From an uncultured Bacilli bacterium (GTDB lineage: Bacteria; Bacillota_I; Bacilli_A; RFN20; CAG-288): DNA of 42,225 bases. Positions 1 through 42,225 of the stretch are shown here, piece after piece. The DNA lies in contig CALVKB010000008.1 of the NCBI GenBank assembly GCA_944332485.1, positions 1-42,225 on the forward strand, written 5' to 3'. How positions within the stretch are numbered: the stretch's first letter is position 1; every line of letters begins with the position of its first letter. The notes below the pieces were generated by a model. The model worked only from the letters and a program-made list of their open reading frames with translations. It had not been told where the DNA came from and did no database searches. A program made the translations under genes and the position numbers.

Positions 1-170
1 GTGTTATCGGCGATGTTGTTGTACTTATTGTTTCAACTTTATTCGGATTGAAAGTAAAACGTTTAGGTTATAAAAGAGTCGGTACTTCTCAAGCCGCATT
101 TTGGGTCAGCATGATAGGTTTTGCTTATGGTTTATTGTTTATAATTCTATTAGTAGCAAAGAGCATTTAA
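1..170 (+). CDS. Membrane protein, 3' end only
   Basis: This open frame runs in from the left edge (reading from base 3) and ends with TAA at 168-170, so only the last 55 residues are visible. They contain a hydrophobic stretch starting VIGDVVVLIVSTLFG, a short basic loop (KVKRLGYKRVG) and a second hydrophobic helix ending LLFIILLVAKSI. This is the pattern of the C-terminal two transmembrane segments of an integral membrane protein. I do not recognise the family. No clear terminator follows it before the lipoprotein gene. Confidence 0.6.
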   Translation, partial: VIGDVVVLIVSTLFGLKVKRLGYKRVGTSQAAFWVSMIGFAYGLLFIILLVAKSI

Positions 171-299
171 AAATTAATATTCTTTATAAATACTAATATG
201 AGTTTTTAATAAACTTTTTTTGGGTTTCAAAATAAAATAATTAAAATGTAAGGGGTTTTAAAATATACTGTCTCTTTATGTTGTTTCTTTAGCTTATTG

Positions 300-320
300 T
301 ATAATACTGCTAGGAGGTGT
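300..320 (+). promoter_or_regulatory. -10 element and ribosome binding site of the lipoprotein gene
   Basis: A perfect -10 hexamer TATAAT lies at 300-305, with TG directly before it. I see no good -35 box at the right distance. A strong Shine-Dalgarno sequence (AGGAGGTG, 313-320) follows and sits 7 bases before the ATG at 328. The short distance between the -10 and the start codon implies a 5' UTR of only about 15 bases. Confidence 0.45.
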
Positions 321-327
321 AATAAAT

Positions 328-1389
328 ATGAAAAAAAGTTTATTACCAATATTAGCATGTTGTGCACTTTCCGTGACAACATTAACTAGTTGTACCAGTG
401 CTGAGAAGGATCCAACTAAGTCATTCGATGAAATCGTTGATAGTACTAAGAAAGTTGATCTCCATGAATTAGGCACCACTATGGATAAAGCCTACATGAG
501 CAATAAAGGTGTCGAGATGAATGGTAACTTGGAAATCACAAGTCTTAAAGATGTCATATCTTTGCTTCCATTTTCACAAACATCAACAACAGCTCCAACA
601 ACATTGTTGGAAGCTTTGCTTGCAAGTATTGATACAATCAAACTCGATGTTTCGTTCTCTACAAAGACCGCTATGAATGAAGATAATACCATTGATGCGT
701 ATCTCAATGTCAATTTAAGCGGTTCTATTTCTTTAGTAGAGAGTTATTTCGGTACGCCAGTTGATGCTACAGTTAAACTTAATGCTTCAGTATATGCTCT
801 TCAAGAGACTGCTTCTATTTATTATTCTGGAACAGGTTCTATCAAATTGAAATACGATACTAACAAGATTTCCGGCACTAAGGAAGTTGCATTAAAGACT
901 TTAGTTAGTTCAGTTGAAAGTATCGTAAATCAATCTATAAGATTTGAAATTACTCCTGAAAGCGAAGTGGAAGGTTTCTTCGATTTTTTAAGTTTCTTAG
1001 TTGCTCCAACACAGCATTATAATGAACAACAGGGTGATACAAGTTCTACTCCAGTGAATGAATCATACTTTGAATCTTTGCTTACTGTGTTTACTGTTTC
1101 TGATGAAGAAGATAAAATTCCATATGCTAAAATCGGAGTTGCAGCAAATGATAATGTCGTATTTGAGATGTCGCTAAAAGATATTATTGGCGATAAAACA
1201 GACGTTGATGAGTCATTACGTGCAGTCATTGATAATGAGACAGGATTCATCACATTCATGAGTTTCTATTCACCAGATAATTATGTTGCTAAAGCTGACA
1301 TAAAATACGGTGAAACTAGTGTTAAGTTAGATAATGCCGATAAGTACAAACTCGTCGATTTAGATGAGTTATTCTCCTCTTTAGGATAA
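328..1389 (+). CDS. Predicted lipoprotein of unknown function
   Basis: This 353-residue protein has a type II signal peptide: basic MKK, a hydrophobic core (residues 5-18) and lipobox L19-T20-S21-C22, so Cys22 should be lipidated and the protein anchored on the outer face of the membrane. The mature part is rich in Ser, Thr, Asp and Val and looks like one extended beta-rich domain. Its repeated pattern of alternating polar and hydrophobic strands resembles LolA/LppX-like folds in general character, but I cannot assign it to one. The start is well supported by AGGAGGTG 7 bases upstream. The gene appears monocistronic, with its own -10 box and its own terminator (1432-1460). Confidence 0.85.
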   Translation: MKKSLLPILACCALSVTTLTSCTSAEKDPTKSFDEIVDSTKKVDLHELGTTMDKAYMSNKGVEMNGNLEITSLKDVISLLPFSQTSTTAPTTLLEALLASIDTIKLDVSFSTKTAMNEDNTIDAYLNVNLSGSISLVESYFGTPVDATVKLNASVYALQETASIYYSGTGSIKLKYDTNKISGTKEVALKTLVSSVESIVNQSIRFEITPESEVEGFFDFLSFLVAPTQHYNEQQGDTSSTPVNESYFESLLTVFTVSDEEDKIPYAKIGVAANDNVVFEMSLKDIIGDKTDVDESLRAVIDNETGFITFMSFYSPDNYVAKADIKYGETSVKLDNADKYKLVDLDELFSSLG

Positions 1390-1431
1390 TAAACTGACAA
1401 ATTGAAAGTTAATTAAAAATTTTATCTATCT

Positions 1432-1460
1432 AAAAAGATCACTTCGGTGATCTTTTTTTT
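1432..1460 (+). terminator. Intrinsic terminator of the lipoprotein gene
   Basis: Stem GATCAC/GTGATC, extended by A-U pairs, closes a TTCG tetraloop and is followed by eight T residues. It lies 43 bases after the lipoprotein stop codon. The UUCG loop makes it an especially stable hairpin. Confidence 0.9.
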
Positions 1461-1463
1461 ATG

Positions 1464-1490
1464 AAAAAAACCACCTTGCGGTGGCTTTTT
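1464..1490 (-). terminator. Intrinsic terminator of the rpmG-efp-yneF operon
   Basis: On the minus strand the hairpin has stem GCCACC/GGTGG with loop GCAA, followed by seven T residues. It lies just after the yneF stop codon. It sits back to back with the plus-strand terminator at 1432-1460, so the two converging transcripts are ended independently. Confidence 0.85.
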
Positions 1491-1506
1491 GATAAATACT
1501 CATTTC

Positions 1507-1758
1507 TTATTTTTTCTTCTTTGAAGGGTTGTTCGCTTCTTCCATCGAACGCATGACTTGTCTTATTTGTGCTTCAGATGGTTTTCTTCCCATTTGTAAG
1601 AACATCGCACGGATCATCTTTTCATTGACAGGTGGGTTTTTCTTGAGAGCTCTTTTGAATACAACTCTTGCAACAAAGTAACCGATAACTAACCCAGCAA
1701 TCAAACAGATAATTACGATGAAAGCGATCCAACCACCGTGAATATCCACTAAAAACAT
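1507..1758 (-). CDS. yneF: UPF0154 family membrane protein YneF
   Basis: This 83-residue protein has one N-terminal transmembrane helix (about residues 10-30) followed by a basic cytoplasmic tail. The tail carries the family signature KNPPVNEKMIRAMFLQMGRKPSE and then QIRQVMRSM, matching the UPF0154/YneF family of Firmicutes and Mollicutes. Its molecular role is not known. It follows efp by 12 bases on the same strand and ends in the terminator at 1464-1490. The ribosome binding site is weak (AGGT), so translation may depend on coupling to efp. The C-terminus is unusually lysine-rich (SKKKK). Confidence 0.85.
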   Translation of the reverse strand: MFLVDIHGGWIAFIVIICLIAGLVIGYFVARVVFKRALKKNPPVNEKMIRAMFLQMGRKPSEAQIRQVMRSMEEANNPSKKKK

Positions 1759-1770
1759 ATTCTTTACCTA

Positions 1771-2337
1771 TTATGCTCTTGAATCGTATTCACCGGTGTC
1801 GGTTCTGACGATGATTTTTGTACCATTTTTAACGAACATCGGAACTTTCAATTTATAACCTGTCTCTAAAATAGCATCCTTCATAGCTTTGTTAACAGTA
1901 TCACCTTTGACTGCATCATCGGTTTCAACAACTTCAAGTGTAACTTTAACAGGAAGTTCGATACCCATAATTTCATCATTGTAATATGTAATTTTAACAA
2001 CACTATTTGATGTTAAAAAGTTGGATTCCCAAGTGAGTCTTTGTTTGCTGATGGAAACTTGATCATAGGTTTCTTGATTCATGAAAACTAAATCTGTACC
2101 ATCATCATACAAGTAAATCATATCTCTTTTATCTAAGAAGATAAGTTCAACTTTATCATCACCATTGAAAGAAATATCGGAGATTGATCCAGTTCTCAAA
2201 TTTTTACATTTGATTTTGACGATCATCTGTCTCATAGCTGTTTTGTTGTGTTGAATATCCAAAACGCTCAAGAGTTCATTTTTATAGATAAAGTTTCTAC
2301 CTGGTCCTAAATCACCTACTGATTTGATATCTGCCAT
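1771..2337 (-). CDS. efp: Translation elongation factor P
   Basis: EF-P binds stalled ribosomes between the P and E sites and helps form peptide bonds at polyproline. The 188-residue length is normal. Landmarks are an N-terminal KOW-like domain, KCKNLRTGS after the domain I loop, the central OB region, and the C-terminal TDTGEYDSRA signature. The oddity is the loop at domain I that normally reads KPGKG and carries the modified Lys or Arg. Aligning the flanking QH and NLRTG, this protein has KTAMRQ there, so the usual tip lysine is Met with Arg beside it. Family assignment is secure; the modification state is open. It lies between rpmG and yneF in one operon. Confidence 0.93.
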   Translation of the reverse strand: MADIKSVGDLGPGRNFIYKNELLSVLDIQHNKTAMRQMIVKIKCKNLRTGSISDISFNGDDKVELIFLDKRDMIYLYDDGTDLVFMNQETYDQVSISKQRLTWESNFLTSNSVVKITYYNDEIMGIELPVKVTLEVVETDDAVKGDTVNKAMKDAILETGYKLKVPMFVKNGTKIIVRTDTGEYDSRA

Positions 2338-2352
2338 ATATGAAAACTCCTA

Positions 2353-2514
2353 TTATTTCTTGATTTCAACGTGTAATGTGTGTTTATTACATCTTGGACA
2401 GTATTTTTTCTTTTCAAATTTTCCAGGATTTGTTTTTTTATTCTTTGTGGAAATGTAGTTTTCCATGTTACAAACTGAACATTTTAAAGTGAAGTTCATT
2501 CTTGGTTCTGCCAT
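2353..2514 (-). CDS. rpmG: 50S ribosomal protein L33
   Basis: This 53-residue protein begins [15 protein letters not shown] and ends [10 protein letters not shown]. It has the L33 fold pattern with two CxxC pairs (C12/C15 and C39/C42) that would bind one zinc ion, so this is the zinc-containing (C+) form. The segment [20 protein letters not shown] is typical of the family. The start is supported by AAGGAGAC upstream on the minus strand. It is the first gene of the rpmG-efp-yneF operon. Confidence 0.93.
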
Positions 2515-2662
2515 ATTTTAAGTCTCCTTTATTAAATTTAAGCATTAAAAAACGCTTTGTATAGTTTACAAATTTACAAACCTATTTTCAAGTATATATT
2601 TATATTATCTATATAATGAGTTTTTCATAAATTTTTGGTGTCATTTAAATTGTAATTAATTA

Positions 2663-2706
2663 AGTAAAACACAGATTTTACTCAAGTATAATATTAAAAA
2701 AGAGGT
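2663..2706 (+). promoter_or_regulatory. ispG promoter with an inverted repeat, and ribosome binding site
   Basis: A TATAAT -10 box lies at 2687-2692. Just upstream, where the spacer and -35 region should be, is a perfect 7-base inverted repeat AGTAAAA/TTTTACT (2663-2669 and 2676-2682) with a 6-base centre. No consensus -35 is visible. AGAGGT at 2701-2706 is the Shine-Dalgarno sequence for the ATG at 2712. The inverted repeat could be an operator for a dimeric regulator; no protein can be named. Confidence 0.45.
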
Positions 2707-2711
2707 TGAAT

Positions 2712-3767
2712 ATGATTACAAGAGAACATACAAAAGAGTTCAATATCGGAAATAAAAAAATCGGAAAAAATAATCCAATTTTGATTCAGACGATGTCCGA
2801 TATTAAAACAAGCGATGTTGAAAATAACATTAAATTGATCGATGATTGTGTCAAATTAGGTTGTGATATGATCAGATTTTCAGTTCTTGATGAGGAGGAT
2901 TGCAAAGCCTTAAAGGAGATCAAACAACATTCAAAAATACCTGTGATCGCAGATATTCACTTCAATTATATGTTCGCTATAAAAGCCTTAGAGGCAAATT
3001 TTGATAAGATAAGAATAAACCCTGGTAATTTTTCATATCGACATCTTGATGAACTGATTGAAAAATTGATTGAAAAAGATAGTTGTGTAAGAATAGGTGT
3101 TAATTCTGGTTCGCTTGGAAAATACGAGCAGAACAATACAGAAGTTGCAAAACAATTTTTTAATGCAGTTGATGAGATGTTACTTCCATTCAAGAAGAAG
3201 AACTTTGAGAAGATAGTGATATCTTGTAAACATTCAAATCCTAATACCACAAAGCTTCTATATGAACTTATCGCTTCGCATTATGATTATCCTTTACATT
3301 TGGGAGTAACAGAATCAGGTTATGGAATAAACGGAGCTATAAAAACTTGCGTTGGTTTAATACCGTTGTTGAATGAAGGATTAGGTAATACAATTAGAAT
3401 TTCTCTATCTGATAGTCCACAGGATGAGATAGTTGCCTGTAAAACTTTACTTGGTTCTTTGAATTTGAAAAAAGATATACCAACTTTGATAAGCTGTCCG
3501 ACCTGTGGGAGAACTCAAGTAAATGTCAAAAAATTTGCACGTTTAGTTGAAGAAAAATTGAAATATGTCAATAAAAATATAAGCGTGGCAGTGATGGGGT
3601 GTCCTGTTAATGGACCTGGTGAAGCTAAAAATGCAGATATTGGTATAGCAGGTGGAAAAAACACGTTCACACTTTTTAGAAAAGGTAAAGTTATTGCTAC
3701 TTACGAGCAAGAACAAGCCTTGAAGGAAGTTTTTAAACTTTTGGAGCATATAGAAAATGAAGATTAA
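2712..3767 (+). CDS. ispG: 4-hydroxy-3-methylbut-2-en-1-yl diphosphate synthase (IspG/GcpE)
   Basis: IspG converts methylerythritol cyclodiphosphate to HMBPP in the MEP isoprenoid pathway, using a [4Fe-4S] cluster. The N-terminal TIM-barrel part contains IADIHFNYMFA and KIRINPGNF. The C-terminal cluster domain has SCPTCGRTQ and MGCPVNGPGEAKNADIGIAGG, giving the three cluster cysteines. Length (351 residues) fits the short two-domain bacterial form. The frame is open six bases further to a TTG at 2706, but the ATG at 2712 has the properly placed AGAGGT, so I use it. The gene's 3' end overlaps the next reading frame by 11 bases. Its pathway partner ispH lies at 11992-12861. Confidence 0.95.
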   Translation: MITREHTKEFNIGNKKIGKNNPILIQTMSDIKTSDVENNIKLIDDCVKLGCDMIRFSVLDEEDCKALKEIKQHSKIPVIADIHFNYMFAIKALEANFDKIRINPGNFSYRHLDELIEKLIEKDSCVRIGVNSGSLGKYEQNNTEVAKQFFNAVDEMLLPFKKKNFEKIVISCKHSNPNTTKLLYELIASHYDYPLHLGVTESGYGINGAIKTCVGLIPLLNEGLGNTIRISLSDSPQDEIVACKTLLGSLNLKKDIPTLISCPTCGRTQVNVKKFARLVEEKLKYVNKNISVAVMGCPVNGPGEAKNADIGIAGGKNTFTLFRKGKVIATYEQEQALKEVFKLLEHIENED

Positions 3768-4854
3768 TTTGTCAGCTGAGATTATTGAAGATCTTTATAA
3801 AAAACATTGTTTTAATAATATTGCAAATGAGCTTTTATCAAATTATTTTCTAACACAGAATGATAATGAAAATAGCTATGCAAAACAATGTTCAAAACTT
3901 AAATCATCATTGTATAAAAATTACGTAATCAAGAATATTTTAAAAGATGCAACGGAGTATTCTTTAAGTAACGAAGAAAAAGAACAGTTAAAGAATAAAT
4001 ATTTAGAGTCATTTGAAGTTTAAAATAATAAAACTTATGAGCAAGATCCGTATTTTTTAAATATCAAACCTAAATCGAACAAATATAAGGATTTCATCCT
4101 TGATTATAATTATTTCCAAAAAGGTGAAATTTTAAATGTTGATGAATTGAGTTTTAAACAAGATAACATCTCTGAAATAAATAAAATAGGTTATTTTTCA
4201 GATACATTCAATTATTTAGTTTTGTTAGAGAACGATGAAGTTTGGATGTCGATAACTCCTTTTGAAATTAACACTATGAGAAACTCAATCAAAAATGCAT
4301 ATGGAAATGTTCTTGTTTGTGGTTTAGGCTTAGGATATTACCCTTATATGGTTTCATTCAACAGTAATGTTAAAAATATATACATCGTTGAATTTGAAAA
4401 GCAAATAATCGATATTTTTTCTTATTCTATCTACCCTTTAATGAAAAAACAATTTGAAATTATTAAAGGAGATTGTTTTGATTTATTCGATAAAGTTATA
4501 AAAGAAAAAAATATCAATTATGTTTTCTTTGACATATATCATGATGAACATGATGGTTTGGAATCATACTTGTTAGGGAAGAAAATTAGCAAAAAATATC
4601 CAGAAGTTCATTTTGAATTCTGGATTGAAAAATCGATGAAAGCTTACATTAAAAAAATCTTAATAACAGCAATTTACGAAACGTATATTAATTATATTTC
4701 TGACGAAAATGAAGATACTATAGAAACAGTTTTATTATCAAAAATTAAAGAAATTTACAAGGATTTAACAATAGATTCAAAGGAAAAATTGTACTCTCTA
4801 TTTTCAGAAGAGAATATCGATAAATTGATCGATTTGATAGTAACTTCTATTTAA
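3757..4854 (+). pseudogene. Methyltransferase-like gene interrupted by one in-frame TAA
   Basis: An 88-codon frame starts at ATG 3757, overlapping the end of ispG, and stops at TAA 4021-4023. The same frame then stays open without another stop to TAA 4852-4854. The stretch after the stop reads like coding sequence at once (NNKTYEQDPYFLNIKPKSNK), and the second part has no ATG or clear ribosome binding site near its front; the first possible initiator is a TTG at 4147. Read through, the product is about 364 residues. The later part has a Rossmann methyltransferase-like motif VLVCGLGLGYYPYMV followed by IYIVEFEKQIIDIF, and a later YVFFDIYHDEHD, resembling SAM-dependent or spermidine-synthase-like enzymes. 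Substrate unknown. Nonsense mutation, sequencing error or readthrough are all possible. Confidence 0.7.
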
Positions 4855-6176
4855 AATTCCTCAGTATTTTTCTGTTTTTTCTTCTTAATATTGGTGTAAA
4901 TAATCTTCTCTTTGTGTTTTTGTTTGACACGTTCGACTGCTTTTTTCACACGTTTTTTGTAATTTGGTTTCACTTTATTAGAACGTAATTTTCTGACAGT
5001 TTCACGTATTTTATCGTTCAAGGCTTCATTTAAATGTTTGGTTGTTTTATTCAAAACTTTCTTTTTTTCTTCCTTGATACCATCTTTGGTCAAAGATAAA
5101 TTAATAAATTTAACATTCTTCTTTTTCAATGTTTCAACTTTTTTGTTATTTTCATCGGAATATAAAATGAAAGATGAACCATAAGTGTCGAATCTTCCAC
5201 ATCTACCAGCACGATGGAAATAATAATTAAGATCATTTGGTAAATCAATAGATATTACAACATCGACATTTTGAATATCCAAGCCGCGTGCTCCAATGTC
5301 TGAAGAAATCAGTATTGAATTTTGTTTTAAATTGAAATTTTCAAGGACATTTTTGATCTCTCTTTTAGATAAATCACCATGTAAAACAAGATGATCAATC
5401 TCTTGCTTGTACAAGTTTTTGCTCAATTCAGGAATATTTTTCTTATTAGAAACAAAGATTATTGTTTTAAAAGCGTGTGAATATTCCAAAATTTCTTTGA
5501 TGGCTTGGATATTGTCATAGTGTTTAGTATTAACAAGGTAGTGTTTTATATTTGTTGTGTTGATTGAATTGTTTCTAACATCTATTATTTTGTTGGTTTT
5601 AATGAGTTTTTTCAGTGTTGTTATCTCGTGTTCATTCAAACTGGCAGAAAAAACCGCAATTTGGCAATTTATTGTATCAACAAGTGATATTAATTCATCA
5701 TCAAAGCCATCGAAAGCAATCATATCACCTTCATCAATAATGACTCTTTTAACTGTCTTAAGATTGTAAAAAGAATTCAATTTTCCAAATAATGATGGGG
5801 TGATTATCAATATATTTGCAGTCTGTTTGTAATTTTTTAAATCATATTCATTCTTTAAAAGTGTGATAGATATATTCTTGTTATAAACCTTTTTAATATT
5901 TTGACAAACATCAAAAATCTGTTCACCAAGTGATGTAGTTGGAACAACAATTATTGCATTCAAACAATTTAATTGAATATCGTTGAAAATTGGGACTAAA
6001 TAAGCTAAAGTCTTACCGGTTCCAGTTGGAGCTAACATAATATAGGAAGAATTAGAGTTGCATAACAAAGGTATAGCTCTGTCTTGAATATCAGAGCACT
6101 TGTAAAAACCAAGTTTATTTAAAGCTTCCACCAATTCAGCATTTAAAAATTTGAAATTTGAAAACTTATTACCCAT
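4851..6176 (-). CDS. DEAD-box-type RNA helicase with DEGD motif II
   Basis: An ATP-dependent RNA helicase of superfamily 2, probably acting in ribosome assembly or RNA turnover. Motifs in order: Q motif GFYKCSDIQDRAIP (23-36), motif I APTGTGKT (49-56), Ia PTTSL (79-83), Ib ITPSLFG (125-131), motif II DEGD (148-151), motif III SAS (177-179), motif IV IIFVSNKK, motif V SSDIGARGLDI and motif VI HRAGRCGR. DEGD and SAS replace the usual DEAD and SAT; the Asp-Glu needed for Mg-ATP is kept. The C-terminus is a lysine-rich tail, likely for RNA binding. It is the last gene of the minus-strand run from apt, overlaps the aspS end by one base, and overlaps the converging split gene by four bases. Confidence 0.9.
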   Translation of the reverse strand: MGNKFSNFKFLNAELVEALNKLGFYKCSDIQDRAIPLLCNSNSSYIMLAPTGTGKTLAYLVPIFNDIQLNCLNAIIVVPTTSLGEQIFDVCQNIKKVYNKNISITLLKNEYDLKNYKQTANILIITPSLFGKLNSFYNLKTVKRVIIDEGDMIAFDGFDDELISLVDTINCQIAVFSASLNEHEITTLKKLIKTNKIIDVRNNSINTTNIKHYLVNTKHYDNIQAIKEILEYSHAFKTIIFVSNKKNIPELSKNLYKQEIDHLVLHGDLSKREIKNVLENFNLKQNSILISSDIGARGLDIQNVDVVISIDLPNDLNYYFHRAGRCGRFDTYGSSFILYSDENNKKVETLKKKNVKFINLSLTKDGIKEEKKKVLNKTTKHLNEALNDKIRETVRKLRSNKVKPNYKKRVKKAVERVKQKHKEKIIYTNIKKKKQKNTEEF

Positions 6177-7906
6177 TATTTATATTCATCCTTAATTTGA
6201 AGACCGAGAATATCAACAGCTTCTGTATCCACTTTGGAAGGACATTTTGCCATTGGACAATAGGCGTTAAGATTCTTTGGAAATGCGACAACATCACGGA
6301 CATTGTCAGTTTCATTTAAGATCATACATAGACGTTCCAATCCTAAACCAAAACCACCCATCGGTGGGGTTCCATAATTGAAACTGTCGATGAAAAATCC
6401 GAATTTTCTTTCGATATCTTCCTTGCTGAAACCGAGAATGTTGAACACTTTCTCTTGAACATGTCCATCGTAAATTCTCAAAGCACCACTTGAAAGTTCA
6501 ACACCGTTTAAAACTGTATCATAGGAATACGAGAAAATTTTCTCTGGTTTTGTCTCAAGTAATTTCAAATCTTCATCACGTGGTCTGGTGAATGGATTGG
6601 AAAGACATTCATATGACCCATCCTCTTTCTTTTCAAATAATGGCCAATCGACAACAAAGCATGGTGCAAAAACATCCTTATGACGAAGGCCTAATAAATC
6701 ACCGTATTTAAGTCTTAATAAACCTAAATTTGTTGAGAGAAGTTCTTTATTTTTATCAGCACCTAATATCAATAAATCATTTGATTCTAAGTGTAAATTT
6801 TCGATAATTTTTGCTTTTGATTCTTCAGTTATGAATTTTGAAACACCACCTGTTAAGTCATTATTTTCAACTTTTATGTGGCTAACACCATACAATTTGT
6901 TCTTCTTGACTAATTCATTATCAAGATCCATCATCTTTCTTGAGACATTAGAAGCGTAGTTTTTAACGATAATACCTCGAACTGTTTTACCTTTATATGC
7001 TTCAAAACTTGAATCTTTGAAGTACTTTGTCAAATCTAAAATCTCCATGCCAAATCTTAAATCTGGTTTATCAGTTCCGTATTTATTGATGGCATCAGTG
7101 TATTTGACAAGTTTGAATTTTGGAAGTTTGACATTCAAAATTTCTTTGAAAACTTTCTTCAACATCCCTTCAATAACTTTCAAAACATCATCTCTATGAA
7201 CAAAGGACATCTCGCAATCGATTTGAACAAATTCCGGTTGTCTATCAGCTCTTTGATCCTCATCGCGGTAGCAAAGAGCTATTTGATAGTATTTATCAAA
7301 TCCGGAGATCATCAAAAGTTGCTTGTAAATTTGTGGAGATTGTGGCAAAGCGTAAAATTGACCTTTGTAAATTCTTGAAGGTACCAAATAGTCTCTTGCA
7401 CCTTCGGGAGTTGATTTGACCAACGTTGGAGTGCAGATTTCGTTGAAGTCGAGTTTCTCAAGATAATTTCTGACAACTTTCAAAATCTTATGTCTGGTTT
7501 TGAGATATTTTTGCATCAAAGGCCTTCTTAAATCAAGATAACGATATTTAAGTCTGGTGTCCTCAGAGGCATTTGTATCATCATCGATTGTAAAAGGGGT
7601 AGTTTGTGAATGAGCGAAAACTTTCAACTCAGTGCAGACAACTTCGATCTCTCCGGTTTTCAGATGTGGGTTTGGTACATCTTTCAATTTAACAACACCT
7701 TTCACTTGAACACAATCTTCCATGTGCAAAGGTGTTTTTTCGAAAATTGTCGGATCGATATTTATCTGTGTCATACCATAGGTATCACGAAGATCGATAA
7801 ATACCAAACTTCCTAAATTTCTAACTTTATTAACCCAACCACAGAGAGTAACTTGTTTATCGACATCTTTTTTTGTTAGTTCATTACAGTTAACAGTTCT
7901 TAGCAT
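6176..7906 (-). CDS. aspS: Aspartyl-tRNA synthetase
   Basis: Class II synthetase that charges tRNA-Asp. The N-terminal OB anticodon-binding domain reads VTLCGWVNKVRNLGSLVFIDLRD. The catalytic domain contains QSPQIYKQLLMISGFDKYYQIALCYRDEDQRADRQPEF (motif 2 region with the flipping-loop partner) and GGFGLGLERLCMIL (motif 3). The bacterial GAD insertion domain lies between. Length of 576 residues is normal. It follows hisS by only two bases and is followed by the helicase with a one-base overlap, so the three are co-transcribed. Whether it is discriminating for Asp versus Asn tRNA cannot be decided from this window. Confidence 0.96.
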   Translation of the reverse strand: MLRTVNCNELTKKDVDKQVTLCGWVNKVRNLGSLVFIDLRDTYGMTQINIDPTIFEKTPLHMEDCVQVKGVVKLKDVPNPHLKTGEIEVVCTELKVFAHSQTTPFTIDDDTNASEDTRLKYRYLDLRRPLMQKYLKTRHKILKVVRNYLEKLDFNEICTPTLVKSTPEGARDYLVPSRIYKGQFYALPQSPQIYKQLLMISGFDKYYQIALCYRDEDQRADRQPEFVQIDCEMSFVHRDDVLKVIEGMLKKVFKEILNVKLPKFKLVKYTDAINKYGTDKPDLRFGMEILDLTKYFKDSSFEAYKGKTVRGIIVKNYASNVSRKMMDLDNELVKKNKLYGVSHIKVENNDLTGGVSKFITEESKAKIIENLHLESNDLLILGADKNKELLSTNLGLLRLKYGDLLGLRHKDVFAPCFVVDWPLFEKKEDGSYECLSNPFTRPRDEDLKLLETKPEKIFSYSYDTVLNGVELSSGALRIYDGHVQEKVFNILGFSKEDIERKFGFFIDSFNYGTPPMGGFGLGLERLCMILNETDNVRDVVAFPKNLNAYCPMAKCPSKVDTEAVDILGLQIKDEYK

Positions 7907-7908
7907 TT

Positions 7909-9183
7909 TCAGTATTTCCTTTCACTCAAATTCTTTTTAAAAGATATTTCATCTATCTTTTCTTGTTCACGTGTAGTTGAGTTTTTAAGTTCCAAACTCA
8001 AATCCTCATTGACAAATAATATATATTTGCTGTTTTTTCTTGTTGCTTGTTTCAATGCTCCACTCATACCTTTATCAAATTGACAAACATAAGTTGAATA
8101 TCCATTTTCTTGAATGTAATTTGACAATAAGTTCACCTTCAACAAGCCTTTATCTGATTTGTTGAATGAGTAGATATAAAAGTCATTTGAATATTCTTTG
8201 ATTATTTCAGCTTTAACTTGCTGGGATAAATTTATGCAAAGACGATCTAAACCGTAGGAAAATCCGATTCCTTCCATCTCTGGTCCGTTCAAATCTTTGG
8301 TTAAATTTTGATATTTTCCTCCGCCTCCAAGAGCTAAACTGACATCGCCATTTTTCTCGTAAAGTTCAAAAACAACGCCAGTATAATAGTCCAATCCACG
8401 GACAAGTTTAGGGTCTTTGACGTATTTGATATTCAAATTATCAAGTTGTTTCAAGATATTTTCAAATTCATCTTTCTCCTCTGTAGATAGGTATTTATCA
8501 ACAGTCGGAGCTTTATTGGCAATTTCAATATCGTTTTTAACTTTGCAATCGAGTATTCTCAAAGGATTTTGTTCAAGTCTTCTTTGACAATCTACGCACA
8601 TGTTTGAGATGTTCTTCTTGAAATATTTCTTAAGTTCGTTCTTCCAAGTTTCTCTTGTTTTCTCTGAACCAATATGATTGATACTTATATACAAATTATC
8701 AGATCTCATGATAGCTTTGGCACAGAAATAGAATAAGCTTATACACTCAACAATTGTCTGCAATGATAATTTGTTGTCCAAGAATTCGACACCGCCTTGG
8801 TGTATCTCTCTAAAACGGCCTTTCTGAGGTCTTTCATAGCGGAATATACTGCCAAAATATCCTAATTTCAAGGGTAAATCAGGGCTTGCATAGAGTTTAT
8901 TTTCAATGAGCATTCTTATGATTCCTGCGGTAAATTCCGGACGTAAGGATTGTTCATGCTCATTTTTAACTTGCAAATTGAACATCTCTTTGTTGACGAT
9001 ATCTGTTGATTCACCAACTGATCTGACAAATAACTTCGTCTCTTCAAAGCTTGGGATATCAACCATATCTACAGAATATAAATTGAAGTAATATCTCAAT
9101 TTATCAGTTATGTAATCAAAATATTTCTTATCTTGGTTAATTATATCTTGAGTACCGCGTGGTTTTGTGATTATTTCAGCCAT
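7909..9183 (-). CDS. hisS: Histidyl-tRNA synthetase
   Basis: Class II synthetase charging tRNA-His; 424 residues is the usual length. It begins with KPRGTQDI, and shows the motif 2 segment YFGSIFRYERPQKGRFREIHQGGVEFL and the histidine-A signature VRGLDYYTGVVFEL, followed by GGGGKYQNL and GIGFSYGLDRLCI (motif 3). The C-terminal anticodon-binding domain is present. It sits between the RelA/SpoT gene and aspS with gaps of about 10 and 2 bases, the common Firmicutes order. Confidence 0.96.
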   Translation of the reverse strand: MAEIITKPRGTQDIINQDKKYFDYITDKLRYYFNLYSVDMVDIPSFEETKLFVRSVGESTDIVNKEMFNLQVKNEHEQSLRPEFTAGIIRMLIENKLYASPDLPLKLGYFGSIFRYERPQKGRFREIHQGGVEFLDNKLSLQTIVECISLFYFCAKAIMRSDNLYISINHIGSEKTRETWKNELKKYFKKNISNMCVDCQRRLEQNPLRILDCKVKNDIEIANKAPTVDKYLSTEEKDEFENILKQLDNLNIKYVKDPKLVRGLDYYTGVVFELYEKNGDVSLALGGGGKYQNLTKDLNGPEMEGIGFSYGLDRLCINLSQQVKAEIIKEYSNDFYIYSFNKSDKGLLKVNLLSNYIQENGYSTYVCQFDKGMSGALKQATRKNSKYILFVNEDLSLELKNSTTREQEKIDEISFKKNLSERKY

Positions 9184-9194
9184 AAATTTCCTTT

Positions 9195-11390
9195 CTAGTG
9201 AACTACACGGTTCACTTCATAGACATTCTCAACTTGATTTAAAATAGCAATCAAGTGATTCAATTCATCGACATCTTTCACCATCAATGTCAATGTGATG
9301 GTGGTATGATTGACATCGTGAGTTTTCGCATTTAGTTTGTAAACTTTGACATTGTGATAACTTAACAAATTCATAATGTCGACCAAAAGATTGTTTCTGT
9401 CAAAACATTCGATTGCTAAATCAACCGGATAATCCTCTTTTGATTTGAAATTTTCATTCCAAAATACAGGGATCAATCTTGCAGCTTCATTGGCGATATT
9501 AGGGCAGGAACTTCTGTGAACTTTGATACCGTTACCTTTTGTGATATAGCCTTTTATTGAATCTCCAGGTATCGGGGTGCAACAATTTGCTAACGTTATC
9601 ATCGCGGTATCACCGTTTTCAAGAACCACAGCATCACGAGAATTACTTTTCATGACTCTCTTGTTGACTGTTTCTTTGATACTTTCAATAGAATTTGTCT
9701 CAGGCTTCAAATCGAGATATTCAATTATCATCTGTGGGGTGACATTTTTGCTATTTAAAAGTAAGAATAAATCTTCAGGTGTCTCACATTTAAAATGATC
9801 CAAAACCTTTTTGATTGTTACTTGGTTTATGGGGGTAGAAATTTTTCTCTCCTTGAATGAATCTATAAGTGACTGTTTACCTTTTTCGATATTATCGGCA
9901 CGTAAGTAATCTTTATTCTGTTTGAAAAGATACTTCTTAATATGTGATTTTGCAAAGTTGGTTTTACATATATTTAACCATTCGGAAGTTGGATGGGAGT
10001 TTTTGCTTGTTTTAACTTCCACAATATCTCCTGTTTCCAATTGTTTTGATAGTGGAACCATAGCATTGTTGACTTTAGCACCACTTATTGTATCACCGAT
10101 TTTTGTGTGAATTCTATAAGCAAAATCGATTGGAGTTGATCCACTTGGAAGGGAAATTACCTTACCTTTTGGTGTAAATACATAGACATTAGCATCAAAA
10201 ATATCGTGAGTCAGGGTATCGACGAATTCTTTTGCTGTTGATTCTTTCTCCTCTTTATTTGAGATTGAGATAAAGTCTCTGAACCAGTGAAGTTTTTCTT
10301 CAATTTCACGTTGTTCTGCTTTCGGATCGTAGTTTGTACCTTCTTTGTAACGCCAGTGAGCAGCGATACCACTTTCCGCTGTTTCATCCATCTGCTTTGT
10401 TCTTATTTGCACTTCAAAAGTGTGACCATCATCAGTCATGATGGTTGTGTGCAAAGATTGGTACATGTTTAATTTTGGTACTGCAATATAATCTTTAAAT
10501 CTTCCTGGGAGTGGTTTGAAGTAAGCATGAATGTAACCTAAAATTTCATAACAATTAACTTCAGTTTCAGTTATGATTCTCAAAGCGAGGATATCGTAGA
10601 TCTCATCGAAAGATTTACCTTTTATATACATTTTTTTGTAAATTGAATATATTGACTTAACTCTTGAAGTTATTTCAAATTGAATGTTTGTTGAGGATAG
10701 TATCTTTGTTATCTTGCCTTTGATTATGTCCAAAGCTTTGTTGACGTTTATTTGCATTCTATCGATCAACGTTTCAATTTCCTCGTATTTTTCCTTTTCA
10801 AGATAATACAAAGAGATGTCTTCGAGTTCAGTTTTAATTGTGGAAATACCTAGTCTATGAGCGATAGGAGCATAAACTTCTAAAGTTTCTTTAGCGATTC
10901 GTTTTTGCTTTTCAGCTGGTTGGAATTGTAAAGTTCTCAAATTGTGAAGTCTGTCTGCTAATTTGATGATGATAACTCTGATATCCTTAGCCATCGCAAT
11001 GAAGATTTTTCTATGTGATTCGGCTTCAAATTCGACATTGTGATAATCGGATAACCTTGTAATTTTAGTGAGAGATTCAACCAACGATGCAATTTCTTCA
11101 CCAAAAAGATCTGTTATCTCCTCTTTGGTAGTGTCAGTATCCTCAATTGTGTCATGCAAAAGACCGGCGATAATTGTGGAAGGTCCTGCATTTAATGTTG
11201 CTAAGATGTAGGCAACAGCAATCGGGTGTGTAATATAAAGATCACCACTTTTTCGTCTTTGATTTTTATGTTTCTCTTTAGCAAAGAGATATGCTTTTTC
11301 GATCAATTTGTCGGATTTTTCATCTTTGATGTACTTGGAATAAGCTTTTCTAAGATCCTCAAATTGATAAATTGTGTTTTTAATTTCCAT
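9195..11390 (-). CDS. relA: Bifunctional (p)ppGpp synthetase/hydrolase (RelA/SpoT family)
   Basis: A long RSH enzyme that makes and breaks the alarmone (p)ppGpp. The N-terminal hydrolase HD domain has HKNQRRKSGDLYITHPIAVA, LLHDTIEDTD (about 78-86) and KLADRLHNLRTL. The synthetase domain follows (about 230-370) with SRVKSIYSIYKKM and GRFKDYIAVPKLNMYQSLHT. RFKD is the RXKD form found in bifunctional enzymes rather than the EXDD of synthetase-only RelA. Next come a TGS domain (VYVFTPKGKVISLPSGSTPIDF, about 410-440), a conserved Cys region (ANCCTPIPGD) and a C-terminal ACT domain. It lies between apt and hisS, the order seen in B. subtilis, giving purine salvage and stringent control in one transcript. 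Confidence 0.96.
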   Translation of the reverse strand: MEIKNTIYQFEDLRKAYSKYIKDEKSDKLIEKAYLFAKEKHKNQRRKSGDLYITHPIAVAYILATLNAGPSTIIAGLLHDTIEDTDTTKEEITDLFGEEIASLVESLTKITRLSDYHNVEFEAESHRKIFIAMAKDIRVIIIKLADRLHNLRTLQFQPAEKQKRIAKETLEVYAPIAHRLGISTIKTELEDISLYYLEKEKYEEIETLIDRMQINVNKALDIIKGKITKILSSTNIQFEITSRVKSIYSIYKKMYIKGKSFDEIYDILALRIITETEVNCYEILGYIHAYFKPLPGRFKDYIAVPKLNMYQSLHTTIMTDDGHTFEVQIRTKQMDETAESGIAAHWRYKEGTNYDPKAEQREIEEKLHWFRDFISISNKEEKESTAKEFVDTLTHDIFDANVYVFTPKGKVISLPSGSTPIDFAYRIHTKIGDTISGAKVNNAMVPLSKQLETGDIVEVKTSKNSHPTSEWLNICKTNFAKSHIKKYLFKQNKDYLRADNIEKGKQSLIDSFKERKISTPINQVTIKKVLDHFKCETPEDLFLLLNSKNVTPQMIIEYLDLKPETNSIESIKETVNKRVMKSNSRDAVVLENGDTAMITLANCCTPIPGDSIKGYITKGNGIKVHRSSCPNIANEAARLIPVFWNENFKSKEDYPVDLAIECFDRNNLLVDIMNLLSYHNVKVYKLNAKTHDVNHTTITLTLMVKDVDELNHLIAILNQVENVYEVNRVVH

Positions 11391-11915
11391 TTAGAATTCG
11401 TATTTGATTAAAGATTCAACTTGCACACCCTTTAAGCATTCTTCGTTTCTAACTTTAGTCAATTCAACAAGTGTAATAACACCGACAACCACAGCTTTTT
11501 TCTTTTCAACAAGATTTTTGATTGCTTCTAATGTTCCACCTGTTGCAAGTAAATCATCGACAATCAGAACTCTGTCATTTTCATTTATCGCGTTCTCATG
11601 GATATTGATCGATGTTGTACTGTATTCAGTATCGTATTTGTAAGATATTGTCTTGTTTGGAAGTTTTCCATCTTTTCTAGCCATCACAAATCCAACATCA
11701 AGTTCATAAGCTAATGGGACTCCGAATACAAAACCTCTTGCTTCAGGTCCTATAATGACAGTTGGTTTCATTTTTTTGGCAATTTTGGCCATATCTTTGA
11801 TTGTTTGCTTCATGGCTTTTGGATTTAAAAGTAAAGGAGAAACATCTTTGAAAGATATGCCTTCTTTTGGAAAATCTTCGATAATGTCTATGTATTTTTT
11901 CAAATCTAAACTCAT
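11391..11915 (-). CDS. apt: Adenine phosphoribosyltransferase
   Basis: Salvages adenine to AMP using PRPP. The 174-residue protein begins MSLDLKKYIDIIEDFPKEGISFKDVSPLL, contains PEARGFVFGVPLAYEL, and has the PRPP loop VLIVDDLLATGGTLEA. The frame is open upstream to 12083, but the added 56 residues are unlike the family and would overlap ispH. The ATG at 11915 is preceded by AAAGGAG at 9 bases, so I choose it. It is the first gene of the operon apt-relA-hisS-aspS-helicase. A TATAAT-like -10 is visible on this strand at 11947-11952. Confidence 0.95.
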   Translation of the reverse strand: MSLDLKKYIDIIEDFPKEGISFKDVSPLLLNPKAMKQTIKDMAKIAKKMKPTVIIGPEARGFVFGVPLAYELDVGFVMARKDGKLPNKTISYKYDTEYSTTSINIHENAINENDRVLIVDDLLATGGTLEAIKNLVEKKKAVVVGVITLVELTKVRNEECLKGVQVESLIKYEF

Positions 11916-11940
11916 ATGTCGTAACTCCTTTAAATTTACC

Positions 11941-11986
11941 TTGAATATTATAATAAATTTATCTAATAATATATTTAATTGAGGAG
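11941..11986 (+). promoter_or_regulatory. ispH promoter and ribosome binding site
   Basis: TTGAAT (11941-11946) and TAATAA (11964-11969) are 17 bases apart, a reasonable sigma-A type promoter. GAGGAG at 11981-11986 serves the ATG at 11992. The same 76-base gap must also hold the apt promoter on the other strand (TATAAT at 11952 back to 11947), so the two promoters overlap. Confidence 0.45.
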
Positions 11987-11991
11987 AAAAT

Positions 11992-12861
11992 ATGGTTTTT
12001 GTTATTTCAAAATTGGGTTGTTGTTCCGGCGTAAAAAACGCTTTGAAATTATTTTTAAAAACAAAAAAGGAACATCCGAACAAAAAAGTAGCTTTTAATC
12101 ATGAACTGGTTCATAATTTGGATACACTTAAACAATTGGATCCAAACGATGATATTTCAATTGTAAATGTGAATGAAGTGAGTCAAAAAATGGATGATAC
12201 CATATTGATTTTCTCCGCTCATGGACACACAATTGATGAAGATAAAAGAAAAAATTTATTTTATGAAACAAAAGATGCTTTATGTCCTTTATTACTTAAC
12301 GAATATAAAATTTTAGATGATGTGAAAAATGATAACACAACTACATATTTATTTTATGGTAATGGTAAGCATCCTGAAACATTGAGTGTTATATCAAGAT
12401 ATCCATTTTTGCATTTTATCGATAAAAATGAAGACTTGGAACAACAATTAGAATTGATAGATTATAAATCAAGAGTAGTTCTTTTCTCTCAATCAACTAT
12501 ATTGTTCGTACCATATGATAAAATAGAAAACTTCATTAAAAAAACAAGAAAGATAGAATTTATCAAAAAACCTCCATGTAAAATTTTGTCAGAGAGGGTG
12601 AATGAACTTTTGAAATTGAAAGATAAAGTTGAAAAGAATAATTCAACTTTCATAGTGATCGGTGATGAACAATCCAGCAATGCCAAGGAACTTACTAAAC
12701 TTTGCCAAACGACATTCAAAGATAGCGAATGCTATTTGGTTAATAATTTGGAAGCTTGCAAAAATATCAAATTTTCAAATAACAATTTCTATGTCATATC
12801 CTCAACTAGTGCGACAGAACATACCTGCAATTTGATTATTGATTATTTAAAAACATTATAA
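11992..12861 (+). CDS. ispH: 4-hydroxy-3-methylbut-2-enyl diphosphate reductase (IspH/LytB)
   Basis: Last enzyme of the MEP pathway, reducing HMBPP to IPP and DMAPP with an iron-sulfur cluster. Visible landmarks are LGCCSGVKNA (first cluster Cys), FNHELVHN (substrate His), FSAHGHT (second His), ALCPL (second Cys), GKHPETL (third His and catalytic Glu), QSTILF, KPPCKI (third Cys), GDEQSSNAKEL (Ser-x-Asn phosphate contacts) and STSATEH near the end. Sequence around these motifs is quite diverged, but all catalytic positions are kept. The 289-residue length is normal. It is a single gene, divergent from apt, and ends in a long-loop hairpin shared with trmK. Confidence 0.9.
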   Translation: MVFVISKLGCCSGVKNALKLFLKTKKEHPNKKVAFNHELVHNLDTLKQLDPNDDISIVNVNEVSQKMDDTILIFSAHGHTIDEDKRKNLFYETKDALCPLLLNEYKILDDVKNDNTTTYLFYGNGKHPETLSVISRYPFLHFIDKNEDLEQQLELIDYKSRVVLFSQSTILFVPYDKIENFIKKTRKIEFIKKPPCKILSERVNELLKLKDKVEKNNSTFIVIGDEQSSNAKELTKLCQTTFKDSECYLVNNLEACKNIKFSNNNFYVISSTSATEHTCNLIIDYLKTL

Positions 12862-12950
12862 AAAAGGCTTTAAGGTTCTTTTTATGCACTCCGATTAATA
12901 GTTTCTTTATAAATCTTAGTACATATCACACCTTAAAGCTCTTTTTTATT
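12861..12950. terminator. Bidirectional long-loop hairpin between ispH and trmK
   Basis: Arms GCTTTAAGGT (12867-12876) and ACCTTAAAGC (12930-12939) pair perfectly over 10 bases around an unusually long 53-base loop. An A-run precedes the left arm and a T-run follows the right arm, so it can end transcripts from both converging genes. A similar long-loop element follows thrS. Confidence 0.65.
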
Positions 12951-13623
12951 TGTACCAATTGGTCAACAACTCTTCAATAAGTTTAATTTTGACTAAATTT
13001 TCCGGCTTTTTTTGAATAATCAAAGGTAATGTTTGATAGCGTTCAAATTCATTTGTCAGATATTTCAACAAAATGGGGTCTTTTTTTTCAATGGCTTTAG
13101 GACCGTACATCAAACTTGCTAAATCATATGGTTTGATTACTTCATCTTTAACATGCTTTGTGAAGATCACAGGGTAAAATTTCTTATGTTCCTCAACATA
13201 AAATTCATCCACAATTTCAAAATTGTTCTTTGTGAGAAAATTTCTCAATTCATATTGTTCAGATTGTGGTGAGACTATGAGCAATTTCAATCTTTTAGCA
13301 ATATCGATCTCACTTCTAATAATATGATCAATGGTGTAACCACCCATACCTAATATTAAAGCAGTATCGATATCATCTGGAAGATCTTTCAAACCATCAG
13401 TTAATTTAGTTTCAATCAAATCTTCTTTGTTTGCTTTTTTAATATTGTTAACAAGATGAGAATATGGACCTTTTTTGTTATCGGAAGCGTAGATTCTTGT
13501 AAAACCTATATCACTTAAATAAATCGGTAAATCACCATGATCTGAACCGATGTCGGCGATATTCATATCTTTGTTCAATTTCTCAGCAATCGCTAATAAT
13601 CTTGGGGATATTTTATTAGTCAT
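12946..13623 (-). CDS. trmK: tRNA (adenine(22)-N1)-methyltransferase
   Basis: SAM-dependent enzyme that methylates A22 in tRNAs; the family includes B. subtilis YqfN/TrmK. The start [16 protein letters not shown] leads into the SAM motif [16 protein letters not shown], and a later [14 protein letters not shown] is typical of the family. 225 residues is the expected size. The start codon overlaps the last 8 bases of sigA, so the two are translationally coupled; trmK next to sigA is a common Firmicutes order. It is the last gene of the long minus-strand operon and ends at the hairpin at 12861-12950. Confidence 0.92.
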
Positions 13624-14797
13624 TTCTAAATTCTTTCAAAACTTTTATACGATTTGGATTTCTCAATTTTTTCAAAGCGTTAGATTCAATTTGACGAATT
13701 CTCTCTCTTGTTACGTTGAATTCTTTTCCGACTTCTTCCAATGTGTATGGAGTTCCAGTTTGTAAACCGTATCTAAGTCTTATAACACGTTCTTCTTTAT
13801 CGGTTAATTCTTTCAAAACTTTGTCCAATTCTTCCTCAAGGAAAGATTGTGCTGCATATTCACTTGGAGAAACATTTTCTTTATCTTCAATAAAATCGGA
13901 AACATGAGAATCATCCTCTTCACCAACTGGTTTTTCAAGGGAGACTGGTTCAAGTCCATAATTTAATATTTCCTGAATTTTCTCTGGTGGGAATTTGTTA
14001 TTGATGTAATCAGCTACCTCTTGGATTGTTGGGTCACGATTAAGCTTTTGAACTAAACTTCTTTTAGCTTTGTTGATTGTGTTGATATTATCAACCATAT
14101 GAACTGGAATTCTTATGGTACGACTTTGATCAGCTAATGCTCTGGTGATTGATTGACGTATCCACCAAGTTGCGTATGTTGAAAATTTGAAACCTCTTTG
14201 GTAATCGAATTTTTCAACAGCTTTAATCAAACCTCTATTTCCTTCATCGATCAAATCTGAAAATTCAAGGCCGTGATTCAAATATTTCTTAGCGATGGAA
14301 ACCACAAGCTTTGTATTGGAACATATCAAAGTATCTTTGGCTCTTTTATCACCGGCAGCGATTCTTTTAGCAAGTTTTATTTCCTCTTCTTTGGATTTTA
14401 AAACAGGGTATTTTCCTATATTACTCAAATATAATTTAACAGCATCGGTGTGTTTTATATCATCTTCAACATTGCTGTAAAAATCATCACCACTATCGAA
14501 ATTTTCTTCATCATCTTCATAACTTGCTATTTCATCCAAATTTTCTTCGATGTCTTCATCGAGTGGTTTGATATTTTCGGTAACATAACTTAAGATATCG
14601 TTGATTTGATCTTCAGAAAATTCATATTTGTCAATCTCTTTGTTGACATATTCTTCGATATCATCATCTCTCATGTTTTTGGTTTTTAAAATAAGTTGTT
14701 GTTTCAATCTTTCAATTATCTCTTCTTGAGATTCAAACTCACCTAATTTAGTTTCATTATTCAGTGCATTAGTTTCAGATTTTTTCTTTCTTCCCAT
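13616..14797 (-). CDS. sigA: RNA polymerase primary sigma factor
   Basis: Housekeeping sigma-70. The acidic N-terminal region (to about residue 110) is followed by region 1.2 ([16 protein letters not shown]), region 2 with the -10 recognition and melting helix [20 protein letters not shown], then [11 protein letters not shown], region 3, and region 4.2 ([28 protein letters not shown]) that reads the -35 box. 393 residues is typical. AAAGGAC precedes the ATG. The gap upstream (14798-14900) holds an imperfect inverted repeat around CTATAAA/TTTATAG that may be part of a leader or an extra promoter. Confidence 0.97.
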
Positions 14798-14900
14798 AAC
14801 AAAGTCCTTTCAAAAAAACAATTTATTTATAGTCACAAAAAGATATTTTTAAACTATAAATTGTGTTAAATTGAAACTTTTTTGATAATTAAATGAATTT

Positions 14901-15842
14901 TTAATATCTTTCAATAATTTCTCTAAGTTTATTTAAAAGTGTTTTGATTTTCTGACTTATCGCTTGCGGAGACACTTTATATTTTTTTGCGATGTCTTCA
15001 AGTTGATATTCTTCATTGTATGGTTCTAAACCAAATCTCATAGCTAAAATATCGTATTCATCTTTGTTAAGAAAAATCAAACTATTTTTAAGCCCATTTA
15101 AAACCATCTCACGATCGGCGTATTCTTGCGGGGTCATTGTATTATGATCGCGAACAATATCAGAAAGTGTGTAACCATCCTCGTTCAAATTAGCATCGAA
15201 AGATTGTTCGTGAAACATATTGTTGAACAAAACGAGTTTTTCATCGGTGAAAGGATTATCTTTGAAACAAACTTTATTAACTTCGTCGAAAGAATTGTCA
15301 CACTTTCTTTCGTTATCAAGTTTCTGTTTGGCAGACATGAAAGTGTGATATTCGTTTAGTAGTCTTGAAGGAATTTTATAAGAGTGCATATTATTAGTGA
15401 TAAATTTATTGATGGAATTTATCAAAATTTTCCCATAATAAGTTATGAATCTTACATTGAAATTTGGATTGAAATCTTTAGCGGCTCTATAAAGTTCTTC
15501 ATAGGCAATTGAATAAAAATCCTCAAACATATTGGGGTTAGTTTTTCTTAATGATGAGTAATATTTGTTGATCAAAAAATAAGCGAATCTTTTATAACAA
15601 AGGAACAGTTCATTCTTAGCTTTATCATCACCTTTTTTAACTTTTTCAATCAATTTCAACTCTTGTTCTTTCGAGATATTTTGAGAATCGATGGTTGATT
15701 CTGTTAGATTGGTGTCAGCATCTAAAGTATCATTTTTGGATAAATCGGAATTCAAATAAGTATCAATTTCATTTTCAATTTTGTTTTCGCTTTCACTGAA
15801 AAATTCCTCTTCATTTTCAGTATTATCTATATTAACACTCAT
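14901..15842 (-). CDS. Divergent second sigma-70 family factor
   Basis: A 313-residue sigma-like protein encoded between dnaG and sigA. The first 55 residues are acidic and low in complexity. Region 2 follows (about 58-165: EQELKLIEKVKKGDDKAKNELF, then EDFYSIAYEELYRAAKDF, then the -10 helix). Region 4 occupies about 251-313 with a helix-turn-helix (QLEDIAKKYKVSPQAISQKIKTLLNKLR). In the -10 melting helix the housekeeping TYATWWIRQ is replaced by TYYGKILIN (134-142), so both tryptophans are gone. This suggests a different promoter specificity, but it is an inference. Its start overlaps the dnaG stop by 4 bases. It is clearly a paralogue of sigA rather than a fragment. Confidence 0.85.
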   Translation of the reverse strand: MSVNIDNTENEEEFFSESENKIENEIDTYLNSDLSKNDTLDADTNLTESTIDSQNISKEQELKLIEKVKKGDDKAKNELFLCYKRFAYFLINKYYSSLRKTNPNMFEDFYSIAYEELYRAAKDFNPNFNVRFITYYGKILINSINKFITNNMHSYKIPSRLLNEYHTFMSAKQKLDNERKCDNSFDEVNKVCFKDNPFTDEKLVLFNNMFHEQSFDANLNEDGYTLSDIVRDHNTMTPQEYADREMVLNGLKNSLIFLNKDEYDILAMRFGLEPYNEEYQLEDIAKKYKVSPQAISQKIKTLLNKLREIIERY

Positions 15843-17740
15843 CTTTTTCCTCCGTTATTCTTCACATTGATGTTTTTCCTTATCAAATCAAATTTATCGT
15901 TGATATCTGTATAATCTTGATGTAGAAGATTCTCAGTTTGCTTGTTTTTTTCAATAGTTTTTTTCATCTCTAAAATCTTAGTTTTATCGATTGTTGTTGT
16001 TTTGAAATTGAAAATGTTTTCGATTGATTTTTTAATCAAATCATAAGATTTGTAAAGATCATTCTCGCTTTTAGTTCTTTCGTTGTCATCTTTTGCTTCA
16101 ATTGATTCTTTTTTAAATTCGATTGTTGCCAATATTTGACTTAAAGCAGTTGTGTCTTTCAAAATGGATTCACTCTCTTTGTTTTCTTCGTAATAATCAA
16201 TCAACAAGTCTTTAATTATGTTGATAAATGGAGAATTAAAAACGAAATTTGTGTTTTTTAAATCTTCGATAAGTGCATTATCGGAAGGCATCAAAGAGAG
16301 TAAATCTAATTCACATCTGATATTGTATAAAGCGATATTGTAAACGTCGGTTTTGTATTGTTTTTTCACATAATCATTCAATAAGGATATGTAATTATTT
16401 TTGATTGTTTTGTTATAATTTTTGTTCTCGTGCTTCAAATTTATGAAGTTGTTGTTATTTTTGTTATTTAAAAACATCCTTTTAATATTATCAACGCCGA
16501 TATTTTTTAAATTGTTGATTCTTTGACATATAAGTTCTTGATCAATAGGATTTAAATTATTGAAATACCAACTGAAGGAAGTTATAAATTTTGATAAAGA
16601 ATCAGAGCTGTAATTATCAGTCATGATCAATCTATCCAAGGTGTAATCAAGGATATTTTTTGTTTTATTCAATGCTTCTTTGAGTTGTTCTTTTCCGTAC
16701 TTATTGAAAAATTCATCGCTATCTTTGACATCTTTAAATGGTTCAACAACTGTTACTTTGATATTAGTATTTTTTATTGCATCGATTATTTTCTCAGTAC
16801 CGATGAAGCCAGCATTATCATTATCTAAAAGTAATCTTATTTCGACGTTTAGTTGTTTTAAAAGCTTCAAATGATAGTCTGTAAAAGCTGTTCCCATCAA
16901 GGCAACGCTATTTGCAATACCAGTTTTATAAAGGCTAATGCAGTCCATAAATCCTTCAACTACATATATACATTTTTCTTTTTTAGCAGCTTCAACTGCT
17001 TCGAAGTAATGATATAGCAACTTTGATTTGTTGAATAAAATTGTTTCAGGAGAATTCATATATTTAGCATTTGCATCTTCATCTAAATAGATTCTACCAC
17101 TGAATCCTATAGTTCTGCCGAAAGCATCGGAAACTGGAAACATAATACGATTTTTATAACGATCAGATATTATATTTACATTGTTTGTTGTGATGCCGAC
17201 TTTATTTAATTCTTCCAAGGTGAAATTCTTTTTCTCAGTGAGCATTGTGATGATATTTCTATTATCATTTGGAGCAAGTCCAATTTGAAAATGCTCGATT
17301 ATATCCGAACTTAAATTTCTCTTTGTCAAATATTCAATAGCTTTAGTACCTTCTTTTGTTGATAATTCATACATGTAGTACTTTTTAGCTACTTCCAAAA
17401 GATCATACAATTTTTGGTTTGGATCGGCTTTTGTTTTAGTAACAAAACCTTTCGGTAATTCAATATTGCAAATAGAACAAATCTTTTGTACTGCTTCTGT
17501 GAAATGCAATTTTTCATAATCCATCACAAAACCTATGACATTACCACCATGTCCACAGGAGAAACATTTGTAAAGTTTTTTTGTTGGTGAAATACTCATG
17601 CTTGGGCGAGTATCGTTGTGAAAAGGACAAACAGCAACGTAAGAATTACCATGTTTTTTGACATCGATAAAAGTACCGATAACTTGAACAATATCGGCTT
17701 TATCAATGACTTGTTTGATGAATTCTTCTGAAAATTGCAT
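15839..17740 (-). CDS. dnaG: DNA primase
   Basis: Makes RNA primers at the replication fork. The N-terminal zinc-binding domain has C38-x2-H41 and C59-x2-C62 (VCPFHNDTRPSMSISPTKK, then YKCFSCGHGGNVIGF). The catalytic core follows, including GFSGRIYLDEDANAKYMNSPET and the Toprim motifs VVEGFMDCISLY and LLLDNDNAGF. The C-terminal part (about 430-633) is the diverged helicase-interaction region and is Asn- and Lys-rich. 633 residues is normal. It lies between glyS and the divergent sigma gene, within the macromolecular synthesis operon. Confidence 0.95.
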   Translation of the reverse strand: MQFSEEFIKQVIDKADIVQVIGTFIDVKKHGNSYVAVCPFHNDTRPSMSISPTKKLYKCFSCGHGGNVIGFVMDYEKLHFTEAVQKICSICNIELPKGFVTKTKADPNQKLYDLLEVAKKYYMYELSTKEGTKAIEYLTKRNLSSDIIEHFQIGLAPNDNRNIITMLTEKKNFTLEELNKVGITTNNVNIISDRYKNRIMFPVSDAFGRTIGFSGRIYLDEDANAKYMNSPETILFNKSKLLYHYFEAVEAAKKEKCIYVVEGFMDCISLYKTGIANSVALMGTAFTDYHLKLLKQLNVEIRLLLDNDNAGFIGTEKIIDAIKNTNIKVTVVEPFKDVKDSDEFFNKYGKEQLKEALNKTKNILDYTLDRLIMTDNYSSDSLSKFITSFSWYFNNLNPIDQELICQRINNLKNIGVDNIKRMFLNNKNNNNFINLKHENKNYNKTIKNNYISLLNDYVKKQYKTDVYNIALYNIRCELDLLSLMPSDNALIEDLKNTNFVFNSPFINIIKDLLIDYYEENKESESILKDTTALSQILATIEFKKESIEAKDDNERTKSENDLYKSYDLIKKSIENIFNFKTTTIDKTKILEMKKTIEKNKQTENLLHQDYTDINDKFDLIRKNINVKNNGGKR

Positions 17741-17752
17741 TAAAATCTCCTT

Positions 17753-19132
17753 TTATTTAAATAAGAAATCCTGGATGTATTTGTTCAGCTTGGTTATTTT
17801 AATTCTCACTTGTTCCATCGTATCACGATTTCTCACGGTTACACATTTATCGTTGACAGAATCAAAATCATAAGTTACGCATAAAGGTGTACCGATAGCA
17901 TCTTGTCTACGATAGCGTTTACCTATAGAACCAGTTGTATCGACGATGTAATTTAATCTTCTATCGAGAACTTTCAAAATCTTCTTGTTAGCTTGTTCAG
18001 TTAATTTGTTTGATAAAGGTAAAATGGCCACTGTGTATGGTGCAACACGAGGATTTAGATGCAAAACGATTCTTTTATCATCTTTGACATCTTCAACATC
18101 ATAACTATCGCAAAGTAAAGCTAAGATCAATCTATCGAGACCGAAGCTTGGTTCGATAACAGATGGCAAATATCTTGTGTTTGTCTCTTGATTGTAGTAG
18201 GTCAAATCTTGTTTTGAGTAATCTTGATGGCGTTGCAAATCGTATGTTGTACGGCATGCGATACCCATAAGTTCACCCCAACCAAATGGGAACAAGTATT
18301 CGATATCAGTTGTAGCAAGTGAATAGAATGCTAACTCTTCTTTTTCATGATCTCTAAAACGGATATTCTCATCTTTTAAACCGAGAGTTTCAACGAAAGA
18401 TTTGCAGTTCTTCTTGTAAAATTTGAACCATTTTTTATCTTCGCCAGGTTCTATGAAAAATTCAATTTCCATTTGTTCAAATTCCCTAGTACGGAAAATG
18501 AAGTTTCCTGGAGTAATCTCATTTCTAAAAGCTTTTCCAATATCACATATACCTATTGGTAATTTGCTTCTTGTGGTACGAAGTACATTTTTAAAATTTA
18601 CGAAGATACCTTGGGCGGTTTCCGGACGTAGATAAACGGTTGATTTACTATCTTCAAGAACACCCAAAAATGTCTTAAACATAAGATGGAATTTTCTTAT
18701 TTCTGTGAAGTTTCTAGAACCGCATTTAGGACAAACAACCTGTTTTTCCACATTCACGATTTTGTTCATATCACTTTCAGAAAGTTTATTTACATCGTAT
18801 TTATCACTTAATTGATCTTCAATTAATTTATCAGCTCTAAAACGTGAATTACAATTTTTACAATCGATAAGTGGGTCAGAAAAGTTGGATACATGTCCTG
18901 TTGCTTCCCAAACCTTCGGATTCATCAAAATTGCAGGATCAATCAAGTAATTATATGGGATTTGTCTGACAAAATGCTCAATCCATAAATCTTTAACATT
19001 GTTTTTAATCAAGCTACCTAATGGACCGTAATCCCATGAATTAGCTAATCCACCGTATATTTCACTGCCAGGATAAAAAAATCCTTGTGTGATAAGGTGA
19101 TTTGTAATCTCTTCAAATGTAAATTTTTTCAT
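17753..19132 (-). CDS. glyS: Glycyl-tRNA synthetase, dimeric type
   Basis: Single-chain class II synthetase (alpha2 type, also called GlyQS) charging tRNA-Gly. It starts with FTFEEITNHLITQGFFYPGSEIYGGLANSWDYGPLG, has the zinc-ribbon-like cysteines CKNC and CPKCGS, motif 2 (FRNEITPGNFIFRTREFEQMEIEFF) and motif 3 (EPSFGLDRLILALL), then the C-terminal anticodon-binding domain. 459 residues is the normal length. GAGGTTTA precedes the ATG. recO lies 63 bases upstream and dnaG 12 bases downstream. Confidence 0.96.
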   Translation of the reverse strand: MKKFTFEEITNHLITQGFFYPGSEIYGGLANSWDYGPLGSLIKNNVKDLWIEHFVRQIPYNYLIDPAILMNPKVWEATGHVSNFSDPLIDCKNCNSRFRADKLIEDQLSDKYDVNKLSESDMNKIVNVEKQVVCPKCGSRNFTEIRKFHLMFKTFLGVLEDSKSTVYLRPETAQGIFVNFKNVLRTTRSKLPIGICDIGKAFRNEITPGNFIFRTREFEQMEIEFFIEPGEDKKWFKFYKKNCKSFVETLGLKDENIRFRDHEKEELAFYSLATTDIEYLFPFGWGELMGIACRTTYDLQRHQDYSKQDLTYYNQETNTRYLPSVIEPSFGLDRLILALLCDSYDVEDVKDDKRIVLHLNPRVAPYTVAILPLSNKLTEQANKKILKVLDRRLNYIVDTTGSIGKRYRRQDAIGTPLCVTYDFDSVNDKCVTVRNRDTMEQVRIKITKLNKYIQDFLFK

Positions 19133-19195
19133 ATTAAACCTCGTAATAACTAACTTATATATTATATTTGATATTTGTTGTAAAAAGTTTAAATA

Positions 19196-19948
19196 CTAAA
19201 TTTTTTCTAAATTTAAAATTTGTTTGTAAAAATTGAACGCATCTCTTTGTTGAATATCGAATAAATCATATAAATTCGAGGTGAGATAATCGAACAAATT
19301 ATAAGAATACTTACGATATAAAGTTGAATCAAAACTCACCTTATCAAAGTTTGTTTCAATTTCATTGAGAATTTTGAAATAATTTTCATTTATGATATTT
19401 GTCTTCAATTTATTTTGACAACTATGACAGATAACTCCGCCAAACTCAACATTGAAACTTCTGAAGTTTTTTATATCAGCATCGCCACAATTTGCGCAAT
19501 AATTGAAACTTAGATTGTTGCCAAGATACTTGTATGCATTTCTTATGAAATAAAGTGCAATTATGGTAGTATCAGTTTTCGAATTTAGCGATTTTACTAT
19601 CTGTTTCAATGTTTCATATTTGAATTTGTCATATAAAAACAATTTGTTCAAAGCTTCTATGATGAACAATTTCAAACATTCGGTCTCCAAATTAGTTATT
19701 GTAGATGAAAATTCACATGATGCATGAGTCAAAATAGGATGTTTGAAATTCTCTTGTTGTGTTATTTCAAAATTGACAATATTTAATAAACCTAACGCGT
19801 TCCTAAGTTTGCTTTTAGGTTTATTTATATTTTTAGCATAACAAGATAATAAACCTTGATCTGTCAAAAAAGTTATAACAGATCCGTTTTCATTAAATTG
19901 ACCAGTTTTTACTACAATGCCTTGATTATTGAATACTTTCTTTATCAT
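19196..19948 (-). CDS. recO: DNA repair protein RecO
   Basis: RecO helps load RecA at gaps and anneals single strands. The 250-residue protein begins with an OB-fold domain (NNQGIVVKTGQFNENGSVITFLTDQGLLSCYAKNI), followed by a helical domain holding a zinc-binding pair of CxxC motifs, CANCG at about 163-167 and CHSC at about 183-186. Its start overlaps the era stop by 4 bases, showing tight coupling. The order era-recO-glyS is typical of Firmicutes. Confidence 0.92.
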   Translation of the reverse strand: MIKKVFNNQGIVVKTGQFNENGSVITFLTDQGLLSCYAKNINKPKSKLRNALGLLNIVNFEITQQENFKHPILTHASCEFSSTITNLETECLKLFIIEALNKLFLYDKFKYETLKQIVKSLNSKTDTTIIALYFIRNAYKYLGNNLSFNYCANCGDADIKNFRSFNVEFGGVICHSCQNKLKTNIINENYFKILNEIETNFDKVSFDSTLYRKYSYNLFDYLTSNLYDLFDIQQRDAFNFYKQILNLEKI

Positions 19949-20841
19949 ATATCAACGCCATAACCGTGTTTTCTTAAGAAAATTTCGTTATCTCGCCAAT
20001 TTTTTTCAACTTTTACTAGAAGATTGATTCTTACAGTTTTACCTGTAAATCCGTGGATTGCATTTTCACTGTAAGTGCATATTTTGCGTATCATCTTACC
20101 TTGCTTGCCAATGACAATTCCTTTTTCTGATTCTTTTTCAACATAAATATCAGCATAAATGTCAATCTCTTTTTCAGTTTCATCAACTTTAATTATTTCA
20201 ATATGAATGGAGTGAGGAACTTCTTTTTCCAAATTTCTCATGCATTTTTCTCTGATAATTTCAGCATAAATAAATGTAGCAGAGTGATCTGAGATCATGT
20301 CATCAGGATATACTAATTCACCTTCGGTAAGATGTTCTTTAATTTTTGAAATTAAAAGATCGATATTGAAATTTCTAATTGCAGACATCTCAACAATTGT
20401 AGCTTGAGGACAAAGACTTTTGCATTCTTCCAATTTTTTTATATGTTCTGGAGTTGTAATCAAATCAATCTTGTTAAAAGCAATTATTATTGGACAACCG
20501 ATGCTTTTTACATCTTCTGAAAATGTTTTGTTGACCGGTAAACTTGCATCAACGACATACACCAAAACTTCGCAGTCATTTTTAGCGACTGCACTTTCTC
20601 TTAAAAGAATAGAACCTAATCTACCATGAGGTTTAAATAATCCTGGTGTATCACAAAATATGATTTGTGAATCATCATCGTTATATATACCTCTTATATT
20701 TTCCCTTGTAGTTTGTGGTTTTTCAGAGACAGCTTGAATTTTGATGCCGAGTATCTTATTTAAGATTGTGGATTTACCTGAATTTGCACGACCATAAAGA
20801 GTAACAAATCCAACTTTTTTTCTTTTTTGTTTTTCTTTCAT
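19945..20841 (-). CDS. era: GTPase Era
   Basis: Ribosome-assembly GTPase that binds the 3' end of 16S rRNA. GTPase motifs: G1 GRANSGKS (usual form GRPNVGKS), G3 DTPGLF, G4 NKID, G5 SAIR. The C-terminal KH domain contains GIVIGKQGKMIRKI with the GxxG loop. The frame is open upstream to 20889, where the codon is TTG and the residues are unlike Era; the ATG at 20841 gives the family-like start MKEKQKRKKVGFVTL, so I use it (298 residues). No clear Shine-Dalgarno precedes it, and it begins only 4 bases after the cdd stop, so reinitiation is likely. Confidence 0.93.
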   Translation of the reverse strand: MKEKQKRKKVGFVTLYGRANSGKSTILNKILGIKIQAVSEKPQTTRENIRGIYNDDDSQIIFCDTPGLFKPHGRLGSILLRESAVAKNDCEVLVYVVDASLPVNKTFSEDVKSIGCPIIIAFNKIDLITTPEHIKKLEECKSLCPQATIVEMSAIRNFNIDLLISKIKEHLTEGELVYPDDMISDHSATFIYAEIIREKCMRNLEKEVPHSIHIEIIKVDETEKEIDIYADIYVEKESEKGIVIGKQGKMIRKICTYSENAIHGFTGKTVRINLLVKVEKNWRDNEIFLRKHGYGVDI

Positions 20842-20845
20842 ATTT

Positions 20846-21241
20846 TTATAGTGCTGATTTTGTAAATGTGTATGGGAGGATACCTTCAACAGTACTTTCT
20901 ATGTATTCTCCGCTTCGATTGAACATGATTATCTTTGTGTCTAAACTTAAAAGTTCAGCCATAACTTGTCGACAACTTCCGCATGGTGAAACAATCTCAT
21001 CAGAATCACCGAGGACACTTAAATATTCAACATCTTCATTTTTAATTTGTGCTAATTTCATTTGAACCATAGCAACTCTTTCGGCACATAAGCATTCACC
21101 ATAAGCTGCATTCTCAATGTTGGCTCCGATAAATTCTTTACCGTTTTTAAGTTTAATAATGCAAGCTACTCTGAAGTGTGAATAAGGTGAATAGCTCAAC
21201 TTTTGAACTTCCTGTAATTTTTTAAACAATTCTTTATGCAT
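20846..21241 (-). CDS. cdd: Cytidine deaminase
   Basis: Deaminates cytidine and deoxycytidine to the uridine forms for pyrimidine salvage. The 131-residue length is that of the tetrameric form. The zinc site is formed by GECLCAERVAM (the Cys and catalytic Glu of the CAE motif) and SPCGSCRQVMAEL (the PCxxC pair). YSPYSHFRVACIIKLKNGKEFIGANIENA is the typical N-terminal substrate region. It sits between ybeY and era with gaps of 1 and 4 bases, an order common in Firmicutes. Confidence 0.95.
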   Translation of the reverse strand: MHKELFKKLQEVQKLSYSPYSHFRVACIIKLKNGKEFIGANIENAAYGECLCAERVAMVQMKLAQIKNEDVEYLSVLGDSDEIVSPCGSCRQVMAELLSLDTKIIMFNRSGEYIESTVEGILPYTFTKSAL

Positions 21242-21242
21242 T

Positions 21243-21767
21243 TCATACCTCCTTTTTCAAATAACAATCGAATATTTTATTTTGTAAATCAAACATAATT
21301 TTCTTCTCTTCTTCATTATGAACGTGATCATAATTAAAAAGGTGCAATAATCCGTGTATGAAAAGGTAAATTACTTCCTGCTTGGCAGTTAAATTATATG
21401 TTGGTGCTTGCTCCTCACAGATATCTTCACATATGTAAATATCGCCTAAATCGTAAAATTCACTTTCAGAATTCAAATTTTCATCACCTTCATAATAAGC
21501 AAAGCTTAAAACATCAGTTGGTGAATCTTTCATTCGGTATGTTTTGTTCAATATTTGTATCTCTTGTTTTGTGACAATGGAACATGACACAACGTAGTAA
21601 TGTTTTCTTTTTAATGTTTCAAGGACAAGTTCAAAAGCAATTTGTAAATTTTGATTTAAATTCTCTTCATTCAATTTCAAATTATGTGTTGCTGAAAAAT
21701 TTAGTTCAGTTTGAAATTGCGAATTATTCATGAAAATTTTAGCCCCCTGTGTGCTAAAATTATACAT
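21243..21767 (-). CDS. ybeY: Endoribonuclease YbeY
   Basis: Metal-dependent RNase involved in 16S rRNA maturation and ribosome quality control. The zinc motif is LFIHGLLHLFNYDH, matching HxxxHxxxxxH. Upstream lies the family segment LNKTYRMKDSPTDVLSFAY. Two starts are possible. The ATG at 21767 overlaps the upstream stop (TAATG). The ATG at 21731 follows a GGGGG-containing site and gives MNNSQFQTELNF. I keep the longer frame but think the shorter (162 residues) equally likely. An 8-base inverted repeat (21736-21760) lies between the two. Confidence 0.9.
   Translation of the reverse strand: MYNFSTQGAKIFMNNSQFQTELNFSATHNLKLNEENLNQNLQIAFELVLETLKRKHYYVVSCSIVTKQEIQILNKTYRMKDSPTDVLSFAYYEGDENLNSESEFYDLGDIYICEDICEEQAPTYNLTAKQEVIYLFIHGLLHLFNYDHVHNEEEKKIMFDLQNKIFDCYLKKEV
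21736..21760 (-). promoter_or_regulatory. Hairpin at the front of ybeY
   Basis: On the minus strand ATTTTAGC and GCTAAAAT pair perfectly around the loop ACACAGGGG. The purine-rich GGGG that could serve as ribosome binding site for the ATG at 21731 lies in the loop and stem base. The hairpin may tune which of the two ybeY starts is used. This is a structural observation only. Confidence 0.4.
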
Positions 21768-22942
21768 TATTTATTGTTCAAATAAGATATAAAATTGCTG
21801 TCAACGTGCAATAAATTTTCCCTGTAATCCTCCAAATATTGGGTAGTTTGTTTGGTTCTGCAAACGTAAACAACAACAATGGAATATATGCCAAAATAGA
21901 ACAAAAACATGGTTATGTTGTAGTTTGTATTGACAAAAACAAGAACCAGATGATAAGCGAATATTAAAAGCAAAGTTCCAAACAAAGGGAAGTACTTGTA
22001 AAAAGCATTCTTGAAACTTGTTTTCAATGCTACATTATAATTATCAATGTAGTGTTCATCACCAAGTTTGAAATTTTTATACATCAGAAACTCATTTCTT
22101 GTTTGTATTTTTTTACTTACTTTCAATTTATTATCAAAGCCCATATCGAACAACAAGTACAAGATTATGAAAAATGATACGATATAAAGTTGATCGATAT
22201 CTTTCAAAGCTATTACAATAAGGAAAAATAATAAAGTAGTGATGTTTATAAAGAACATGTTTACTTTATAAAAAGATTCACTTTTCAATTTCATGATATT
22301 TTTAAAATTTTCAGATTTTTGAATTTTATTTTCATTCATATATCTAAAAATGATATTTTTATCGATCTTTTTATTAACTTTCAAAAGATAGAATATGTGA
22401 CCGATTATAGTTGATATTAAAATAAGCAAACTTACGAACAATATAACTTGATTTTTATATAAATCAATGTAAACAAACAAACCTATTGAACTTAAAAGTT
22501 CCACAACAAAGAAAGTAATTATAATTGACAATTCTGACTTTGTAATAAAAGATGGTAAGTTTCTTTTAATTTTTGCTTTATTTTTTTGTTTAGTTATTAG
22601 AAATTTATTAAGGCAAATCTCTTTAAAATCATTCAATTTACATAATACGATTCCATAGTTTGGGTCATAATAGGTTATCTTGTTTTTAGTTACTTTTAAA
22701 ATAAGTATGAAGTGCTCTTTGCTATCCTCTTTTATTTGAGCTATCGCAGGTAGCTCTTTTCTGGATATGTTTGTGACATCCTCTTCTATGGCTTCGACAA
22801 CCATATTGTTCTCCTGTAAAACTTTTGAAATTTTGAAAAAATCATCAAGATCATCATCTAAATGCATGCACATGTAATTCTCACATTTATTAACGATACT
22901 TAGATATTTTCTCACTACTTGCTGACCGCATGTTTTTTGCAT
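21767..22942 (-). CDS. C39-like peptidase domain fused to a six-helix membrane domain
   Basis: 391 residues. The first 120 resemble the C39 peptidase domain of bacteriocin exporters: KTCGQQVV with a candidate catalytic Cys5, LPAIAQI, EHFILIL with the candidate His (about 77), and YYDPNYGIVL with the candidate Asp (about 93). About six hydrophobic helices follow (roughly 135-160, 165-190, 230-247, 252-270, 315-335, 342-360), as in an exporter membrane domain. No ATP-binding domain follows; the protein ends SNFISYLNNK. The usual oxyanion Gln six residues before the Cys cannot exist here because the protein starts at MQKTC; Gln2 is the only candidate. Function unknown. It is the first gene before ybeY. 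Confidence 0.65.
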   Translation of the reverse strand: MQKTCGQQVVRKYLSIVNKCENYMCMHLDDDLDDFFKISKVLQENNMVVEAIEEDVTNISRKELPAIAQIKEDSKEHFILILKVTKNKITYYDPNYGIVLCKLNDFKEICLNKFLITKQKNKAKIKRNLPSFITKSELSIIITFFVVELLSSIGLFVYIDLYKNQVILFVSLLILISTIIGHIFYLLKVNKKIDKNIIFRYMNENKIQKSENFKNIMKLKSESFYKVNMFFINITTLLFFLIVIALKDIDQLYIVSFFIILYLLFDMGFDNKLKVSKKIQTRNEFLMYKNFKLGDEHYIDNYNVALKTSFKNAFYKYFPLFGTLLLIFAYHLVLVFVNTNYNITMFLFYFGIYSIVVVYVCRTKQTTQYLEDYRENLLHVDSNFISYLNNK

Positions 22943-22978
22943 AAAAAAATCCTCCTATACAATATATAAAGAGGATTT
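22943..22978 (-). terminator. Terminator-like hairpin that contains the ribosome binding site of the C39-like gene
   Basis: On the minus strand AAATCCTC (22978 to 22971) pairs with GAGGATTT (22954 to 22947) around a 16-base loop, and seven T residues run to the ATG at 22942. It therefore looks like the terminator of dnaB and the DnaI-like gene. The AGGAGG at 22956-22951 is the only ribosome binding site of the next gene and lies inside the 3' arm. Confidence 0.65.
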
Positions 22979-23007
22979 AGACTTCGTTATTTAAAATTTA
23001 CTGTTCT

Positions 23008-23988
23008 TTATAAAAGATCGACACAATCATAACATCTGGTCATGATTTTATCGGTGGAACCTTTTCTCAATAAATTTGAAAGTTTACTGTAAAAATCAGT
23101 TTTATTAACGCTGCGAGGAAGATTATCAGTCATATCGTTTATTGATACTTTACTTGATAAAAATGTCGTTTGATTTTCATTAGAACGATCTATCAACAAT
23201 TTTGTGAGGATAGTTTCATAAAATTTGTTCAACTGGAAAGGGGAATTATCAAAATTTGTCAAAAATAGATAATCGGCATTTACTGCTTTTTTATAAAGTT
23301 CAGCAAACTCCTTATCGTATTTAGAATTGTAGACATCGTAGAATAATTTTCCACAATCCACTATTGAAACTGTCTTTTTATATATAGCTAACTTATAGCA
23401 ATAATAAAACAGAACATTGATAGCATTTGAATTTTTGGAATAAAAATGACAGTTTGGTAGTCTTTTATTTTCCTTAATCTGTTTTTCATCAACAAGAATG
23501 GCATTCAATTTTACATTTTTCAGTGAATCTTTGAGTTTGATGTAGTTACGTAATACATCTTCTAAATGTTGGCCTACTTCAAAAATTTTGCTGATACTAT
23601 AATCATTGTAAATGACATTTTTGGAAATTAACAATTGATTTTTGGTCAATTCACATGGGACAATTTCATTTTCTAAATAGCCAGTGTCGAAATCGTAAAC
23701 AAGTTTTGTGCAATATCCTTTGTTTTTATTTTTACACTCATCTAATTTCATCGGACATTTGAGGCAATTGATATTGTTATCGTAAAATGCTCCGATAAAT
23801 CCTGCGTTATCGTGTATCAATTTTTCTTTCTCTTTTTCGGATAATTCTTCACCACTACCCTCGTAAATATCTTGGAAAATTGCATTTAACTGTTTTTGCA
23901 TAAAAGGGTATTTTTTAATTTTTTGTTTTATCTCTTCAACGAATTTATTTTTATATTCATCGCTAAATTCAATCTTTTTATCAGTCAT
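23008..23988 (-). CDS. DnaI-like primosomal protein lacking ATPase motifs
   Basis: Encoded directly after dnaB, the position of the helicase loader dnaI. The N-terminal part (1-115) fits DnaI: a helical segment, then the zinc cluster C75-x2-C78-x6-C85-x7-C93 and a further C112. The C-terminal part has the length of an AAA+ domain, but the expected P-loop position reads FYSKNSNAINV (182-192), with no GxxGxGK, and the Walker B position reads YLFLTNFDN (240-248), without the Asp pair. It therefore should not hydrolyse ATP. It ends with an extra CysxxCys (RCYDC, 318-322). The best guess is a helicase-binding factor without loader ATPase activity. It could also be a lineage-specific unrelated protein, but context and zinc cluster argue for DnaI ancestry. 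Confidence 0.65.
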   Translation of the reverse strand: MTDKKIEFSDEYKNKFVEEIKQKIKKYPFMQKQLNAIFQDIYEGSGEELSEKEKEKLIHDNAGFIGAFYDNNINCLKCPMKLDECKNKNKGYCTKLVYDFDTGYLENEIVPCELTKNQLLISKNVIYNDYSISKIFEVGQHLEDVLRNYIKLKDSLKNVKLNAILVDEKQIKENKRLPNCHFYSKNSNAINVLFYYCYKLAIYKKTVSIVDCGKLFYDVYNSKYDKEFAELYKKAVNADYLFLTNFDNSPFQLNKFYETILTKLLIDRSNENQTTFLSSKVSINDMTDNLPRSVNKTDFYSKLSNLLRKGSTDKIMTRCYDCVDLL

Positions 23989-24003
23989 AAATATCTCCTT
24001 ATG

Positions 24004-25338
24004 TTATTTGTTAGGATCCAATATATCCAAAGATAATTCTTCTGAATCGATATCATCAAAGCCACTTTCTTCCAGATAAATATTATCATTACTCTTTTTG
24101 TTAGATACTTTAGTTGACTCAAGTTTATTGTTGTATTTATTCTTCTTCTCTTGGTTTATTTCATAAGATTTATAAAGATAATCTGCAACGCTACTAGCGC
24201 TGTTTAAATTTTTCAAACATATTGTATTTGCAATTTGTTCAATGTATTTCATATTGAACACTTTAACGACATTTTTGCAATAATCGAGCAGAATATTGAT
24301 AATTGGTTCAGTTAAACAAAAATCAACGCTAAGTTTATCAACGATGTTCAAAGCAAGTTTATAATTACCTGTTCCGTAATTTGCAAACTCCTTTGATAAA
24401 AAATTCACCGTTGACATATTGATTATGCGGTTTAATCTTCTTGTAAATTCACTATCACCTGGGACATATTTAAAAGCGATGTTATTTTCAAAGTCATCAT
24501 TGTTATTACCGAAAATCTCATTGTCATTTTTTAATTTTTCAAAACTTGTACATAGGTAATTTTTGACTTTGGTCAAAAATGTATTTATATCGAAATATTT
24601 GTTATCTTTTGTACTTTCGTAAAGAAAATCACAATAGATATCCTCAGTTAACTCATACAGATTGATGTAATTTAAAATTTGGGCTAAATTTGCTTTGTAA
24701 ACTGAGAAAGTCAATTGATGATTTTTCAAAGCTTTCTTAAAATTAGTTTCGTTTGTCGTAATTTTGAATGTTTTCACATATGATTTATCGATAATTTCAC
24801 TGTTTTCAATATCTTGTGATAAATTTTGTGAAGGGATACTTTTCATTATTGAATCACCGTAAAAATCTTTGAAACTGGTTTCGATTTTAACAAAATTATT
24901 AAAAACATTTTTATTAGTCAAGAATAAGTTTTTAACTTGTTGAAAATATTGATTATTCGTACTATTTATAAGTAAAGAAACTAAAGCAGGATCTTGGAAA
25001 AACTTCGAAGGTGATGCAACTGGATGCAATTCTTCCAAATAATATATCGAATTTTTCTTCTCATCACGGTAACTTGACACAAGATTAATTGCCTCTAAAT
25101 ATGAGAAACAACGAGCTAATTCCATCTTTGAAAAACCAGTCATCATCTGCAAGTCTTCACAAGTGTATGTGTTATTACGATAATCGAGAGCTTTAAGTGA
25201 GCACAAAATTCGATATAAATGGCAATTGTTCGCTTTCAAAAATGGAGCGTAACAAAGCGAAAATAAAAGCTCATCACCCTCACTTGTTGAAAAATCTTTC
25301 ACAACTTTAATTATCGAATTGTTCTCTAACTCTCTCAT
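24004..25338 (-). CDS. dnaB: Replication initiation protein DnaB (Firmicutes type)
   Basis: A 444-residue protein of the DnaB/DnaD family, which acts with DnaD and DnaI to load the replicative helicase at oriC; it is not the helicase. The N-terminal winged-helix domain includes YTCEDLQMMTGFSKMELARCFSYLEAINLVSSY (58-90), followed by the family segment SPSKFFQDPALVSLLI. The DnaD-like C-terminal domain includes YKLALNIVDKLSVDFCLTEPIINILLDYC. The tail (about 405-444) is polar and acidic and looks disordered. GAGGT precedes the ATG. It is co-transcribed with the DnaI-like gene 15 bases downstream. A TATACT -10 is visible upstream on this strand. Confidence 0.85.
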   Translation of the reverse strand: MRELENNSIIKVVKDFSTSEGDELLFSLCYAPFLKANNCHLYRILCSLKALDYRNNTYTCEDLQMMTGFSKMELARCFSYLEAINLVSSYRDEKKNSIYYLEELHPVASPSKFFQDPALVSLLINSTNNQYFQQVKNLFLTNKNVFNNFVKIETSFKDFYGDSIMKSIPSQNLSQDIENSEIIDKSYVKTFKITTNETNFKKALKNHQLTFSVYKANLAQILNYINLYELTEDIYCDFLYESTKDNKYFDINTFLTKVKNYLCTSFEKLKNDNEIFGNNNDDFENNIAFKYVPGDSEFTRRLNRIINMSTVNFLSKEFANYGTGNYKLALNIVDKLSVDFCLTEPIINILLDYCKNVVKVFNMKYIEQIANTICLKNLNSASSVADYLYKSYEINQEKKNKYNNKLESTKVSNKKSNDNIYLEESGFDDIDSEELSLDILDPNK

Positions 25339-25451
25339 ATTTACCTCGTAAAAAAGTATAACAAAATTATCTTGTATTTGGTTTGAAAACTAACCCCTAA
25401 TAAAATTGATTAAAATATACTATTTATATACATAAAATAATAGAAAAAAAT

Positions 25452-25479
25452 TATAATTTATAATGTGTGAAAAGAGGTT
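25452..25479 (+). promoter_or_regulatory. Overlapping -10 boxes and ribosome binding site of pfkA
   Basis: Two TATAAT hexamers lie in tandem at 25452-25457 and 25459-25464 in a very AT-rich stretch. No matching -35 is obvious. AAAGAGGT just after them serves the ATG at 25485. The 126 bases between dnaB and pfkA must hold both divergent promoters. Confidence 0.4.
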
Positions 25480-25484
25480 TTCGT

Positions 25485-26471
25485 ATGGAAGCAAAAAAGA
25501 AAATAGGAATTTTGACATCCGGTGGTGATAGCCCAGGGATGAACGCCTGTTTAAGAGCAGTTGTCAGAACTGCGATTGAAAATAATTTTGAAGCTTATGT
25601 TATCGAAGAAGGATACTATGGAATCTTGCATAATTTGATGCACAAAGTTGAGAAAAAAGATGTGTCCGATATCATGCAAAAAGGTGGCACTATAATTGGA
25701 ACAGCTAGATTACCAAAATTCAAAGAACCCGAGGTTCAGAAGAAAGCAGCTGAGATACTTAAAAAACAAAACTTCATCGGTGTTGTTTGTATCGGTGGTG
25801 ATGGTACATACGCTGGTGCTATGAAATTGACTGAAAATGGAATCAATTGTATCGGTTTACCAGGTACTATCGATAATGATATAACAAGTTCTGATTACAC
25901 AATCGGATTTGATACTGCTTTGAATACTATCGTTGAAAATATCGATCGAATAAAAGATACCTCAACCTCACATAAAAGATGTGCCGTTGTTGAAGTTATG
26001 GGAAGATATTGCCCTGATTTAGCTTGTTTTGCAGGTTTAGCAACAGGTGCTGAGTTGATTCTCACTTCCTTGAATCCGATGAGTGAAAAACAGATACTTG
26101 AACATATGAAAAAAGAGCATGATCAAGGTAAAAGAAGTGCATTGGTTGTTGTGGCCGAACATCTTCTTGATGTCAACGACTTGGCTAAAAAAATTGAAGC
26201 TTATTCCGGCTATGAGACCAGAGCTACTGTTTTAGGACATTTACAAAGAGGTGGTAGCCCAAGTGCAATGGATAGAGTTCTCGCATCTAGACTTGGTTAT
26301 CATGCAGTCATGCTTTTAAAGGAGAACAAAGGTGGTATCTGTTTAGGAATTGTTGATAACAAAATTCAACAAACACCGATATTGAAAGCATTGGATAAAA
26401 CTAGTTCATCACACGATAAGAAGATTTCTATATCGAAAGAGATAATCAAAATAGCGGAGATAATTGAGTAG
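25485..26471 (+). CDS. pfkA: 6-phosphofructokinase
   Basis: ATP-dependent phosphofructokinase, the committing step of glycolysis. Motifs: ILTSGGDSPGMNACLRA (ATP site), CIGGDGTYAGA, LPGTIDNDI with the catalytic Asp, TIGFDTALNTIVENIDRIKDTSTSHKR, EVMGR and VLGHLQRGGSPSAMDRV. 328 residues is close to the usual 319-325. The frame is open 18 bases further to a GTG, but the ATG at 25485 has AGAGG at good distance. It starts the glycolytic operon pfkA-pyk-ROK kinase-thrS. Confidence 0.96.
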   Translation: MEAKKKIGILTSGGDSPGMNACLRAVVRTAIENNFEAYVIEEGYYGILHNLMHKVEKKDVSDIMQKGGTIIGTARLPKFKEPEVQKKAAEILKKQNFIGVVCIGGDGTYAGAMKLTENGINCIGLPGTIDNDITSSDYTIGFDTALNTIVENIDRIKDTSTSHKRCAVVEVMGRYCPDLACFAGLATGAELILTSLNPMSEKQILEHMKKEHDQGKRSALVVVAEHLLDVNDLAKKIEAYSGYETRATVLGHLQRGGSPSAMDRVLASRLGYHAVMLLKENKGGICLGIVDNKIQQTPILKALDKTSSSHDKKISISKEIIKIAEIIE

Positions 26472-26472
26472 T

Positions 26473-27939
26473 ATGAATGAAAATATAAGTAAGAAAACTA
26501 AAATTGTCTGTACCATTGGCCCTGCTTCAGATCGTTACGAAGTTTTAAGAGAACTTTTGGAAAACGGCATGAATGTCGTAAGATTGAATTTCTCACATGG
26601 TTCTTATGAAGAGCATCTTGAAAAGATAAAAACCGTCCGTAAATTGGAAAAAGATGAGAAAGTCATCATTCCAATTATGCTTGATACCAAAGGTCCTGAA
26701 ATTAGAACACACGATTTCAAAAATGGTCAAGCAGCTATTCAAACAGGACAAATTATTGAAATTTACGATCACGAGATTATTGGTGATGAAACTAAATTTT
26801 CCACCACTCATGCTCAATTGTATGATGATGTCAAAGTTGGCAACCACATAAAATTGGATGATGGAAATCTCGATTTAGTCGTTATCGATAAGCGTAGCAA
26901 AGATCGTGTTATCATCGCTAAAGCTACTAACCATCATACCATTAAAAACAAACGTGGTATAAATTGTCCTCAATGCAATTTAACAATGCCTTATATCTCT
27001 GAAAAAGATCGTAATGATCTTATCTTCGGTTGTGAACAACAGGTCGATTTGGTCGCTGCAAGTTTTGTCAGAAATTTGAAGGATATTCAAGATATTCGTA
27101 AAATTTTGGATGAGAATGGTGGTAAAAATATAAAGATAATCATCAAAGTGGAAAATGTTTCCGCAGTTAAAGATTTTGATGAATTAATCAAAGAATGTGA
27201 TGGTGCTATGGTCGCAAGAGGTGATCTTGGTGTTGAAGTACCTCCAGAGGATGTTCCTATCATTCAAAGAAGAATCATCAACGTTTGCCGTCAATACAGA
27301 AAACCTGTTATAACTGCAACACAGATGTTGGATTCAATGAAGACTAATCCAAATCCAACAAGAGCGGAAGTCAGCGATGTTGCAAATGCTGTTATGGAAT
27401 CAACTGACTCAGTTATGCTTTCAGCCGAAACTGCAAGTGGTGAATATCCTATTGAGTCTGTAGCTATGCAAGCGAAGATCTCAGCAAATATGGAAAACTT
27501 CATGTACAGTAAGGAGAATGTTGAACAACTCAAACATCTCAATTATCATTCACATGCGATAAATGATGCTATCGCTGCATCAGTTAGTGAAGCTGCTAAC
27601 AGCTTGGAAGCAAAATTGATCGTTTCCTTCTCTGAAACTGGAGCTACAGCAAAGTTGATCTCATCATACAGACCTTGCTGCCCAATTATAGCTGTCAGTT
27701 CACATTTGAATGTTTGCCGTGAAACGGCATTATATTGGGGTGTTTATCCAAAGAAGGTTAAAAAAGTCCCACAATTTATCGAAGAGATGGAAGTTTACTC
27801 CTTGTTCTTAGGTCGTAAGTACAATCTTCCTGATAATTCGAAGATCATCATCACTGGTGGCACACCTGTTGGTGCTGGAAAGACAAACTTCATTAAAGTT
27901 ATCGTTTTAAATCAGAAAGATGAGGATATAGATTTATGA
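26473..27939 (+). CDS. pyk: Pyruvate kinase
   Basis: Converts PEP and ADP to pyruvate and ATP. Visible motifs are TKIVCTIGPASD, VVRLNFSHGSYEEH, PIMLDTKGPEIRTHDF, the active-site IIIKVEN and the signature AMVARGDLGVEVPPEDVPIIQRR, then ATQMLDSM and the C-terminal regulatory domain with FSETGATAKLIS. 488 residues; there is no extra PEP-utilizer domain of the kind found in Bacillus Pyk. A TTG at 26464 is in frame, but the ATG at 26473, one base after the pfkA stop, is the natural start. The stop overlaps the next start as ATGA. Confidence 0.96.
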   Translation: MNENISKKTKIVCTIGPASDRYEVLRELLENGMNVVRLNFSHGSYEEHLEKIKTVRKLEKDEKVIIPIMLDTKGPEIRTHDFKNGQAAIQTGQIIEIYDHEIIGDETKFSTTHAQLYDDVKVGNHIKLDDGNLDLVVIDKRSKDRVIIAKATNHHTIKNKRGINCPQCNLTMPYISEKDRNDLIFGCEQQVDLVAASFVRNLKDIQDIRKILDENGGKNIKIIIKVENVSAVKDFDELIKECDGAMVARGDLGVEVPPEDVPIIQRRIINVCRQYRKPVITATQMLDSMKTNPNPTRAEVSDVANAVMESTDSVMLSAETASGEYPIESVAMQAKISANMENFMYSKENVEQLKHLNYHSHAINDAIAASVSEAANSLEAKLIVSFSETGATAKLISSYRPCCPIIAVSSHLNVCRETALYWGVYPKKVKKVPQFIEEMEVYSLFLGRKYNLPDNSKIIITGGTPVGAGKTNFIKVIVLNQKDEDIDL

Positions 27940-28823
27940 GAGTAGTTGGAAAAGTTTATGCCATAGATTTAGGAGCGACTAATTTACGAATCGGAATTGT
28001 TGATCAAGACCTCAACATCATCGATGTGATAAGGGAAAAATCAACCAAAAACGATGCACTCAAACTTTACGATCAGATTCATAGGATGATTAAAACACTC
28101 TATGAAAAGAATAAAGTTCCTGTCGATTATATCGGTGTTTCATGTTGTGGATTTGTCGAAGATAGCAAAATAAAACTTCTCCCAAATTTATTTATCAATC
28201 GCTTCGATTTGAAATATCATCTGAACAAAGATTTTCCAGAAGCGAAAGTTTTCATAGCAAACGATGCCAACGCTGCCGCTTATGCTGAAGCAAGCTATGG
28301 TTCAACAAGTGAAGTTGAAGATAGTTTCTTTTATACAATTTCATCAGGTATAGGTGGATGTCTTGTTTACAATAGAAAGTTGGTGAATTTACCATTTGAA
28401 ATCGGACATCATTATTTTCAATACAAAGGTCAATTTCATGAGATTGAGGAATTGTTATCCGGCAATGGAATTGTCAAATTGTGTGCATTGAATGGTGTTG
28501 AAGTAAAAGATGCATCCGATATGTTCAACGGTGTGAAAAATAACGATAAAAAGTTCATCCAAATTTACAATGATTGGATAAAGAATTTAGCTGCATTCAT
28601 CGCTAATAATCAATTGAATTTCAACACAGATTTGATTGTTTTATCCGGCGGAGTTATGAAATCCAAAGATATATTTTTGGATGATTTGTCCGCAGTTAGT
28701 AACGCCTTTATCGCTAAATATCCTGTCAAACGCATAAGATTTGTCAATGCCAAGTTTGATCAGGATGTCGGATTGATAGGTGGTGCTAGTGTCGGATTAG
28801 CATTGTTACCAAAAGGGGAATAA
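27936..28823 (+). CDS. ROK-family sugar kinase, probably glucokinase-like, without the zinc motif
   Basis: Sugar kinase of the actin/hexokinase fold. It shows the phosphate loop YAIDLGATNLRIGIV (8-22), the catalytic ANDANAAAYAEA (108-119), SSGIGGCLVY (136-145) and the adenosine motif VLSGGVM near the end. Most ROK proteins have a zinc loop CxCGxxGCxE after the GH motif; here the place reads GHHYFQYKGQFHEIEELLSG (157-176), with no cysteine. Its 4-base overlap with pyk and place after pfkA suggest it feeds glucose or another hexose into glycolysis; the exact sugar cannot be told. Confidence 0.8.
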   Translation: MRVVGKVYAIDLGATNLRIGIVDQDLNIIDVIREKSTKNDALKLYDQIHRMIKTLYEKNKVPVDYIGVSCCGFVEDSKIKLLPNLFINRFDLKYHLNKDFPEAKVFIANDANAAAYAEASYGSTSEVEDSFFYTISSGIGGCLVYNRKLVNLPFEIGHHYFQYKGQFHEIEELLSGNGIVKLCALNGVEVKDASDMFNGVKNNDKKFIQIYNDWIKNLAAFIANNQLNFNTDLIVLSGGVMKSKDIFLDDLSAVSNAFIAKYPVKRIRFVNAKFDQDVGLIGGASVGLALLPKGE

Positions 28824-28834
28824 ATAGAATATAT

Positions 28835-30736
28835 ATGAAGATAGAATTAAGTGAAAATGAAAGATTAACTGGTTTAGAAAATTTGAAAAAATTGCCATCT
28901 GATGTTGCCAAAAAAGCAGTGGCGATGAGAGTTAATGGGCAACTTATGGATTTGCAAAGAGAACTTCATAACGATGATGAAGTTGAATATTTAACAACAG
29001 ATGATAAGGATGCTTTGCAAATTTTGTATCATTCTAGTGCACATTTACTTGCTCAAGCGATATTGGAATTGTATCCAGGTACACAACTTGAATATGGTCC
29101 TGCACTTGAAGAAGGTTTTTTCTACGATTTTGAATTTCCTGAAAATGTTGTTATCAATGAGAAGGATTTTCCAAAAATTGAGAAACAGATATTAAAATTA
29201 GCTGAAAGAAATTTAACAATCGAAAGAAAAGTTGTTTCAAAACAAGAAGCTAAACAATTATTTGAAAATCAAAAATACAAATTGTTGCATATCGATGAGA
29301 TAGAAGGCGAATTGACAGTTTACAAGCAAGGTGATTTTGTTGATCTTTGCTGTGGACCTCATGTTCCATCAACTAAATTTTTGAAATTTATAAAATTAAC
29401 TGCCATCTCTGGAGCCTATTTCAAAGGTGATAAAAACAACGCAATGTTAACAAGAATCTACGGCACCGCACAATTTACAAAGGAAAAACTCGATGAATTT
29501 TTAAAAATTGTCGAGGAAAGAAAATTATCCGATCATAGACGTATAGGTCAACAGATGAAGCTTTTTATGCTTTCTGACTACGGACCGGGCTTTCCATTTT
29601 GGCTTCCAAACGGTATGATTTTGTATCATCAACTTGAATCATGGTGGTATGACATTCATGCTGAGAATGGTTACAAATTTGTCAAAACCCCGATCATCTT
29701 AAATAAGGAATTATGGTTGACCTCTGGTCACTGGGCTAATTATAAAGAGAATATGTACACCACCAAGATCGATGAGGAGGAGTACGCAATCAAACCTATG
29801 AACTGTCCAGGCGGTATGTTGATTTATAAAAATGACATACACTCCTACCGTGAATTACCATTACGCTATGGTGAGCTTGGTTTAGTTCACCGTCATGAAG
29901 CAAGCGGTGCTCTCAACGGTTTGTTCAGAGTTCGTACTTTCACTCAAGATGACGCTCATATATTCTGTACACCAGCTCAATTGGAGAAGGAAATTTCCAA
30001 TTTATTGAAATTGTTCGATAAGGTTTACAAAGTTTTCAATTTGCCATATCACATCGTTCTTTCAACAAGACCTGAGAAAAAATTCATCGGAAAAATCGCT
30101 GATTGGAACAGAAATGAGAATATTCTTAAACGTTGCTTGATCAAAAACAAGATTGATTTCAAGATCAACGAAGGTGATGGTGCTTTCTATGGTCCTAAAC
30201 TTGATTTCAAGATCAAAGATAGTCTTAACAGAACTTGGCAATGTGGTACTATTCAACTTGACTGCAATCTTCCAGAGAGATTCGATTTGACATATGTCGA
30301 TAAAGATGGTGAGAAGAAACGTCCTATCATGTTGCATAGAGCAATTTTCGGATCCCTTGAGAGATTCATCGGTGTTATTACTGAGCACTTCAAAGGAGCA
30401 TTCCCAACCTGGTTAGCTCCAAAACAAGCCATAATAATTCCTGTCAATTCTGAGATAAAAGAGCAAGTGAAATTTGCTATGAAACTTGAAAAGAAACTTT
30501 TGAAGTACAATGTTCGTGTTTCAACTGACCTTAGAAATGAGAAGATGGGATTCAGAATTCGTGAAGCTCAAGTCTCAAAGATTCCATATCAAATTATCAT
30601 CGGTGATCAGGAAGTTTCATCAAACAATGTCTCCTATAGATTATTCGGTGAGGAAAAAACAACAACATTACCTATCGATAAGTTTGTCAAATTGATAACA
30701 AACGATATTAAAACTCACCAAACATATCGAAGCTAA
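28835..30736 (+). CDS. thrS: Threonyl-tRNA synthetase
   Basis: Class II synthetase charging tRNA-Thr. The N-terminal TGS domain (about 1-60) is followed by the editing domain with HSSAHLLAQAI and CCGPHVPST, which removes mischarged serine. The catalytic domain has YAIKPMNCPGGMLIY (zinc Cys), HRHEASGALNGLFRVRTFTQDDAHIFC (motif 2) and HRAIFGSLERFIGVITEHF (motif 3). The anticodon-binding domain closes the protein. 633 residues is normal. It ends the glycolytic operon and is followed by the long-loop terminator. No T-box leader is visible upstream; the gap to the ROK kinase is 11 bases. Confidence 0.96.
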   Translation: MKIELSENERLTGLENLKKLPSDVAKKAVAMRVNGQLMDLQRELHNDDEVEYLTTDDKDALQILYHSSAHLLAQAILELYPGTQLEYGPALEEGFFYDFEFPENVVINEKDFPKIEKQILKLAERNLTIERKVVSKQEAKQLFENQKYKLLHIDEIEGELTVYKQGDFVDLCCGPHVPSTKFLKFIKLTAISGAYFKGDKNNAMLTRIYGTAQFTKEKLDEFLKIVEERKLSDHRRIGQQMKLFMLSDYGPGFPFWLPNGMILYHQLESWWYDIHAENGYKFVKTPIILNKELWLTSGHWANYKENMYTTKIDEEEYAIKPMNCPGGMLIYKNDIHSYRELPLRYGELGLVHRHEASGALNGLFRVRTFTQDDAHIFCTPAQLEKEISNLLKLFDKVYKVFNLPYHIVLSTRPEKKFIGKIADWNRNENILKRCLIKNKIDFKINEGDGAFYGPKLDFKIKDSLNRTWQCGTIQLDCNLPERFDLTYVDKDGEKKRPIMLHRAIFGSLERFIGVITEHFKGAFPTWLAPKQAIIIPVNSEIKEQVKFAMKLEKKLLKYNVRVSTDLRNEKMGFRIREAQVSKIPYQIIIGDQEVSSNNVSYRLFGEEKTTTLPIDKFVKLITNDIKTHQTYRS

Positions 30737-30761
30737 TAAAAAATTTATCTAAACAAAAATT

Positions 30762-30840
30762 GCTATTGAATTTAATATGTATCTTTTTACTGGACATCCA
30801 GTATTAAGTTCACATCTAATAAATTCAATAGCTTTTTTAA
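30762..30840 (+). terminator. Nested long-loop terminator after thrS
   Basis: Arms GCTATTGAATTTA (30762-30774) and TAAATTCAATAGC (30820-30832) pair over 13 bases, followed by six T residues. The 45-base loop holds a second perfect hairpin TACTGG/CCAGTA (30788-30803). An A-run on the left side lets it work on the minus strand too. Its architecture matches the ispH-trmK element. Confidence 0.7.
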
Positions 30841-30844
30841 TATA

Positions 30845-30874
30845 TAAAAAACTCGGCAGAATGTTTGCCGAGTT
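30845..30874 (-). terminator. Strong intrinsic terminator closing the hairpin array
   Basis: On the minus strand AACTCGGCA and TGCCGAGTT pair over 9 bases around AACATTC and are followed by a run of five to six T residues. It takes the place of the second hairpin in the last unit of the array at 30875-31137 and is the only strong terminator downstream of mraZ-rsmH. Confidence 0.88.
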
Positions 30875-30943
30875 CCAGAAAGGAGGTTACAGAAATTTAA
30901 ATATAAGGAGACTATTTAAATTTACAAGATTCATAAATGAACC

Positions 30944-31137
30944 CCAGAATTTTCATTCACCGATTTCATTTTGAAATCATTTATAAGATCTTAACGATCC
31001 CAGAATAATGTTATTCACCGATCCTATTTGATAGAATCATTTATAAGGCATGCGCCCCAGAATTTGCATTCACCGATCCTGAAACATCAGAATCATATAT
31101 AAGATCTAACAGATCTCCGAATAATTATTCACCGACA
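30944..31137 (-). repeat. Imperfect tandem repeat, 55-59 base period
   Basis: The conserved core, ATTCACCGAT on the plus strand, starts at 30955, 31013, 31068 and 31127 (last base C in the fourth copy), giving steps of 58, 55 and 59. Between cores, CCAGAAT and ATCATTTATAAG recur. Stem A (GAAT/ATTC) lies at 30947-30958, 31003-31016, 31060-31071 and 31119-31130. Stem B lies at 30928-30943, 30987-30999, 31047-31056 and 31102-31116. Stem C lies at 30893-30923, 30962-30978, 31020-31038 and 31075-31094. The copies are too diverged to be a recent slippage product. Confidence 0.75.
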
Positions 31138-31353
31138 TTACTCGAAGTATATGTCGAATGATTGGACAGGTTGAACCAAGTAACCACTGTCTCTGTTTTG
31201 AACGACAGGTTTTGTTTGATTCAATGTCATCGATAAAGTGAGAGGAATCAATATTGCAGCTGAAATAAAAGTTAATGCTGTGCAAGTTATGGCAGTACGT
31301 CTTATTGCCAAATCAGTTTTCTTCAAACCAGTTTTGAATAATTTTTCTTTCAT
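31138..31353 (-). CDS. Small single-pass membrane protein in the ftsL position
   Basis: A 71-residue protein: a basic N-terminus (MKEKLFKTGLKKTDLAIRR), one transmembrane helix at about 20-44, and a short outer tail ending QSFDIYFE. It begins 17 bases after the rsmH stop and has AAAGGA at a good distance. In most Firmicutes the gene after rsmH is ftsL, whose product has the same topology, but FtsL has an outer coiled coil that this tail is too short and proline-rich to form. I therefore call it an ftsL-position protein of unknown function. The hairpin array starts immediately after its stop codon. Confidence 0.65.
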   Translation of the reverse strand: MKEKLFKTGLKKTDLAIRRTAITCTALTFISAAILIPLTLSMTLNQTKPVVQNRDSGYLVQPVQSFDIYFE

Positions 31354-31370
31354 ACTTTCGATTCCTTTCT

Positions 31371-32309
31371 CTACAATCTTTGAATAGCTCTTAATTTACT
31401 CGGTTTGCAACGTGGATTATCCTCTATTTCTTCGTAGGAAGGAGCAATTGGTTTTTTGGTCAATACTTTGTACTTCACTTCTTTTTCACTAGGAGGGAGA
31501 TATTTTGAGATAAACACCTCTTTGGTAAGTGAATCAAAGTAACGTTTGACAATCGCATCTTCGTGTGAGTTGAAAGTGATAATCATCAAAATTCCATCTT
31601 TGTTGAGGAATTCTGTGGCTTTTTTCAAACCTTCAATTAATTCGTCATGCTCTTTATTCACTTCATATCGTAAAGCCATGAAAGTTCTCTTAGCTGGGTG
31701 ATGTTCTTTAAACAACTGTTTCTTAGGTAATGAACTTTTGATAATATCAACCAATTCGAATGTGGTTTCTATTGTTTTGTTCTGCCTTGCTAAACAGATG
31801 TTTTTTGCAATGGACTTAGCAAATTTCTCATCACCATAATCGTATATGATTCTAGTCAAGTCTCTTTCTGAATAAGTGTTGACAACTTCATAACAGGAAA
31901 GTTTCTGACTTTGATCCATTCTCATATCCAATTTTGCATCAAATCGATAGGAAAATCCTCTTATAGGATCATCGAATTGTGGAGAACTTACCCCAATATC
32001 AAATAAACAAAGATCAATTCCAGCAACATCATTCTCTTTTAGATAGTCAATCGCTTTTGAGAATTTCGACTTAACTATATTGATGTTACCTTTTAAATTC
32101 TTGAAATCTTCCTTAACGTATTTGATAGCTTCATCATCACAATCAAATCCGTAATAATTAAGATTTTCAGAATCCAGCTTCTCTATTATCTTTCTAGAAT
32201 GCCCGCCTCGACCAAGGGTCATATCTACAAATGTGAATTTGGATTTAGTTGGTTTTTTGACAAATGATAATACTTCATCAAGAAGCACACTTTTGTGCAG
32301 TTGATTCAT
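31371..32309 (-). CDS. rsmH: 16S rRNA (cytosine(1402)-N4)-methyltransferase
   Basis: Methylates C1402 of 16S rRNA in the decoding centre; formerly MraW. It shows LHKSVLLDEVL, the SAM motif FVDMTLGRGGHSRKI, LFDIGVSSPQFDDPIRGFSYRFDAKLDMRMD and HPAKRTFMALRYEVNKE, all family signatures. 312 residues fits. The frame is open 9 bases further to a TTG inside mraZ, but the ATG at 32309 lies just after the mraZ stop (TAAGATG) and gives MNQLHKSVLL, so I choose it. mraZ-rsmH is the conserved head of the division and cell wall cluster. Confidence 0.96.
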   Translation of the reverse strand: MNQLHKSVLLDEVLSFVKKPTKSKFTFVDMTLGRGGHSRKIIEKLDSENLNYYGFDCDDEAIKYVKEDFKNLKGNINIVKSKFSKAIDYLKENDVAGIDLCLFDIGVSSPQFDDPIRGFSYRFDAKLDMRMDQSQKLSCYEVVNTYSERDLTRIIYDYGDEKFAKSIAKNICLARQNKTIETTFELVDIIKSSLPKKQLFKEHHPAKRTFMALRYEVNKEHDELIEGLKKATEFLNKDGILMIITFNSHEDAIVKRYFDSLTKEVFISKYLPPSEKEVKYKVLTKKPIAPSYEEIEDNPRCKPSKLRAIQRL

Positions 32310-32310
32310 C

Positions 32311-32733
32311 TTATCCAATCAATTCTTGTGCGGATTTAGAATAATTCTCTTCGTTGTGCTTATCAACCTCAGTGAATTTATCCTTGTCCCAGACTTCCAA
32401 ATGGTCGTTCATTCCAACAAGTACAACTTCCTTTGTGATATGTACTTTGTTGAGTAAAAAAGAGGGAATAATAATTCTGAATTGAGAATCCATCGTAACT
32501 ACTTGCGAGTTAGAGAAGAAGACTCTTTTAAGTAATCTGGATTTCTCATCAAAATCAGACAAACTCTGAATTGCTTCTGCTCTCTTTTTGTAATTTTCTT
32601 CATTGTAGAGAGACAAGCAATTATCAAAATCGAGTGTCACATAGATGTCAGTTGAAAATTCTTGTCTAGCTTTTGAGGGTAAAACTAAACGCATCTTATT
32701 ATCAAGAGAATGAAAATATTGTCCTAATAACAT
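32311..32733 (-). CDS. mraZ: Transcriptional regulator MraZ
   Basis: DNA-binding regulator of the division and cell wall cluster; forms a ring of AbrB-like domains. Its 140 residues contain both domain signatures, LDNKMRLVLPSKARQE near the start and MDSQFRIIIPSFLLNK in the second half. The frame is open to 32757, but that would add GVGGGKF encoded by the operator itself; the ATG at 32733 gives the family start MLLGQYFHSLD and has GGAGG 7 bases upstream. It should bind the four boxes at 32743-32777 and so control its own operon. Confidence 0.95.
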   Translation of the reverse strand: MLLGQYFHSLDNKMRLVLPSKARQEFSTDIYVTLDFDNCLSLYNEENYKKRAEAIQSLSDFDEKSRLLKRVFFSNSQVVTMDSQFRIIIPSFLLNKVHITKEVVLVGMNDHLEVWDKDKFTEVDKHNEENYSKSAQELIG

Positions 32734-32740
32734 GAACTTT

Positions 32741-32785
32741 CCTCCACCTACACCCATAGTATACCACTTTCTCCCACCTTTTCAA
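32741..32785 (-). promoter_or_regulatory. mraZ promoter with four MraZ-binding boxes
   Basis: On the minus strand a -35 TTGAAA (32785-32780) and a -10 TATACT (32763-32758) are 16 bases apart. Four TGG boxes, GTGGG, GTGGT, ATGGG and GTGGA, lie exactly 10 bases apart (32777-32773, 32767-32763, 32757-32753, 32747-32743). Ten-base-spaced TGG repeats are the known operator of MraZ. The last box overlaps the GGAGG ribosome binding site (32745-32741). Confidence 0.85.
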
Positions 32786-32804
32786 ATATTCCCTAATTTT
32801 TTTA

Positions 32805-32837
32805 TAAAAAAGACCACTCAGTTCTATTCTGGCGGTC
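32805..32837 (-). terminator. Terminator of the ftsA-to-thyX operon
   Basis: On the minus strand GACCGCCAG pairs with CTGAGTGGTC (one bulged A, one G-U pair) around AATAGAA and is followed by six T residues. It lies 75 bases after the last gene of the long minus-strand operon and just before the mraZ promoter. A separate AT-rich 9-base inverted repeat ATTATGAAA/TTTCATAAT lies at 32868-32890. Confidence 0.75.
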
Positions 32838-32911
32838 GATATTTTAAAATATATGAATTTTTGAGATATTATGAAAGAAATTTTCATAATAATATGGTTT
32901 CCCTAAGATTT

Positions 32912-33316
32912 TCAGTTTTCGTAAATGTCCAAATCAGCACTATATAATAAAGCGACAGCTAAACCATAAACATCAAAATCACCATTGCTCAATTTATCCA
33001 AATCGCTGGTGTTGATATCATCAGATATGTAAATCTCGATGAAATCTTCGATATTAGTTTTGAAAGATTTTGCACTGTCCAATTCAAATGCTTCTACTTC
33101 TCCAAACAGCTTACATTCACCTTTGATAAGTCTTTGATTGACTGGTTGTAATTTTATCTGTAAGTTCAAACACTCGAAATTTTTGATATAACCGCAGTGA
33201 TTTATTATATCTTCAGTTGGATACAACTTGAAATTCAACTCAGCTTCTGTATTTAAATTGAGATAATTTTTATCAATATATAATCTTCTGTTCAATTCTT
33301 CATTAGTTTTATTCAT
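32912..33316 (-). CDS. Unknown protein, last gene of the ftsA operon
   Basis: 134 residues, acidic, without signal peptide or membrane helix. The pattern of the second half (GECKLFGEVEAFELDSAKSFKTNIEDFIEIYI and then a C-terminal DVYGLAVALLYSADLDI) faintly recalls DUF177/YceD proteins, but the CxRC cysteine pair of that family is absent and no rpmF follows, so I do not assign it. GAGG is present 6 bases before the ATG. It begins 9 bases after thyX. Confidence 0.6.
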   Translation of the reverse strand: MNKTNEELNRRLYIDKNYLNLNTEAELNFKLYPTEDIINHCGYIKNFECLNLQIKLQPVNQRLIKGECKLFGEVEAFELDSAKSFKTNIEDFIEIYISDDINTSDLDKLSNGDFDVYGLAVALLYSADLDIYEN

Positions 33317-33325
33317 ATGAGCCTC

Positions 33326-34216
33326 TTATTTTAAGTATTTTTCAACTTTCTCTTTTACCGGTAACAATAATTCACGAATATCCTGATGAGCGAAATTTGA
33401 ACATCTCAATTCGAAAATGTGCTCCCATTCTTCTATTGAACAGGTGACAATAATACGAGCTTTCAATGCGTTGCAAAGAACACTTCGAGCTAAATCAGGT
33501 GTTGCACCTTCATTAATAAGTGAGAAATAAGCATCTGTTTCATGTTGAAAATAATCATCATAAATCTTCTTATGTTTTGAATAATCAACAGGTTTGATAA
33601 ATGTCAATTGATTTGAAAATTTGTTTTTTGTGTAGTTGCAGTATCTTGTAGATTCTTGAGCGAAAGCACACAATCTATGTCTGACAATCTCATGTGTAAC
33701 TCCGCGGTTTGTAACTAAAGCAAATGATAAAAATAGATGTACTTTTCTTTGTTGTAAAGAAAGTGTTGTTGGATCAACTTTCTCCAAATACTTATTCGAT
33801 TTCTTTATATTTAAATTCAAAGCTTCGTTGATCAACTTCAAAACATCATCATCGACACTTGACAAAAGAATCTCACCTAAGTTCACTTTGTTTTTCTCTT
33901 CACTTAAACAAAGTTCCATCGGTGTTCTTATTGAATAAGAGATGATATCTTCTGTTATCAAAATAAAACGATTGTTCAAGTTTATCAAATCTTTGAGAAG
34001 TTTTTTGCACTTCACTCTCATGACAAATTGATAATGCTCAAGCATTGCAAAGTGTTTGTTATTGATCAAACGTTTTAAAAAGGCGTAATTGTCATCGTAA
34101 TCTTTCTCTTTGACCTGATAGCAATTATGAGCGATCAAAGCTATCTTATTAATAGGATTTTTCTCCAAAATCTCCTCGTTTGATTGTTCAATCAAGACAT
34201 AGTTGTTGTTTTCCAT
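33326..34216 (-). CDS. thyX: Flavin-dependent thymidylate synthase ThyX
   Basis: Makes dTMP from dUMP with methylene-tetrahydrofolate and FAD. The signature RHRX7S is present as RHRLCAFAQES followed by TRY. Upstream is LEHYQFVMRVKC, where the family has a conserved H-x-x-F segment, and LVTNRGVTHEIVRHR. The body of the motif (CAFAQ) differs from the common ASxNE, so this is a diverged member. An in-frame GTG at 34225 overlaps the pheT stop, but AAAGGTG is better placed for the ATG at 34216 (296 residues). It sits after pheT in the ftsA operon. Confidence 0.87.
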   Translation of the reverse strand: MENNNYVLIEQSNEEILEKNPINKIALIAHNCYQVKEKDYDDNYAFLKRLINNKHFAMLEHYQFVMRVKCKKLLKDLINLNNRFILITEDIISYSIRTPMELCLSEEKNKVNLGEILLSSVDDDVLKLINEALNLNIKKSNKYLEKVDPTTLSLQQRKVHLFLSFALVTNRGVTHEIVRHRLCAFAQESTRYCNYTKNKFSNQLTFIKPVDYSKHKKIYDDYFQHETDAYFSLINEGATPDLARSVLCNALKARIIVTCSIEEWEHIFELRCSNFAHQDIRELLLPVKEKVEKYLK

Positions 34217-34217
34217 C

Positions 34218-36578
34218 TTACTCACCTTTCAATTTGATATTCAATGTTCGCTCGCAATTTTCAATGATCTTATTTGACATAAGTTTCAATTCTTCATCGG
34301 TGAATGTTTTTTCAAAATTCACGAACTCAACGTTCAAACCTATGGAAGTTTGATTATCATCCATCTTGAAATAGTCGAACAATTTGATTGAATTGATATT
34401 TTTACCGCATGTTTTTCTTATAACATCAATTATGTTGTTGAAACTGACATTATTATTGAGAATAAATGAGAAATCACGGCTGACTTTCGGATAAGATGAG
34501 ATAGGTTTCATCTTCTGTTGGTTCACTCTGACTTCCTGGAGTGAACTTAAATTCAACTCCATCAAGAAATATGGTTTTACCGAAGTTATCTTAGGACTGA
34601 CTAAACCGAATGTTCCAACAAGTTTGTTGTTGATAAAAACATCGGCTGATATTCCCTTATGGAAGAAATCATTAGTAGATGGTTTTAAAACATAACGGTT
34701 AGGTTCGATTTTATAAACATCCATAACACTTTCAAAAATACCCTTCATATCATAAAAGTCAAATTTATGGAATTCAAGTTTATCACGGTTAAATTTGAAG
34801 TTTGCCAAACCTACTGATAGTAAGTTTTTCACACCGTTTTTAGTATCGACGTTTGAAATTTCATACAAAGCAAGATCAGTATGACGGTGATTTACATTGT
34901 AGTTTAGAGTTTCGATCATACTTGGAAGTAAATCTGTTCTCACATACTCGTGATCAGCAGTCATCGGATTGGAAACGATGAATGGTTCTTCTTGCTTGAA
35001 GACTTGAACAAGTTCATGTTGTTGCTTACTTATCAATGTGAAGCAGACAATTTGATCTAAACCTAAGTTTGTCAAACGATTATGTAACTTTTTGATGTTG
35101 TGTTGTTCATCGGTCAAACTTCCGACAGTTATCGGCATCTTATCTAATGTCAAATTGATATTCCTGGCCATATAAAAGCGGAAGACTTCCTCTTCAATAT
35201 CGCATTGTTCAACTAAATCAGTTCTATCAATTGGGACAATGACATAGTTTTTATATAATTTGATTCTCAAACTTGAGAGTGCTTTTTTAACTTCTTCATA
35301 ACTGTAATTGGATCCTAAGCGATTGTTAAGCTTACTTATTGAGAAAGGGATTTTGTTTTTGAATGGTTTGAGCTTTGAGTATGATGAAATACTGACAACT
35401 TTAGCTTTCTTAAAAACCAATTTGCAAGTATTTATAAAAAGTGTTAAAGCTTCTTTTGTCAAATATGGATTGACCTTTTTGATAAATAAAGTTGAAGAAT
35501 CAGATATCAAATTGAGACGTTTTGATGTTAAACGGATATTTTGATGGAAGAAGTTAGCGGCTTCGATCAAAACATGTTTACTATTTTCATCACAAGCACA
35601 GTGTTCACCACCCATTATTCCACCAAGGCACTCAACATTATCATCAAACATAACACAAAGGTCGTTTTTCTGAATTTGATAATCCTTCTTATCCAAGGCT
35701 TTGAAGGTTGTTTCTACATCATCTCTGACGATGATATTTTTGTATTTACCTATCTTATCCAAATCATAAACGTGGATAGGTTGCCCTGTCATCTTCATGA
35801 CGAAGTTTCCAATATCAACTAAACAAGAGATGCTATTTACATTGCATTTTCTCAATACTTCCTGCAACCATTGAGGTGAGGTTTTATTTTCATCAATCTG
35901 CAATTCGACAAAATCCAATTTCTGACATTTACTTGTTGCAGATTTACAATTTCTTTTTAAAGGTAATTTTTCAAAATTGTAAAGTTTATCATCGATCAAC
36001 AATTTTCTATCAACTAATGAAGCAATCTCTTTTGCCATCCCGTAATATGACAAACAATCACTTCGATTGGCAAGAACATTGATATCAAGATAAACATCAT
36101 CAAATCCGAGAGTTTTAAAAACATCCTGTTTGCCAATTTCAACTTTTTCATCACATATGAAAATTCCATTTTTTATATCATCAGGATAATAAGAATCATC
36201 GATGTTCAATTCTTTAAGAGAACAACACATACCATATGACTTATAACCACGGATGGTACTTTCTTTGATAACGACATTGTTAGGTAAAACGCAGTTGACC
36301 ATCGCAAGGATAACTTTCACACCTTTTTTGACGTTTTTAGCACCGCAGACGATATCCAAAACTTCATTTCCGATATCAACTTTCAAAAGATGAAGATGAT
36401 CACTGTCGGGATGATCGATGCATTCGGTGACTAAACCTATTGCGAGATTATCGATTTTTTTGTTAAATTTAACATCTTCGACTTCAAATCCAGAGAATGT
36501 CAATCTTTCTTTCAAATATGAAATATCTATATTTTCCAAATCGACAAGTGTCTTTAATATATTCAAACTGAAGACCAT
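34218..36578 (-). CDS. pheT: Phenylalanyl-tRNA synthetase beta chain
   Basis: Beta subunit of the alpha2-beta2 enzyme; it carries editing and tRNA-binding functions. Domains in order: N-terminal helix (MVFSLNILKTLVDLENI), tRNA-binding OB domain (about 40-150, with HPDSDHLHLLKVDIG and IVCGAKNVKKGVKV), B3/B4 editing domain (about 220-400, with GGIMGGEHCACDE), B5, the inactive catalytic-like domain, and a C-terminal anticodon-binding ferredoxin-like domain (SYPKVSRDFSFIL). 786 residues is normal. It starts directly after pheS with GGGAG at the pheS stop. Confidence 0.96.
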   Translation of the reverse strand: MVFSLNILKTLVDLENIDISYLKERLTFSGFEVEDVKFNKKIDNLAIGLVTECIDHPDSDHLHLLKVDIGNEVLDIVCGAKNVKKGVKVILAMVNCVLPNNVVIKESTIRGYKSYGMCCSLKELNIDDSYYPDDIKNGIFICDEKVEIGKQDVFKTLGFDDVYLDINVLANRSDCLSYYGMAKEIASLVDRKLLIDDKLYNFEKLPLKRNCKSATSKCQKLDFVELQIDENKTSPQWLQEVLRKCNVNSISCLVDIGNFVMKMTGQPIHVYDLDKIGKYKNIIVRDDVETTFKALDKKDYQIQKNDLCVMFDDNVECLGGIMGGEHCACDENSKHVLIEAANFFHQNIRLTSKRLNLISDSSTLFIKKVNPYLTKEALTLFINTCKLVFKKAKVVSISSYSKLKPFKNKIPFSISKLNNRLGSNYSYEEVKKALSSLRIKLYKNYVIVPIDRTDLVEQCDIEEEVFRFYMARNINLTLDKMPITVGSLTDEQHNIKKLHNRLTNLGLDQIVCFTLISKQQHELVQVFKQEEPFIVSNPMTADHEYVRTDLLPSMIETLNYNVNHRHTDLALYEISNVDTKNGVKNLLSVGLANFKFNRDKLEFHKFDFYDMKGIFESVMDVYKIEPNRYVLKPSTNDFFHKGISADVFINNKLVGTFGLVSPKITSVKPYFLMELNLSSLQEVRVNQQKMKPISSYPKVSRDFSFILNNNVSFNNIIDVIRKTCGKNINSIKLFDYFKMDDNQTSIGLNVEFVNFEKTFTDEELKLMSNKIIENCERTLNIKLKGE

Positions 36579-36581
36579 ACT

Positions 36582-37616
36582 TTACTCTCCCTCTTTTGCA
36601 AATTGTTCCAAGAATTCAACGTTATTTGTGTAAATTCCCTTGATGTCATCTATGCCATATTTGAGCATTGCGATACGATCGATTCCAATACCAAAAGCGA
36701 AACCTTGATATTTTTTATCATCGAAATTGTTCAATCTTAAGACATTCGGGTGCACCATTCCAGAACCGAGAATTTCAATCCAACCGGTATCTTTACATAA
36801 AGAACAACCTTTCCCATTGCAATTGAAGCAAGAAACATCAACTTCCACCGATGGTTCAGTGAATGGGAAGTAACTTGGACGGAATCTGACCTCACGATTT
36901 TTACCAAACAGATGTCGTAAAAGTAAAGTTAATGTTTCCATCAAATTACCCATGCTGATATTTTTATCGATGACCAAACCTTCAACTTGACCAAATTGAT
37001 GCGAATGGGTGGCATCGTTATCACGGCGATAAACCTTTCCAGGGCAGATAATTTTGATAGGTACTTGCCCTTTAGCATCTTGCATAACATGGGCTTGAAC
37101 AGCCGATGTATGTGATCTTAACAATGTGTTTTGATTTATGAAAAAAGAATCCTGCATATCTCTAGCTGGATGATCTTTTGGAGTGTTCAACAATTCGAAA
37201 TTGAAATGATCCAACTCAACTTCCGGACCATCAGCAACTTTGTATCCCATGTTCAAGAAAAATTCGGTGATGTCATCAACTACAAGTTGAAATGGATTTT
37301 TCGCACCGAGTTTCTGTTTTCTACTTGGAAGTGAAATATCTATTTTTTCGTTTTCAATTCTTTGATTGATCTCCTCATAAAATTGTGAAAGTTCCTTCTG
37401 TTTGAGCTTATCTTCAACGCTCATCTTCATTTTGTTGATTCTCGCACCGATGGAGACTTTTTCCTCTTTTGTTAAGGATGCAAAAGAAGCGAAAATGGAG
37501 AGGAATATACCCTTTTTACTGAGATATTTATTTTTAATTCTCTCAATTTCCTCTTTGGATTTCGCGTTTTCAATTTCTTGCAATATTTCATCAAGATTCA
37601 AATTTTCTATATTCAT
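36582..37616 (-). CDS. pheS: Phenylalanyl-tRNA synthetase alpha chain
   Basis: Catalytic subunit of the Phe enzyme. After an N-terminal coiled coil (1-90) come the class II motifs: NTPKDHPARDMQDSFF, LRSHTSAVQ, RVYRRDNDATHSHQFGQVEGLVID and the final GFAFGIGIDRIAMLKYGI. 344 residues is the usual length. A cysteine-rich insert, CFNCNGKGCSLC (about 269-280), could bind zinc; similar inserts occur in PheS of other Firmicutes and Mollicutes. It lies 45 bases after the membrane protein gene and just before pheT. Confidence 0.96.
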   Translation of the reverse strand: MNIENLNLDEILQEIENAKSKEEIERIKNKYLSKKGIFLSIFASFASLTKEEKVSIGARINKMKMSVEDKLKQKELSQFYEEINQRIENEKIDISLPSRKQKLGAKNPFQLVVDDITEFFLNMGYKVADGPEVELDHFNFELLNTPKDHPARDMQDSFFINQNTLLRSHTSAVQAHVMQDAKGQVPIKIICPGKVYRRDNDATHSHQFGQVEGLVIDKNISMGNLMETLTLLLRHLFGKNREVRFRPSYFPFTEPSVEVDVSCFNCNGKGCSLCKDTGWIEILGSGMVHPNVLRLNNFDDKKYQGFAFGIGIDRIAMLKYGIDDIKGIYTNNVEFLEQFAKEGE

Positions 37617-37661
37617 AAATCACTCCTTAATCAAACAATATAAATTATATAACTATATTTA

Positions 37662-38552
37662 TTAATCGTACTGGTTAATCCTATTTTTCACTCGTGCATA
37701 AAGATAGCCATCATAGAGCTTTTCTATTTTCAAAGCCATCTTGGTATCGAAGTATTGGATGATGAGTTTTCCAACCTGATTGATGACAAAAAAAACACCC
37801 AAGCAGATAAAACCGGTCCATACAACACTTTCAAGTCCAAAAGTGAACGCTGACCAAACAATTGCACCAACTGTGACAAGTATCTGGCTTAGCATAACAA
37901 TCAAAGTAAATCGCATGAACGCTCTAGATCCACCTTGTTTTTTCACCGTTAATAAAACGCTTAATAAGGTGATAGCAATTCCAATCATAGAACCGAAAGT
38001 GGAGGTTAGGATGGTTGACATCATTTTAAATGAGCCTAATGCTAGCGTGTTTATTGCAGTTTTTGTGATAGCTGTCACTGGTGTTTGCAATGATTTCATC
38101 ATCAAATAATCTTTATTCAAAGTGTTAGGCAATGAAACGATACTTCGTTTTTTAGCCAAACTGAATATGAATATCTCATTTGGATTTTTCTTGTTGAGCA
38201 TCAACAATCGATTGTGACGATCGATGAATTCCGAGATAGATTCATATTTTCCTGAGGCGATAGGAATTATCTTTGTTATCGAATTTAACTCCATCTCACT
38301 ACGATTAGCGGAGATGATTTTAATGTTCTCATTGTATTTGTAATTTTCAATAACCAAAGATGAACCGGAATCGATGAATTCCTTTTTCTCCTCTTGTTCA
38401 TTTTTTTTCTCATCTTCGAAGAATAATCCGTCATTTTTCAATGGTTTCATCGAGAATAATGTTTTCTCGGCTTTCTCCATTATGGTTGAAATTTGACTGT
38501 AATCTTCCCTCCCCTTTGATAAGATTTTGTTGAATATTCGGGAGGTTGTCAT
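37662..38552 (-). CDS. Unknown membrane protein in the ftsZ operon
   Basis: 296 residues. The N-terminal 150 are soluble and charged, with an acidic run EDEKKNEQEEKKEF (46-59). The C-terminal half holds about four hydrophobic helices (about 163-175, 182-203, 213-236, 243-265), then a basic end ARVKNRINQYD. I recognise no family. Its start overlaps the stop of the coiled-coil gene by 4 bases (ATGA), so it is translated with that gene and ftsZ. A division or membrane-shaping role is a guess from context alone. Confidence 0.75.
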   Translation of the reverse strand: MTTSRIFNKILSKGREDYSQISTIMEKAEKTLFSMKPLKNDGLFFEDEKKNEQEEKKEFIDSGSSLVIENYKYNENIKIISANRSEMELNSITKIIPIASGKYESISEFIDRHNRLLMLNKKNPNEIFIFSLAKKRSIVSLPNTLNKDYLMMKSLQTPVTAITKTAINTLALGSFKMMSTILTSTFGSMIGIAITLLSVLLTVKKQGGSRAFMRFTLIVMLSQILVTVGAIVWSAFTFGLESVVWTGFICLGVFFVINQVGKLIIQYFDTKMALKIEKLYDGYLYARVKNRINQYD

Positions 38553-39376
38553 TTCTTGGTGACCTCCAAAACTAATTTGGAGATGACATATTTATCATCA
38601 TTGTCCAACCTATTGAAAATATAAGAGTAAACATAGTTGTAATATTCGTTACTCTCTTTGTAAAGTTTATTGACGTCCAAAGACAACAATTTATCGACTA
38701 AAAAGGTCTTATACTCAGAAAAGTGCTTGATGAATTTTCTTTTATTTTTGATGAATTCCTCGTAAACTTCATGCAGATTATCAATCGCCATCAAGTTGTA
38801 CTCCTTCAAGGCTATTTGATTGAATTTATCGGTCAATTGTTGAATTTTATTGGCGTAATTATCGATCAAATTGTCGTAAAGGATTCTCTCATCATCGGAT
38901 AATGAAAGAACATCGAGATCCTTTTCAAGTTTTCTGACAGAATTTAGGACAATTGAGAATTCCTTCTCATTGTTGACATCATCCAAAGCGAGAAGCTTCT
39001 CTTTCAAGCCATCCAAGATATCCTGATTTTTTAAATTGATCTGCTGTTTTTCCTTCTCGATTGTTTTCAAATCTTCGTTTTTATAAGCTTCTTTGATCTC
39101 ATCAAATTTGTTCTTTAAGATCTTGAGCTGATCAAGTTTACTTTGATTCAATTTTCTTTGGGCTTTATAACGATCCAAACATACTTCGATGTCTTCAAGC
39201 ATCTTTTTATAATCTTGAATTTTCAAAGAACCTATCAATTTCTCGGCGATATTTATGTAATCGGAAAGATACACGATATCGCTTGGTTTGTTATGGCACA
39301 AAGATGCGATTATATCCAAAGCATCGATATAATTTTTCTCTTCAACTAATTTTTTAAAATCTCTATGTTCAAACAT
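38549..39376 (-). CDS. Unknown helical protein directly after ftsZ
   Basis: 275 residues, strongly helical and charged. A likely coiled coil runs from about 60 to 130 (KAQRKLNQSKLDQLKILKNKFDEIKEAYKNEDL), with further amphipathic helices to the end. No signal peptide or membrane helix is visible. The gene begins one base after the ftsZ stop and overlaps the next gene by four bases. I know no match. Pairing with a membrane protein next to ftsZ suggests a partner of the Z ring or its membrane anchor; this is inference from position. Confidence 0.75.
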   Translation of the reverse strand: MFEHRDFKKLVEEKNYIDALDIIASLCHNKPSDIVYLSDYINIAEKLIGSLKIQDYKKMLEDIEVCLDRYKAQRKLNQSKLDQLKILKNKFDEIKEAYKNEDLKTIEKEKQQINLKNQDILDGLKEKLLALDDVNNEKEFSIVLNSVRKLEKDLDVLSLSDDERILYDNLIDNYANKIQQLTDKFNQIALKEYNLMAIDNLHEVYEEFIKNKRKFIKHFSEYKTFLVDKLLSLDVNKLYKESNEYYNYVYSYIFNRLDNDDKYVISKLVLEVTKK

Positions 39377-39377
39377 A

Positions 39378-40460
39378 TTACTTATTCTCCATCTTTATTG
39401 TTTTTAAAAACTCAGGAACAATATCCAACAAATCATCATCTTCATTTATTTGTTCATCGATATTGCTGTGTAAATTGACATTCGCATTGACCCTTGATAA
39501 TTCGATATCCTGGGAGTTATCATCAATTTTCACATAATCGGTGGCGATCAAATATAAATTAATCTCATCTTTTAAATTGTCATCCAATTCAAATCCGAAG
39601 ATAACATCAAGTTTTGTCTTGGAGATATTTTTAAAATATGTGACACATTTATCAACATCATCCAAAGATATATCTGAACTGCCCTTGACATTCAAAATGA
39701 TCGTTTGTGCATTTTTGATGCTGTATTCAAGCAAAGGGTTATATGAGCATAATTTTGCTGCTTCGATGATCTTATTCTTACCTTTGGCATGAGATTTATT
39801 TATCATCGTGAGTTTTTTATTTTCCATAGAATGTTTTATATCGGCAAAATCCAAATTCAAAACACCGGTTGTTTTCAAAACTGACAATATTGTTTTGATT
39901 GAATCAACCAAAACTGCGTCACTAGCTCTAAATGAGTCATTAAGGGAACTTTCCCCCATTGAAAACATTATATTGTCGTTGGAGATGATGACGATGTTAT
40001 CGGTGTATTTATTCAATTCAACAATACCAAACTGTGCTTTTTTACGTCTGGTATCTCCTTCAAATTTGAATGGGGTTGTGACAATGGATATAACCAAACA
40101 ATTTTTAGATTTGGCGAGTTTTGCAATTTCACTAGAAGCTCCAGTACCAGTTCCGCCACCCATACCACAGGTGATAAAAACGATATCGACATTATCAAAA
40201 ATATAACTCAATTTATCCAAGTCTGCGATGGCACATTGTTTTCCTATCTCTGGATCACCACCACAACCGAAGCCTTTTGTTATACTCTCACCTATCAAAA
40301 TTTTGTTTTTTATAGGTGATTTATCCATCTGTTGCTTATCAGTGTTGATTGCAAAAATTTCCAAGTTTTCCAAATTTTCTTTTTCCAAACTTGCACACAT
40401 ATTCATGCCAGCTCCGCCTATACCAAGGCAGACAAATTTCATGTTTCTATTTTCCATCAT
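39378..40460 (-). CDS. ftsZ: Cell division protein FtsZ
   Basis: Tubulin-like GTPase forming the Z ring. GTP site: LGIGGAGMN (12-20), the tubulin signature GMGGGTGTG (99-107), and TTPFKFEGDTRRKKA. The T7 catalytic loop is intact as N202-x-D204-x-x-D207 (NLDFADIK). The sequence is diverged, especially in the C-terminal GTPase-activating half. A short acidic linker leads to DIVPEFLK (346-353), which resembles the conserved tail peptide that binds FtsA and SepF. 360 residues is typical. The start overlaps the stop of the ftsA-like gene as ATGA, with AGAGGTG upstream. Confidence 0.93.
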   Translation of the reverse strand: MMENRNMKFVCLGIGGAGMNMCASLEKENLENLEIFAINTDKQQMDKSPIKNKILIGESITKGFGCGGDPEIGKQCAIADLDKLSYIFDNVDIVFITCGMGGGTGTGASSEIAKLAKSKNCLVISIVTTPFKFEGDTRRKKAQFGIVELNKYTDNIVIISNDNIMFSMGESSLNDSFRASDAVLVDSIKTILSVLKTTGVLNLDFADIKHSMENKKLTMINKSHAKGKNKIIEAAKLCSYNPLLEYSIKNAQTIILNVKGSSDISLDDVDKCVTYFKNISKTKLDVIFGFELDDNLKDEINLYLIATDYVKIDDNSQDIELSRVNANVNLHSNIDEQINEDDDLLDIVPEFLKTIKMENK

Positions 40461-41569
40461 AAATCACCTCTTAAAATATGATCAGATTTATTATTTTCAA
40501 ATAAATTTGAATTCTTTTGTAAAATCAAAGCTCCTAATGAAGAATAAGAATGATAATTTCTAGCTCCGAGAATATCAAGTTTGAAGACTTTGCATCTTTG
40601 TAGATTATTCTCAGATATCAAATCTATAAAATGAGGAAAGTGAACACCATCACCGAATAAATATGTTGTTTCTTCATCTTGATTCAAATATTTTTTCATT
40701 TCATCAAAAAGTGATTTGTAAAAAGGAACAAGCATATTGTTCAAGTCATTCAAATGGATATTTTCCATAACTTGAATATTGTAAATAAAACTGTTGCATA
40801 AGCCGTAATGATTTATCAAAAAATCAGTCTTCTGTGAATCTATTTTAAAAACATCCATGATGTTCTTTTTTAAATCAAACAAACTTGTGGAAAGTTTCGA
40901 TATATTGGTTATTGCTCCATTTTCAACTTTCGATATATAGGAAACCATCATATCAAAATCGCAGATGTTGAATGAATGGGTGTTGGTTAAAGTCTTGATC
41001 AAGTTCATCTTACAAACATTCGCTGGGTATATATTGCTTATTTTGATATTCAAACTTCGTTCAAGATTTTTGATCTTCGTATAGTAGTCACGATCGATTC
41101 GATATATATTGTAATTGACATTGAAGACATTGAAATTTTTCAACTTCATAAAATTATCAATTACCATACCATTAGAATGTAAAATAACATTGTCCAAACA
41201 GATATTTTGAAAACCATCGTATTTGTCAGAATCCAAAATGAAAGAATACAATGATTTTGAAAAATTCTTATTCATAGTGAACTCTTTAACGCTCAAAACT
41301 TTGTTGTTTGAATTTGCAACAACGTTTGGTGAATTTATGATGATAGTCGCCTCTTGAAAGCTAATTTGAATGTCGTTTTCAAGTTTTTTTAGCATATCAT
41401 TGATGATGTTTATTGTCGCATCATCAAATTTATAATAATTTTCACTTAAATCATATTGCAAATCTCTCTCGATAAAATCCAAAGTGAAAATTTCCTGTCC
41501 GTAGATGTATCCGGCGAATAAACTTACATAGTTGGAATTTATCTCAATAAAAAGTTTGTATGAATTCAT
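40457..41569 (-). CDS. Degenerate FtsA-like protein
   Basis: 370 residues encoded immediately before ftsZ, the usual place of ftsA. Traces of the actin-like FtsA fold remain: the opening strand IEINSNYVSLFAGYIYG (8-24) for phosphate loop 1, ICDFDMMVSYISKVENGAI (202-220) for phosphate loop 2 with Asp204 kept, YLFGDGVHFPHFIDLI (303-318) for the adenosine motif, and SSLGALIL (342-349) near the end. The glycines and threonines that hold ATP phosphates are lost in both loops, and no clear amphipathic membrane helix ends the protein. It probably still tethers FtsZ but may not bind ATP. No Shine-Dalgarno is visible before the ATG, unusual for this window. Confidence 0.65.
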   Translation of the reverse strand: MNSYKLFIEINSNYVSLFAGYIYGQEIFTLDFIERDLQYDLSENYYKFDDATINIINDMLKKLENDIQISFQEATIIINSPNVVANSNNKVLSVKEFTMNKNFSKSLYSFILDSDKYDGFQNICLDNVILHSNGMVIDNFMKLKNFNVFNVNYNIYRIDRDYYTKIKNLERSLNIKISNIYPANVCKMNLIKTLTNTHSFNICDFDMMVSYISKVENGAITNISKLSTSLFDLKKNIMDVFKIDSQKTDFLINHYGLCNSFIYNIQVMENIHLNDLNNMLVPFYKSLFDEMKKYLNQDEETTYLFGDGVHFPHFIDLISENNLQRCKVFKLDILGARNYHSYSSLGALILQKNSNLFENNKSDHILRGDL

Positions 41570-41618
41570 AGAGATATTTTAATAAATTTAATATACATAT
41601 ACAATTTAATATAAAATC

Positions 41619-41643
41619 AAAAAAGGCTAGCACAAACTAGCCC
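41619..41643 (-). terminator. Terminator of the last gene in the window
   Basis: On the minus strand GGCTAG and CTAGCC pair around TTTGTG and are followed by six T residues. It separates the 41673-42080 gene from the ftsA operon, whose promoter must lie in the AT-rich 50 bases that follow; I cannot fix that promoter. Confidence 0.85.
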
Positions 41644-41672
41644 TATTATCATAAAAATACTTGTTAAATGAA

Positions 41673-42080
41673 CTATCTGAGAGAATTGATGATCTCTTGA
41701 CGAATTTGCTCAATTGTCTCAGGATTGTATCTTTGTAAACAATATTTTGCACGATCTCTGACATCATCTAAATCGGAGAATGTCTCGTCAGGAATCAAAA
41801 TGGATTTTGAATTATCCTCTTCAAACAAAACGATAAAATAGAACTCGTGTTTATCCAACTCTTTCAAGAATTCTTTTCTCTCTTCGGAAAGTTGTTGATT
41901 CTCTGGATTCAAACAAACAGGTTTGCTCATCAAAACATAGGCAAAACGTCTTGGGGTGATATCCTTTAAGACGAATCTTGCTTTGGCACCTTGTGCCAAA
42001 TCGCAATCCGGTTCTCTGAATTCATTAAAATAATCTTCAACAGTTAAGTCTAAATTAGGAAATAATTCACTAAATTTCAT
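41673..42080 (-). CDS. Unknown soluble protein
   Basis: 135 residues, acidic, starting MKFSELFPNLDLTVEDYFNEF. No signal peptide, membrane helix or known motif is visible. The middle (KARFVLKDITPRRFAYVLMSKPVCLNP and EFYFIVLFEED) looks like a small alpha/beta domain, and the end (RDRAKYCLQRYNPETIEQIRQEIINSL) is helical. GAGGT precedes the ATG by 8 bases. It is monocistronic, with its own terminator and its own -10 box. Codon use matches its neighbours. Confidence 0.75.
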   Translation of the reverse strand: MKFSELFPNLDLTVEDYFNEFREPDCDLAQGAKARFVLKDITPRRFAYVLMSKPVCLNPENQQLSEERKEFLKELDKHEFYFIVLFEEDNSKSILIPDETFSDLDDVRDRAKYCLQRYNPETIEQIRQEIINSLR

Positions 42081-42103
42081 TTTATATTACCTCACACATA
42101 TAA

Positions 42104-42157
42104 ATTATATCACTTTTTATAATGGTGTTATTTAGAATGAAAAATATGTGTTATTTA
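42104..42157 (-). promoter_or_regulatory. -10 box and 10-base direct repeats upstream of the last gene
   Basis: On the minus strand TATAAT lies at 42109-42104. There is no consensus -35. Instead, two copies of GTGTTATTTA (plus strand, 42125-42134 and 42148-42157) lie 23 bases apart, the first covering the -35 position. The arrangement fits binding of an activator on one face of the helix. The rest of the stretch to 42225 is AT-rich with no gene seen. Confidence 0.4.
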
Positions 42158-42225
42158 TCATATTTAATGCAAAACTAAGCACTTAAAAATTTTTTAAAAT
42201 GATAATGCTGTTTTTTGACTTCAAA

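Follow-up and report, generated by a model that had tools for sequence, protein, structure and literature searches.

A tandem array of four three-hairpin units in the putative 3' UTR of an mraZ-mraW-ftsL-like operon from an uncultured Bacilli bacterium

Introduction

Short hairpin-forming units follow one another in tandem behind an operon carrying mraZ and mraW in an uncultured Bacilli bacterium, which raises the question of whether they are a structured RNA, and of what kind, or a repeat whose pairing arose without RNA function. The window, that is, the whole stretch of 42,225 nt analysed here, has a G+C content of 31.6% and is contig C8 of a 52-contig genome (1.13 Mb, 94% complete); the source organism is an uncultured Bacilli bacterium with a reduced genome. 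By MraW, its closest named relatives are gut genomes of uncultured Bacilli and of the Erysipelotrichaceae type, with identities of at most 50%. The MraW scan of the genome contigs found no relative above 50% identity and thus no genus sibling for comparison, and the compared genome set contains no second member of the source genus.

Results

Genomic setting of the array

The operon and its surroundings contain the following features.

32311..32757, minus strand: mraZ (Pfam PF02381, E=5e-27), with the true start probably at 32733
31371..32318, minus strand: mraW (rsmH) methyltransferase (Pfam PF01795, E=1e-100)
31138..31353, minus strand: putative FtsL-like small membrane protein of 71 aa, the last operon gene (position after mraW, size and hydrophobic stretch)
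30848..30876, minus strand: intrinsic terminator GGAACTCGGC..GCCGAGTTTT with a T tail
28835..30736, plus strand: thrS, the convergent neighbour (Pfam tRNA-synt_2b and others)

The array sits between the ftsL-like stop and the terminator, on the same strand as the operon, and a promoter scan directly upstream of it found no convincing promoter. The operon direction and the terminator suggest that the array is the 3' UTR of an mraZ-mraW-ftsL-like mRNA and not a free-standing RNA gene. A small ORF likewise follows mraW in the family relatives, which keep mraW, this FtsL-like ORF, the terminator and mostly the convergent thrS, with short array-free stretches between. The array appears to be a gain of this lineage within a 3' UTR that already existed, loss everywhere else being less likely.

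Two further observations concern the flanks. Translation of mraZ probably begins downstream of the listed ATG at 32757, a good ribosome-binding site being present at the 32733 start; MraZ-like GTGG boxes with ~10-bp spacing lie just upstream of mraZ (32733-32790, minus strand). A second imperfect inverted repeat, at 30744-30850 of the window, lies beyond the terminator and beside the stop codon of thrS. Its 34-nt arms are 76% complementary with 39 nt between them, and no other full copy was found in the genome.

Anatomy of the array

In the array, four units of 56-61 nt stand in tandem, without gaps, on the minus strand at 31155-30920 (236 nt). The units and the elements that follow them are listed in the order of the minus strand.

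31095..31155, minus strand: unit 1 (61 nt), with C0 GACAU/AUGUC, GGU, A1, B1 AGATCT/AGATCT and linker; found by a model built without it
31039..31094, minus strand: unit 2 (56 nt), with C1 GATTCTGA/TCAGGATC, GGU, A2 (GCAA loop), B2 UGGGGC/GCCUUA and linker UAAAU
30979..31038, minus strand: unit 3 (60 nt), with C2 GATTCTAT/ATAGGATC, GGU, A3, B3 UGGGAUC/GAUCUUA and linker UAAAU
30920..30978, minus strand: unit 4 (59 nt), with C3 GATTTCA/TGAAATC, GGU, A4 (GAAA loop), B4 GGTTCA/TGAATC and linker UAAAU
30893..30923, minus strand: terminal AU-rich hairpin AAATTTAAAT...ATTTAAATTT with a CUCCUUA loop, where a fifth C stem would stand
30877..30887, minus strand: C-rich, anti-Shine-Dalgarno-like ACCUCCUUUCU, assigned by sequence

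Each unit runs from hairpin C, with a stem of 7-9 bp, through an invariant GGU to hairpin A (GAAU-loop-AUUC) and hairpin B, which begins at the very next base, and closes with a UAAAU-type linker. At the base of hairpin B, UGG pairs with UUA through G-U pairs, with a slight departure in unit 1. The C0 hairpin of unit 1 overlaps the last codons and the stop (31140-31138) of the 71-aa ORF. Pairwise identity among the units is ~65-80%.

All the stems named in the first-pass annotation are present at their places. That annotation had counted about 4.5 units of 55-59 bases; the tandem units stand, and the best cut of the repeat, C-A-B-linker, yields the four complete units and a fifth, C-like hairpin. 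The first C hairpin (GACAU..AUGUC) extends 5' of the array start as first reported, and stem B exists but is longer than described, including the UGG/UUA pairing. The 11-base stem that had been counted as a member of stem C belongs to the terminal C-like hairpin, which is of a different family.

Two other readings of the array were rejected. A coding sequence would be interrupted by stops in every frame, and some of the units have lengths not divisible by three. Copies of an MraZ operator do not match in spacing, as the TGGG motifs of the array are 55-60 bp apart compared with the ~10 bp of the boxes upstream of mraZ.

Folding and covariation of the units

Folding of 31155-30920 on the minus strand gave an MFE of -66.1 kcal/mol, compared with -47.9 ± 4.1 kcal/mol for shuffles (z -4.4, 0/200). 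In a genome-wide folding scan of the minus strand, the best window inside the array ranks 88/20,702, so the array is structured, not extreme. A covariance model of units 2-4 recovered the left-out unit 1 in a search of the window (26.6 bits, E=2.2e-4).

When the four units are aligned by structure, pairing holds in 98.7% of the cells, and 10 of the 22 pairs have changed on both sides, with a covariation score of 0.432 vs. 0.229 ± 0.044 for shuffles; these values come from four rows of related copies whose alignment was fitted to the structure by the model. Each of the three lies beyond all 500 shuffles (0/500) and above all six slid controls, in which sliding the partners by 1-3 columns destroys them. 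The tandem units thus differ in sequence yet keep their pairs, the pattern expected of a tandem structured RNA under pairing constraint. The array is real and more than chance, and it probably folds as RNA in the mRNA tail.

The double changes fall in stem C (6 of 8 pairs) and stem B (4 of 9 pairs), where the earlier claim of changing sequence with kept pairing is borne out. It fails for stem A, which together with the GGU shows no variation across the four copies; because stem A never varies, it shows sequence conservation, not covariation.

Related copies in an array can mimic covariation even in the absence of selection, and hairpin perfection by template switching is the main rival explanation. 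Here, a neutral tandem repeat of quasi-palindromes would have been duplicated, and template switching during replication would have rewritten its stems as perfect inverted repeats, producing apparent covariation without RNA function. We regard this as possible, if somewhat unlikely. The part of PMC8794818 cited here argues that template switching creates and maintains RNA hairpins, and in the array the changes cluster in the stems while the linkers are unchanged. However, neither stem A nor the unpaired GGU varies among the four copies despite the divergence of the units, and this counts against template switching.

Strand of the structure

The plus-strand complement also folds better than its shuffles (MFE -40.5 vs. 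-29.7 ± 3.8, z -2.8), as palindromes must, and this agrees with template switching as well. The minus strand has an MFE advantage of ~25 kcal/mol, which partly reflects base composition, and the array window that ranks best on the minus strand is ordinary on the plus strand in the genome-wide folding scan. Read on the minus strand, the stems hold G-U and A-C cells in a ratio of 12:1, a count that rests on a structure defined on that strand and in which many of the 12 G-U cells are duplicates of one ancestral pair, so that the independent events are perhaps 6:1. Template switching yields Watson-Crick pairs, whereas these stems keep G-U pairs. The G-U count, the operon direction and the terminator support the minus-strand reading, which is favoured, not proven; the first-pass assignment of the structure to a minus-strand RNA is upheld to that extent, tempered by the folding of the plus strand.

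Distribution of the array

The covariance model found only these four units in the source genome, and tandem-repeat and folding scans found no second array there, each search covering nearly all contigs. A covariance-model search of related genomes, which the first-pass annotation had proposed, returned no homologue. There was no match in the 22 other family genomes, one match in 278-279 order genomes, inside apparently coding sequence, and none in 395 sampled class genomes or 392 sampled phylum genomes; lax filters in 39 relatives gave only chance coding matches, and blastn with the array in relatives only short AT-rich chance matches. Homologues with compensatory changes, the mark of a conserved RNA class, were thus found in none of the family, order, class and phylum samples.

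Weak candidates were inspected and rejected. A weak extra match (G000:C11) falls in what appears to be coding sequence and seems to be a chance hit. In other genomes, the weak matches of the model (L122, L208-L214) and the viral contigs that carry the core pattern (L203-L207) are apparently coding or protein/DNA repeats and lack the unit anatomy. A dispersed or mobile hairpin repeat of the BOX/REP/MITE type needs copies at separate loci; as the unit occurs at one place only, it is not a mobile repeat at present.

Rfam covariance models gave no match at the gathering threshold in the window, and in 30600-31400 only sub-threshold noise, e.g. RsaOG at 22.4 bits vs. 50. The earlier remark that no named RNA class was known with such a layout agrees with this, and the chance insertion of a known mobile repeat, which had been raised against the RNA reading, finds neither copies elsewhere nor an Rfam match. 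The term undescribed structured RNA is fair for one locus; an RNA class is not supported, there being no homologue in the genomes searched.

As no homologue was found, the covariation is confined to comparisons between paralogous copies of a single array. The absence of the array from all relatives searched and its site between convergent genes, where repeats are tolerated, fit template switching too. Since no second genome carries the array, no orthologous comparison is possible, and orthologues alone can decide between RNA selection and template switching. The array is probably an RNA-level, lineage-specific 3' UTR repeat and not a widespread RNA class.

A separate 44-bp palindrome, GAGAGGTACCCC-AAATCCTAGACATTAGGAAA-GGGGTACCTCTC, has 4 copies in the source genome, one with a variant arm (L048:7820, L050:14088, L066:17177 and L110:4914; also L215-L217), and none in the other family genomes searched. 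In at least three cases it lies within the hairpin loop of an intrinsic terminator, e.g. AAAACTGCTGA...TCAGCAGTTTT, a placement suggestive of a mobile hairpin that inserts into terminator loops.

C-rich motifs and the terminator

The CUCCUUA loop of the terminal hairpin is predicted to be ~80-98% unpaired. By an alternative reading, quite improbable in our estimate, a regulatory RNA, perhaps processed from the operon mRNA, would pair through this loop and ACCUCCUUUCU with target Shine-Dalgarno sequences, and the array would be its stabilising scaffold. In B. subtilis, RoxS binds Shine-Dalgarno sequences via C-rich regions (PMC5419742). In the window, an 8-bp pairing is possible between ACCUCCUUUCU and the ribosome-binding site of ftsL, AGAAAGGA (31370-31363). 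The genome sequence searched contains just 9 occurrences of CCTCCTTTC, and most of the others lie opposite gene starts. Of ~14 family members inspected, 6 retain ACCTCC(TTTCT) in this 3' UTR. However, these six lack the array: the C-rich motif predates it and does not need it, so this reading leaves the repeats unexplained. Half of ACCUCCUUUCU is also predicted to be partly paired. The ACCUCC(UUUCU) of the mraZ-mraW-ftsL 3' UTR, seen in relatives L013-L016, L018 and L019, resembles the 3' tail of 16S rRNA.

ToxI, the RNA of a type III toxin-antitoxin system, has tandem RNA repeats that precede an intrinsic terminator. The same succession here could suggest a type III-like RNA antitoxin or a decoy array with each repeat bound by protein. 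However, no same-strand gene follows the terminator, the next gene being the convergent thrS; no convincing promoter of its own was found, and the repeats are divergent rather than near-identical. The gene order largely refutes this reading, which is very improbable.

Discussion

Our preferred explanation, which we give about an even chance, is that the array is a structured mRNA 3' UTR that stabilises the 3' end or offers multi-site protein docking. From synteny, one three-hairpin unit would have arisen or inserted between the ftsL stop and the ancestral terminator and then been duplicated to four copies. Read-through of the operon would transcribe the array, and the pair counts show that each copy keeps the fold of C, GGU and then A and B end to end while its stems drift. 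The resulting string of 12-14 hairpins would most likely shield the mRNA 3' end from 3'-5' exonucleases, and the invariant GGU-[GAAU..AUUC]-UGG core may let an RNA-binding protein or a nuclease, e.g. RNase III, dock at each repeat. The 3' UTR reading is supported by a core sequence that stays invariant as stems C and B diverge. A more specific and unlikely version would make the array a multivalent mRNA tail, in which four three-hairpin protein-binding motifs on the mra operon mRNA give a copy-number-tunable control of ftsL/mraW in a reduced-genome Bacilli lineage.

If the pairing is selected, a repeated RNA structure can emerge de novo and quickly at a single 3' UTR of one lineage, which would bear on the origin of structured UTRs. 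With four paralogous units side by side, the array is a clean natural test case for true RNA covariation vs. stems rewritten by template switching; as long as orthologues are lacking, the name RNA class is premature.

The array resembles three known systems in part. Like ToxI, as treated in the cited part of PMC8860590, it has tandem RNA repeats before an intrinsic terminator; unlike ToxI, it has no toxin gene following, consists of diverged three-hairpin units of 56-61 nt and lies in an operon 3' UTR. The array region shares with the RoxS/RsaE-type C-rich sRNAs of Firmicutes the single-stranded C-rich stretches able to pair with Shine-Dalgarno sequences, whereas no separate promoter was seen here and the C-rich motifs lie outside the repeats. 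Streptococcal BOX elements are modular hairpin units, boxA-boxB(n)-boxC, in which the number of inner units in tandem varies; they often lie between convergent genes and are transcribed as structured operon 3' extensions. In pneumococcus, BOX repeats form such extensions and have been proposed to protect transcripts against exonucleases (PMC3049150). Many copies of BOX are scattered over the chromosome, whereas the array is at one locus, without flanking A/C modules and with no relative found; the two are alike in their modular hairpins in tandem, their convergent-gene site and their place in an operon 3' extension, the transcription of the array being inferred.
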